From Zingiber officinale (lineage: Eukaryota; Streptophyta; Magnoliopsida; Zingiberales; Zingiberaceae): 64,000 nucleotides of DNA. Below are positions 1-64,000 of this stretch, in pieces (positions within the stretch are counted from its first letter, which is position 1; every line of letters begins with the position of its first letter). The stretch is taken from NCBI RefSeq assembly GCF_018446385.1, contig NC_055990.1, forward strand, positions 25,691,891 through 25,755,890, written 5' to 3'. The notes under the pieces were generated by a model. It did no database searches. It was not told the origin of the DNA and saw only the letters and a program-made list of their open reading frames with translations. A program made the translations under genes and the position numbers.

Positions 1-175
1 GATCCTTTTTTGGGTTCATATTTTCATTCAGATTATAGTTTGGGTCGGAATGAGCGGTCAGAGACTGACAAGAGGTTGTTGGTGGTAGTTGAGTGGCTTG
101 GCTATCGGGCACCAAGCGGGGTGGCCTCGGGTGGCCTCCGTGCGCCCACTCCGATTGAAATTATAAATTGAGTAG
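1..175. repeat. Partial foldback element, internal part
   Basis: This stretch resembles the inner part of the foldback repeat at about 46.8-47.1 kb. Both carry a 'ttgggttcat' segment, then 'agattata', a 'cggaa(t/c)gagc' segment and a GC-rich centre, followed by the inverted arm ('cccactccgatt', then 'gagtaggaag'). The left end is cut off by the window edge. Likely a non-autonomous foldback transposon. Confidence 0.5.
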
Positions 176-769
176 GAAGATAAATCTAAGAAGAAATCAT
201 AATGATTGAATCATAATCATTTAATTATATTATAGTATCAATCATCCCCTAGTCTAAGAAAAGTGAATCAGATGATCGGATCTCGTTATGAATGTAATAT
301 TTATTTTTATAGAAGAGATGCGAAATGAGATGGGGAGGCTGACCTATGGCGTTGAATATTAGTTTCATGGAAGCGTGTGGTTTAGGTTAATTAGGTTGTT
401 GTTGCTTCAAAGTTTGACTCCAATTTGAGGGCAGTTCTGTTCAAAGGAATGAAGTCAAAGTTTCAATTCAATGAAAAAGTTTCTTGATTGTGACAAAATG
501 GCTCGTGGAGCAAATCTTATTTTAGACTTTAGAGTTGGCTAATTTGTAGCTCCATAGAGTTTTCTTTTCATTTAGTAATTGGCTTTTTATTAATCGCGTG
601 TGGATAAGTTTTTAAAATTATCAAATTGTATAATATAATTTTAAAATTATCAAATCACGTACTCATTTCTCATTTTATCCCTATAAGTAGATTGATTTTT
701 TTTTTATCAATCAAATAGATTTTACTCTATATAAAAAAAATTAAAATTTTGAGTAAATCAGTCGACTGA
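176..769. other. AT-rich intergenic sequence without recognised feature
   Basis: I see no coding, RNA or terminal-repeat signal here. The sequence is AT-rich with short oligo-T and oligo-A runs and leads into the foldback array that starts near 770. Confidence 0.5.
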
Positions 770-1041
770 TTTATTTTTTTTATCAAAAACATTTTAGATA
801 AAATCTGTTGATGGATTAAATAATTTCGGATTAACATGAAATTAGTTTTTATACATTCCACTATCTCTCATAATTATATTCATGTTCTAAAACATCAATT
901 TGACTTAACATATTAAGAAGTGATTTTTTTTTTAAATTGATATGTTCGAAAAATTCAATTCCTATTAAAAAAATCACTCTCGATTTTAGGCAAAATCGGC
1001 TGATAGACCAAATGATCTCGGATTAATATGAAACTAGTTCC
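770..1041. repeat. AT-rich palindromic repeat array, left part
   Basis: This holds two partial units of a repeat that continues after the retroelement at 9917. Each unit carries 'gatctcggattaatatgaaa' or a close variant, then 'ctagttcct', a 'caatttgact' segment and an inverted second half. The last five bases (1037-1041, gttcc) are the target-site duplication of the retroelement inserted here. Confidence 0.6.
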
Positions 1042-2124
1042 TGTAGGACCATGACAGCCGGCTAGAAGGGAGGGTTGAATAGCCCTGTAAAACAAAAATA
1101 AAAATACCTTTCTCGAACTTTCAACAAAACACTTGCATAAAATAAATTGAACAGAAACTAAAGAAAGGAAGAGGCAAAAGGATTTACTTGGTTACAACCA
1201 AGGAGGTCGCTAATCCAAGGAATGTCGCACTAGTATCTCTTTTGGGCGGAGAAGCCTTTTCCAACAGTGAAAGAGCAAACCAAAGAAGCTAATCTAAAAC
1301 TGAAGCGTACAAAAAAGGTAGATCCGCTACCTTAGCGGCCCCCCTAGTGCCGGCCCTAAAACTGAAGCGTACAAGCGTTGGAAATGAATTGCTTTGAGTT
1401 GTTGAAAAGCTTCTGGACCAAGGCTATATTTATAACCTTGGTCGGGGCGCCCTGAGGGTTCCGGGCGCCCTGGGGGGATAAAACTTTATCCCCCAACGTT
1501 CAGATCGAGTCAAAGCTCGATCCTGTGAAAAAGTCAACTCCGGGCGTCCCGGTACGTTCCGGGCACCCCGGTCAGCTCCGAGTGCTCGAACCCAAAAGTC
1601 AACTATGGTTGACTTTTTCAGTCCGGGTCCTCTGCTCCGGCTCTGGTCGCCTCGGTTCGAGTATTAACTCAGGATCCGCTCGCTTGGGTGATCTTGACCA
1701 TCCGGAAAAGGGCTCACCCGAACCCAAGTTCCAATCTTCTCGAGTGGTCTTCTGCTCCGGCTTCTCGTCCCTCGGAATCGCCGCGTGTTTCCTTCTTGTC
1801 CGCCGACGTACTCATCCGCAGTCTTCGTCCCTCGGACGCACCACGTGTCGTCCTTCTCGCTAGCTGCGTCTCTTACTCCTCGAGTAGTCTTCCGCTCCGG
1901 CTTTCGTCCCTCGAAACCACCGCACGCTTCCTTCTCGTCTGCCGGTGTACTCTTCCACAGCGCCTCGTCCCTCGGACGCACCGCGTGCCATCCTTCTCGC
2001 TAGCTGCGTCTTCCACTTAACTACCTGTGCTCCTAAGCTCCTGCACACTTAGACACAAGGTTAGAAATACACAGGACCTAACTTAACTTGTTGATTACAC
2101 CAAAACAACCTTGGGGTTCCAACA
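1042..2124 (-). repeat. 3' LTR of element A
   Basis: On the minus strand it runs from TGTTGGAACC (2124) to GGTCCTACA (1042), about 1.08 kb. Read in that sense, U3 holds GC-rich segments and GGCGCC palindromes, followed by a TATA-like TATAAATATAG near 1424-1436. Homologous LTRs occur at 8123-9916, 50675-55906 and 57869-58862. Confidence 0.85.
1420..1475 (-). promoter_or_regulatory. LTR core promoter: GGCGCC boxes next to a TATA box
   Basis: On the minus strand, GGGCGCCC and GGCGCC palindromes (near 1444-1475) lie immediately upstream of a TATAAATATAG box (about 1424-1436). The same arrangement recurs in the related LTRs at about 8.7, 51.0 and 58.1 kb, which supports a real U3 promoter. Transcription would run toward lower coordinates into R/U5. 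Confidence 0.55.
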
Positions 2125-2142
2125 ATCTCCCCCTTTTTGGTG
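2125..2142 (-). other. Polypurine tract of element A
   Basis: On the minus strand a run of A and G ending AAAAGGGGGAGAT directly abuts the TGTTGG start of the 3' LTR. This is the expected site of plus-strand DNA priming. Confidence 0.7.
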
Positions 2143-2673
2143 TGAGCAATCCAAGTTAAGTTAGGGTAAAAATAGACATAATATAAACTTAACTAAATTT
2201 ACAATTAAGTGTAAAAAATAAAACAAGTTAAATTTTTGTCTACCTCCCCCTAGACTTATACTTTTCCTTCTCCCCCTTTGATCACATAAAAAATGGGGTT
2301 TCTAAAAAAATCTAAGGGTAAAAACTTAAAAAATTTTGAGATCCTTAAAAAATTTTGTAATAATAAACAGTCTCTGTAAAAAAAAATTTAAGTAAAATTT
2401 TAAGAAAATTTTTCTAAGTGAAATTATAAGGAAAAAAATTCTAACTTAAACAGCTTTGAAAACACTTTTTTTTTTTGAAAATTTTTCAAAAAAAACTTAA
2501 TCAGAAATTTTCAATTTCAGAATAACTTTTAACTTAGGCAAAAAATATTTTCTGAAAATTTTTCTAAGTATTAAAGAGAATTTTTTTAAGGAAAAAAAAT
2601 ATTTTGAAAAGAATGTTTGAAAAATTTTAAAAGTATTAATTAATTCTAATTTTAATGCTTTGACAGAAAGTTA

Positions 2674-2791
2674 ATTAAACATTTATTTCAATATTTTGGC
2701 TTCTAGGTCGTGGCGAGGTACTAGGTCTTCTGGTTATTGAAACAACAATCACTTCCTTAGACAAAGCCTTATAAAAAATTCAATGTCTAAT
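2674..2791 (-). other. Conserved ~120-nt structured module, copy 1
   Basis: On the minus strand this lies about 70 nt downstream of the gag stop. Outer arms at 2782-2791 and 2674-2683 pair with one G-U wobble (ATTAGACATT with AATGTTTAAT). Between them is the shared core (GGCTTTGTCTA near the start, CTCGCCACGACC near the end). The inner helices are weaker in this decayed copy than in those at 6.7 and 59.7 kb. Function unknown. Confidence 0.6.
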
Positions 2792-5700
2792 TTTCTCACT
2801 AAAAGCGCTAATTTCGTTTAAAATTTAGAGTAAGTAAGATTTAAAAACCCAATATAGGTTCTAGCCTACTGGATTAACTAAATATTTCTTAGGTACATAT
2901 TTTCTTGAAATATTCCTAATTTGTCCCTGGTGATATCTATAATACCAATTTAAATTTTTAAATTTTCTAAAATTAGATGAGTATGCATAGTTTTTCAAAT
3001 TATCTACTTGAATTTTCAGATCTTTATTTTCTGATTTCAATTTCTCATTTTCTAATTTTGATTTGTCTAATTCTTCTAAGGGACAAGATTTAGCCAAAAT
3101 TATTTTTTTATTTTCAATCTCCTTTTCTAATTTGCAATCGTCTTTTGTTAATAGTTTAACAAACTTAAAGAGTTTATCGGGAGGAAATGATCGTACCTCA
3201 CTTACCTTGTCGATCTCGTTGTCCGTTTCTCTCCCTGAACTGCTGCTTTTTTCTGACGTGGCTCCCCCTTCATTGATGCTCTCGATGCTCATTTCGGAAG
3301 AGCTTGACTCGCAGTTGTCGTCTTGATGGCTTGCCATTAGGGCAAGTCCAGAGAATGCCTCGACTTCCGACGACGTATCGTCCCACGTCGCCTTTAGGGT
3401 CTTTCGCTTTTGGATAGACTTCTTACCCTTCTCCTTGTCCTTGTTCTTCAGCTTGGGGCAATTGTCCTTGACGTGTCCTTCTTCATCGCAGTGGTAGCAG
3501 CGGATCGTCCTTTTCTTTTTCCCCTGCGGATGGTTAGTAGATCTAGATTTACAAAGTTTCTTGAATCTTCTTACCATCATTACCATTTCCTCGTCATCGA
3601 GAGAAGATTCCAACTCAGGTTCGTCTCTCGAAGCTTTGAGGGTGACGTTGTTCTTGGGCTCCTTTGAACCTGCACATCTTGATTCGTGCACTTCAAAAGT
3701 CGAGAAAAATTCTTCTAATGAAATTTTTTCTAAGTCTTTTGAAATGTAAAAGGCATCTACTAGTGATGCCCATTTTGAATTTCTCGGAAATGAATTTAAC
3801 GCGTACCTTAGCGAACTTGGTTACTTATTTTTTCTCCGAGATTCGACAGTCCGGTGATGATCTCTTTGATTCTTGAGTGCAGATGCGCAACTGTCTCGTC
3901 TTCCCCAAGTCACAGGCTAGTGAGCTGATTGCGAAGTAGATCTCTTCTGGCGAGCTTGGCTTCGGACGTTCCTTCGTGCAGCTCGAGAAACTTCTCCCAA
4001 AGTTCCTTTGCCGAGTCGTAGTTCCCGATTCAATTGACTTCTTGTGGTGGAAGAACGCTTAACAGATGATATTCTACTTTGCCGTTCACCACAAAGTCAG
4101 TCTGCTCCTTTTTCGTCCATTGATATTTTTCCTTACCCTTTGGAGCTACAAAGCCAAGTTTCATTGTTAAAATTAATTCAGGGGGCGTTTGGTTTTTTCC
4201 TAGGAATGAGAATCGGAATGGGAATCATAGTATTATGGAATGGGAATGAGTATGAGCATGGATATCACTTTTAAAAGCAATGTTTGGTTAGTTGAATATT
4301 TTCTATTGGAATCAATCAAAATTTCCTTTTTTACCCTTAAAGGAAAATAAAAGAAAAAAAAATAGATGTGAAAGAAAGTTGAATGTGAGAGAAAAATATA
4401 ATGAGAGCGAAAGTATGATGAGAGAGAAAGTGTGATGGGAAAGAATGAAGAGAGAGAAAGTGTTGTTAGGATGTATACTAAAAGCCTAGCTTTTGGTATA
4501 AACATTTATCTAGAAATAAGAATCACATTGGTCAAATGTCTACATTTAAGATAAATGTAGTTGTTCAATTAATTTATATTGTAGATAACATGGTGTATGG
4601 TGTCACACACAGAGGATCATGTTATCAATACCTTATAAATTATAAACAGTAGCTCACAACCATGATGGAAAGTAACAACCCATTGGAAGGTCGTAGTGTA
4701 ATTAGGTATTAGTTTATCTTAACTATATAATTACACTAGTACACTTAGAGTGTATTGAGTAGGACCATTAGAGGTCGTTTCTTTTATACTGACTTTATAA
4801 AGGAACAAAGACCTCAGTTATTATGGAAGTGTGTGCTCTTAATCCTAATATAATAACAAGCACATATATTTGATATTTATTTCTTTAATTTATCAATGGA
4901 TGAGATTTAGTTCGATAAATCAATAAGCCCGATAAGTTGGGAAATGATATCACTTATAGTGTGTGTTGTTGATTATAGAAGGAAATTGTGGCCTAGTGAT
5001 CTAGGTTGAGAATGTCCCCAAGAGGAGCTCATAAGGATTGTCATGTTAAACCCTGCAGGTGGACTTAGTCCGACATGACGATGAAGTTGAGTGGTACTAT
5101 TCTTGGAGCTAGATATTAATTAAGTGAGTTGTCAATAACTTACTTAATTAGTGGACATTTGTTATCTTAAACACAGGGAGACTAACACACTCATAATAAG
5201 AAGGAGCCCAAAAATGTAATTTGGGATTGGTGCGGTAGTTCAATAATAATTCTTTAGTGGAATGAATTATTATTGATGAAATTAAGTTGTGTGTTCGGGG
5301 CGAACACAGGATGCTTAATTTCATCGGGAGACCAAAACTAATTCTCCTCTCGGTCCCTATTGTAGCCTCTTAATTATAGAGTACTATACCCACCTATACC
5401 CACCTTCTTACCCATCCTATAGGGGCCGGCAAAGCTAGCTTGGAGACCAAGCTAGGGCCGGCCATGGTTTGGTTCATGGGTGAATTCATGTGGCCGGCCC
5501 TATCTTGAACTCAAGCTTAGGTGGCCGGCCCTATTAAAATAAAAAGGAATTTTAATTTTAAAATTTTTCTTATGTGGATAATATGATTTAAAAGAGAGTT
5601 TAAAAATTTAAATCTTTCCTTTTATAAGATTCTACAAAAGATTAAGAGAAGAGTTAAAATCTCTTTCCTTATTTGTAGATTAAAAGGTTGATTTTAATTT

Positions 5701-6155
5701 TGGTAAAAACTTTCCTTTTAATTATGTTCATGATTTAAAAGAAAGTTTAAAAATTAAAAATTCTCTTTTATTAGTTTCTACAAAAGATTAAGAAAAGATT
5801 TAATATCTTTCCTTATTTGTAAATTGAAAAGAGACTTTAATTTTTAGAGATAACTTTCCTTTTTGGAAATTATCCACATGTTTAAAAGAAAGATTTTAAT
5901 TTATAAAATTTCTTTTTATTAACCAATCATGAAGGGATTAAAATTATTGGAGAAATTTTTATAAATTTCTAGAAACAAATTAGGAAGTTTTAATTTTTAT
6001 TTTAATTAAAACTCTTCTTGTTTTGGGAAAAGTGGTGGCCGGCCAAATAAATTGAAGAAGAGAAAATTATTTTTAATTAAATAAATTTTCCTTTTCATGG
6101 CAAAAGAATTAAGGAAGTTTTTATTTAAATTTCCTTATTTGCCAAGACCAAGAAT

Positions 6156-6163
6156 TATAAAAG
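6156..6163 (+). promoter_or_regulatory. TATA box of the 2.6-kb LTR
   Basis: TATAAAAG is followed by a GC-rich stretch. The homologous position of the minus-strand LTR (15147-15154) keeps the identical TATAAAAG. Transcription would start about 30 nt downstream, giving a long R-U5 leader. Confidence 0.6.
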
Positions 6164-6719
6164 CGGGGGTAGAGGAGGTTTCATTGTGAACAACTCTATT
6201 CTTTTTCTTCCTCTCTTTTCTTCCTTGGTGTGGCCGGCCCCTAGAGGTTCCCCTTCTCCTTCTCTCTTCTCCTTCTTGTGGCTGAGACTTCATCATCTCT
6301 TGGAGGCATAGAAGTGGCCGGATCTAGCTTGGAGAAAAGGAGAGAAAGGAGTCTTGTTTCTTGCATCCCTTGGAGCTTGGTTGGTGGAAAAAGATCTTCA
6401 TCTTTTGGAAGCTTTGTGCTTGGCCGAAACTTGAAGAAAGGAGAAGAAGGTGCTTTGGTGGTTTCTCATCTCGGAAGATCGTTGCCCACACAACGTCCGA
6501 GGTTAGAAGAGGAATACGGTAGAAGATCAATAGGTTTTTCTAAAAGGTATAACTAGTATTTTTTCTTTCCGCATCATACTAGTTATTTTTGAAAATAATA
6601 CCAAATACAAGAGGCATACGATTCTAGTATTTCGAATTTGTTTTCGATATTGTGTTCTTTTATTTTTTTTCCTTGTGATTTGATTGTTTTTTTCGGTTGA
6701 CCTAAAGTTATTTAAGGAA

Positions 6720-6841
6720 ATTAAATATTAACTTTCCTTAAAAGGCTTTGTCTAGTCGGTGGTGGTTGTTCCCATATCCAAGAAGGCCATATGCCTCGCC
6801 ACGTCAGTACTGGGAGTCAATTTTGGAAACTAATATTTAAT
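6720..6841 (+). other. Conserved ~120-nt structured module, copy 2 (inside LTR)
   Basis: Perfect 11-bp outer arms lie at 6720-6730 (ATTAAATATTA) and 6831-6841 (TAATATTTAAT). Inside, GTGGTG (6759-6764) can pair with CGCCAC (6797-6802), and TCCCA (6770-6774) with TGGGA (6811-6815), which interleave as a pseudoknot. The small hairpin AGGC-CATAT-GCCT (6784-6796) abuts the CGCCAC strand directly. This is the best preserved LTR copy. Confidence 0.65.
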
Positions 6842-6850
6842 GAAATTAAT

Positions 6851-6990
6851 AACCTAGGTGATTTGGATCGAACGTGTTAAGTTTCGCAGGAGATCCGAGT
6901 CTAAACCTAAAAGAACAAATAGATTAAACTTTGGATCAAACGTGTTAAGTTCCGCAGGCGATCCAAGTTTAATTTAAAAGAACACATGGT
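6851..6990 (+). repeat. Duplicated hairpin in LTR U5
   Basis: Two about 70-nt direct copies each contain 'ttggatc(g/a)aacgtgttaagt' followed by 'cgcagg(a/c)gatcc', so each can fold GGATC with GATCC. The same pair is present in the minus-strand LTR (about 14345-14450). Confidence 0.6.
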
Positions 6991-8108
6991 AGCTAGGAAA
7001 TGGTTCAGACCTTTGTACAAAATTTTTGTACAGTGGAACCATTAGGTTTTCCGAGTAGCAACCAACAAGTGTGACGAGAGAAAATGAGAAAAGAGAGTAG
7101 ATGAGAGAGAGCGTGATAATAGAAGATGAGAGACAAAATATGATGAGAGAGAAAATATGATGAGTGAGAAAATATGATGAGGGAGGATGAAGAGAGAGAA
7201 AGTGTAATTAGAAAAAATGAGAAGAGAGTGTGTGATGGGAGAGATTGAGGAGAGAGAAAGTATGATAATAGAGAAAGTGTGATGAGAGAGAAAGTGTGAT
7301 GAGAAAAAAATAGAAAATCAAATGTGATTGGAGATATTGAGGAGAGAGAAAGCATGATGAGAAAGAAAGTGTGTTAAGAAAAAAAGGGAGAGAATGTGAT
7401 GGGAGATAGATTGAAGAGAGAGAAAGTGTGATGAAAAAAAAAAGAAAAGAGAGTGTAATGTGATAGATTGAGAAGAGAGAGGAAGTATGATGACAGAGGA
7501 AGTATGATGAGAGAGAAAGTGTGATGAGAAAAAAAAGAGGAAGAGAGTGATGGAAGAGATTAAGGAGAGAGAAAGTGTAATGAGAAAAAAAGAGTAAGGA
7601 AAGTGTGATGAGAGAGATTAAAGAGAGAGAAAGTGGGTGATAAAATGAGGAGAGAGAAAATATGATGAGAGAGAACAAAAAGAGAGAAAGTGATATGAAA
7701 GAAAAATTAAATAAATATATTTTAATATTTGATATTAAAGGGGAAAATTTTAGTTTTTGGTCAAGGGTATTTTGGGAATAAGGAAATATTTTGATTGTTG
7801 AAAATAGGGTAATGACTCATTGAAGGGGGGAGACATGAGAATGAGTCATTACCCAATTATAAGGATTCATTCCCTTATTTGTATTCTCATTCCTATAATC
7901 CAAACATCAACAATGGGAATCAATGATTGCTATTCCCATTCCCCACTCTTATTCCCCTAAACCAAACGCCCCCTCAAAATCTATTGTGAAAAATACCTCC
8001 AATAGTTTTTTTCTAGGTTGCGAAATCCCCTTTGTATTTCGGCGGGTGGATGCTTGGTCCAGCCATTATGTTTGCTTCGATTGGCGGTTAGTCCTCCTGA
8101 AGCGCCTT

Positions 8109-8121
8109 GGCTCTGATACCA
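8109..8121 (-). other. Primer-binding site of element A
   Basis: On the minus strand TGGTATCAGAGCC directly follows the LTR end. This is the usual plant initiator Met-tRNA primer site. Confidence 0.8.
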
Positions 8122-8122
8122 C

Positions 8123-9916
8123 TGGTAGGACCGTGGCAGCCCGCTAGAAGGGAGGGTTGAATAGCCCTGTAAAACAAAAACAAAAATACCCTTCTCAAAC
8201 TTTCAACAAAACACTTGCATAAAATAAATTGAACAGAAACTAAAGAAAGGAAGATGCAAAAGGATTTATTTGGTTACAACCAAGGAGGTTGTTTATCCAA
8301 GGAATGTCGCACTAGTATCTCCTTTGGGCGGAGAAGCCTCTTACAGCAGTGAAAGCGCAAAACAAAAAAGCTAATCTAAAACTGAAATGTACTGTTGGTC
8401 CCTTTGGAGGCCGGCAAGAGGGGAGGGGTGAATTACCCTACAAAATAAAACTCGAACCTTTCTTGGATTTCAACTATATCATAAACACTTGTAATAAAAA
8501 GTAGAGACTAAGTAAAGAAATCATACACCAGAGATTTACTTGGTTTGCAATTAGAGGATTGTTAATTCAAGGAAAGTAAGCACACTATGATCTTCTCTGG
8601 GCGGAGAAGCCTCTTTACAACGTTGACAACACAAATGAAAAGAACACAACTGAAAGCACAGAAAGAATTGATTACAAGTGAGTTGTTCTGACTGTGCAGA
8701 TTAGTGCTATATTTATAGCACTGGTCGGGGCGCCCCGAATGGGTTCTGGGCGTCCAGGGGGGATAAAATTTTATCCCCCAACGATCAGATCGCGTTTGAC
8801 GCGATCCTGGTCAAAATCCAGGTCCGGGCGCCCGGAGCAGTTCCGGGCGCCCCGGAGGGCTCCGGGCGCCCCGGACTGCTCCGGGCGCCCCAGAGCCCAA
8901 AGCCAACAACGTTGACTTTTTCGCCTCCGGTTCAGCACGTCTCGGTCCGGATCTTGTTCGCTCCGGCTCCGCTAGCTTGGGTGATCTCGGCCATCCGGAA
9001 TAGGGCTCACCTGAACCCAAGTTCCGGCCTTCTCCTCGAGCAGCCTTCTTTCCCGGTTTCTCGTCCCTCGAACGCCGCGCACGTTCTTCTCGTCCACCGG
9101 TGTACTCTTCCGCGGTCACCTCGTCCCTCAGACGCACCGAGCCCGTCGGCTCTCTCCCCGTGCCGTCCTTCTCGCTAGCCGCGTCTTCCGCTCGACTTCC
9201 TGTGTTCCTAAGCTCCTGCACACTTAGACACAAGGGTTAAACAAACGCAGGACCTAACTTAACTTGTTTGATTACATCAAAACACCTTGGGGTTCCAACA
9301 CGTACAAGCGTTGGAAATGAATTGCTCTGAGTTGTTGAAAAGCTTCTAGACCAAGGCTATATTTATAGCCTTGGTCGGGGCACCCTGAGGGTTTCGGGCG
9401 CCCTGGACACAAAAGTCAACTCTGGTTGACTTTTTCGGTCGCCTCGGTCCGGGTATTAACTCCGGATCCGCTCGTTTGGGTGATCTCGGCTATCTGGAAA
9501 AGGACTCACCCGAACCCAACTTCCGGTCTTCTCGAGTGGTCTTCCGCTTTGGTTTCTCGTCCCTCGGAATCGCCGCGTGTTTTATTCTCGTCCGCAAGCT
9601 TACTCATCCGCAGTCTTCGTCCCTCGGACGCACCACGTGTCGTCGTTCTCGCTAACTGCGTCTCTTGCTTCTCGAGCAGTCTTCCGCTCCGGCTTTCGTC
9701 CCTAGGAACCACCGCACTCTTCCTTCTCGTCCGCTGGTATACTCTTCCGCAGCGCTTCGTCCCTCGGACGCACCGCGTGCCGTCCTTCTCGCTAGCTACG
9801 TCTTCCACTCAACTACCTGTGCTCCTAAGCTCCTGCACAGTTAGACACAAGGTTAGAAACACACAGGACCTAACTTAACTTGTTGATCATACCAAAACAA
9901 CCTTGGGGTTCCAATA
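8123..9916 (-). repeat. 5' LTR of element A with nested solo LTR
   Basis: This is homologous to 1042-2124, but interrupted at 8393-9300 by another solo LTR. It ends at 9916 in 'ccaata' where the other copy has 'ccaaca', a single transition in the terminal dinucleotide. The GTTCC duplication follows at once. Confidence 0.85.
8393..9300 (-). repeat. Solo LTR of a related retroelement family
   Basis: It starts 'tgttggtccc' and ends 'ggttccaaca', flanked by TGTAC (8388-8392) and CGTAC (9301-9305). The uninterrupted sister LTR has CGTAC here, so the left copy has mutated once. It has its own TATA (about 8708-8720 region) and GGGCGCCC boxes. Confidence 0.8.
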
Positions 9917-10732
9917 GTTCCTATGTATTTGGCTGCATCTCCTAATTATATACATGCCCTCAAATGTCAATTTGACTTAATATATTGAGAGCAATGATTT
10001 TTTGAATATGAATGTGTTTAAAAACTTTAATTCGTGTTAAAAAAACTATTGCTCTCACTATATTGGATTAAATTGGCATTTGAGGGCATGAATATAATCA
10101 GAAGAGATAGACGAACAAATAAAATTAGTTTCATATCAATCCGAGGTCATTTAGTCTATCAGTTGCTTTTGTCCAAAACAGGTTGATTGATCAAATGACC
10201 TCAGATTGATATGAAACTAGTTCATATGTGTTTATCTACCTCTCTTGATTATATCCATGCTCTCAAACGTCAATTTGACTCAATATATTGAGAGCAGTGA
10301 TTTTTTAAACATGAATATATTTGAAAAATTAAATTCGTGTTCAAAATATTATTGCTCTCAATATATTTGATCAAATTGATGTTTGAGAGCATGAATATAA
10401 TCAAAAGAACTAGTCGAACACATAGGATCTAGTTTCATATCAATCCGATATTTTTTTATCCATCAACTAGTTTTGGGTAAAATCGACTGATGGACTAAAT
10501 GACCTCGGATTGACATGAAACTAGTTCCTATATGTTCGTCTATCTCTCCTGATTATATTCATACTCTCAAATACCAATTTGACCCAATATATTGAGAGCA
10601 ATAATTTTTTTGAATATGAATTAAATTTTTTAAACACATTCGTGTTAAAAAAATCATTGTTCTCAATATATTGAGTCAAATTGATGTTTGAGGGTATGAC
10701 TATAATCAAGAGAGGTAATCAAATAGATGCGG
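9917..10732. repeat. AT-rich palindromic repeat array, right part
   Basis: At least three units of roughly 260-310 bp follow one another. Each has a forward half (ctagttc(c/a)tat, tcaatttgac, atattgagagcaatgattt) and an inverted second half (attgctctcaatata, tttgagggcatga), so every unit can fold back on itself. The array is continuous with 770-1041 once element A is removed. Confidence 0.65.
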
Positions 10733-11285
10733 TGATAAAGGGGGGTCCACTAAGTACGGGTCAAAGGACAGACAGATCAGCTGACGTGGAGGTCAAAATC
10801 AAGGTGGTCAACGCCAGGATGTCAAAGGGCTCACCTATGTTGGCCTAGCGGAGGTTGACTACCATGGCCGATTGGTGTGGGCAGTGTCCGATCGACAAGA
10901 AACTTGTCCGAGCTGACCCCTAGCCAACTTGGCATAATAGGGCAGGATCGCCAGACGCTAAGTGAGAATCGACAGAAAACTAAAGTCATCGGAATGTTTG
11001 CTCAAGCGGAAGGAGACAAGCTACTATATCTAATCACCATAAGGAAGAACAGTCGAGGTCGATCGAGCAAAAGAGTATCTGAGCGGCTTCTTCGCTCGGC
11101 CGATTAGAGGGATCATTGACGTGTCTCGGGATACCCTTTTGGGAGATAGTGATACTGACACAGGGCATGATCAATAGGCGGATCGTACGACACTTCTTAT
11201 GTTGTAGAGCGGAGTGGAGTCTATATCCAGTTAATGCGATAGTCATATCCCCAGTTTATCATTTTCATGATTTTCAGACAGAATC
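10733..11285 (+). repeat. Tat/Ogre-type Gypsy LTR, copy 1
   Basis: This begins TGATAAAGG and ends CAGAATCA, matching the copy at 12172-13000 at both ends (tgataaaggg; 'atatccccagtttatc', 'ttttc(a/g)gacag(a/g)atca'). It is shorter than that copy and no convincing target duplication was found, so it may be deleted internally. Confidence 0.6.
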
Positions 11286-12171
11286 ATATAGGAAGTATTT
11301 TTATATCAATTAAAGATTGTTTGGTCTCGTAACTAATTTTACCTAAAATCAATTTAGATTAAAATTTTGATATTTCAATCGACTGATTTTATTTAAAATT
11401 TCGATATTTCAGTTAGTGTAAAATTGAAAAATAAGTCGAATAGGGATAAAATAGGAAATGCATATATAATTTGATAATTTTAAAATTATCCGTGATTTAT
11501 AAATTTTAAAAATTTACCTATTTGTTCCAAAAGAGCCGTTTAATAAAAGCAGAGTGTGAAATAGCATGCATTTTCTAGAAGAAACAGTTTTTGGAAGAAG
11601 GTTGGTTAGAGTGAAAGGAGATAAAGAAAAAGGCACAGATGTCTTGCTGCAGGACAAAGCTACCATATTCCTTTCGTGTGCTAGGCAAACTCTCCCTGTT
11701 TCTCCTGTCCTGAGATCAGGCTTGGCCTAACGAAAGGGACCTTCCCCATTTGTCACAGGCACAGAAATTAGAGACACCAAGTCAATGTTCCCAGAGCTAT
11801 ATTTTATAATTTTCTTTATTATGCATTCATTGAATCGAAACTTTTATGAGAGCAAATAAAAGATAGTTTATCTGAATGTTGGCACGTTAAAGGATAATTA
11901 TTTTGTGATCTATCTATAGACGACTTTAAGCAGCTGAAGCAATATTCCTTATGCTTTTGAAAATGACCTGACCGGAGTTGTAAACAGCAGAAGTGGAATA
12001 GCGCAATCGGCACACAAGTCACCCTGTGAGTTCGCCACTTCGGACTGAACATCTCTTAGTGATATCCAGCCAGATGACAACTTAATAATGCTACAACAGT
12101 GTCTCGGCTCTACTTTTTTTATAGAGTTGTCCATCTCGTAGCTAGTAAAATATATTTGGGCAACGCTGAGG
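11286..12171. other. Intergenic sequence, mostly unassigned
   Basis: The first 170 bases continue the AT-rich foldback array. From about 11460 onward I see no coding or repeat structure that I can name. Confidence 0.4.
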
Positions 12172-13000
12172 TGATAAAGGGAATCCATTAGGTACGTATC
12201 AAACGACAGAGATAGCAGTTACCATAAAAGTCAAAGTTAAGAAAGTTAACGACAAAGGGCCGGACGTTGAGAGGTCAAGTGGATCTATCCTGCAGTGGCC
12301 GATCGGATATGTATTGCCCGATCGGCAAAAGATCGGTCCAAGCGAAGCGCTCGTTCAGCCAAGATCATCAAACGGTCATCACAAAGCAGAGGAACATGCG
12401 TATGACCGGAGCGTTAGTCCGGTCGGGCGGAAACAAACTATCGAGACTTATCACCACGCGGAATAGTAGTTGAGTCCGGCCGAGCGGAGGAGTACGCAGC
12501 CAAGTGACTATCCCGCTCAGCCGAGCAGATGGATCATTGACGTATCCTTCGGGGAGATAGCATCGCTGACGCAAGATATGGTCAACGGGACGGGCGGATC
12601 GTACGATGGAAGCTTTTACTGTTTTGTCAAGGATATGCATCCCCTATTATGGTATGATGTCCTTTCATAAGACAAATTGAAGAACATACCCACGATCAAT
12701 TGGAGGACGTGCCCACGTCGCAAGAGAAGTGCGCACATTGCACACCAGAGCACTATATAAAGGGGCTCCATACACTGACAGAGGTACGCATTATTCACTA
12801 TTCATGCCTGTGTCTACTGTTGCTCCATCTCTTTCCTTTTTCCAGTAACTGACTTGAACGTCGGAGGGCCAACACCGAGAACCCCTTCCCTGGCTAAGCA
12901 ATGACGTTTCTTGTGTTGCTGAGCGGAGCGGAGTCTATATCTAGTCAACGTAGCAGCCACATCCCCAGCTTGCCATCTCCACGATTTTCGGACAGGATCA
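12172..13000 (+). repeat. Tat/Ogre-type Gypsy LTR, copy 2
   Basis: The LTR runs from TGATAAAGGG to GACAGGATCA. It is followed after two bases by a TTGGCGCCGTTTGTGGGA primer-binding site, typical of Gypsy elements of the Tat/Athila side. A TATA-like 'ctatataaaggg' lies near 12751-12763. The element continues into a short gag fragment and is then broken. Confidence 0.7.
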
Positions 13001-13002
13001 TA

Positions 13003-13020
13003 TTGGCGCCGTTTGTGGGA
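13003..13020 (+). other. Gypsy primer-binding site
   Basis: TTGGCGCCGTTTGTGGGA lies two bases after the LTR end. It resembles the Tat/Athila-type sites known from plants. Confidence 0.7.
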
Positions 13021-13046
13021 ACGTAGCCGACATCTGAAACACAAAG

Positions 13047-13289
13047 ATGGAGGACGTTGGACGACTCGCCACGATTACTTTAACAAAGAAGGAGCTAGAT
13101 ATGCTGATACAAGCCCTAATGGAAAAAATAGTGTTTGCAACAACAACAATAGGTAATGGCCGATCGCCAGGTATAGGAGCCCGCGACCTCAGCAGCGGGT
13201 CATCAAGCCGGATATGGAGATCGAGCAGAGCATATATCCGTTCGAGGATATATAAGAGGGGGTTTGAGGTAAAAACTCAACATTTGTAA
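13047..13289 (+). pseudogene. Truncated Gypsy gag N-terminus
   Basis: A short reading frame starts 46 bases after the LTR, in the position expected for gag. It opens MEDVGRLATITLTKKELD and breaks off after about 80 residues where unrelated minus-strand retroelement sequence begins (about 13295). Nothing in the peptide identifies a domain, so the call rests on position. Confidence 0.45.
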
Positions 13290-13294
13290 GAGGG

Positions 13295-14229
13295 GGTTTT
13301 AATTTTATTATCTTGTCAACCTATCTTTATGACAAATTAATAGTTGGTTTTCTTCGGTCACACAAATAATAACAGTGACTCCGATGGGGAGGATACTATT
13401 AGACGTGCCTAAGTGTATACCATTACTTGACACTAAGTCCATTAATAAGATTATGCCCCTTCCGATGGGGAAGATCACACGCTCTTAATTAATTTCCTAT
13501 AGTCATCCTAAATGAAAATTTGATCTAGTGATCTGCAAACAAACTCATCCGATATGGAGAAAGGCACTCACAGCCAACGCGCAAGTTTGTTTGCATCACT
13601 TACAAACCAGTAATGGAGACTGTGGAATTTATTAAAATAAATCTCTCTCCCACTTAGTTATTTAAAGTGAGGAATTTTAAGTTATCCTAGCATACATCAC
13701 ATGCATACACACACATTACAGTAAATAAAAGCAATAAATATGGAAATTATTTTCCAACTATTATGGTCTTTTCCTGTTACTGTCCTTCATGTGCTCCAAC
13801 CCTAGCTGCTGCCATCTTTAGCCACCACCATCGGGTCGAGTCGTCGCATCCATCTTGCTTCTTATTCCACTACGCCTCTGGTGCTCCTAAAGTGCCCGCC
13901 TCGCAAGAATCCGATCCGCGACAAAAATAGAATTTTACATATATCGATCCTATATTCCACGAGGGAATGTACATGTAATCTAGATCGAAAATAAAATTCT
14001 AAAATCCTAGGGCTAATACAGCTCCTGCTGTATTAGTTACATACAATCATGCACACACAAAATATTGCCCTTGACATGTCCAAGGGTCCAATCACATACA
14101 ACATCAATAAGCCATAATAGTTGGAGCTTGCAACCACAAAGTTAGCACATCCTACTATTATCCTGCCTAAATTATGTATGACATGTGCATAACCTTATTT
14201 AAAAACCAAACACACAGAGGCAAACCCTA
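13295..14229 (-). other. Leader of the family-G Copia element (truncated)
   Basis: This minus-strand internal sequence follows the PBS at 14230-14241. No gag frame is visible. It holds two copies of 'ccgatgggga(a/g)ga' and an oligopyrimidine stretch. The element is cut at about 13295 against the Gypsy gag fragment, so no second LTR is found here. Confidence 0.45.
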
Positions 14230-14241
14230 GCTCTGATACCA
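14230..14241 (-). other. Primer-binding site of the family-G Copia element
   Basis: On the minus strand TGGTATCAGAGC starts two bases after the LTR terminus ACCAACA. It shows that the 2.6-kb repeat is an LTR and fixes its orientation. Confidence 0.85.
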
Positions 14242-14474
14242 ATTGTTGGTTAGTCCTAGGAAAATCGTACCGGCTCCACTGTACAAAATTTTGTACAAGT
14301 GTCGAACCTTTCCTTAAATAACCTATTGTGTTCTTTAGAAGTTAAATTAGGAATCGCAGACGGAACTTAACATCATTGATTCCAAATTTAACTTATCTGT
14401 TCTTAATGGTTTAGATTTGAATCACAAGCGGAACTTAACACTATTGATTCAAATTCACCTATGTTATTAATTCC

Positions 14475-14597
14475 ATTAAATATTAATTTCTAAAATTGGC
14501 TTCCGAGACTGCATGGCGAGGCACATGGTCTTCTTGGATATGGGAGCAACTACCACCGCCTAGACAAAACCTTTTAAGGAAAATTAATATTAATTTC
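14475..14597 (-). other. Conserved ~120-nt structured module, copy 3 (inside LTR)
   Basis: In the minus sense the arms at about 14583-14597 (AAATTAATATTAATTT) and 14475-14489 (AAATTAATATTTAAT) pair over most of their length. The core keeps GTCTAGGCGGTGG, CCAAGAAG and CTCGCCATG. The inner pseudoknot pairing is weaker than in copy 2. Confidence 0.55.
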
Positions 14598-15146
14598 CAT
14601 AAATAACTCTAGGTTTAACCAAAAAGAACAATCGAATCACAAATTCGAAAAATAAAACAAAAGAAATACAAATTTGAAACAAATCCAAAAACTCTAGAAT
14701 CATATGCCTATTGTGTTTGGTATTTCCAAAAATAACTATACAAAGAAAACTAGTATGATGCGGAAAACAATTACTAGTTATACCTTTCTTTGTAAGCAAA
14801 TAACTTCTTGATCTTCTACCGTATTTCTCTTCTAACCTCGGACGTTGTGTGGGCAACGATCTTCCGAGATAAGAACCACCAAGCACCTTCTTCTTCCTTC
14901 TAGGTTTTGGCCACCAAAAGCTCCTCCAAAGATGAAGAGGTTCGGCCACCACCAAGCTCCAAGGGATGCTAGAAATATCGCCTCCTTTTCTCTCCTTCTT
15001 CTCCAAGCAAGATCCGGCCACCACAAGGACTCCAAGGATGAGATGAGGTTCGGCCAAAAGATGGAGAAGAGAGAAAGAGGAGGAGTCGGCCACACCCAAG
15101 GAGAAAAATAATAGAGTCGTTCTCCATGAAGACACCTCTACCCCCT

Positions 15147-15154
15147 CTTTTATA
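15147..15154 (-). promoter_or_regulatory. TATA box of the minus-strand 2.6-kb LTR
   Basis: TATAAAAG on the minus strand is identical to the box in the solo LTR (6156-6163) and sits at the equivalent position. Confidence 0.6.
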
Positions 15155-16845
15155 ATCCTTGGTCTTGGCAAATAAGGAAATTTAAATAAAAAACTTCCTT
15201 AATTCTTTTGCCATGAAAAGGAAAATTTATTTAATTAAAAATAATTTTCTTCTCATTAAACATTATAGTCGGCCACATTAATCTCCAAAACAAGGAGAGT
15301 TTTAATTAACACAAGAATTAAAACTTCCTAATTTGTCTCCGGAAATTTATAAAAATTTCTCCAATAATTTTTCCCTTCATGGTGGATTATAAAAAGAAAT
15401 TTTTATATATTAAAATCTTTCTTTTAAACATGTGGATGATTTCCAAAAAGGAAATTTATCTCTAAAAATTAAAATCTCCTTTCAATCTACAAATAAGGAA
15501 AGATATCAAATCTTTTATTAATCTTTTGTAGAAACTTATAAAAGAGAATATTTAATTTTTAAACTCTCTTTTAAATCATGAACATGGTTAAAAAAGGAAA
15601 GTTTTCTCAAAATTAAAATCTACCTTTCAATCTACAAATAAGGAAAGATTTCAAATCTTTTCTTAATCTTTTGTAGAAAGCTATAAAAGGAGAGATTTAA
15701 ATTTTAAACTCTCTTTTAAAACCATGGAATCCACATAAGAAAAATTTATAAATAAAATCCTTTTTAATATGATGTGGCTGGCCACATCATGCTTGGGCTC
15801 CAAGCTTTGGCCGACCAACAACTTGGCTCAACCTTTGGGTCTTGGCCGGCCCTAGCTTGGGTTCCAAGCTAGCTTGGCCGGCCACCAAAGAGTGGGTAAG
15901 AAGTTGGGTATATGGTGGGTATAAATCTCTATATAAAAGAGGCTACGATAGGGACCGATAGGAGGAATTGATTTTGGTCTCCCGATGAAATTAAGTTTCC
16001 CGTGTTCGCCCCGAACACACAACTTAACTTCATCAATAATAATTCATACCACTAAAGAATTATTATTAAACTACCGCACCAATCCCAAATTACATTTTGA
16101 GCTCCTTCTCATTATGAGTGTGTTAGTCTCCCTGTGTTTAAGAAGTCGAATGTCTACTAATTAAATGAGTTACTGACAACTCACTTAATTAATATCTTAG
16201 TCCAAGAGTAGTACCACTCAACCTTATCGTCATGTCAGACTAAGTCCACCTGCAGGGTTTAACATGACAATCCTTATGAGCTCCTCTTGGGGACATTATC
16301 AACCTAGATTAATAGGACACAGTTTCCTTCTATAATCAACAACACACACTATAAGTGATATCATTTCTCAACTTATCGGGCTTATTGATTTATCGAACTA
16401 AATCTCGCCCATTGATAAATTAAAGAAATAAATAACAAATATATGTGCTTGTTATTATATTAGGATTAAGAACACACACTTCCATAATAACTAAGGTCTA
16501 TTTCTTTTATCAAGTCAATATAAAAAGAACTTACCTAAAATGATCCTACTCAATACACTTAGAGTGTACTAGTGTAATTTATTAGTCAAGATAAACTAAT
16601 ACCTAATTACACTACGACTATTCCAATGGTTTGTTCCTTTCCATCTTAGACCTGAGCAACTGTTTATAATTTATAAAGAACCGATAACATGATCTTCTGT
16701 GTGTGACACCACACACCATGTTATCTACAATATAAATTAATTGAACAACTATATTTATCATAAATGTAGACATTTGACCAATGTGATTCTTATTTCTAGA
16801 TAAATGTTTCTACCAAAAGCTAGGCTTTTAGTATACATCCTAACA

Positions 16846-17507
16846 GGGAGGAAGGCTGTTCGAGAAAGGCCGAAAATTGGGTTCGGGTGAGCCCTATTTT
16901 GGTTGGCGAAATCACCCAAAAGAACATAGCATCGGAAGCCAAAGCAAAAGAAGCAAAAAAGCTGGAAATGCAGCTTAAGGCGCCTCAGCCATTGCTGGAG
17001 GCGCCTCCACCTTGGAGGCGCCTCAAACAGCACTGGAGGCGCCTCCATATTGGAGGCGCCTCCAGTCTTGTTGGAGGCACCTCCAACTGGTCAAAGTGAC
17101 CGTTTTGAGCTGCGGATAAAGTTTTATCCGCTCACCCCTTGGAGGCGCCTTGGACCTCTGTTGGAGGCGCCCTGGACCTCCGAGATAGAATTTCTAAGGG
17201 CTATAAAAGGACCCCTGGAGCTAGGAATTCATTATCAACTCAAGCAATCAATTCTGTAGTCCTTTCTAGCAACTAGTGAGCGTTTTAAGTGTGTAAAAGG
17301 CTTCTCCGCCTTCAGCAAAGGAGTTTTTCTTACTGCCCTGGATTAACAACACTCTTGGTTGTAACCAGGTTAATTTCTGTCTCCTTTTATTTCTGCTCTT
17401 AATTTTAATTATAGTTGCGTTATTTGTGAGTTGAAAGATCCGAGGAGGGTATAATTTTTATTGGCAGGCAATTCACCCCCCTCTTGCCGGCCTCCGCTGC
17501 ACCTACA
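16846..17507 (+). repeat. Partial 5' LTR of element F
   Basis: This contains an array of GGCGCC palindromes (16979-17172, often as 'ggaggcgcctcc'), then CTATAAAAGG (about 17201) as TATA box, and ends CACCTACA at 17507. The start of the LTR is missing. Confidence 0.75.
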
Positions 17508-17509
17508 AT

Positions 17510-17521
17510 TAGTATCAGAGC
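17510..17521 (+). other. Primer-binding site of element F
   Basis: TAGTATCAGAGC, a one-base variant of the Met-tRNA site, lies two bases after the LTR end. Confidence 0.75.
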
Positions 17522-17572
17522 CAGATCACCTCAGAAGGACTAACCGCCAACTGAAGCACAACGATCAAGACG

Positions 17573-19018
17573 ATGGCCTGAGCAAATATTCATCCTCCAA
17601 AGTTCGAAGGAGATTTCTCCACATGGAAGCGAAAAATGGAGGTATTTTTTAAAACTGAATTTGATATACTTTTAATCATGAAATATGGATATGCAGTGCC
17701 GAAAGATAAAGAAGAAAACACGTGGAGCAAGAAGGAGCAAGACGATTTTGTCGCCAACGGAAAGGCTGAGTTCCACCTGCTCAGCGTTCTGCCACCTCAG
17801 GAGGTAAATCGGATCGGTAGCTACGACTCTGCGAAAGATCTCTGGGAAAAATTCCTGGAGCTTCACGAAGGTACCTCCGAAGCGAAGCTAGTGAGGCGCG
17901 ACATCCTCCGGAATCAGTTGATGAACCTCCGGATGAACCTAGGCGAGAAGGTAGCGCAACTCCAATCAAGGATCAAAGAGCTGATCACGCAACTAACCAA
18001 TCTTGGAGAAGAGGTAACGAACCGGGACTCTATCCGGTACGCGCTCAACGTCTTCCCCAGAACTTCAGAGTGGGCCTCCTTAGTAGATGCGTACTACATC
18101 TCTAAGGACTTCGAGGTAAGTACTTTAGAACAATTGTTTTCCACTTTTGAACTTCACGAATCTCGAGTTTCAGAGCCCAATGGAGTAGAGAAGACCAGTC
18201 AGAACATTGCCTTAAAGGCAAAAATGAACCGTTCTGACTCCGAAGCCTCGGTCGACGAATCAGAAGTGGCACTACTGGTAAGACGCTTCAATAAATTTTT
18301 TAAATCTAACAAATTTAGATCGCAGAGGCATGAGAGAAAAAGAAGAACGACTCGTTGCTACAATTGCAACGAAGAAGGGCACATCAAGGATGACTGCCCG
18401 AAATTGAAGAGCAAGAAAAAGGAGAAGGCAAAGACCAAGTACAAGAAACCAGAATCCTCCAAACACAAGAACCTGAAGGCCACTTGGTCAGACTCATCCT
18501 CCGAATCAGACGTCGAATAATTCTCGGGGTTAGCACTAATAGCTAACCATCAGCTGGAAGAAGAGTCAAGCTCAGAGATGAGTATCGATGAAGCGAGAGG
18601 AACATCAGAAGAGGAAAGCTGCAGTGAAGGGGGAGCCTCACCGAGTCAGGTAAGTCAGGTACACAATCTAACCCCGACTCAGTCTTTTCGCTTTATTAAA
18701 TCTTTTTCTAAAGACTTATTCGAATTACAAAAAGTAAATAAAGAATTGAAAATGAAATTAGCAAGAGCATGTCCACTTGAGATGTACGTTAGTATAAAAT
18801 CAGAAAATGATAAATTAAAATTAGAAATTGAAAAATTGAAATCTGATGCATGTTTAAATAAATTTCCAAAATCAAAAATTAAAACTTATGGAAAATTAAA
18901 TTGGTACATTAGAAACCATCAGGGTCAACTTAGAAGAGTGCCCAAGAATTCTATACCCCCTAAGTATCTGATTAATTCAGTAGAAGGAACATCTATTGGG
19001 TTCCGAAATCTGTACTAA
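17573..19018 (+). pseudogene. Gag polyprotein of element F with in-frame stops
   Basis: This is the Copia gag domain (LWEKFLELHEGTSEAKLVRR; RYALNVFPRTSEWASLVDAY), then a CCHC knuckle (CYNCNEEGHIKDDC, about 18357-18398), a basic stretch, a Ser/Glu-rich stretch and a coiled C-terminus. The frame is continuous but for a TGA at the third codon and a TAA at 18518-18520. It is the same family as the gag copies at 2861-8066 and 56595-57868. Known Copia gags form the virus-like particle in the cytoplasm. Confidence 0.85.
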
Positions 19019-19048
19019 ATTAATTTAATTAAAGCTCTCAGAAGCAAA

Positions 19049-19169
19049 ATTAAATGTTAAATTTCTTTATGAAACTTTGTCTAAGGAAGTGGTTGTTGTT
19101 CCAATAACCAAGAAGGCCTAGTGTCTCGCCACGACCTGCAAGTTGAAGTATTGAAATAAAATATTTAAT
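19049..19169 (+). other. Conserved ~120-nt structured module, copy 4
   Basis: It begins 30 nt after the gag stop. Arms ATTAAATGTT (19049-19058) and AATATTTAAT (19160-19169) pair with one G-U wobble. The inner hairpin AGGC-CTAGT-GTCT abuts CGCCAC as in copies 2 and 6. Confidence 0.6.
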
Positions 19170-19616
19170 TAACTTTCTGAAAAAGTATTAAACTAAAATT
19201 AAATAATGCTTTGAAAGTTTTTTCAGAAGTTTTTTTTCTAAAAATTAATTCTTGACTTAGAAATTATTTCTGGAAAATTCTAAAAATTAATTTAACTTAG
19301 AATTGTCCGAAAAATTCTAAAAATACAGTTAACTTAGGATTTTTTTTCTTTCAACTTAAAAATCTGATAAATATTTTTTTAGTGTTATACTCTTACCCCG
19401 TTTTTGCTGTGATCAAAGGGGGAGAGATTAGTACAAGTTTAGGGGGAGTTAGGAAAATTAAAATTTTTTAAATATTTTTCTACACTGTGTTGCAATTTTA
19501 TTTATTGCAAATTTATGATTAACATGTTAGTTTAGTAATTTTCTTTAAAATTACTTTTTGTGTCTGTTTTTACCCTAACTTGAACTTGGGTTGATGCACA
19601 TCAAAAATGGAGAGAT

Positions 19617-19858
19617 TATTGGACCCCGTGGTAGTTTTGATGTGATTAATCAAGTTGGTTAGGTCTTACTTAGTGTTTGATCCCTGTGCCTGAGTGTGCA
19701 GGAGCTTAGGAGTGCAGGAAGTCGAGCGGAAGACGCAGCTAGCAAGAAGGACGGCACGGGAAGAGAGCTGATGGGCTCGGTGCATCCGAAGAACGAGAGA
19801 GCTGTCGAAGAGTACACCGGTGGGCGAGAAGAACGTGCGTGGCGTTCGAGGGACGTTA
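19617..19858 (+). repeat. Partial 3' LTR of element F
   Basis: This begins TATTGGACCCC (the family norm is TGTTGGAACC) right after 'ggagagat', and continues through 'gtgtgcaggagcttaggag', which is shared with the LTRs of elements A and B. It breaks at 19858. Confidence 0.7.
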
Positions 19859-21690
19859 TGTAACGACCCAAAATTTCCTCATTACGAGTTCTAATAGTGG
19901 TTAAAAATATTTGGAAATACTTTAGAAATATTTTAGAGATTTTTAGGAATCTTTAGAGTATTTTTATGCAATTTTTGGAGTTCGTTTGATATTTTTACCA
20001 AACGAAACAAATGCAAAAAAAATAAAGAAATTAAGCCGAGGTTTGAACCGGAGACCTCCGGCTAAGCAAGACCTTACGTTGTCTCGGCTGACCAAAAGCC
20101 CAAGCTAGTGTTGCTGATTAAAAGAAGAGAGAAATGTATTTAAGTAGTAGAAGTTAATAAGGGGAAATAATAGGAAGAAAATGGTTGCAACCGAGATTTG
20201 AACCCACGAGCCAAGTCCTAAGCAACACACGGCCGACCAAGTGTTCACGCGAGCGGATCTGTTTAGAAAAGGTAGCAAATTTATTTAAAGAAGTTAACCG
20301 AATATTGAGTTATAAGAAGAGAACTTAGGCTTGATTAATTTTCCCGTGACCTAGTTTTTCCTCTCTTCTCCTCTCACGCGTGCGCGGCGTCGGCGACTTC
20401 TCTCGGGTGGAAAGCGAAGCCGAGTTAGGGCTTCTCTCCAGCGGCCGACGAGGGTCCAATCCAAGGCACAAGAAGAGGTCAGGAACTCAAGCATCTCAGA
20501 AACCCTAGAAGTTCTCCTTCGGTTTGAATTCAGGAATCGTGGTAAGTGCTCTCACCTGCAGTAAGAGTAGTTCCTTCGATTGGTTTTCGATTGATTTGGC
20601 TTCCGGATAGTAATGGGTAAGCAAAGTTCCGAGTTCCTGTTGAGATGGTTCATAAGCTAGGGATAGATTCGAGTTTCCAATGAAGCAGAGACGAATTTTT
20701 GTATTTTGTTTTGATGTGTTAACTCCAAGTGATGTTCGGTTTTTGTTTGTGAATGTTTATTATGGATCAGCTACAAGGTTATAGCTAATTCTAGGCAATG
20801 AGAATGAGAAACTATTAAGATTTTAGGTTTCCAGTAGTAATTTTCTTGATTCTTTTGTTGTCGTGGCACGGAACAGAGGGATTAGCTGTGAGTTCGGTTG
20901 GTTTCTGAAGTTTGCTGCCATGGAAACTTAGATCAAAATTTATTAGATTTGGGTATGAACAGGTTTTAGTTTGGGAATTTTGTGTAGCACTTTGGTTTGA
21001 ATAGCTTTGTGTAGCATGAAGTATAGTTATATTTTGGGTTTTTCTCCTTATCGTAGCATTGAGCATGAAGAATAGATGCCTTGGTTTTGGTTTCCAGTAG
21101 CATGTTGTGGTTTGTTTTTTGGCTTCCGGATTTTGTGGTAAAGAATTGTGATTTGTTAGGGATTTCTTTTATAATAGCCCCAAGATTTTGTTGTTACCTT
21201 TGCAATTCTGTTGAAGCATGGTTAAAAGATTATGATTACCTTATAAAAGCTTAGCTGTGAATAAGTTTTGTATAGGTATTGTTTTAGTTTTCCAGTAAGC
21301 TTAAATTGGTTGTATAGCCTTGCAAATCTTGGTTCGTGGTTTGAGATAGCATGGATATCTGGAAGTGTTCGGATTGTAGTTTTGAGTCATTGTTTGTATA
21401 ATGTAGTTTTAATTCCAGAATTTGCTTATGTTAAATCTGAACTTGAGGTTTAGATATGCTACTTTCATTGAAATATACAGATTTGAGGTTCTTTATTCAA
21501 GCATGAGGTTTAGATATATTTTCTAGTTATACTCATTCTAGGATACAGATTTGAGTTTCTTTATTCTAGCATGTGGTTTAGATATACTTCTTTGCTACCA
21601 TTCATTTAAGCATACAGATTTGAGTTTCCTTGTTACTTTAATATGCATGAACGGTTTTACTTATAAGCATGAATGGTTACAGAGCGAAGC
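19859..21690 (+). repeat. Gypsy-type LTR fragment (TGTAACGACCC family)
   Basis: It opens TGTAACGACCC, a frequent start of plant Gypsy (Del/Tekay-like) LTRs. A splice-donor-like 'gtggtaagtgctctcacctg' (about 20539) is shared in form with the 4.2-kb LTR at 51188-55365. Between about 21440 and 21650 runs a degenerate repeat of about 70 nt ('gcatgaggtttagatat', then 'acagatttgag'). No end or target duplication was found, so it is truncated. Confidence 0.55.
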
Positions 21691-21767
21691 AAAGTCTACA
21701 TCCTGTTAACACGATAATCATATCCCCAGTTTATTATCTCCATAATTTTCGGACAGGATTAGGAAAA
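21691..21767 (+). repeat. Fragment of Tat-type LTR 3' end
   Basis: This segment matches the last 80 bases of the LTRs ending at 11285 and 13000 ('atcatatccccagtttatta', then 'attttcggacaggatta'). It joins directly to the Gypsy fragment without a recognisable boundary. Confidence 0.55.
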
Positions 21768-22435
21768 AAAAAAAATCTTATTCTTCTCAAATCATTAGAA
21801 GGACAGATTTTTTATCGAAAAAAAAAAATCTCTAATAATCCATAGACAATTACTAAACTGTCAATGTAGTGTCTTAATTCTTATTATTCATGTTAGTAAA
21901 TGTAGTGTCTTAATTCTTATTATTCATGTTAGTAGATGAACAAGATTGAATCTGCTTTTTAGCAACCATAAAACTATAGCAGCCTTTTAAACAGACAAGA
22001 AAAAACGGCTTAATAATCTTTAGGCAAAATAGTGGAGAGCCCTTGACTTACCAGTATTGATCCTCTTGCGTCCGGACCAAACACTAGTAATATATCCTAC
22101 ATCTCCAATTCCTCGGGTGAATTTTGTTTGTAATATCATAGCAAATTATCATTTTAGTTGCTTAAATTTAAATCTATTTCATTGCCTACTCCATATCATG
22201 CATTAACTAGGCCTTGTTTTTTTTCTCTTTTATTTTGCTTTGTTAATACACTTCTGCTAGAGGGAACTGAATCAAGGAGTAATTATTCAAAACCAAACAG
22301 ATAAACTGCATTTGCAATTGAAACATGTACAACCCATTGATAAAGCAATTGCCGTTAACAAATTCCAGTATGGCTTGATTTTAAGTACAGAGAAAGTTAG
22401 ACATTAGTTTAGTCCCAAAGGCATTCTCACCCGTC
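21768..22435. other. Intergenic, 3' flank of the Aux/IAA gene
   Basis: No gene seen. It contains oligo-A runs and a perfect 36-bp tandem duplication (21863-21898 and 21899-21934). The part nearest 22436 is probably the 3' UTR of the Aux/IAA gene. Confidence 0.45.
21863..21934. repeat. 36-bp perfect tandem duplication
   Basis: Two identical 36-bp units start 'aatgtagtgtcttaattc'. The exact identity suggests a recent slippage event. Confidence 0.9.
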
Positions 22436-24400
22436 TCAACACTCTGTTGCTGTTCTTTTCCGGCGAACCGACCCTAACTGAGAGGGAAACAAATGAAAAG
22501 ATTTTAGTATCCCATAAGCTGTATCGCCAGATGAACTAATAGAAATCTCTATTTAAAATACTTCATGTTTAGTTGATTAAGTAGTGAGCAATTAATTATT
22601 AAATACTGTCTTAATTAGTGGAAAATTTGCCAGTCAGATTACATAAATGCTGTGATTAGATCAAGAACTTACAGGTGCCGAAGAAAAATCTGAACTTTTC
22701 AACACCCTCAACCTTTTCACAGTCGAAACAAACATCCTGCAACATGCGTTAGAGGCAGCTCCTGTCAATATAGTTGGAATTGGTGGTTTCTCTTGTCTAA
22801 TTTCTGTATGACTTGTAAAACAGATATATTCAAACTATAATTCATTAGAAACAATGGAATCAAGTGTTGTATTTTTGTGTCTTTCTTGGTCTCTATTCAA
22901 GCTTGAGCTGAATTATCCTTAAATCAATGCTGACTGACTACTTAAGGTGCCAAGTATATTTTTGGATCTAGTGCCCTAGTTGTTTGGTTTGAGTTAGAGA
23001 GTACTAGGGTCGTTTACTCTCCCTCTTGCTAAGTATTGGTCATTTCAATTATGAGCATATTATGCACTGTAGTTTTGAAATTAAAAGAGCATCAATTTAA
23101 CAAAGATTCATCCAGGATAATTAGGTGAAAGTTTGTTCCTTAGGCAATCAGTTCTTGAAAGTTTGCTAATATTTTAAAGAGGAGAAACAATGCTTACTCC
23201 CATGGAACATCCCCCACAAGCATTCTGTGACCTTCATTGTCTTCATAAACCAAAGTGTATTCACCAGAGCCATCCAGCAAACCTATGAATGCTTTTCTGG
23301 CATCCTCATCCTTCTGACTGGCATTTGTAGAGGTGTCTTTTTGAGCTGTAATCTCTAGCCAAGTTTGATATCTAAAGACAAAAGAAGAATAGCAAGATTC
23401 AAGAACACAAATTGTCTACCTAAAGTTTCACTACCTTCCAAAAGGCCTAGAAAGAGATCTTCCACTGCAAAAGAGAGCTTCTCGTAGCTATCATAGACTT
23501 TCAGATCAACCTTTCTCCCAATTGGGATACCATCCATGTTGATCTTCACAAGCAAACCCTTGTTGTTCTCGAGCTTCACTTCTTCCTCTATATTTCTAGT
23601 CCCCGGCTCCATTCTTTGTTTGCCTGAATTAGTTACTAGTTTTTTTCTGAAGGATCTAATGGGAGGCCAGCCAACAGCCGGTACAGCAGCAGCTCTGCAT
23701 ATTTCCCAAGAAAAGGAAAAGAAAACTCAAGTTAAAGGTATTCCATGGATTGCAGAAGGAACAAGCAGGAAACTACACAATCAGCCACTCCTTGAGTTTT
23801 TAGAATCCCTGAGCATTCAAAGTGGCGTGAACAGATAGTTTAGAAAGAAAGGCACTATGGAAGAGATGGCATAGGCTACACTTATGACACCCACGATGGC
23901 ATGGCATATGGACTGGTCTGGGAGCTAGTGCTGGGTCCAGCTCCATCTGCTTTCTCCTTCTCAAGCCTCTGCTGTTGCTCGAATACCCCAGTCCCAACTC
24001 TGCTCTGCAACTCCAAAATTTCAGTTTCTTGATGCTGGACCCCTAAGAACAGAATTCAAGGGCATGATAAAGATGAAAACTTACCGGAGAAAAACACCTT
24101 TTTGGTACTAGAAATACCTTCATATTTAGACTCAGCTGCTTTAAAGACTCCTCTTTTAATGGAGGAGGTCTTTGAAGCCTTGGAGATGAAACCAAGAGAT
24201 AAAATAGAGAGTTCTTCTTCTTCTTCTAGGTCACCTCCAGGGAGTCCAAGCCTCAGTTCCAATTTCTTCTCTTCTGAGGCATCTAAATGCTCAACTGTAC
24301 TTCTTCCTCCTACTCCATCTTGCACCACTCTTTCATTTGGAATCAAATCTAGCAGCCGAGGAAATTCAACTTCCTCTTTCTTAAAGTCTTCTCTTTCCAT
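22436..24400 (-). CDS. Aux/IAA auxin-response repressor (IAA18/IAA26-like), five exons
   Basis: Nuclear repressor that binds ARF transcription factors and is degraded by SCF-TIR1/AFB with auxin. Proposed exons on the minus strand: 24400-24085, 23692-23435, 23354-23198, 22736-22673, 22477-22436, all with GT/AG borders and matching phases, giving 278 residues. Domain I is LELRLGLPG (residues 47-55, EAR repressor motif), the degron is VGWPPI (about 112-117), then the PB1 halves: III ([17 protein letters not shown]) and IV ([20 protein letters not shown], then MLVGDVPW). It ends with a [15 protein letters not shown] segment and a short basic tail. The start is the first ATG before domain I. Uncertain point: an open stretch at 23878-24042 in intron 1 could be an alternative exon. 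The order of similarity favours the IAA18/26 group, not proven. Confidence 0.9.
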
Positions 24401-25956
24401 GACCTCTTCTCTTTGAGGACGAGACGAGCTAATGTTTCAACTGCAAATATTGAGCCGGAGGATTAAACAAACAGCTACCACCTTACTATTTCAACGTTGA
24501 AGATGGCAGAAAGCGTCAAAACCAGTTTTTTTTTTTTTTTTTTTTTTTTTTGCGACGAATCAAAATTCCACAGACCAATTGATTACTCTGCCCGCGCGGA
24601 AGCCATTAGCACTACCACTCGCAGATCTCAAAATCAAAGTTTGCAGGAGGAATCAGGATGAAAAGGAGTTAAATCCAGGAGTAAAAATATTAAAAACCGG
24701 CGAGTTTTGATTCATTTCTTACCAGCTTCTATTTCCTTCCTTTCGTCTTGCTCCCTGCTTCAGTGATGGAAGTGGCGCTTAAAAAGTGAGCAGCAGCAGG
24801 CATGCCATGCCATGCCATGGCTGGAAAAGCTCGGGGGACAAGCAAATGAACCTGGACAAATAGAGTCGAGACGTGCTTCTCTTCTCTCTGTAGCAGCACG
24901 CTTTCCCAGGCAAGTAAATGATAGAGACGTGAGTCCTCTGCTCTCCTCCCCTCTTTAAGACAGTGTTTTTTAAGTCGTTTGAGAATTTTGTTTTCTAATT
25001 GAATTCAATTTGGCAATTGATCTATCCTTTAGGTTTGCCGATCACAGTCACTAGCAAACATTACATTACTTTCGCAGACATGAGTAGACATGGACCAGTG
25101 CGTATCTAATTCTAAACTTGGTCAGCGTTTGCATTATGCACTTGATACCTTGAATACTTCATACACTACTAGGTAGGATTTAGCATGTGGTCCTCACTTT
25201 TCCTCCTCTTTTTTTATGGCCACACAGAATATCTTGTGTCTTGAATCAATTCATCTGTTTATGATACTACTGAAGTAGTTGTTTCTTAGACATAAGAAAC
25301 TTTTGAGGACCAACAGTTCAACTCATTGTGACAGTGATCCTGGATTCTTTGCTTCAGGGTCTTTTGTTGCTTTGAGACACGGCTCTGCATTCAGGATAGT
25401 TTGGATTCAAAGTCAATTAATCATTGTTCTAAAGTATATTTATGCATAATTCAGTGTTTTTGCACCCCAAAAAAGTAGTGTGGCTAAGCAAATTTACATG
25501 TTCATCACTGAGAAAAGATAGAAGAGCACGCTGTGCACTTGGCTAAATTTAATGATTAAACAAGGCAAATATGTTAACTTGTTTTATTAGCGATGACCAT
25601 GGAGTAGTAATTGACTCCGCCACAATCGATAGAAGCACAAGAGTAAAAAAATTTTACACGTTCTATTATCAAGGTTGGGAAGTTCTGGCCAAAGGTTAAA
25701 GGTTTGAATCCATCAAATGGTAGCATTAGAGGGCGGTGTAACCTTATCACCTCAGCTCTGACTGGGTAATAATTTCACACTTCAATTCAACGTGACTTTT
25801 GGTCAAGAGAAAAAAAGAGAGTTGAAAATAAGGGGGGGAAATGCCAACTCCTAGTAAGCACAAAAAGAGAATAATCCACATGCATACGTATTCGGGAAAC
25901 AAACACAAAAAGGGTGAAATAGCAACACATCGCTGTTGCCCTGTTCATTAGGCCCA
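24401..25956. other. Intergenic: Aux/IAA promoter and RHON1-like 3' flank
   Basis: There is no further gene. A 26-base T run lies at 24526-24551, within about 150 bases upstream of the Aux/IAA start. A 'catgccatgc' repeat lies near 24800. I did not find the canonical auxin element TGTCTC/GAGACA near the start; GAGACG occurs twice (about 24868 and 24924). The part next to 25957 is likely 3' UTR of the RHON1-like gene. Confidence 0.45.
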
Positions 25957-28900
25957 TCAAGCGCCCAGTAGTTCAATTAGCTCTCCTTTTTTGAGCTTCG
26001 AATAGCCTTTGACACCTCGAACTTTAGCGAGGTCCCTCAATTCTGCAACTTTTAGTGAACCCAGATCAGCAGAGGCTTCTGTAGCAGATGATTCCTTGAT
26101 TTTTTCGGCAGTACTGTTAGAGTCAGATGTTTCAACCTGGTTATCTGAGGCTTCTAATTCTTCTTCATCTTGATCATCATGCGTGGGGAGCTCTGCCTTC
26201 TTCTGAAGCTCAGATCCACTATTACCAATCTTCTTGCTTCTCCCTCGGGATTTCGAGGAAGGAGATTTATCCTCCTCTTCTGCTGAGAACACAGGTTGGA
26301 ACTTAACTCTAGGAACAGGAGATTTTCGCCTAAAATATGAAGCAGGTCTAGTGGGAACAAGAGGAGTTGATTCCTCAGATGAATCTGAGTCGATATCATC
26401 GGCGACAAAAGGATTCAAATTCTGCTCGTCATCCAGTGTTGTGCTATTTTTTTCTAGTTGGTCGGCGACAAAGTCTACTTCTGGAGTACTCTTCTTCTTC
26501 TGATTCACTGAATGCTTTCTCAACAATTTCAGAAGCGAATCGACAGTTCCTCGCTCGTTTTGTCCGTGCTGTGCAGCTTCAATCTTCTTCCCTTCCTTGA
26601 TTGAAGCCCGCTCCCGCAGTTGTGCTTGAACCTTTCTAAACAGCTCGACAATTTCCTTCTCTCTTTGTCCTGGAAGAGGAGTAGCCTGGTGCCTGATGTT
26701 GCCAGACAGAGAAAGTAGTGAACCATTTTTAGAAGAAACATAATCCATCTCTTCCATGTTATCTGGCTGCTCAGGCTCGTGGTATTGTTTGCTCTTGCCA
26801 CCCTGGGAAGACCCTCGCTGTCGTCTAGAAAAATCAGGATTCCTCTTGAAGTTATTAGGACCCGCATTGCACATGAGAGACACCTTTGTTTTATGTGGAT
26901 TGACATTTTTGATACCACAGAACAACTTCTGGCCTGTATTACATGAATATGATAACACAATGGCTCCTCTGGATACCCCTGGAAGTGGTAAGAACTTCCC
27001 TTGATGGGGCATATAGCCTGCAAGTATTTCTTGAACTTTAAATAATGTCGTATGGCATAAGAGATACTAACTAAAATGAATAGAATCAGTTCATAACAAG
27101 GATACAATGAAAAATTCTGATAAAGACAATTGAGAACAGTCGTTGGTGCTTTACTGATCACAATGGTTTTTGGTCTTCAATGTTGGAGTCTATGTTAAGT
27201 GTGTGTAGAAAGAATAGAAACTATATCTACAAAATAAAACTTACTAATAATTGAGAGAATTTAGATATAATTCCAGTAGATAAGAAAATGAGACGAAAAA
27301 AATAGATTGCAATGACATGGACATATATCCAAGATGCTCAACTGATTTATAGTTAGGATCGTTGAATGTATTAGAGTGGAAAATATAAGGGGATCAAAAA
27401 ATAGAAAAATCATTGCATAAACTTCCATGGACGTATAATAGTTGGGACAAACATAAATTGTCACTTGTATGATTGTTTTTGTGTCTAAGAACAAATTGCT
27501 TTGAGTAATTTTTCTTTATCTAAAATTAGGGATCGAGGATAACAGTTCAATATGATAAAGTGGCCTCAGCTAAATTTTAAATTTCAAGTATAAGCAGAAC
27601 GGTTTGGAGTCAAATAGGAAGTTCCTCAGACAAAGATATCATGATAAAATAGAACTAACCATCAGCTCCTATTCGTACAACTCAAAGCACAATTAAAAAT
27701 AAGGACAAGATGGCATACCCTATAAAATATCTATTTGGATGCATGGATTATAATTAATAAAATCAAAACAAGATAGTATAGTTTTGCACCTAAGGTCCTA
27801 AATCATATCTGGAAACATGTAAACCAGTTAAAATCAGTCAGGAAGCACAAGAGAAATGCAAAGAAATGGCAAACAAAATGCATAATGGTGTAGAACACTA
27901 GCATTATAGGAGTATGTGAAGAATATAATTCTCATTTCTCAATTAAGACAATAGAATTTATTATGAAACAAAGGTTTAAGATGACAAGACTACTAGGCAA
28001 AAGCTACAAGAAATACAAGTGCAATTGCTCTTCATTTTCTAATTTCTCAAAGGTTGAGAATTTGCCTTCAGAAGTCACATTCTCCATTAATCTTATAGAA
28101 AAGTTGGAAGAAATTATAATACGCCTAAAATGCATAAGCTAACTTAATGGTAGTAGAATCATTGATACTAGCTTACAAATATTCTAAATTAGTCCACACT
28201 GTAAACTGAGATTGCATTCAGGAATGTCAGTTGATGCCCCAATGTGAATCCTCACCAACCAACCTTGGTCAGGGCCAGACCATCTTGCCCCATTCCACAT
28301 AAAAATGTGAAAGATCAGGTGAGGAGTTTATTGCTCAACCTTCTCTGCACGGTCATAGAATCGGGGGAAAGAGCAGACGAGAGAATAAGAGGATGAAGAG
28401 AGAAGAAATACCAAGGTGAATTAAATTGATAAATAGCTAAAATACAACCATTACATTATCTTACAAGCAATTAAGAGGACGACAAACATAGAAAACAACT
28501 TGGCAGAAGGCACTGTGATGAAATTATAAATTTACTTTGAACATTGGTAATTTGCAAACTCTTCTGCCAACTCAATGGTGCAGGGGATGTAAAGAAAGTT
28601 TTGTACCATAACTCACCCTGCCCTAACTTAAGCTCTTTTTTGTCAGGATGAGATAGGAAGTTAAGCCCCAACCCGAAACTGCCTGCCCCACCTCGTTTTC
28701 ATTCCTGACCATCCCTACTCAAGTGTCAAGCTCCTCCATTAGTTATTTAAATTTCTCATAAAGGCCCAAACCCAAGTGAGACTAGAATCATCCTTAGAGA
28801 CAGGCATATAAGACGCATGGAAATTCCACCATTATCAGGAACCCTTTACCAAGCTCAAAACCAGTTTTACTACAAAGTCATATATCATAACCATAATAGA

Positions 28901-31900
28901 TCCCAAAAATCTTCCAGATTGATTTATTTCAAGCAAGCAAGTTTAGGACTACAGAAATCAAGGTAAGGCCGTTTTGAAATATAAAATAATAATGATGATG
29001 ATGATAAAAAATAAAAATAAAAAAAAAAGGGCAGCCATATTTGTGTATTTATTTTTTAAAGTAATATTTTATATTTTTATATAATTTACATTTTCAGAAT
29101 TTTTTATACATATTTGTGTATTTATATAAATTTTATTATTTGTTATAATTTTATGTATTTTTTCAAACATCCATGTTATAAAAAAAATAATTTTGATACA
29201 ATTTCCTTCTCGACAATTTCCAGTTGTGCTTGAACCTTTCTAAATAGCTGGACAATTTCTTTCTCTTTGTCATGGAAGAGTAGCCTAGTGCCTGATGTTA
29301 CCAGTCAGAGAAGGCAGTGAACCGTTTTTAGAAGAAACATAATCCACCTCTTCCATGTTATCCTGGCTGCTCTTGCCGTCCCGAGAAGACCCTCTCTGTC
29401 GTCTAGAAAAATCAGGATTCCCCTTGAAGTTATTAGGACCGCATTGCACATGACAGATACCCTTGTTTTATGTGGATTGATATTTTTGATACCACAGAAC
29501 TGTTAATATATAATAAATTATTATTATATAAAGGTAGATTAGTCTTTTATTATTATTTTATTATCTATTTATTTTCCTTTTCCTCTGTAAACCGAAATTT
29601 TTAAATAATACAATTTGCTAGCCTTCTTTTATGGCTACCTCTTTGCATTCTTTGCTTTGTTCACAAGGTATTAGAGTCCATCTATCTCCTCATCTCCTCT
29701 CTTGGTGAACTGTGGAATAGTTTTATTTTTGAAATTTTTTGAAGCAGTTGTAGAAGAATTGTGTTTTTTTTTTAGTTTCAACCGTTGGATCGCCTTGAAA
29801 CTTTGAGAGAACGTTCCTCACATCCACGGAAACATTTTGAACGGTGATCGGATTTTGAGTTCTTTAAGTCCACCTGATGACCAAAAAAACGTGACTATTG
29901 ATTTTGACATCTCCATGGAAATCCGATAGTCAACCATAACAACGATTCCTTAAACCTAGAGCACCCAACATGACAGCAGCAGTTCCTCTTACAGACTCTG
30001 AAATGACTCAATCATCCGTTGTCATAATCACTGCTCTTATCAAACAGTTTCTCTTGCACCATTTGAGTTAGTTCATCCTGATATGTGAGGTTCATCTCCT
30101 ATTCCTACACCTGGTGGATCCCGTTACTACGTTTCCTTTATTGATTATTGTACTCGTTACACTTGAGTTTATAAACATCGTTCTGTAGATTTTCTTGGTA
30201 TTTATCAAATATTTTGTGTCATGATAAAAACTCAACATAATGTTGTTATTAAATGCTTTCGATGTAATTTGGGTGGTGAATATACATCCAATCTTTTTTC
30301 TAAACTACTTGCTTCAGATGGCACACTCCATCAAAGTTCTTGTACTACACTCCTGAACAAAATGGTGTTACTGAAAGAAAATATAGACATATTGTTGAAG
30401 TGCGCGTTCTCTTCTGTTATTTTCATATGTTCCTTGCGAATTCTGGGGTGAAGCTATTCTTACTACAGCCCATTCTATCAATAGAATTTCATCTTCTATT
30501 ACATCTAGTTTGTCTCATTTTGAAAAATTATATGGTTCTGTTCCTGATTACTCGGTCATCAGAGTTTTTGGATCCACATGTTTGGTCCTCCGTCCTCATG
30601 TTGAACGTAGTAAACTTAGTTCTCGGTCCACTCTTTGTGTTTTTCTTAGTTATGGCGAGGGTCAAAAGGGATATAGATGATATGATCCAGTTAGTCAAAA
30701 ACTGTCTCACGTCATGTTATTTTTCTTGAGCACATATCATTCTATTCCATTCCTTCTGAGACTCCTAATCTTCGAAAATCTAATCTCACTCATATTGATC
30801 CTTTTTGCACTAACTCTGATGATATGTCATCTCATGTATCCCCACAATTAGACCACCCTAGCACTTCTTCTTCTAATGATGTTACTTGCAGGATTAACAC
30901 TCAAACAGTAACAGGATTAACACTCAAACATATTCTAGTCATCTGCTCCTTGATGATCCCTCTACTCTTATTGCTTCCCATGATGCTCCTGTGATAGCGA
31001 ATCCTGCTCGTTACTCTCAACGATCTCGTAAGTCTACTCAATTACCTGATTTTGTGTATTCTACTTATGCTAGTTCTTTTTCTTCTTTTTTAGCTTCTAT
31101 TCACCAATTGTCTGAGCCCGCCTCTTACGGAGAGGTTCTTCTTGATCCTCTTTGGTAATTGAGTCATTTAGCAGGCTATGGCGAAACAACTTTCTAAGCT
31201 CGTTTGATTGCTAAAGTATTTTCCCAATAATATAGTATGGATTATGAAGAAACCTATGCTCCAGTTTCTAAGTTTGTTACTATCCATACTCTCATTGCAA
31301 TTGCATCGATTCGCCAATGGTCTATTTTCGAGATGGATGTTAAAAATACTTCTACCAGGTGGCACTCACAACCCCGGTGAAGTTTGCAGACTAAAGAAGC
31401 TCTTTATGGCCTTAAACAAGCTCCTCAAGCTTGGTTTGGCAAGTTCTCCATTGTGATTGGATCTCTTGGCTTGCTTCCTAATCAACATGACTCTGCTCTT
31501 TTTGTTCGTTGTACTTCGTCAGGTCGCACATTACTCTCTATTTATGTTGGTGACATGTGATACGGATGTATTAGGTGGGGCCTAAAAGAGAATTAGGGAG
31601 AAAAAGGGCATTTTGGTCATTAGACTATTTAGGGCTTATAGAAGGCATTGTTCATGCAAACGAGGAAGGGGGATGCTTTTGCTAGGTTCAGCCGCCACCA
31701 CCACAGCCACAAGGCACACACGTCGCCACCCCCGTTTGGCGTCGCCTCGCTGGAGGCTCTCACCGCCACCTAGCCGAAAACCTCATACGCCCCTCTCTCT
31801 CTCTCTCTCTCCTTCTCGTGCCTCCTCTCATACACAAGGTCGTCGTCATGTCGCCTACCTCTGACACCGCCCCACCATCCGTCGCCGCCTCCCCTCATGC

Positions 31901-34900
31901 AAGTAATCGCCCTCGCCAGCCGCTCCTTTTCTTCCTAGCACGAATGACGCCACTGCCTTCTCCAGCCGCGCCTTTGTCGGCCGCACTTCCTTCGCGTGAG
32001 CGTCTTGGTGGGGTGCCGCCACCAGTGATCGCCGCCTCCGGCGCCATCTCCAACAGTGGCATTCCTCTCTCCCTCTCCATGCTGATGCCACCCCGCCTCG
32101 CTCCCCTTTTTTCTGCTGTCCACAACAGCTTGCTAGTGGCCTTTCCGCCATCAACGGCATGCCACCAAGGCTCTCCCATCGTCTTCCATGCTGCAGGTTC
32201 CCTGCCGACCGGCCTCGCAGCCTACCCTACAAGCCAGGCCACTACCAGTCTGCCACCACCTCACTGTCGTGTAGGTGCCACCGTCGCTGCCGATGCCATC
32301 ACCGCATCGTCTCCCCTCTAGTCACCTTCACCGGTTGTTGAACCGCACCATCTGTTGCCGAAGCCGCTTTCGTCGCCCCCACAGCGCACGACCCCCAACC
32401 GGCCAGTGCTATCAAGCCACTCTCCCCCTTTCCAGTGTCGCCCCTCTCCCTCTCCTCTCGCTGGCAGACGCCTCGAGCCGTAACCCTCCTGCCAGCGACT
32501 CACGAGCTAGCATTCCACACGCTGACTCCTCCCTTGTTCCGGCGTCCCCATCATTGCTGCAGCAACATCCATCTCCACCACGTGCTACCTCCGACGATCA
32601 TGATCACCCCTATCACTTACTGCTGTTGTAGGTGAACGTGTTCGCCGATCTGACCGTGTTCTGCTTTCACTATGTGCTGACCCTCTAACACGTCGCTCAG
32701 TCCTTTTGATCTAACTCGTCTTTTGCCTTTGAGCCGTTGTTGTTCTCGACCTTCGCATCGCTGTCTTGTTTCGGTCTATGTGTCGTATCTCAGTCTGCAT
32801 GCCATTGTCTTATCTTGATCTATGTGTCGTTGTCATATCCCGGCCTATGTGCCGCTGTCATATCCTGACCTGTGAGCAGCTATCATATCCCGACCTGCAT
32901 GCCGCTGTCGCATCCGACTCCACGCCACCACATCCGATTCTGTGCCATCATTTCTGGCTCGACGCCATCGCCTCCAGTTCCATGCCATCAAAGTCCACTC
33001 TTCAGTCGGCTCACATTCATCTACTCTTCTGGATCATGACGACTTAATCAACGTCCCGACCAGCTCATCGATCTACTAAAAGGCACCCCTTGGGCCAGGG
33101 TACGTTATCGTACTCATTCTTTTTTTATTTCATCTAATCATTCTACTATTAGTCTATTCCTTGTATATTCGTGGGATTTGCCTCGAGCGTCGGAGTGCCA
33201 AGGACCGGGACAACCAGGTCACTGTCTACTAGTAGCATTGACCAAAGAGCTTCTGACGACTTGGTCAGCCTAAAAGATAGATCACCATACCCTCTCCTTC
33301 CGAGTCATAACAATTCTGTCAACATTCTAGCCACCTTATTCTGGCATCTCCGTCTGACTCAGCTTTCAGATAGGATCAACATGATTATTACAGGGGGTGA
33401 TTTAAGTGGAATAAAAGAGTTGAAATTGCATTTGGCTCATGAGTTTGATATGAAAGATTTGGGGCCTTTGCGTTATTTTTTGGGACTTGAAGTAACATAT
33501 TCTCCTCGTGTATATCTTCTCTCTCAATCCAAATATATTAGTGACATTCTGGAGCAAGCTCATCTATCAAACATTCGTAGTATTGATACTCCGCTTGAGA
33601 TTAATGCTATGTACTCTTCTACTGATGGTGCTCCTTTGCCAGATCCATCTTATATCGCACTCTAGTTGACAGTCTAGTACTCTTCACTTATGTTGTACAT
33701 CATCACTAGACCTGACATTGCTTATGATGTACATCTTGTCAGTTAGTTTGTTACTTCTCCCAATTCAGTACATTCGGGAGCTATGCTTCACATCCTTCGA
33801 TATCTTTAAGGTACCCAGTTTAATAGTTTTCTTTATCCTTCTACATCTACCTTAGAGTTATGCGCCTATTCAGATACAGATTGGGGTGGTAATTCTACAG
33901 ATCGCAAGTCTACCACAGGATATTATGTTTTCTAGGGAGATTTCCTTATTTCTTGGAAGAGAAAAGCAAGAAGTTATCTCTCGTTCTTCTACTGAAACAG
34001 AATATCGTGCTATGACCTCTACTATACTGAAATTGTTTGGTTACATTGACTACTTGCTGATGAGTGTTTTTGTCTTGAACCCTACCCCTATGCATTGTGA
34101 CAACTCCAGTGTCATTCAAATTATTCACAATTCTATCTTTTATGAGTGCACCAAGCATATCGAGATTGATTGTCATTTTACTCGCCATCACTATCAGATG
34201 GCACCATCACTTTGCCATTTGTCTCATCTTCCATGCAAATTACAGACTTGCTCACCAAGGCGCATTCACTGCAAGGTTTCAATTTCTGGTTAACAAATTC
34301 TCAATTCTTTCTGTTAGTGCATCATGAGTTTGAGGGGATGTTAGTATATAATAAATTATTATTATATAAGGATAGATTAGTTTTTTATTATTATTTTATT
34401 ATCTATTTATATTTCCTTTTCCTTTGTAAATCTAAGATTTTTTATAATACAATTTGCTAGCCTCCTTTTGCGGCTAAATCTTTCTCTCCTCCGCTTTGTG
34501 TTTTCTTTTACACTCTATTTGCATTCTTTGTTTTGTTCACAAGAACAACTTCTGGCCTGTATTACATGAATATGATAACACAATGGCTCCTCTGGATACC
34601 CCTGGAAGTGGTAAGAACTTCCCTTGATGGGGCATATAGCGTGCAAGTATTTCTTAAACTTTAAATAATGGCATATGATATAGGGGTTACTAACTAAAAC
34701 GAATAGAATCAGTTCATAACAAGGATACAATGAAAAATTCTGATAAAGACAATTGAGAACAGTCGTTGGAGCTGTACTGATCACAATGGTTTTTTATCTT
34801 CAATGTAGGAGTCTATGTTAAGTGCGCCCAGAAAGAATAGAAACTATCTTTACAAAATAAAACTTACTACTAATTGAGAGAATTTAGATATAATTCCAGT

Positions 34901-36866
34901 AGATAAGAAAATGAGAAAAAAAATAGATTGCGATGACATGGACATATATCCAAGATGCTCAATTGATTTATAGTTAGGATAGTTGAATCTATTAGAGTGG
35001 AAAATATAAGGGGATCAAAAAATAGAAAAATCATTGCATAGACTTCCATGGACGTATAATAGTTGGGACAAACATAAATTGTCACTTGTATGATTGTTTT
35101 TGTGTCTAAGAACAAATTGCTTTGAGCGATTTTTCTTTATCTAAAATTAGGGATCGAGGATAACAGTTCAATATGATAAAGTGGCCTCAGCTAAATTTTA
35201 AATTTCAAGTATAAGCAGAACGGTTTGGAGTCAAATAGGAAGTTCCTCAGACAAAGATATCATGATAAAATAGAACTAACCATCAGCTCCTATTCGTACA
35301 ACTCAAAGCACAATTAAAAATAAGGACAAGATGGCATACCCTATAAAATATCTATTTGGATGCATGGATTATAATTACTAAAATCAAAACAAGATAGTAT
35401 AGTTTTGCACCTAAGGTCCTAAATCATATCTGGAAACAAGTAAACCAGTTAAAATCAGTCAGGAAGCACAAGAGAAATGCAAAGAAATGGCAAACAAAAT
35501 GAATAATGGTGTAGAACACTAGCATTATAGGAGTATGTGAAGAATATGATTCTCATTTCTCAATTAAGACAATAGAATTTATTATGAGATCAAAGGTTTA
35601 GATGGCAATGCTACTAGGCAAAAGCTACAAGACATACAAGTGCAATTGCTCTTCATTTTCTAATTTCTCGAAGGTTGAGAATTTGGCTTCAGAAGTCACA
35701 TTCTCCATTAATCTTATAGAAAAGTTGGAAGAAATTATAATACGCTTAAAATGCGTAAGCTAACTTAATGGTAGTAGAATAATAGATACTACCTTACAAA
35801 TATTCTAGATTAGTCCACACTGTAAACTGAGATTGCATTCAGGAATGTCAGTTGATATCCCAATGCGAATCCTCACCAACCAACCTTGGTCAGGGCCAGA
35901 CCATCTTGCCCCATTCCACATAAAAATGTGAAAGATCAGGCGAGGAGTTTATTGCTCAACCTTCTCTGTACGGTCATAGAATCGGGAGAAAGAGCAGACG
36001 AGAGAATAAGAGGATGAAGAGAGAAGAAATACCAAGGTGAATTAAATTGATAAATAGCTAAAATACAACCATTACATTATCTTACAAGCAATTAAGAGGA
36101 CGACAAACATAGAAAACAACTTGGCAGAAGGCACTGTGATGAAATTATAAATTTACTTTGAACATTGGTAATTTGCAAACTCTTCTGCCAACTCAATGGT
36201 GCAGGGGATGTAAAGAAAGTTTTGTACCATAACTCACCCTGCCCTAACTTAAGCTCTTTTTTGTCAGGATGAGATAGTAAGTCAAGCCCCAACCCTAAAC
36301 TGCCTGCCCCACCTTGTTTTCATTCCTGACCATCCCTACTCAAGTGTCAAGCTCCTCCATTAGTGATTTGAATTTCTCATCAAGGCCCAAACCCAAGTCA
36401 GATTAGAACCATTCTTAGCCACATACATATAAGACCCATGGAAATTCCACCATTATCAGGAACCCTTTTCCTTGGTTCACTTACCAAGCTCAAGACTAGG
36501 TTTACTACAAAGTCATATCATAACCATATTAGATCCCAAAAGTCTTCCAGACTAATTTGTTTCAAGCGAGCAAGTTTAGGACTACAGTAATCAACGTAAG
36601 GGCGTTTTGAAATATAAAATAATAATAATGATGAGAAAAAAAAAATCTTGGCGCTGAAAAAACAAAATTTCATCATATTAACAATCAAAAAAGCAGTGAG
36701 ACCGGTAATCACTGAGAAAACCATCCGGAAACGGATTTACGATTTTCTCCATATTCAAACCCAGATGAATAAAAACTTTAGGTAGCATTGCATTTCCTTT
36801 TCACGGAATAGATAGCTAGAATACTATGCTTATAACTAGAGATTCAGCCATACCAATGCCCGCCAT
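25957..36866 (-). CDS. RHON1: RHON1/BP-73-type Rho-N (SAP-like) protein, two coding exons around a 9.8-kb intron
   Basis: Exon 1 coding is only 13 bases (36866-36854, ATG then GT donor) and exon 2 is 27017-25957. Phases fit (G|GC) and give 357 residues starting MAGIGYMPHQGK, like the start of Arabidopsis RHON1 as I remember it. The C-terminal 45 residues are a Rho-N domain (LGSLKVAELRDLAKVRGVKG, then YSKLKKGELIELL). The middle is basic then acidic and low in predicted structure. In Arabidopsis RHON1 binds chloroplast RNA with RNase E, and rice BP-73 binds DNA; plastid action is inferred here. The huge intron arose from a tandem duplication plus nested retroelements. Exon 1 is a prediction from the splice signals; if wrong, translation could start at the exon 2 ATG (27012). 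Confidence 0.8.
26617..29005. repeat. Tandem segmental duplication, copy A (functional exon 2 side)
   Basis: This 2.4-kb unit includes the 5' part of RHON1-like exon 2 and the adjoining intron. It is repeated almost unchanged at 29221-36637 (copy B), which has a retroelement inserted. The unit ends near 'ttgaaatataaaataataat', followed by AT-rich simple sequence (29006-29215). Confidence 0.85.
29006..29220. other. AT-rich simple sequence at the duplication junction
   Basis: The stretch has repeats of 'gatgatgat', oligo-A and 'tttgtgtatttat' (twice). It separates duplication copies A and B and no coding potential is seen. Confidence 0.6.
29501..29665 (+). repeat. 5' LTR of Copia E
   Basis: It opens TGTTAATATA and ends TTGTTCACA. 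Compared with the 3' LTR it lacks a block of about 38 bases near its end. A decayed Met-type PBS (GGTATTAGAGTC, 29667-29678) follows. Confidence 0.85.
30060..30730 (+). pseudogene. Copia integrase fragment
   Basis: The broken frame carries integrase core features: a 'SRYYVSFIDYCTRYT' segment, then 'NLGGEYTSNLF' with the second catalytic Asp lost or shifted, then an 'EQNGVTERKYRHIVE' segment with the third catalytic Glu context. Several stops and shifts interrupt it. The upstream gag and protease are gone. Confidence 0.75.
31558..33378 (+). repeat. 1.8-kb solo LTR (probably Gypsy) nested in Copia E
   Basis: It starts TGATACGG, ends AGGATCA, and has the 5-bp duplication ACATG at 31553-31557 and 33379-33383, which split the RT codon run. 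It is rich in 'cgcc' and 'gccacc' repeats with a CT microsatellite at 31793-31811. The end ('gtcggagtgccaaggaccgg' onward) resembles ends of plant Gypsy LTRs. Orientation is inferred from that end. Confidence 0.7.
31793..31811. repeat. CT microsatellite
   Basis: About nine uninterrupted CT units inside the solo LTR. Confidence 0.9.
34339..34541 (+). repeat. 3' LTR of Copia E
   Basis: It opens TGTTAGTATA directly after the purine run 'tgagggga' and ends TTGTTCACA. It differs from the 5' LTR at several positions and by one block, so the insertion is not very young. Confidence 0.85.
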
Positions 36867-37015
36867 CTCGCTGGTCAGCGCACTGCACCCTTTTCCTTCT
36901 CAAACCAGATCGAGATTCAACGACGTCAGGAGAAGGAATCTGAACACTTAAGCGGATATACAAGCTCGACGACGAAGGAGAGGCGGCGTTTCGGCCTGTA
37001 TAGTCAGGTATGGAA

Positions 37016-37230
37016 GCTGAAATAGGAAGCCTATAAGACAACGGTGGCCAGGAAGATGCTCCGGCTTAGGGTTCCGGGGGCGGGACGGAGAACAGAAGGA
37101 CCGAGGGTTGCGGAGGACCGTGAAATAGGAAGCCTATAAGACAACGGCGACCAGGAAGATGCTCCGGCTTAGGGTTCCGGGGACGGAGCGGAGAACGGAA
37201 GCACCGAGGGTCTGCGGACGACCGTGAAGG
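37016..37230 (-). repeat. ~104-bp tandem duplication in the RHON1-like 5' region
   Basis: Two copies of about 104 bp start 'aataggaagcctataagaca' at about 37021 and 37125. Both lie just upstream of the predicted exon 1, so the 5' UTR or core promoter is duplicated. A TTATAGG-like box appears in each. Confidence 0.7.
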
Positions 37231-38540
37231 GATAAGAAGTGACTTTCTTTTATAGTCATTTTTGGGCCAGGCCCAAATAATTAGTCAATGGCCATTTATG
37301 ACCTCACCCATTATAGTAGGGCCGTATTTCGTCTTGCAGGCGGGATCCTGTCCCGTCTGTCCTAGTCCTTCCTGTCCTAGTCCTTCCCTTACAGTCCAGA
37401 TCCTTTGGATCATAACCTTTGATCTGTTTATGGATTATAACAGGTGTGATCTAGAGGATCCGTACTTCTCCCTTGACGGCATGGCCAAGATAGTGAACCA
37501 GAACTTAATCCATTTTTATAACAGATGTGATCTAGAGGATCCGTACTTCTCCCTTGACGGTTGGCCAAGATAGTGAACCAGAACCTGATCCATTAGAGGA
37601 TCCCTACTCTTCGCTAAAAGTTTTAGCCGACCAGAAGATCCTTGCTCTCTTGTGGTTGATGACATTATTTTTATTGAAAAACACACTTTTTCCAGATTAT
37701 CCTATATTTATATCTGATTCCAATATTTTTTTTCAAAATAAAAATATTCACACAGACAATTTATGATACAAATAATCCCTTGCTACAAACGACTGGGAGC
37801 TCCAAACAAATTTCTCACAAACTACCGGAATAATTCCAAAAAGCACCCGTCCTACTTAGATTAATCGCCCATTAAACAAAAATCATCTAATAATTTGCTG
37901 AAACTGAGATTCTATCGTTAAATGCTTAGAAAATTGAGAAGATGCACTATTACCCCGGAAGCAAAACTGGCACATTTACAAAGAAGGGTCAAGTTGAATC
38001 AACCCATTCAGAATGTCATATTGGAATCACAAATCTTGACCCTTTCAGATGAGTCAAGGAAACAAGCCGATATGAATACAATCTCAACAAGATCTATATG
38101 CTAGAAAGTGAGCAAAAATATTGTATTTTGGTGTTACAACACATTGGGGGACATAAATAAAGAGTAATTTCTTCCCTGTCAAACAAGTATGACAGGTCTC
38201 GATAAATCATATTTGGCCACTGGAGTTGGGAGGGAAACTTTCAAGTCAGTGCAAAGGAATGGAATTTACTCATTTCATAGATAAAATGAATGAAATGTTT
38301 CAAATACAAATAAATATATTGGTACATCGAGCAGGAAAGAAAAACCCCTTTCCTGAGACTGAAGAACTCTAAGTCTGGAGGAACTGGCCTTCTTGTTGAC
38401 TTGTGAATAAAATCTGGGAGGGTAGTGAGTTTTAGGCACAACTTTAGATGAACCTGAAGCTTTTATGAAAATATAAGAATAACAAATATTATAGAAAATA
38501 TATATAAAAAAACCCACATGTGAGGGTGAAATCACCGTGA
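37231..38540. other. Intergenic between the RHON1-like promoter and YebC-like 3' end
   Basis: A direct repeat of about 70 bp, 'gtgatctagaggatccgtac' onward, occurs twice (about 37445-37510 and 37525-37590), with a third partial copy near 37591. No gene was recognised. The part near 38540 is probably the 3' UTR of the YebC-like gene. Confidence 0.5.
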
Positions 38541-41500
38541 TCACTTCTGATCTGAATACACAGCATCAACATCATCAAGTTCAAGTAACTTGGAGATAAG
38601 GTCCTTGTTTAAATCCATCGCTTCATCATCAACCTAGAGCAGAAACTCAGAAACAAACACCGATGAGCTTATGGAGGAAACTAAACTCGATGCTTAATTA
38701 GGACACACTGCTTGAGGGCATATGATACTTTAAGATGCAAAGGTAGATTGGTGGATTTTAGCATATGTTTCAAACACAAGGTTAACTACTTCAAACTATG
38801 TACCTCAATGGGGTTAAATGGCAGTAGTTCAAAACCATTATCTGGTTCAAAGCCTATGCCCTCATCTCGTAGCTTTGATAATATAGAGGAGTAGTTTTCT
38901 GAAGAAGTAACAATCTTGTAGTAGCTGCAAATGGTGAAATATTTTAGGAAACACAAGAAAGTAACTACAATGCAAGCATTCTATTAAGAAATTCAGGTCC
39001 ACTGCACTGAAAAATGATGCATTCAACTTGAATTGCTATCTTTTGAATATACAATACATCTTTGCTTGATTTTGTTCCATCAAATTGGATCATGATTTAT
39101 CTAGACTAGCAAGTGAAAAGCACCAAATAAAATGACACCAAAGAGCAAACTTTAATATGTCATCGTTTGGTTCTTGGAAGTACCTGTCAGGTCGATCTTC
39201 TTCTGAGTCATCTTCATACTCTGGTGGTTCTATAACGTCTTCAGCACCAGCATCCAATGCAATACTGAGTAGCTGATCTTTGTCAGCAGCGTTGGCCTTT
39301 ATGTTTATGACCTGTGCTCGCCTGAATTTGAATAAGATAGATCCTGGATCAGCAAGTTTTGCTCCACAGTCCTTTGCCACTCCTCTAACAGCAGCTACTG
39401 ATCTTGTAACTTTATCTGTTAGAACCTCAACAACCATACCAACCCCGCCAAAACCATAGACCTGATTCGTTGTAACTCTTAATCAATAATAAAAATTAAT
39501 TTAGAATGACAAATTAGTTACCTCATAAAACTTTTCGATATATGCTTCTTGTCCCTTTTCAGATGCCTTTTTTATGTTGCGCTCCACAATTTCCTTGGGC
39601 ACTTCAAGCTCTCTAGCTTTCTCTAGTACAGCAGCTAAAACTGTATTGGAAGTAGGATTTGGACCTCCTTTTTGTATACTTTATTTTTGATGCAATCAAT
39701 ATAGCAGGAAGTTAACACCATTTTTTTTGACAAAGTACAATTTGCAATTTTGGAGACAGGTCATCAGTAAGAAAACATAAAATGTTATAAAATGAAGAAC
39801 TTGCACCACAATATCTAAACATTCTTCATAATTAATGGAGATCTTGCCACAAATAAATGTCACTGTTAACTTATTAAGGATAAAGTACATGTCCTAAAAT
39901 CTTCGACTTCAAGCTGATTGCCCAGTTTATACTAAACCAATTCTCCTACTTGCGATTTGGGAATATACAGAGGTATCACTACACTTCTTGCTCAAGGTTT
40001 CACACTTATTGCCAGGGGAAAACATCAACTCTAACACAATCTGTGGTGGAATATGAGGTACAAGACAATCACCATGCTATGATGTGCCTCAGAGGCTCCA
40101 ACCCCATCGGTAGTCTTTTCCCAGATAGAACACTAACTAAGCCTAGTTTTAGATATGTTTTAACAAAGTTATCTTTCTTTTTCTTAGTTTTAAATGTAAT
40201 TGAGACACTGATGGTTTAAGAGACACGAGCAAATTACTGCATTCAATATGTTTGGATATACTAATTACATATCAGATAAATCCATGTAAAACAAGTATTC
40301 TGGCATATATTAGTTTAATTTCATGGGATGTATGATGATCAACACTCTCTTAGTTTGATATCCGCATGTCAGAAAGATGTCTAATCCAACTAAATGGGAT
40401 CAATAACATGGTTTATCCTTACGATCTATGTTCATGAGGTATTTCATGGAACTTCTTGGTTGCTTCAAGGCCTAATGAAACTGGGAGTGATCAGATATGC
40501 ACACATGTAAGTATATTTGCAGGACATGTAATAGGACAAAACTTGAGGTTGACTTTGTCCTCTTTTTTGTGCATGCTACACCAGTTAGTTATCATATCTT
40601 CTGTGCTTATCTACATTAATATATCCTTAACCTCTCCAACTAGTCTATCCACATAATACTTAGCAGATTTGCATGAATAAGAGGATAAACATGATTTCAC
40701 GCTCACAGTAGCCCTGATCTTAGTTATGAAATGACCTTATAGCCCACATGAAAAGTCAAGGATCTAGTCTATTCATGAATGCAGCTACTCCAGATTTTCT
40801 ATATTCACACAATCACACTTGAAATCAAATTTATTTTCTTGATCTAAATTTCTCATGTAGTGACCATTAGCAAAAGTTTTGGAGAATCATGCTCAATAGA
40901 ATTTCAAATATTAATTGGTCTAGCATGCCCATGAAAGGATTAATAAGACTGTTAATGTATACGAATTCCCAGACATGTGAATTAGCATGTTCATACATGC
41001 AAGCCTGGGGCAGAACTTAACTACAGAGCAGATGCGCTTAAAAGATTCAGTATAACACCACAGTGCCATACTATAACTAAAGAAGTACTTCATTAAGTTT
41101 CACCTACTTAGTGAAGCTTCCAATGCAGTAATAACTACTGATGGTTTTTGAAGACCATACAATTCGAACACACACAAGTTGACTAGATCCTATAGTTACT
41201 GATTAACCAATATATCATAACTAAGAAGAAGCTTCAAAAAAAATCAAGGACCTTTTAACTTACGCTGCAACAATTTCTTTTCCAATTTTGCTATTCCGTT
41301 TCATTTTCTTCAAATTCTGTGCATCCTGCAAAAATAACACATGAATTTTGTAAATTACTATTTTTTTCAGCACTGATAAAAAAAAAATTGAATATTTTAC
41401 ATGCAAGTAGTTGTCAGAAAAATGGAATAAGAATAATACAGCAGCCCTTTCACAGTGAAGAGGCATGAAATTGATCTACAGGAAAGGAAATGGATTAAAA

Positions 41501-42250
41501 ATAAAGAAATAACATAGAAAAAGATTGTTATTTCCTCTGGAGTTTATAATCATTATCAAAATTACTCTATTAATGAGCCAAACACTATTATGTCCTTTTC
41601 TTATTTGACACCTCCTTTGACCATTTATAAAAACTTTTAGAAAATAAAGCATCGGACACCTATATCCATTCATATATCCATTCATATATGAGACAGATAC
41701 TTTTATGTTGCCCCCAAGTTCGAACAACACATGAATTACAGAAACCAGGTTGACCTAGACTATTCTGCAACTAGAGATAAGGACGGAACAAACATATATA
41801 AACTTGGATGGTTATGCACCAAATTTGTAAATCAATAAACCAATTGAAGTCTCAAAACACATATGATCTTTTTATGCGACATAGGACCAAAACTGAGTAT
41901 AGAACCAACTGAAATTTGGTGATAACATCTTCAACATTCTGTATTTTTTTTATTCTTTTGCCCCTAAGCGCTCTGTTAGCTTTCATTCCAGTTTAACTTG
42001 AATGTAATTCTTACTTTCTCATGATAGCTTTTATAACTCACGACATAGAACATTACAACATTGACATTAAGCTAACTCTGATCAGCTTTCACTTAGGCAT
42101 TAAGTTACATAAAAGTAATTAAAGTGAGTAGTACAATTAACTTTTCACCTTTCTTCCAGCGATCTTGCAAGAACGCCTGCCCATGCAAACAGGGCGAGAA
42201 GTCCATATCCGCCTCACGCCCTGGAAATTACGCTCCCCACTGGAAGGCAT
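38541..42250 (-). CDS. YebC/TACO1-family protein, six exons
   Basis: Proposed exons on the minus strand: 42250-42149, 41325-41264, 39678-39522, 39461-39184, 38924-38804, 38633-38541, all with GT/AG borders and fitting phases, 270 residues. Family signatures: MGRRSCKIAGRK, GGPNPTSN (about 57-64), VPKEIVERNIKKA, YGFGGVGMVVEVLTDK, DPGSILFKF, DAGAEDV and the acidic C-terminus LLELDDVDAVYSDQK. It matches plant homologues such as Arabidopsis At2g25830 from memory. Bacterial YebC was named a transcription regulator and is now linked to translation; human TACO1 activates mitochondrial COX1 translation. Organelle targeting is likely, but the N-terminus here is short (34 residues in exon 1). A different, upstream ATG near 42310 is in another frame. 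Confidence 0.93.
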
Positions 42251-42813
42251 GATCGTCAGCTTCGCGCCCAGAAACCCAACCCCTAACAAAGAACAAGCAA
42301 ACCATTCAATTGTTCAAGCCGCTACGGAAAACCGCAAAGGGGGAGTCGAGCGGCGAAGTATCCGTACTCTCAAGCGTCGTCTGGCGCCGGAAAGAAGGAA
42401 GGACACGCGTGAGAGAGACCCGGTAGAGGACAGCGCCGAAAGCTCTCGCCATCTCGCGGTGTGCGTGGCGAGTTCGACTGATTTCCTCAGTCGCAGCAAG
42501 CCCTAAATCCTATTAAAACCGTTGGGCCGAAAGACAAGGATTATCCAACTCGACAACTTACCTCGTTTGTTATTGGATATAGCAGTGGACCCAAAAGTAA
42601 ATTGCCATGATATTTTAATTTTAATTACTGTTTAGTTACTCTTACACCATATAAAAATATATATTTTTTAAATTATTTTATAACACACATTGATGATATA
42701 ATCCATGGCTAACATGATGTACAATACAATATAATATAAAGTCAAATCTCCTTATAAAAAAAATGATATATCCATTTTTAGATACATGACTTATTTTTAT
42801 AAGTTAAAAAAAA

Positions 42814-42863
<50 letters not shown>

Positions 42864-43675
42864 ATAATTTTATAAATAATAAATGACGCATGCATCATTT
42901 TTTAGGTACATGGTATAATTTTATGAATTAAAAAAGACTACATACGTTCATTTTTTTTATATATGATGTAATTTTGTCAATGAAAACGTGTATATGTCTC
43001 ATTTTTTTCCCATCCATTATTTTCCGTTTGATTTTTAGATGATCGATTTTGACTACAAAATTATCCGTTGATGGATTGCGTTTCTCTTCCTTCTAAAAAT
43101 TTTAATAAAGTAAACGACGAAAAATTTTTCACTACGAAAATTTTTCCTTAATTTTACTTTCCGCTCTCCCAAGAAAACTAACAATAAGAGAGGAGAGGAA
43201 GGATAGCTCTAGCTAGGATAAACTCTGCAAATCCATGAAATCCCTTGGTAAATATTCGTGCCTGAGATCATCGAAGGATGACCCATCGATGAGATGTTCT
43301 TTATTGACAAAATTTTCGTACAACGAAAGGAGAACCAACCGCCAAGGGAGTCCACGAAGCCTAAGGAAAATAAAGAGAAGGAAAGAGTTAAAATGGAGAC
43401 AAGGGGTTGTCCTATCTGAACCATTTCGATTGGAGAGGTAGAAAAGATGAACAGTAGATAAGTGTATGTAATTATATACAAGGATGTATGTGTATCTCCT
43501 GCGAGAATGGTCGTCTTTATATTATTGTCATTGAATACCTCTCTCCGAGTATTAATTGGTGATGGGATATTTGTCATACCCTGGTAAAGGAGATATCATA
43601 TCATCTATCTCTATCGTGTTTGTATAATCATACTATTTTATATATTTTGACAATCCACGCGTTGTACCGCTTATG
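42251..43675. other. Intergenic: YebC-like promoter and AT-rich region
   Basis: No convincing gene. There is an AT microsatellite at 42819-42860 and repeated 'gatacatgacttatttttat'-like segments around it (42775-42990). Confidence 0.45.
42819..42860. repeat. AT microsatellite
   Basis: About 21 uninterrupted AT units. Confidence 0.9.
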
Positions 43676-44400
43676 ACACTAGCTCATGAGACATGAGATT
43701 CATTGGACCGAAGGACCAGGCTGATTAAATAAAAGGAGAATTAGATTGGAGGACTTGAAAGGAATGTACCGGCAGTCCTATAAATAGGAGCATCTAGTGG
43801 AGGCCGAACAGGGAAGGAGTTGAGCATAACAATGGATACGAGCCAAGAAATGTCTCTGTTATATTGCAGAACTGACTGAGCGAAGTAATAACTCGAGAGA
43901 GCTGAGCCCAAGAAGTCGAGTCGGCGAGGTCAAATGGAGCTAAGCAAGGCGTTGGGTCGAATGCCAAATGAATGTTAGTTGCTAGCGCTAGCAAAATAGT
44001 CGGGTAGAGTGATCTGATGAAATCAAGGGACCTAAGCCCCAAGAGTCGGCTAAACTGAATTGAAAGAGTCGGGGAGAGTTGAACCTCAGAAGTAGGGTGG
44101 ATGTTGATAGGTGGAGCTGAGCTAAATGTTGAATGGATGTCAATCGGTGACGCTAAACAGAATAGTCAGATATACTGATCTGGTGAAGTCACAGGAGTTG
44201 AGCTCTAGAGTCGGCTAAACTAAGTTGAAGGAGTCGGAAGAACTTAGCCTCAGAAGTGGGTGGATGCCAATCTATGGAGCTGAGTTGTTGCTTGGGGGTA
44301 ATGATTCAGATGATGAATTTTCTCGCTTCGAGCAACTCGAAATGACCCCACTTTGACCTAGGCAGGACTATTGACCGTCTCAATACTCGTGGAACATCCG
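43676..44400. repeat. Possible solo LTR or retroelement fragment with 165-bp tandem repeats
   Basis: A TATA-like 'cctataaataggag' (about 43778) is followed by about two and a half copies of a 160-180-bp degenerate tandem unit (43950-44290) with 'agtcggctaaact' and 'cctcagaagt(a)gggtgga'. I could not find LTR ends or a target duplication, so the class is uncertain. Confidence 0.4.
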
Positions 44401-45263
44401 AATACTCCCTGTATCAATAAGATTTTGTTAGATCTATAAGAAAATACAATTCTAAAGTGGTGACCTAGTTTCAAAAGTCAACCCATTTCTCAATCATCAT
44501 TGCTTCCTGCAAGTATCTTAAAACCACAACCCTGTTGAAAATGGGCCACAATTGGTTAGTTTGTATGTGATCATCTCCAATGGAAAGTAACAGCATTTTA
44601 TGTGTTCTTAACTTTGATCTGATCTATCAGCTTTGACAGTTTCAGAAGATCAGCAAAGTCAATTTTCAGCTGAAAGAACAGGTAATGGAGAGGTCAAATG
44701 ACATCTACAGCATCAATGCTTCCTGCTAAGCTAATTCAGATGAACTCAACTGAAGCAATGTAACTGAACATGGTAAAGCTACTCAGGTACGAGGCATCAT
44801 CAATCTCTACAGAAGATTTTCTGATTACTGAAAGCTTGCATTCACTTCGAAGTCAACCTGTGTGGTGAATGAGAAGGGAATCTTAGAGCTGTCGGCAATT
44901 TGTCCAAAGTGACGGGCACACTCCAAAGTGACGGGTACACTGCTTCTCTTCGTTCACAACATTGTTCATGGCGTCTGCAATTCTGCGCTGTTGCAGAAAT
45001 CAGAAAAGTCACGGCCACTGGTTGTCCATCCAAGAAAACATCAATTTTGGTGGAAGAAACAGGATGGAAATGACAATTTGAGAGTTGTTTATTGCTTAAG
45101 CTATGATGTCGAGAAGCACTGGAATTAATTCATACAGATGAACAATAGAATTTCCGATCGATAAAAATGAGATTTTGATGGATCAAGGTCAGAGCTCGAA
45201 TTGCAGAATTCAATGGAGAGGAGCTCAAATTGTACAAATTGAATTGCCAAGGAAATGGGCATC
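44401..45263. other. Intergenic 3' flank of the VQ gene
   Basis: No feature recognised. A 19-base near-repeat 'ccaaagtgacggg(c/t)acact' occurs twice at about 44904 and 44923. Confidence 0.4.
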
Positions 45264-45974
45264 TCATCTCCAGGAAGAAGAGCCGGCGACGGAGGCGGAA
45301 GGCACTCGCGGAGAAGTCACCGGGAAAAGCTGCAGCAGCATCGGCGGTTCCGCATCCCGGGGCGTGGTCCGCGGCGAAGGGTGAAGGTAGAATCCCTTCT
45401 CGGCGATCGCCCTTTCCTCGGCCGACATCGCCAACGCCGAAGGCGAATTGGGCGGCAGCGAACGGTGGAAGGAATCCGTGTTCAAGGGAGAGATGGGGCT
45501 GAGGGTCAAAGAGGGCAGGTCGAGCAAGCTGGGCGAGAGGATCTCCGTCGGCTGCCTGCGCGGAGATGACCCGGCGGAGCCGCCGAGGGGGGAATCACGG
45601 CTCCAGCAGCTGGGAATCATAGGGCTCATCATCTTCAGGTTCTTGAGGCTGCCGCGGCGCTCGTAGAGCTTGAAAGCCGGCTTCTTGGGCCCGGTGGCCT
45701 TCACGGCCGACGAGATCCCGTTCTTGGCGGGCCGCGGAAGCGGCGGCTGCTTGGCGGCCGTGTCGGAGGAGCCGGTCAGCATCTGGACGACCTGCTTGAA
45801 GGATCCGGCGTCGGCCTGAATGAACGTGGTAGGGTAGGGATTCGCAGCGTCGGCTGACCTCGGCGTCGATTTCGGAGTGACCATCGGCGCCGGCGCCGGC
45901 GATGAGCTCACTCCATTGTTGCTGCTGCTGCTGCTGGAGGGCGAGGAGTTCGGAGATCGGATCTCTTTCTCCAT
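45264..45974 (-). CDS. VQ-motif protein (VQ4/VQ31/VQ33 type)
   Basis: Single exon of 236 residues, as usual for VQ genes. The VQ core FKQVVQMLTG is at residues 59-68, preceded by TTFIQADAGS. Further conserved blocks are FKLYERRGSLKNLK, a Ser/Pro-rich stretch with many SP sites, ERAIAEKGFYLHPSP and LFPVTSPR near the C-terminus. VQ proteins bind WRKY factors in the nucleus; this subgroup is a target of MAP kinases, which fits the SP sites. The ATG at 45974 was chosen because upstream codons (to 46004) lack an ATG in frame. GC content of the coding part is far higher than in the flanks, as is common for such monocot genes. Confidence 0.93.
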   Translation of the reverse strand: MEKEIRSPNSSPSSSSSSNNGVSSSPAPAPMVTPKSTPRSADAANPYPTTFIQADAGSFKQVVQMLTGSSDTAAKQPPLPRPAKNGISSAVKATGPKKPAFKLYERRGSLKNLKMMSPMIPSCWSRDSPLGGSAGSSPRRQPTEILSPSLLDLPSLTLSPISPLNTDSFHRSLPPNSPSALAMSAEERAIAEKGFYLHPSPRTTPRDAEPPMLLQLFPVTSPRVPSASVAGSSSWR

Positions 45975-46796
45975 TAAAAATAAAAATCCAATTTTTAAGA
46001 ACAAAAGAAACAGAGGAAAGGAGAGTCTCCTTCCTCTTCTCTTTAGATGCTGTTCTTGCTCTTGTGCAGAGGAATGGATTCTGAGGTGGTCGCTTTATGG
46101 AAGTTTATGGAGAAAGTCAAACTGAGGCATTTATTAAAAGGTATGAGGCAAGTTGACTCGGTAGACAACCTGCCCTGTTGCATTGATTGGATTGGGAGTT
46201 TCCTTAATCGACCACTATTTTAACTTCTGTTTTTTTGGTTTATTTTACATTGTTTGTTACAAGGGAAAAAAAAAAAGGAAGAAAAAAAAAAATCTAAATC
46301 TATTGTTGGTTTTCAAAATTCCATCAGTATCAGGATCAGGATCATGCCTGGAGAAATTATGAAGCAGAGTCTCTAAAGCTGAGCAGAGATCCTCTGAATT
46401 GTAAAAAACGATATAGAGGAGGCTCTCTTTTTATATATTGATGGGGGTACATGGTCCCCATCTATTTTATAAGTAAGGATTATACATCTCCATCAATACA
46501 TGCAAAGGGAGCTTTATCTGGACTGTAAATGTGGTCCAGAGGATCTGCCCTGTCTAAAGCTACCGCACTATAAGAAGTCAAAAATTTTATAGCCCCGGAT
46601 GGATCCCGGATTGATCCAGCTAAGAAAATCTGGACCATCTTCCTCTCTTTCACATCTATTCTTCCTTTTATTTATAAGAACATCCATATTGCACGGAGCT
46701 TCCATTGTAACGTGACTCCGTAGTAGAGAGAACTCGTTATTATAAGGAGGAACATAGGATGTAAAATTTTTTAGACCATTTTTTATGATTTAGGGG
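45975..46796. other. VQ gene promoter and unassigned sequence
   Basis: The first 150 bases are likely 5' UTR and promoter of the VQ gene (a CT-rich leader on the minus strand). From about 46250 I see oligo-A runs and a 'tccccatctatttta' segment but no gene. Confidence 0.4.
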
Positions 46797-47120
46797 ATGT
46801 GTCACTCATATTTGTGGTCGGATCGTGGTCATGATCCGACCGTAAATTATTACGATCCCTTCTTGGGTTCATCGTCCCCACCAGATTATAATTTTTGTTC
46901 GGAACGAGCAGTCGGAGGCCGCCCGAAGGATACTCTCGCTCGGCGCCCAGTAACCTGACCATTTATCTACCACCGGAGGCCTCCGGACGACTTTCGACCG
47001 CCCGCTCCGAACAAAAACTATAATCGGGTAGGGACGATGAACTCAGGAATGGATCGCAACAATTTACGACCGGATCGCGGCCACGATCCGACCGTAAATA
47101 CGAGTGGCACATCTTCTAGA
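46797..47120. mobile_element. Foldback (long inverted repeat) element
   Basis: Two arms of about 130 bp mirror each other: left 'gatgtgtcactc', then 'gtcggatcgtggtcatgatc', and right 'gcggccacgatccgaccgta', then 'gagtggcacatc'. They flank a GC-rich centre of about 60 bp. No transposase is present. A partial relative begins the window. Target duplication unclear. Confidence 0.7.
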
Positions 47121-47749
47121 CCACAAAAAAGTGGTCCAAGAGATCTGTGCTCGGAACACAAAGTCACTTCTTCATTGTTTTTTTTTAAATAATTATTAAA
47201 TATTTTTATTTTTTAAAAAAAAATAAAAAAATAAAATCTTAAAAAAATTAGGAGACTTTAATTTTTATATTAATGATATGTGAATTTAAATTTTATTAAA
47301 AATTAATTATATATAATGTAGAATAGAAACATGAAAGATATATATATAATGAAAAGTGTTAGATTTATGAATGAATTGTTGAGAGATTTTTTTATATTGA
47401 AACGATATATGAGATTTTTTACTTTTAACATGGTATAGATATACTAAAGGAGTTCATGGAAAAATTTCATGACTATGAATGTTCTTATAAATTTGAACTA
47501 TAGCTCCATTTTTAACATCATTAAATCCCGAACTAAGTCGAGGTTAGAATAACAGAGGGCTCCACCCTTACTCATTATACCATTTGACTTCAGAAGATTA
47601 TTACATCTAATAAATATAATTATTATAAATTTTTAAATCACATAATTATAATTTTCATAGAATAATTTTGTGTATAAAGAAGGACATTTTGAAAAAAAGA
47701 AAAGAATAATAACATCGGAAGAGAAGAGAACAAGCGGTTATGAAGTCTA
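47121..47749. other. AT-rich unassigned sequence
   Basis: Oligo-A and oligo-T rich, with no repeat ends or coding signal that I can name. Confidence 0.4.
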
Positions 47750-48002
47750 GACTATATATTCTATACATCTCACCCTATTATAAGTTTTTCAGACACAAAC
47801 AAGGTAAGTCTAGTGTGCTTGTGAGATGTTCTGGCTGAAAACTAAGGGAACATGATTTCTAGAGTTAATGCCTAGGCTAAGTCCAAGTTTTGAAAATATA
47901 AGAAATTAGGATTTTTGAAAATATTATTTTTCTTAGAATTTTCAAAACAAATTTAAAACCAAACTGATTTAAAGAAAGAAAATTTTTAAGTAAAGATAAA
48001 TC

Positions 48003-49495
48003 CTATTCTATTAAGCACATCCCTATTTGTCTTCTAAGTGCACTGAACTCAAGTTCAGGTAAGAGCTTTGTGAATATATCAGTCAGGTTTAATTTGGACT
48101 CAACATAGTTAAGTACAATTTTACCCTTAGCTACGTGATCCCTTACAAAATGGTGTTTTACTTCAATATGTTTGATCCTAGAGTGGTGAACTGGGTTTTT
48201 GGTTAGATTGATTGAACTTATGTTATCAATTGAAATTTTAGTATTCTGATATTCTAATTGGTAGTCTTTTAGGGTATGCATCATCCATAATAATTGAGAT
48301 GTATATTCTCCTAGGGCTATGTACTCAGCTTCAGTGGTAGATAAGGCAACACAGTGTTGCTTTCTGCTTGACCAACTTACTAGGCACTGACCTAGAAATT
48401 GACAGATACCACTTGTGATTTTTCTATCTAATTTGCACCCGGTATAGTCTAAGTCAGAATAGCCAGTTAGATCAAGGGTGTAAGTCCTAGGGTACCATAG
48501 TTCTACATTTAAGGTTCCCTTAATATACCTAAGTATTCTTTTAACGTAAGTTAAGTGTGACTCTTTTGCGTAAGATTGATATCTTGCACACATACCCACT
48601 GCAAAAAGAATGTCCGATCGACTTGCAGTTAGGTATAGTAGACTTCCTATCACACTTTGATAGTATTTCAAGTCTACTGATTTTCCTTCTAAGTCTGAGT
48701 CAATTTTAATGTTGGTAGCCATTGATGTATTACTATTTTTTGAATTTTCCATTCCAAATTTTTTAATTAATTCCTTCGCATATTTTGTTTGGAAAATATA
48801 AATTTCATCTTTTGTTTGTTTAATTTGTAAACCTAGGAAGAAGTTAAGTTCACCTACTAGACTCATTTCAAACTCATTTTTCATTAATTTGGTAAATTCT
48901 TTTAGAAATTTGGAATTAGTTGAGCCAATAATTATATCATCTACATATATCTGAGCTATAAAAATATCATTTTCTAAGGTTTTTACAAATAGAGTTGGGT
49001 CTATTTGACCTTGGTTGAATCCTTTAGATATTAGATAATTGGATAGACATTCATACTACGCCCTAGGTGCTTGTTTTAGTCCATATAGGGTTTTTTTAGT
49101 TTAAAGACATGACTTGGATGTTCTAAGTCCTGAAATCCTGGGGGTTGCCCTACATATACCTCTTCTTTAATAAATCCATTCAAAAATACGAATTTTACAT
49201 CCATTTGATATAGCTTGAATCTCTTATGTGCTGCGTAGGCCAGTAGCATTCTAATGGATTCAAGTCTAGCTACAGGGGCATAGGTCTCATCATAATCTAA
49301 CCCCTCTACTTGGTTGAACCCTTTGGCTACTAATCTTGCTTTGTTTCTAACTATATTGCCCTGATCATCTAATTTATTCCTAAAAACCCATTTAGTATAA
49401 ATTATGATCTTGTTAATGGGTTTAGGTACTAATTTCCAGACCTGATTTCTTTCAAATTGAGCTAACTCTTCCTGCATTGCTAAGGTCCAGTCTGG
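48003..49495 (-). pseudogene. Copia RT and RNase H of element C
   Basis: The RT N-terminal part ends at 49477 ([39 protein letters not shown]). The catalytic block and the thumb follow with breaks around 48885-49075, where a stop interrupts. The C-terminal part 48884-48003 is open (VGELNFFLGLQIKQT; RNase H with STTEAEYIALGE and IEVKHHFVRDHV). Confidence 0.85.
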
Positions 49496-49539
49496 GTCTG
49501 GTAGGGCTTCATCTATAGTTTTGGGTTCAATTTTGGAAA

Positions 49540-50440
49540 TAAGGGCTATTTGGCTTAGATTCCTATAGGTGACCTAGTTCTGACTCCTAGAGTTGGATCA
49601 CCCAAAATTTGGTCAGATAGGTGATTAGTACTTGTTCTAGTTGGCCTTATATTTGGGTTAATAATTGGTTCTTGTGAGTCATTAGGTTTAAGTATAATTT
49701 CTTCATCATCTTCTATATTTCTTGAGTTAACATTTTTTGTAGTATTATTTTCATTTATTAAATTGGGTATTTTTTTATCAAATATTATATTTATTGTTTC
49801 TTCAACTTTTAGGATATTTTTGTTATAAACTCTGTATGCCCTACTAGTTGTTGAGTACCCTAAAAATATTCCTGGGGTTATTTTTGATGAAAATTTCCCT
49901 AAGTAATCTATGGTGTTTAAGATGAATACTTTACACTTAAATACTTTTAAATAGTTTAGGTTAGGAATTTTATGATAATATATTTCATAAGGTGTTTTAT
50001 TTTGACTTTTATTAATTAAAATTCTATTTTGTATATAACAGGCTGTATTAATTGTTTCAGCCCAGAATTGATTAGATAGTTTGTATTCGTTTAACATGAT
50101 CCTAGCGGCTTCTTGTAGGGTTTTGTTTTTACGTTCTACTATACCATTTTGTTGGGGGGTCCTAGTGCAAGAATATTCATGCTTATACCCATTAATTTCA
50201 CAAAATTCAATAAAGTTATGATTTTCAAATTCTCCCCCATGGTCACTTCTAATTCTTTTTATCTAAGTGTCTTTTTCATTTTCTATTAATTTGCAAAAGA
50301 TTTTAAATACTTCAAAAGTTTCATCTTTAGTTTTTAAAAATTTTACCCAAGTAAATCTTGAGTAGTCATCGATTATTACTAAGCAATATTGATTTTTTGC
50401 TTAGTGACTTGACTCCATGTGAATCAAACAAGTCTAGATG
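49540..50440 (-). pseudogene. Copia integrase of element C
   Basis: The open part 49555-50097 has the integrase end (FWAETINTACYIQNR; YKVF-like KCKVFILNT; GIFLGYSTTSRAYRVYNK), and upstream to about 50440 the core is recognisable in pieces (an 'HGGEFENHNF' segment, then 'CTRTPQQNG'). Stops interrupt the core near 50263 and 50403. Confidence 0.8.
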
Positions 50441-50501
50441 AAGGAGCTCAAGTTGTTCTGTTTAGGTTAGTTAACTTGTGGTTTGACTTGGTTTGTTTAC
50501 C

Positions 50502-50674
50502 TTATTGACAAGCATCACAAGTTAAATTTTCAATAAATTTTAATTTGGGCAGACCTCTAACTAGACCATTTTGACTCATTTTTGAAATGAGTCTAGTATG
50601 AGTGTAACCCAATCTCCTGTGCCACAACTCAGTTTCCTCTTGTTGTGTTAATAAACACTCTAGCGAGGATGTTT
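50502..50674 (-). pseudogene. Gag-pre-integrase zinc-binding region, 3' side of insertion
   Basis: ELWHRRLGYTH and a CDACQ motif give the HHCC zinc-binding region ahead of integrase. The frame is cut at 50675 by the LTR of element B; its upstream partner lies at 58863. Confidence 0.8.
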
Positions 50675-52189
50675 TGAAGGACCATTGCGGCCGGCTAGAA
50701 GGGGGGTTGAATAGCCCTGTAAAAATAAAACACAACCCTTCCCGACTTTTCAAACTAACACTTACATATAAAATAGAAAAGCAATAAATCAAAATAGAAA
50801 AAGATGAGGCACCAGATGTTTACTTGGTTACAGCTGGGGAGGTTGTTAATCCAAGGAAAATGATCGCACTACTATCTCCTTCAAGCGGAGAAGCCTCTTT
50901 TACAACAGTGTAGGCATAGAAAGAAAGAAGTTAATCTAAACAGTGGAAGCACACAAGCGTTGTTACAATTTCTGAACTGATTGAAAAGCTTCTGGACCAA
51001 GACTATATTTATAGCCTTGGTCGAGGCGCCTGGAAGGGGTTTTGGGCGCCCTGGGGGATAAAACTTTATCCCCCAATGTTTAGATCGCGTTTGATGTTAT
51101 CTGGTCAACAAATCAGGTCCGGGCGCCCGGAAGGGTTCTGAGCGCCCCGAGCTGCTCCGGGCGCTCGGAATGGTTCCGGGCACCCCGTGTAACGCCCGCC
51201 CTCCCTGCTAACCCTAAGGGACGGGGCTACGATACTCTATGTACAAATAACAGCGGAAGACTTAAAATAATTTTCTTAGTTTAATAAAAACTTTTCTTTT
51301 GTTTTCTTTTTTTATCAAATCCGAACTACACTATCAGTGCCTCAATAACATGATAACAAATTTAGTAGAAACATAACATCAAGTCACACATATGGTACTA
51401 CAATTCATGATACCAAAGCGTAGTTCTTTAAAAGTTTTAAAGCAGGTTCTTATTTGGTTGTCTAGCCACCGCCACACACATCTCCTTGCCTCTCCTGCTG
51501 CTCCTCTAGCTCATCCAGCTTTTTCCTTTATCTGTGGTACAAGGACAGTAAGCTGTGAGCACTCATGGCTCAGTAAGTTCCTTTCCTACTCACTAAAACC
51601 GAAAATCATAGTATAATCAAAGAATGTCTCAACATGACATCACTTCAACTAGTCATGACATAATGTAACATACTCTTTTAAGCATATCATGCAACATGAA
51701 GAAATCATAACTAGTCATGACATATCATAGCGTAAAGCATAACATAATCGTATCTAATCATGGCATATCATCATAAGGAGTCATGGCATATCATACACAT
51801 GAACATATCATGGAACATAACATAATTATATCTAACCATGGCATATAAATCATCATAAGGTATATTCATATGATTTTGAAAAACATGTATCCGAAAAACA
51901 TGTGTATGTCTCATGATCTTTAAAACTATTTCTTCTTACATATATATATTTGAACATAATCTCAACTTAAAGGGGATCCCGGCTATGTACCACTTACATA
52001 TTGCGCGCAACCTATGTAGGTCCAAGGTAGCAAGTCTTGAACCCTACAAGGCAAACATACTAGGCCCGAGTCTTACTCCATCGACCTAGGGGCACTTAGG
52101 AGCCCATCCCTAACGAGGCCCGAGTCTTATTCCATCGACCCCGGGGCGCTTATGGAGCCCACCCTTGGTACAAGCCATATAAAGTAAAG

Positions 52190-52560
52190 TACATGTCATA
52201 CTTATACATACATCATAAAAGCATGCATCACTTAGGCACACATCATATCATAAAAGTATGCATCACTTAGGCATACATCATGTCATAAAAGTATGCATCA
52301 CTTAGGCATACATCATACCATAAAAGTATGCATCACTTAGGCATACATCATATCATAACAATATGCATCACTTAGGCATACATCCTATCATAACAATATG
52401 CATACATCATGTCATAAAGGTATGCATCACTTAGGCATACATCATACCATAAAATTATGCATCACTTAGGCATACATCATATCATAACAATATGCATCAC
52501 TTAGGCATACATCCTATCATAACAATATGCATCACTTAGGCATGGATCATAAAAACATGC
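52190..52560. repeat. ~33-bp tandem repeat array
   Basis: About ten to eleven copies of 'tatgcatcacttaggcatac' plus 'atcatatcataa' with small changes (spacing 32-36 bp). Confidence 0.85.
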
Positions 52561-52870
52561 ATATTTTAAGCATAAAGCATATCATCAAGCATGCATAATT
52601 TAACCACATAGCATATCATGAAAGCATGCATATTTTAAGCACTAAACATAGCATCAAAGCATGCATAATTTAACCACATAGCATATCATGAAAGCATGCA
52701 TATTTTAAGCACTAAACATAGCATCAAAGCATGCATAATTAACCATATATCATAACATAAGCATGCATATTTTCAGCTCATATCATATCATCAAAGCATG
52801 TAAAATTTACCCACATATCATAACATAAAACATGCATCTTTTGGACTCATAACATATTGTAGAAATTCTC
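52561..52870. repeat. ~60-bp tandem repeats with 'aagcatgcat' core
   Basis: Alternating 'aagcatgcatattttaagca' and 'aagcatgcataatttaacca' units follow each other five to six times. They look like higher-order derivatives of the neighbouring 33-bp array. Confidence 0.75.
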
Positions 52871-52949
52871 ATTTTTGTATAGCTCACAAGCATACATGTC
52901 TAAGCATAAAAGTGTATCATGTGCTCATCCAATCATGAGAAACAATGTA

Positions 52950-54620
52950 ACATGATTAACTTGGGTACTAAGCTTCCTAATCCCTTAGGTTCTTATCTTG
53001 GCCGAAACCCTCTTAGGTGCCAATCTAGGTTTTAAACAACATCCAAGCATGTAGAACCTAATTCATCCACATATCATTTTCATAGGAAGTATCATAAACA
53101 AGATTTACTTGGACTCTAAGTTCTCCAAGTCCTTAAACCTCATTTGGCCGAATCTTAACAAGTGTGAAACAAGGTTCTAAAGGACATAAAGCATGGAAAC
53201 CTTAACCATATTTATAGCATTCATTTCAAGGAATATGGTAAGCACCATTGAGTTAGTTCCTAAATTCTTTAAGCCCTTAAATTTAGGTCTTGACCGAAAC
53301 TTACAAGTACTCATTTAGGTTTTCAAGCAAGCATACAAGCATGTGAACTTACTCTAACATCATGTATAAATTCATAAATGGCATAATACAAGTGGTCATG
53401 GCCGAAACTTCCCTTAGCATCACTTTAGGTCACTAACAACATATAGCATGTAAATTTTAGCTTTCTACATTTCATATTTCATGGAGAGTGACATGAGCAT
53501 ATTCAATGTAAGTTCTAGGGTTTCTAAAGCATGTATTCCCTTCATGGCCGAGACTTAAAAGTGTCCATTTGAATCATAGTTAAATATATAAGCATGTGAA
53601 CACAATCAACATGTTATCCCAAATTTCATAATAAGCATCTTTAACACATGAGGTCTAAATTTTAAGGTTTCTAGGTCTTTAAACCCTACATGGCCGAACC
53701 TCATCAAGCATGGAATTTGTTCAAATGGCATAAAAGCATAGAAAGTCATAACACATTTCATAACATGTATAAAAGTCAAGCACTATAAGCATACATTCAA
53801 GTTGTGTCTTAGGTTTCCTAGGTTTTTCTTTTCTTTATCTCATAGCATATGTTTGGCCGAAACCTTCCAAGTCTTTAAACTAGGTTTTAGATGGCCTAAA
53901 ATATGGAAAACCTAAACAAGTTTTATGGCAAAAATATCAAAGAAACTATACATACAAGTTTGGTTCACAAACAAGCTAGGACCCTTGTGGTCTTAATTAA
54001 CATATATCATGCAACCAATTTTCCTATACTCTAATTAAGCATGGGAGCATCAAACAACTTTCATATCTTATTGTCATGGAGGTTTTGAGCATGTTAAAAA
54101 TCTGTTTAAGATATTCTAAGCCATCCACCTTACCATGGCCGAAACATTAAGAGTGGTGTTCATGAGTTTCTATCAACATACAAGCATGCAACTTCTTTAA
54201 GAAACTCTATATTCTATCATATAAACATGGTGAGTTTAAATTCAAAGTATTCCTAACCCTAAACCCTTCCTTGGCCGAAACTTGTGAGTGGGATACTTTT
54301 GGTTCCAAGTAACCTTCAAGTATGAAAACAATAATGGGTCCTTAACCATTTATTTAGAGGGTTTTGCGCAAGTTAGGTAAACAAATAAATTCCCTAGCCC
54401 TTATAAAACCTTTTTAGCCGAAACTCTAGGGTTAGATACATCTCTAATCCAACATCACATGTATATAAAAATATGAGAGAAAACCTTCTTACAAAGCATA
54501 GAAAAATTATCATGAATCAAGGCTTATTTTAAACATTCCTAGGATCACAAGTCCTTCCTTTGGCCGAATTTTTCACAACTTTGTTCTAGGTTTTAAAATC
54601 CTCATAAAATCCAAAAACAC
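52950..54620. repeat. ~145-bp degenerate tandem array with 'ggccgaa' core
   Basis: Roughly twelve units, each with a 'gggt/ctaagt' start, 'tggccgaaac(c/t)', 'aggtttt', 'caagcatgtgaa' and 'catatcat'. Only the 'ggccgaaac' core is nearly constant. Confidence 0.7.
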
Positions 54621-56437
54621 ATCAAAACTACTTGTACCACAGGTGAGGGGATACTTACATCCTTTTCGCTTGTGGTTCTAAAGTGTGGTGATGGAAGAAG
54701 AGGTCTCTTCTTCTTGTTCTCCTCCTTTGATTTCCCTTGGTAGCCTTCCTTGTATTCTAGGAGGAACCTTGTTTTTGGGGGCCGAAAATGGAGGAGAGGG
54801 GGCTGAGGTTCTCGGTGATGGAGAGGAGAGAATGAGAGAAATGAGAGAAAAAATAAAATCTCCTCTTTACATACTCTCTTTTATGTTAAGGGGGAAGATG
54901 TAGCAAAATTGGTTTTTGCTTTCCTTCTCCCTTAGCCCTTTTTTTTTCATTTTTTTTCTTTTTATTTTATTTATTTATTTGTTCTCATCATTCATGATGA
55001 AACAAGGGGGAATGAATCCCCTTAATTCCCCTCTTTAAGTCACGGCAAAAGATGAAGAAGAGGGAGAGAAAAGAAGGAAGGCAAGTTGCCTTTCTCTTGT
55101 TCTTTTCTTGTTTTCTTTTGGCTAGCTTTTACTCTCATCCTTATCATGAGTTTCCCTCCTTTGCTATCAATATATTATTCCTATCCCAACTGGTTATTAC
55201 CCATTAATCCTATCATTTACATCATGAGAGGTTTAAGGTTCAATCCTTGACAACTCCCTATTTTTATTTCTTTTTATTTCTTTTTGGTTCAACATTCTAC
55301 TAATATTTTTCTAAGGCAAATTCATCATTCTCTTATTTTATCTTAAAAGCTTAGTGGGTGTTACACCCCGGAGCCTAAAGTCAACAGATGTTGACTTTTT
55401 CATCCAGGGACCACTGCTCCGATTCAGTTCGCCTCGGTCCGGGTCTTCAACTCCGGATCCGCTTGCTTGGGTGATCTCTACCATCCGGAAAAGGGCTCAC
55501 CCGAACTCAACTTCCGGTCTTCTCGAGCGGCCTTCCCTTCGGCTTCTCGTCCCTCAAAATCGCCACGTGCTTCCTTCTCGTCCGCCGACATACTCATCTG
55601 AAGTCTTCATCCCTCGGACGCACCGCGTGCCGCCCTTCTAGCTAGCTGCGTCTCTTGCTCTTCGAGCAGTCTTCCGCTCCGGCTTTCGTCCCTCGGAACC
55701 ACCGCACGCTTCCTTCTCGTCCGCCTGTGTACTCTTCCGCAGCGCCTCGTCCCTCGAACGTACCGCGTGCCATCCTTCTCGTTAGCTGCGTCTTCCACTT
55801 GAGTACCTATGCTCCTAAGCTCCTGCACACTTAGACACAAGGTTAGAAACACATAGGACCTAACTTAACTTGTTGATCACACCAAAACAACCTTGGGATT
55901 CCAACAATCTCCCTTTTTTGGTGTGAGCAACCCAAGTTAAGCTAGGGTAAAAATAGACATAAAATAAACTTAACTAAATTTACAATTAAGTGTAAAAAAT
56001 AAAACAAGTTAAATTTTGGTCTACCTCCCCCTAGACTTATACTAATCCTTCTCCCCATTTGATTACAAAAAAATGGGGTTTCAAAAAAAATCTACGGGTT
56101 AAAGACTTAGAAAATTTTGAGATCCTTAAAAACATGCAATAATTTTTACATAAACAGTCTCTGAAAAATTTTAAGTAAAATTTTCTAAGTGAAATTATAA
56201 GAAAGAATTCTAACTTAGACGGTTTTGTAAAAAAAAATAAATAAAAAAAAATAATTTTCTAAGTTAAAAAAAAATATTTTTGAAAAAAAATTTCTAACTT
56301 AAATCTTTTGAAATTTTTTCTAAGTAATTAAATTTCTAAGTCAATTTCACGTAAAAGTATTTTTCTAAGTATAAAAATATTTTGAAAAACTTTGAAAGTA
56401 TTAATTAATTCTAATTTTAATGCTTTGACAGAAAGTT

Positions 56438-56559
56438 AATTAAACATTTATTTCAATATTTTAGCTTCCAGGTCGTGGCGAGACACTAGACCTTCTTGGT
56501 TATTGAAGCAACAACCTCTTCCTAAGACAAAGCCTCATAGAGAAATTCATTGTTTAATT
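56438..56559 (-). other. Conserved ~120-nt structured module, copy 5
   Basis: On the minus strand the arms AATTAAACA (56551-56559 reversed) and TGTTTAATT (56438-56446 reversed) pair perfectly over nine bases, different bases from the other copies. GCTTC can pair with GAAGC inside. It follows the gag of element B. Confidence 0.6.
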
Positions 56560-56594
56560 TTCGCACTGGAAAGCGCTAATTTTAATTTTAAAAT

Positions 56595-57868
56595 TTAGAC
56601 TAAGCAAGATTTAGGAACCCAATAAAGGTTCCAGCTTACTAGATTAACTAAAAAATTTTTAGGGACATATTCTCTTGAAATGTTCCTAATTTGTCCTGGG
56701 TGATATCTATAATACCAATGCAAAGTTTTAAATTTTCTAAAATCAGATGAGCATGCATAGTTTTTCAAGTTGTCTATTTGATTTTTCAAATTTTGATTTT
56801 TCAAATTTTGATTTTCTAATTGTAATTTTTCATTTTCTAATTTTGATTTATCTAATTCTTCTAAAGGGCAGGATTTAGCTAAAGTTATTTTTAAATTCTT
56901 TATTTCTTTTTTCTAATTTACAACAGTCTTTAGTTAATAACTTAACAAACTTAAAAAGTTTATCAGGAGGAAGAGAACGTACCTGACTTACCTTGTCGAG
57001 TTCGTTGTCTGTGTCTCCCCCTGATCTGCTGCTTTCTTCAGACGAAGCTCCCCCTTCATCAATGCTCTCGATGCTCATCTCGGAAGAGCTTGAATCGCAG
57101 TCGTCGTCTTGATATCTCGCCATCAGTGCGAGCCCGGAGAATGTTTCGACTTCCGATTCGGATGACGTATCGTCCCACGTCGCCTTTAGGGCCTTTCGCT
57201 TTTGGATAGACTTCTTACCCTTCTCCTTGTTCTTGTTCTTCAGCTTGGAGCAGTTGTCCTTGACGTGCCCTTCTTCGTCGCAGTGGTAGCAGCGGATCGT
57301 TCTTTTCTTCTTTCCCTGCGGATGATTAGTAGATCTGGATTTACAAAGTTTCTTGAATCTTCTTACCATCATTACCATTTCCTCGTCGTCGAGAGAGGAT
57401 TACGACTCTGGTTCGTCTCTCAAAGCTTTGAGGGCGACGTTGTTCTTGGGCTCCTTCATTCCTGCACATCTTGACTCATGCACTTCAAATGTTGAAAAGA
57501 ATTCTCCTAATGAAATCTTTTCTAAACTTTAGAAATGTAAAATGCATCTACTAATGATGCCCATTTGGTATTTCTAGGAAAGGAGTTTAAAGCGTACCTT
57601 AGCGAATCTCGGTTACTTACTTTTTCTTCGAGATTCGAAAGTCTGGTAGTAATTTCTTTTAGTCTCGAGTGCAGATGCACGACTGTCTCGTCTTCCCCAA
57701 GTCACAGGCTGGTGAGCTGATTGCGAAGCAAATCTCTTCTGGCGAGCTTGGCTTCGGACGCCCCTTCGTGCAGCTCGAGGAACTTCTCCCAAAGTTCCTT
57801 TGTTAAGTCGTAGTGCCCGATCCTGTTGACTTCTTGAGGTGGAAGAATGCTTAGCAGATGGTATTCTG
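56595..57868 (-). pseudogene. Gag polyprotein of element B, 5' deleted
   Basis: The CCHC knuckle (CYHCDEEGHVKDNC, about 57252-57295) and flanks match the gag of element A closely. The N-terminus is missing upstream of an EYHLLS-like segment, where LTR sequence begins. A TAA (about 57400) and further stops or shifts near 56915, 57530 and 57710 break the frame. Confidence 0.85.
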
Positions 57869-58862
57869 CGCAACCCTTCCCGACTTTTCAAACTAACACT
57901 TGCATATAAAATAGAAAAGCAATAAATCAAAACAGAAAAAGACGAGGCACCAGATGTTTACTTGGTTACAACCGGGGAGGTTGTTAATCCAAGGAAAATG
58001 ATCGCACTACTATCTCCTTCAGGCAGAGAAGCCTCTTTTACAACAGTGTAGGTACAGAAAGAAAGAAGCTAATCTAAACAGTGGAAGCGCACAAGCGTTG
58101 TTACAATTTCTAAACTGATTGAAAAGCTTCTTGACCAAGGCTATATTTATAACCTTGGTCGGGGCGCCTGGAAGGGGTTCCGGGTACCCTGGGGGGTTAA
58201 AACTTTACCCCCCAACGTTCAGATCGCATTTGACACGATCTGGTCAACAAATCAAGTTTGGGCGCCCGGAAGGGTTCCGGGCGCCCTGGGCTGCTCCGGG
58301 CGCCCGGAATGGTTCCGGGCGCCCCGGAGCCTAAAGTCAACAGATGTTGAATTTTTCCTCCGGGGACCACTACTCTGGTTCAGTTCGCCTCGGTCCGGGT
58401 CTTCAACTCTGGATCCGCTTGCTTGGGTGATCTTTGCCATCCGGAAAAAGGCTCACCCGAACCCAACTTCCGGTCTTCTTGAGCAGGCTTCCCTCCTGCT
58501 TCTCGTCCCTCGGAATCGCCGTGTATTTTCTTCTAGTCCGCCGGCGTACTCATCCATAGTCTTCATCCCTCGGACACACCATGTGCCGTCCTTCTCGCTA
58601 GCTGCGTCTCTTGCTCCTCGAGCAGTCTTCCGCTCCGACTTTCGTCCCTCGGAACCACCACACGCTTCCTTCTCATCCGCCGGTGTACTCTTCCGCAGCG
58701 CCTCGTCCCTCGGACGCACCGGGTGCCGTCCTTCTCATTAGCTGCGTCTTCCATTAGAGTACCTATGCTCCTAAGCTCTTGCACACTTAGACACAAGGTT
58801 AGAAACACACAGGACCTAACTTATCTTGTTGATCACACCAAAACAACCTTGGGGTTCCAACA
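57869..58862 (-). repeat. Partial 5' LTR of element B
   Basis: It matches 50733 onward of the other LTR and ends 'ggttccaaca' at 58862. The outer 60 bases (LTR 3' end in its own sense) and the PBS are deleted. The GGCGCC array (58163-58325) and TATA (about 58142-58152) are intact. Confidence 0.8.
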
Positions 58863-59215
58863 GGTAGGTCTATAGCATAAATATTCTTTTTCCTAATTCC
58901 CTTAAGTGTAATTTGAGGATTATTTATATTCTTAATTATACAGTCAGTTTTTGAAAATGTGACTAAATATCCTGAGTCACATAACTGGCTAATACTAAGT
59001 AAATTGAAGCTAAATTGGTCAACAAATAATACTTTTCGAATGTAAAAATCAGAGTTTAATTGAATATTACCTATTCCAATTACTTTAAGGGTCCCGTCGT
59101 TGCCGAAAGCAACAAACCCTAGGTTCTTGAGTTTCAACTTACTGAATTTCAATCTATCTCTAGTCACATGTCTGGAGCATCTACTATCTAGCATCCATTG
59201 ATCCAAATCTTTAAG
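58863..59215 (-). pseudogene. Copia protease region of element C, 5' side of insertion
   Basis: It has the gag-pol junction region WMLDSRCSRHVT, where the family norm is a D-S-G-C start, so the catalytic Gly is replaced by Arg. Then FGNDGTLKVIGIGNI and SFNLLSISQLCDSGY follow, as in Copia protease to gag-pre-integrase. It stops at the border of element B. The rest resumes at 50674. Confidence 0.75.
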
Positions 59216-59291
59216 TTCTTACATAAAGTATTTGATTTAGGTCAATTTAATAGATTTAGAAGATAGTTTTGATTGAAATCAATTTAATTTT

Positions 59292-59350
59292 CCATCTCAC
59301 TGAATCTAAATGATCAAAACATGGTATCCTTATGGGTGATTGTGAGATGG
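59292..59350. other. Stem-loop with CCATCTCAC arms, copy 1
   Basis: CCATCTCAC (59292-59300) and GTGAGATGG (59342-59350) are perfectly complementary and enclose about 41 bases. A second version lies at 59581-59638. Confidence 0.55.
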
Positions 59351-59399
59351 TATATTAAATTAATTAAGGTTAACTTAATTATGTTAATTTTAGTTGAAT

Positions 59400-59565
59400 T
59401 GGTATTGATTAAATTGAATTAATTTTGATTAAATTGAATTTATTAGATTAAACTAATTTTGATTAAGTTGAATTTATTTTGATTAAATTAAATTAATTTT
59501 GATTAAGTTGAATTTATTTTGATTAAATTGAATTAATTTTGATTAAATTGAATTAATTTTAAAGT
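59400..59565. repeat. ~20-bp AT-rich tandem repeat
   Basis: About eight copies of 'gattaaattgaattaatttt' with few changes lie between the two stem-loops. Confidence 0.85.
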
Positions 59566-59580
59566 AAGTTGAACCTAGAT

Positions 59581-59638
59581 CCATCTCACCTGATTCTAAG
59601 TTATCAATCAAGTACTCTTAAGTAATTTTGTGAGATGG
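59581..59638. other. Stem-loop with CCATCTCAC arms, copy 2
   Basis: The same nine-base arms (59581-59589 and 59630-59638) enclose a loop related to, but different from, copy 1 ('tgattctaagttatcaatca' against 'tgaatctaaatgatcaaaac'). Confidence 0.55.
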
Positions 59639-59708
59639 TTATCTTTAATTTAGGTTATTTCTAAGGATTAATTTACATTTGAGTTAAGCTTAGGTTTTCC
59701 AATTAGTC

Positions 59709-59828
59709 AATTAAATATGTATTTCAAAGATTGGTTCCCAGGTCGTGGTGAGACACTAGGCCTTCTTGAGTATGAGATCATCCACCACTTCCTAGACAGA
59801 GCCGCTCAAAGAGATTACATATTTAATT
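59709..59828 (-). other. Conserved ~120-nt structured module, copy 6
   Basis: On the minus strand the arms AATTAAATATGTA (59816-59828 reversed) and TACATATTTAATT (59709-59721 reversed) pair perfectly over 13 bases. Inside, GTGGTG pairs perfectly with CACCAC, AGGC-CTAGT-GTCT forms a hairpin directly abutting CACCAC, and TCTCA can pair with TGGGA across it. It lies between gag and protease of element C. Best-preserved non-LTR copy. Confidence 0.65.
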
Positions 59829-60238
59829 TTCTTTTTGAAATCCCTAGGTTTAACTGAACAAGTGTAAATTACGCCTAGGTCCTTAATCTATCCTAATCTA
59901 AATATGCTTAATATAAGGGAAATAAATAAACAATTATCAATCAATTTTATCTATTTATTAAGATAATTTTCCTATTGGCTCCCCCTGGATCATGATCTCG
60001 ATATGGTCTATCAAGGCAATGTACTTGATCCTTGGGGACCCAATATTGACCAAGTCCAACTTGATTGACCAAGTTAGACTAAGGTACCCATGCTTGGACT
60101 ATCTTACTATTCGGTCTGTTAATAAGCGCTAAATAAGACCGATGTTTCTTTTTAGCTTTAAATCCTAGTCCGGATCGATTGTATGACGACTTTCTATTTT
60201 CCAAGAATCAAGTCAAGATTCTTGGAACCCAGTGTAAA

Positions 60239-61611
60239 TTATTCCAATGTAGTCTTCAAATCCTTGACTTGACTTTTCAGGTTGGAATTCTCTTCCTCAA
60301 GTTTTTGGACTTGAGTTAAGATTCCAGTCTGAACAGGGTCAGCCAAGGATTCAGTATTAGTCACTTCTTTAAGGGATGTTACCTCCTTTAGAATCAACTT
60401 GATCCGAACATTGGATTTTGCTAACTTATGCATTAAATAATTAATTAAATTATATAGACGATTTGTACTTACAGAGGGGTTTGACCCTTCGGAAACGGAT
60501 GAGGATCCGTGGCTTCTCTCAGACTCAGCTTCCGATTCGTCCTCACTTCCAGATTTGTTAATGCAGTCCCGGGTCGTCATCGCGAGAAAACTCGTCTGTT
60601 CGAGTTCTTCGTCGTCGGGCTCTTCCGAGGATGACTCGTCCCAGGTTGCCTTCAAAGCTTTCTTCCTTCTTAGCTTCTTCGCATCCTTCTGGTTTGGGCA
60701 GTTCGCCTTGATGTGCCCCTTCTGATTGCATCCGTAGCACGTCACCTCAAACTTTACCTTTGGTTGGGCCTCCTTGGACTGAATTACCTTTTTAACATCT
60801 TTCTTGTTGAAGTCCTTCTTTCTATAGAGCTTCTTCACCAGGTTGACGAGTTCGGTCGTGAGTTCATCGTCATCATCTGAGTCCGGTTCTTCTTCTGATT
60901 CTGGTTCAGTTCTGCGTTTTGTTTTTGCTTCCTTGGTTCTGCTTGTACCTGCAACCAAAGCAATACCTTTCTCGGCTGGACGTGAGTTTACCTGTTCATA
61001 TAATTCAAACTCTGCAAATAATTCATCTAACTTAATGGAAGAGAGATCCTTAGAAACCTTGTAAGCGTCTACCATAGATGCCCACAAGGTATTCCTTGGA
61101 AAAGCGTTTAAAGCATACCTCAAGATGTCCCGGTTCTCTACTTTTTGTCTGATTGCATGTAGACCATTGAGTAGATCCTCTATCCGAGCGTGGAGCTGGC
61201 TAGCCGTCTCATCTTCCTGCATTTTAATATTATATAATTTATTAAATAATAAATTCCTCTTACTTACCTTGGTGTCGGCATTCCTTCATGAAGCTCGATC
61301 AGCTTCTCACAAAGTTCTTTGGCGCTCGTGAACGGGCTGACGCGGTTCAGCTCCTCCTTCGTCAGTTCGCATTGGAGGGTGCAGGTTGCTTTAGCATTGG
61401 CTTCTACCTTTTTGATAAGGGTTGCGTCCCAGTTTTCGTACGGTAGTGGCTTGCCGGTGCCGTCAGTTGGTATTTCCAGCCCGGTTTTGACGATCACCTA
61501 GACTTCAAAGTGAGTCTGGAGATACACCTCCATCCGACCCTTCCAGTACCCGAAATCATCTCCGGAGAAGAGCGGTGGGTGAGCAGTGCTGAAACCTTCT
61601 TGGAAAGCCAT
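60239..61611 (-). pseudogene. Gag polyprotein of element C
   Basis: It starts MAFQEGFSTAHPPLFSGD at 61611, then the Copia gag domain (WKGRMEVYL; ELHEG; YALNAFPRNTLWASMVDAY), a CCHC knuckle (CYGCNQKGHIKANC, about 60700-60742), acidic stretches and a coiled C-terminus. A TAG at 61498-61500 replaces an expected Trp codon, and the frame shifts near 61255-61270. The rest (61222-60239) is fully open for 327 residues. It is a different family from the gags of A, B and F. Confidence 0.85.
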
Positions 61612-61860
61612 TTTAGATCTATCAAAAATGAACAAAAAGAATGTCCCAAGACTTGATATTAGATTAGCAGTGCGGTATAAAAATAAGAATAAATTATGTT
61701 CTCGAGTGATGTTGACCAACTTCGAGAAAAGAATACGATTACGAAAAAAAACTAGATCGGAAGACGGCAAGAATACCGATTCCGATCGACTCCGAAAAAC
61801 TTTAAAAACACCACAAAAAATGTGCTTGATTGGTGGTTGCACCAAATCGAAGTTACCCTA

Positions 61861-61872
61861 CTTTGATACCAA
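61861..61872 (-). other. Primer-binding site of element C
   Basis: TTGGTATCAAAG on the minus strand, a variant of the Met-tRNA site, lies next to the LTR end. Confidence 0.7.
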
Positions 61873-61873
61873 T

Positions 61874-63141
61874 TGTTGGATCGAGACCGCGCTAGGGGGG
61901 GGGTAAATAGCGCTCGTGACTTTCATGCGTTTCGGATTCGAAAAACTTAACAAGTAACGCAACGGATATTAAAATAAGCACAACATAGAAGAACCCAACT
62001 ATTTACTTAGTTCGGAGCCTTGGACGACTCCTACTCCAAGACCGGCGATCGTCGATCGCTTTCGGTGGGCAACAACTATAATATCGTAAAGAGTACAAAT
62101 GTGTATTACAATAAGTGCAATAAAAAATATACCGACAACACGAAATGGAAATCTCGAAGCTCAGGGCCATCGGGAACTCGTAACAGCACTTCTGGATCGT
62201 CTTGTTAGCAACATATAGGAGATAGAACACTCTAGTATTGATTATTTGAGCTGCTGGTCGAGATGTCCTTTTATTGGACATTGAGGGCGCCTCCATGGAC
62301 TCACTGAGATGCCTTAAGCACGAAAACGTATCCCGGATCCTGCGTTGCGATAAGCCTCCACTGGCTGCTCGTTATCCACCTTGAGGCGCCTCCATCAACA
62401 GTCCAAGGCGCCTCAAAGCTGCGGTCCAGGGCGCCTCCAAGTCCCATGGAGGCACCTTTAGCTCCTCTGCACAGTCAGCTCACCTTTGCACCCGAGGCGC
62501 CTCCAAGCTCCATGGAGGGCGCCTCGGGTACTGTTCATCCGAGGCAAACCTTGTTTTTTTGACCCTGCAAGATATGTTAGTCCCGAAAACAAACACATAT
62601 CCTACAAGACAAAGGTTAGCACGATATAAATACAATAAATGAAGTATCTGATAGCCTCCAGACTGTCCGGTTCTGACTTCGGATTTCCAACCGAAAACCC
62701 TAGGTCGAACCGACACCTACTGTTCCCTCTTCCGGGGAACACGTCCTCACCTACTCCACTCAGGAGAGCATACCTGTTGCCAGTCCGGTCCTCCAGACCG
62801 ACTAGACTTTCTGCCTAGGGTTACCACCCCCTAGGATTTTTCGCCACCTAGGGTTACCTCCCCCTAGTACCTAAGGTTACCCCCCTTAGGAGTTTACACC
62901 ACCTAGGGTTACCACCCCCTAGGACCTAAGGTTGTCGCCCCTTAGGGGTTTCCTCCACCTAGGGTTATCACCCCCTAGGATCTAAGGTTACCGCCCTTAG
63001 AATTTTCCATCTGCCTAACTGCAGTTAGTACTTTCCTGAAATCTCATTTAAGCTCGTTAGATAACAATTAACCTTAACTTTGAATCCCTTTTGTCATTAT
63101 CAAAACTAAGGTTCAATCGTCAGATGCTTCCCGCACCAACA
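61874..63141 (-). repeat. 5' LTR of element C
   Basis: On the minus strand it runs from TGTTGGTGCG (63141) to CGATCCAACA (61874), 1.27 kb. It contains a 66-bp tandem array (62814-63003), GGCGCC boxes (62286-62524) and a CCAATAAAAGG TATA-like box (about 62265-62275). Confidence 0.8.
62814..63003. repeat. Tandem repeat of ~66 bp with nested palindromes
   Basis: About three units of 'cacctagggttaccaccccc' plus 'taggacctaaggtt' plus 'gccccttagg(g/a)' occur. Each unit can fold CCTAGGG with CCCTAGG and CCTAAGG with CCTTAGG. Confidence 0.8.
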
Positions 63142-63952
63142 ATTTTAGCATGCAAAACTCCAAGAAAGGTTTTCTACCTTTTCGGCATGGAGTACCTTTA
63201 TCTAAGGAGATGTGTCCTAAGACATCAAAGGAGATAGAGGAGATGAAGGTAGTTCCTTATGCTTTGGCTGTAGGAAGTCTAATGTATGCAATGCTATATA
63301 TGAGATCGGATATCTGTTTTGCCATGGGCACGGTTAGCAGATTTCAAAGTAACCCAGGTCCGGGACATTGGACTGCCTTAAAGCATATATTAAAGTACCT
63401 GAAAAGGACTAGAGATTATATCCTGCTTTACCAGGTAGATGATTTGCTCCCTGTGGGTTACATGGATTCGGACTTCCAATCAGATAGGGACAATGGTAAA
63501 TCAACCTTGGGGTATGTGTTTACTTTGGGAGGTGGAGCCATAGCATGGAGGAGTGTTAAGCAGAAATACGTTTCAGACTCCACCATGGAAGCTAAGTATG
63601 TGACAGCCTCTTAGGTAGCAAAAGAAGCTGTATAACTCAGAAACTTCTTAATGGACTTAGATGTGATTCCTGGTTTATCCAAAGTTATCACAATTTATTA
63701 TGACAACAGTGGTGCAGTAGCAAACTTGAAGGAACCATGAGCCCATAAGGTAAGTAAACACATTGAGCGCAAGTACCACCTGATACGAGACATCGTAAAA
63801 TGAGGAGAGGTTGTTGTCACCAAGATTACATCAGTAGATAACCTGGTAGATCCTTTCACTAAGGACCTTCTGGCAAGAGCTTTTGATAGGCATGTTGAGG
63901 GGATGAGAATCAGATATATGGCAGAATTTATGACAACATAGTCTTTTAATAT
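63142..63952 (+). pseudogene. Copia RT C-terminus and RNase H of element D
   Basis: The open part 63150-63614 covers the RT thumb (VVPYALAVGSLMYAMLYMRS) and the start of RNase H. After a TAG at 63612-63614 the frame continues with YDNSGAVANLKEP and KHIERKYHLIRDIV up to the polypurine tract. Stops are of the CAG-to-TAG, TGG-to-TAA and CGA-to-TGA kind. The 5' part is missing at the border with element C. Confidence 0.85.
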
Positions 63953-63963
63953 AAGTGGGAGAT
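63953..63963 (+). other. Polypurine tract of element D
   Basis: AAGTGGGAGAT abuts the LTR start TGTTGGGATG. Confidence 0.7.
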
Positions 63964-64000
63964 TGTTGGGATGTATGCTATAAGCCTAGCTTTTGTATGA
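63964..64000 (+). repeat. Start of the 3' LTR of element D (family G)
   Basis: The first 37 bases (TGTTGGGATGTATGC then 'ataagcctagctttt') match the 2.6-kb LTRs at 4464 and 16845. This ties those LTRs to a Copia pol. The rest lies beyond the window. Confidence 0.85.

Follow-up and report, generated by a model that had tools for sequence, protein, structure and literature searches.

The question raised by this locus is whether a segment of ~120 nt that recurs in different retroelements of the window, the whole 64,000-nucleotide stretch of Zingiber officinale DNA analyzed here, is a conserved RNA structure, and what shape and role such a structure would have. The preliminary description had claimed six copies of ~120 nt. 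All six intervals are present, each checked on its own strand, and they measure 118, 122, 123, 121, 122, and 120 nt in the order listed below. The arms described for them were found (ATTAAATATTA/TAATATTTAAT, AATTAAACA/TGTTTAATT, and a 13-bp pair in copy 6), and the context is as claimed, with four copies 3' of gag and two in an LTR. Aligned in the same orientation, the six copies have a mean column identity of 83% in the module and of 76% when flanks are included (195 columns). With a covariance model derived from these copies, they score 113.9-130.8 bits, and the next match in the window reaches 20.3 bits.

2674..2791, minus strand: module copy 1, after gag; 120.4 bits
6720..6841, plus strand: module copy 2, in the LTR at 4464-7067; 121.7 bits
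14475..14597, minus strand: module copy 3, inside the LTR of a related copy; 113.9 bits
19049..19169, plus strand: module copy 4, 30 nt past the stop ending the gag region; 124.3 bits
56438..56559, minus strand: module copy 5, after gag; 128.6 bits
59709..59828, minus strand: module copy 6, between gag and protease, with a 13-bp P1; 130.8 bits

The elements that carry these copies are marked in the window by the following features.

4464..7067, plus strand: solo LTR of a Ty1-copia family, holding copy 2, with ends TGTTAGG...CCAACA and a target-site duplication AGTGT at 4459-4463 and 7068-7072
14244..16845, minus strand: LTR holding copy 3, 84% identical to 4464-7067, each LTR being ~2.6 kb
17573..19018, plus strand: gag region of the copy-4 element, stop-interrupted, with Retrotran_gag_2 and a zinc knuckle above the Pfam cut-off in 17582-18517
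58871..59218, minus strand: protease-region piece 3' of copy 6, LDSRCSRHVTRD..., with Pol_BBD above the Pfam cut-off
60242..61285, minus strand: gag piece 5' of copy 6, with copia-type gag and a zinc knuckle, both below the Pfam cut-off

Directly past the LTR at 14244-16845, a primer-binding-site-like sequence, TTGGTATCAGAGCTAGGG, lies at 14225-14242 on the minus strand; because it comes next on that strand, we read this LTR as a 5' LTR. The sequence TTGGTATCAGAGC after the LTR of copy 3 we take to be the usual copia primer-binding site. In the elements of copies 4 and 1, no pol was found between gag and the 3' LTR, and the copy-5 element is 84% identical to the copy-1 element. The elements at 17521-19617, 2128-4180, and 55913-57870 consist of gag followed by AAAAAGGGGGAGATTGTTGG-type PPT/LTR junctions, with no pol found before the junctions. 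Such gag-bearing elements are, in other words, abundant pol-less derivatives (junction in 19 of 24 related loci).

BLASTN comparison of the LTR family with the gag families returned the module, whole or partial, as the sole match in 7 of 8 pairs, and the eighth pair gave no match. The LTR of copy 2 matches the copy-6 element over 2245-2372, where the module is 2251-2372; the copy-4 and copy-6 elements have in common only the module with 11 nt before it and 47 nt after it; and the copy-1 and copy-5 elements share with the copy-6 element the module and short gag pieces. From these matches, the module is a discrete unit. An exact search of 3.09 Gb of genome gave 31,266 matches for the core pattern ATANCCAAGAAGGCCNNNTGCCTCGCCAYG and 913 for a second core pattern, AAGAAGGCCNNNTGTCTCRCCACG, with 0 for the reversed control in both cases; these are counts of places, not elements, and an element with two LTRs counts twice. 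Twenty pattern matches, picked for diversity among the first hundred listed, were all full modules (102.6-128.5 bits). The BLASTN results and the genome counts exclude that the module is shared by chance. Outside plants, the 18 fixed bases of the core are matched in 10 prokaryote contigs, none of which scores with the covariance model, and these matches were rejected as chance; viral contigs gave 0 core matches.

Between the copy-4 and copy-5 elements, the module is identical at 103 of 120 positions (86%), and eight upstream 120-nt blocks, mostly gag, are 56-74% identical (mean 65%). The corresponding values for the copy-4 and copy-1 elements are 99 of 118 positions (84%) and, in eight upstream blocks, 53-71% (mean 64%). 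Downstream blocks are 46-69% identical for copies 4 and 5; those of copies 4 and 1 are also rather similar, with identity at 72-81% of aligned positions, but every block has 19-70 gapped columns. Since module identity tops both the upstream and the downstream blocks, the module is the best-kept stretch in both comparisons. These results showed that the module changes more slowly than the adjoining gag region.

Across the sampled genome loci, the module has two usual sites, one in the LTR, on the 5' side of the primer-binding site, and the other shortly past gag, which in one family means between gag and protease. All seven further loci of the LTR-A type (L002-L008) have the module in the LTR, and all align to the LTR through its 3' end. 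In two family members that retain their LTR pair (L009/L010 and L011/L012), the LTRs alone carry the module, and the core lies ~326 nt 5' of the primer-binding site (L009, L011). The internal region of L011/L012 holds a copia-type integrase and RVT_2, so that a copia pol region is bordered by an LTR related to 4464-7067. Over 113 residues, the LTR family and copy 6 are 28% identical in the protease region, and the carriers therefore belong to different branches, presumably the SIRE-like and Tork/TAR-like Copia lineages.

For the other site, 58 gag-type loci (29 C-type and 29 F-type) were sampled by similarity to copies 4 and 6, and gag lies upstream in sense in 53 of them. Four of the five exceptions (L017, L018, L019, and L036) have an antisense gag piece just 5' of the module; at the fifth (L023), an LTR with its own module is inserted close by. 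The former four make up two close pairs, with a spacing of 32 kb on C14 and of 24 kb on C13, and may be allelic tandem duplicates that go back to a single broken copy. Between the detected gag end and the module lie 37-89 nt in C-type loci and 199-435 nt in F-type loci. A downstream protease was detected in 8 of the 29 F-type loci; within ~1.5 kb downstream, none was found in the 29 C-type loci. Where the protease was found by motif (four loci), it starts 539-644 nt past the core. Of 24 C loci retrieved with the core expression, 19 have a PPT/LTR junction 345-586 nt past the core, and the C-type elements look gag-only. All three frames through the module contain stops in L033 and L021, which rules out the module as coding sequence.

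Further features were observed near the module copies. Between copy 6 and the protease, two imperfect hairpins, CCATCTCAC...GTGAGATGG, lie at 59581-59638 and 59292-59350 on the minus strand. The first keeps GTGAGATGG in all six aligned F-type loci (copy 6 included), with at most 3 differences in the other arm, and the second is present in four of the six. A stop in ATGTAG occurs a few codons 5' of the protease frame in the F-type loci L021 and L033, and a splice-acceptor-like TATGTAG stands just 5' of the protease motif in three of L013, L021, L025, and L033; the gag-pol spacer with the module in F-type loci may be an intron. In the LTR past copy 2, 6865-6964 holds a tandem pair, GGATC(A/G)AACGTGTTAAGTT(C/T)CGCAGG.GATCC, and the second repeat of L014 reads GGATT...AATCC, its complementary ends differing together. 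On the 5' side of copy 2, a hairpin at 6546-6602, GGTAT-AACTAGTAT...ATACTAGTT...ATACC, contains a donor-like AAAG/GTATAA; this donor-like sequence is found in 7 of 7 LTR-A loci, and inspection by eye showed the hairpin only in the window copy, L014, and L023. In the gag region of the copy-4 element, GTCAG/GTAAGTCAG/GT lies at 18645-18662, and AAG/GTAAGTSAGGTAC occurs at a similar distance 5' of copies 1 and 5, so that gag retains a splice-donor consensus in these elements.

For the secondary structure, 97 copies were cut to 41 at <93% identity, in three groups (LTR, 13; C, 14; F, 14). The helices were numbered with position 1 at window position 6718, and the nested structure is as follows.

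Nested helices: P1 3-12/115-124; P2 16-19/109-112; P3 23-24/104-105; P4 27-31/97-101; P5 35-39/92-96; P6 42-46/81-85; near the tip, 68-70/76-78
Helices in copy 2: P1 ATTAAATATTA/TAATATTTAAT; P2 TTTCC/GGAAA; P4 GGCT/AGTC; P5 CTAGT/ACTGG; P6 GTGGT/GCCAC
6701..6858, plus strand: the rod as it extends outward from copy 2, CCTAAAGTTAT / ATAACCTAGG, from the MFE fold and the flank-swap test

The structure was compared with a tree-aware null in which the same substitutions were re-placed in 300 replicates. Canonical pairing was 93.0%, compared with 81.6 +/- 2.6% in the null (maximum of 300, 87.7%). New pair-breaking changes numbered 42 (null, 54.9 +/- 5.1; minimum, 43) and extra pair types 30 (null, 20.8 +/- 2.9; maximum, 31). 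The total of covarying pairs, 9, was inside the null range (5.3 +/- 1.7; maximum, 11). These totals were obtained with the tip helix in a wrong register, 69-71/76-78, which works against the structure; in the correct register, 68-78 is GC in 40 of 41 copies, 69-77 is G-C/U in 39 of 41, and 70-76 is C/U-G in 39 of 41. By helix, the canonical fraction of P1 was reached in 0 of 300 replicates, and P3 (p = 0.007) and P4 (p = 0.01) also stood out; P2, P5, and P6 taken singly were not significant against this null. For covarying pairs, the values were 0.033 for P3, 0.08 for P4, and 0.36 for P1, which is not significant by this measure. The hairpin 45-48/55-58 (GUGG/CCAU, GUUG/CAAU) gave p = 0.007 for covarying pairs. 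It has two bases in common with P6, and the tip may therefore be branched or switch between forms.

The strand of the RNA is indicated by two near-invariant G.U pairs, 36-95 (UG in 36 of 40 scored rows) and 46-81 (UG in 38 of 41). On the other strand, these would be A.C mismatches, and they therefore point to sense RNA. The folding z-score was below -2 for 28 of 41 modules in sense (-2 or more for 13 of 41) and for 19 of 41 in antisense.

The preliminary description had proposed two interleaved helices, and this part did not hold up. GGCTTT/AAGGCC and CTAGG/CCTAG, the two helices that the pseudoknot test covered by name, had canonical fractions of 0.87 and 0.88, compared with 0.85 and 0.84 in the null (p = 0.44 and 0.33). 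A pseudoknotted retroelement RNA was rejected because these two candidates do no better than the tree-aware null. What the variation does fit is a nested rod whose tip is branched or open.

Because the nested structure had been drawn from the same sequences, we carried out a cross-validation in which the fold of a single sequence was tested in the other groups. The canonical fraction was 0.81-0.88 in 10 of 10 tests and 0.25-0.55 in a slid control, with the 3' partner moved by 1-3. Double changes that were still paired ranged from 56 of 90 to 42 of 45 (62-93%) across lineages, and in the slid controls they varied widely, with extremes of 0 of 21 and 17 of 20 and most values below half; these are counts of cells, not of independent events. 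The 36-nt outer flanks of six families (40 copies) were then combined in all ways, and the true assignment gave the lowest total of 720, with the own partner being the single best for four of the six families. Since the outer flanks, as a set, pair best with their own family, the rod extends past the arms first reported. That the outer arms differ in sequence and stay complementary was thus borne out by P1 pairing, flank swapping, and cross-lineage pairing.

An R-scape search of a larger alignment, which had been put forward as a check and possible refutation, was approximated by a tree-aware all-pairs G test. Blind to the structure, no pair reached E < 0.05 (best E = 0.49), and an unsupervised scan of all stems found none above the null, the nested ones included; the three deep sequence groups leave such tests little statistical power. 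Given the stated structure, pairs are kept between lineages through two-sided changes in the null, flank, and cross-lineage tests. Taken together, the pairing is preserved between lineages, and of the original proposal, the conserved RNA common to different retroelements stands with the BLASTN, null, flank, and cross-lineage results, and the pseudoknot falls away. As modeled here, the genomic RNA of two Ty1-copia branches carries a conserved RNA domain in the sense orientation, shaped as a rod of ~120 nt as first described and ~160-210 nt with the outer stem.

We tentatively favor, at somewhat short of even chances, the reading that the module acts in cis in the unspliced genomic RNA and serves packaging/dimerisation or nuclear export, these roles being taken undivided. 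The stem would display a conserved tip (GUCUAGG-AGUGG...CCAAGAAGGCC...CUCGCCA) to a protein, either the Gag of the element or a host RNA-binding or export factor, and this contact would mark the full-length unspliced RNA for packaging/dimerisation or nuclear export. By acting in cis, the module could work from the 5' leader (LTR) as well as from a place 3' of gag, and a spliced gag-only mRNA could lose it while the genomic RNA would keep it. The location is that expected of a packaging signal, in the presumed leader or near gag, with the LTR copies 5' of the primer-binding site and the others just 3' of gag; these two working places imply that the position relative to gag is flexible. The gag-only elements keep the module (protease in 0 of 29 C loci, PPT/LTR junction in 19 of 24), which argues that it does not serve pol expression. 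According to PMC3735527 and PMC8892269, some copia-type elements produce a spliced gag mRNA plus an unspliced genomic RNA. Among the 29 C-type loci, donor-like GTAAGT has 23 hits near -400, and CAG or AAG/GTAAGT is also found in window copies 1, 4, and 5; donor-like sites near -650 number 14 among the 29 F-type loci (under half at a common place), and the donor-like AGGTATAA is upstream of the module in 7 of 7 LTR-A loci, all of these being consensus matches only, with a given 6-mer expected ~0.4 times per 1.5 kb by chance. A palindromic tip loop as the dimerisation site was set aside as suggestive only: CTAG, CATG, CATATG, and CAATTG occur in the loop, but so do CAAG, CTCG, and CGTG.

Both locations of the module would also fit a control of 3' ends, in which one structure marks or masks poly(A) sites after gag and in the LTR, since gag-only RNA ends after gag and full-length RNAs end in the LTR. 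PMC8892269 reports that splicing-coupled premature cleavage yields the gag-only RNA of EVD and calls this common to Ty1/Copia, and AATAAA lies 100-200 nt before the module with 31 hits in 29 C loci and 35 in 29 F loci. However, only 2 such hits were found in 7 LTR-A loci, and the interval 100-200 nt past the module start has 29 hits in the 29 C loci, compared with 3 in 29 F loci and 3 in 7 LTR-A loci, so that the placement is inconsistent across families. The gag-only elements need no premature end yet retain the module, the LTR family has it in the 5' leader too, and we regard 3'-end control as unlikely. It is distinctly unlikely that the module is a shunt- or IRES-like leader element for the translation of gag in the LTR family and of pol in the copy-6 family. 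The ~0.8-kb non-coding spacer that holds the module between gag and protease in the latter family would suit this role, as would the stop just 5' of the protease frame in two translated loci; the distance from the core to the motif-found protease (539-644 nt in four loci) speaks against it, as do the 29 C-type loci, which retain the module with protease found downstream in none.

The sharp boundaries at the inverted arms, and the presence of the module in lineages at different sites, would be expected of a passenger, that is, a MITE-like small inverted-repeat transposon or a recombination cassette copied with the elements and having no RNA function. The sampled copies nevertheless keep to two usual sites and one orientation (53 of 58 gag-type loci, 7 of 7 LTR-A loci), the module changes less than the neighbouring gag region, pairs survive double changes across lineages, and the flanks outside the arms co-vary as a set, all of which makes a passenger very unlikely. 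A MITE proper was rejected despite the inverted arms, with 53 of 58 copies after gag in sense and 7 of 7 LTR-A copies in the LTR, among loci found by similarity to the window copies. A small-RNA or DNA role, with the ~200-nt imperfect hairpin as a Dicer-like substrate or as a DNA cruciform or protein site, appears highly improbable: the hairpin is long and imperfect and its antisense folds too, but the near-invariant G.U pairs favor sense RNA, and a self-silencing hairpin brings the element no obvious advantage.

The preferred reading, a cis-acting element of the unspliced genomic RNA, was then set against what is known. The statement that no named family fits agrees with Rfam 15, which had 0 matches in the window at the gathering score; a relaxed scan of 6650-6900, covering copy 2 only, gave a best match of E = 0.76 and 17.1 bits, where the gathering score is 93. 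A known RNA family is ruled out by the Rfam 15 result over the window and this relaxed scan of copy 2. In the open-licence literature, we did not find the core letters, or conserved plant retroelement RNA structures of this kind, described. We take the module to be a new RNA domain within a known kind, the cis-acting RNA signals of retroelements. Published work describes BARE and EVD as copia-type elements that splice to gag-only RNA (PMC3735527, PMC8892269), the unspliced EVD RNA as retained in the nucleus (PMC8892269), and mouse IAP and MusD as having cis export structures (PMC12786077). The last source, a 2025 review, states that plant LTR elements are generally without introns, with exceptions, and that no direct studies of RNA export of plant LTR retrotransposons have been conducted.

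Against this background, it is conceivable, if doubtful, that plant Ty1-copia genomic RNA uses this domain to evade splicing-dependent nuclear retention, as with a plant RTE/MTE counterpart, or to be picked for packaging. The domain would then be the first cis-acting RNA with such a role to be defined by sequence, and it would have moved between Copia branches, changed place (from leader to post-gag or the reverse), and been exploited by gag-only elements too. As a short and very abundant structured RNA of two branches, it provides a concrete sequence for tests of export, packaging, or 3'-end control. If it was exchanged between the branches, cis-acting RNA domains would move as modules among retroelements.

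As described in the literature, known systems resemble the module in different respects. Like it, the mouse IAP RTE and MusD MTE are structured RNA domains of LTR retrotransposons; acting in cis, they handle unspliced genomic RNA (PMC12786077), as the module would in the favored reading; they are set apart by description, the MTE having a pseudoknot and a kissing loop whereas the module fits a nested rod. The Tca2 readthrough pseudoknot of a Candida copia-like element is also an RNA structure between gag and pol (PMC2194720), but the ginger module lies in a non-coding spacer and persists without pol, and a pseudoknot is unsupported for it. Barley BARE comprises copia elements that make a gag-only RNA by splicing, and for BARE2, PMC3735527 mentions conserved signals for dimerisation and packaging; compared with the BARE signal by description only, the ginger module differs in occupying two different places. 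The region after gag in Arabidopsis EVD is likewise from a Ty1/Copia element, is regulatory, and yields gag-only RNA, as PMC8892269 describes it. In EVD, however, this region is an intron plus a terminator, whereas in ginger it is a conserved RNA rod that is present in the LTR leader too.
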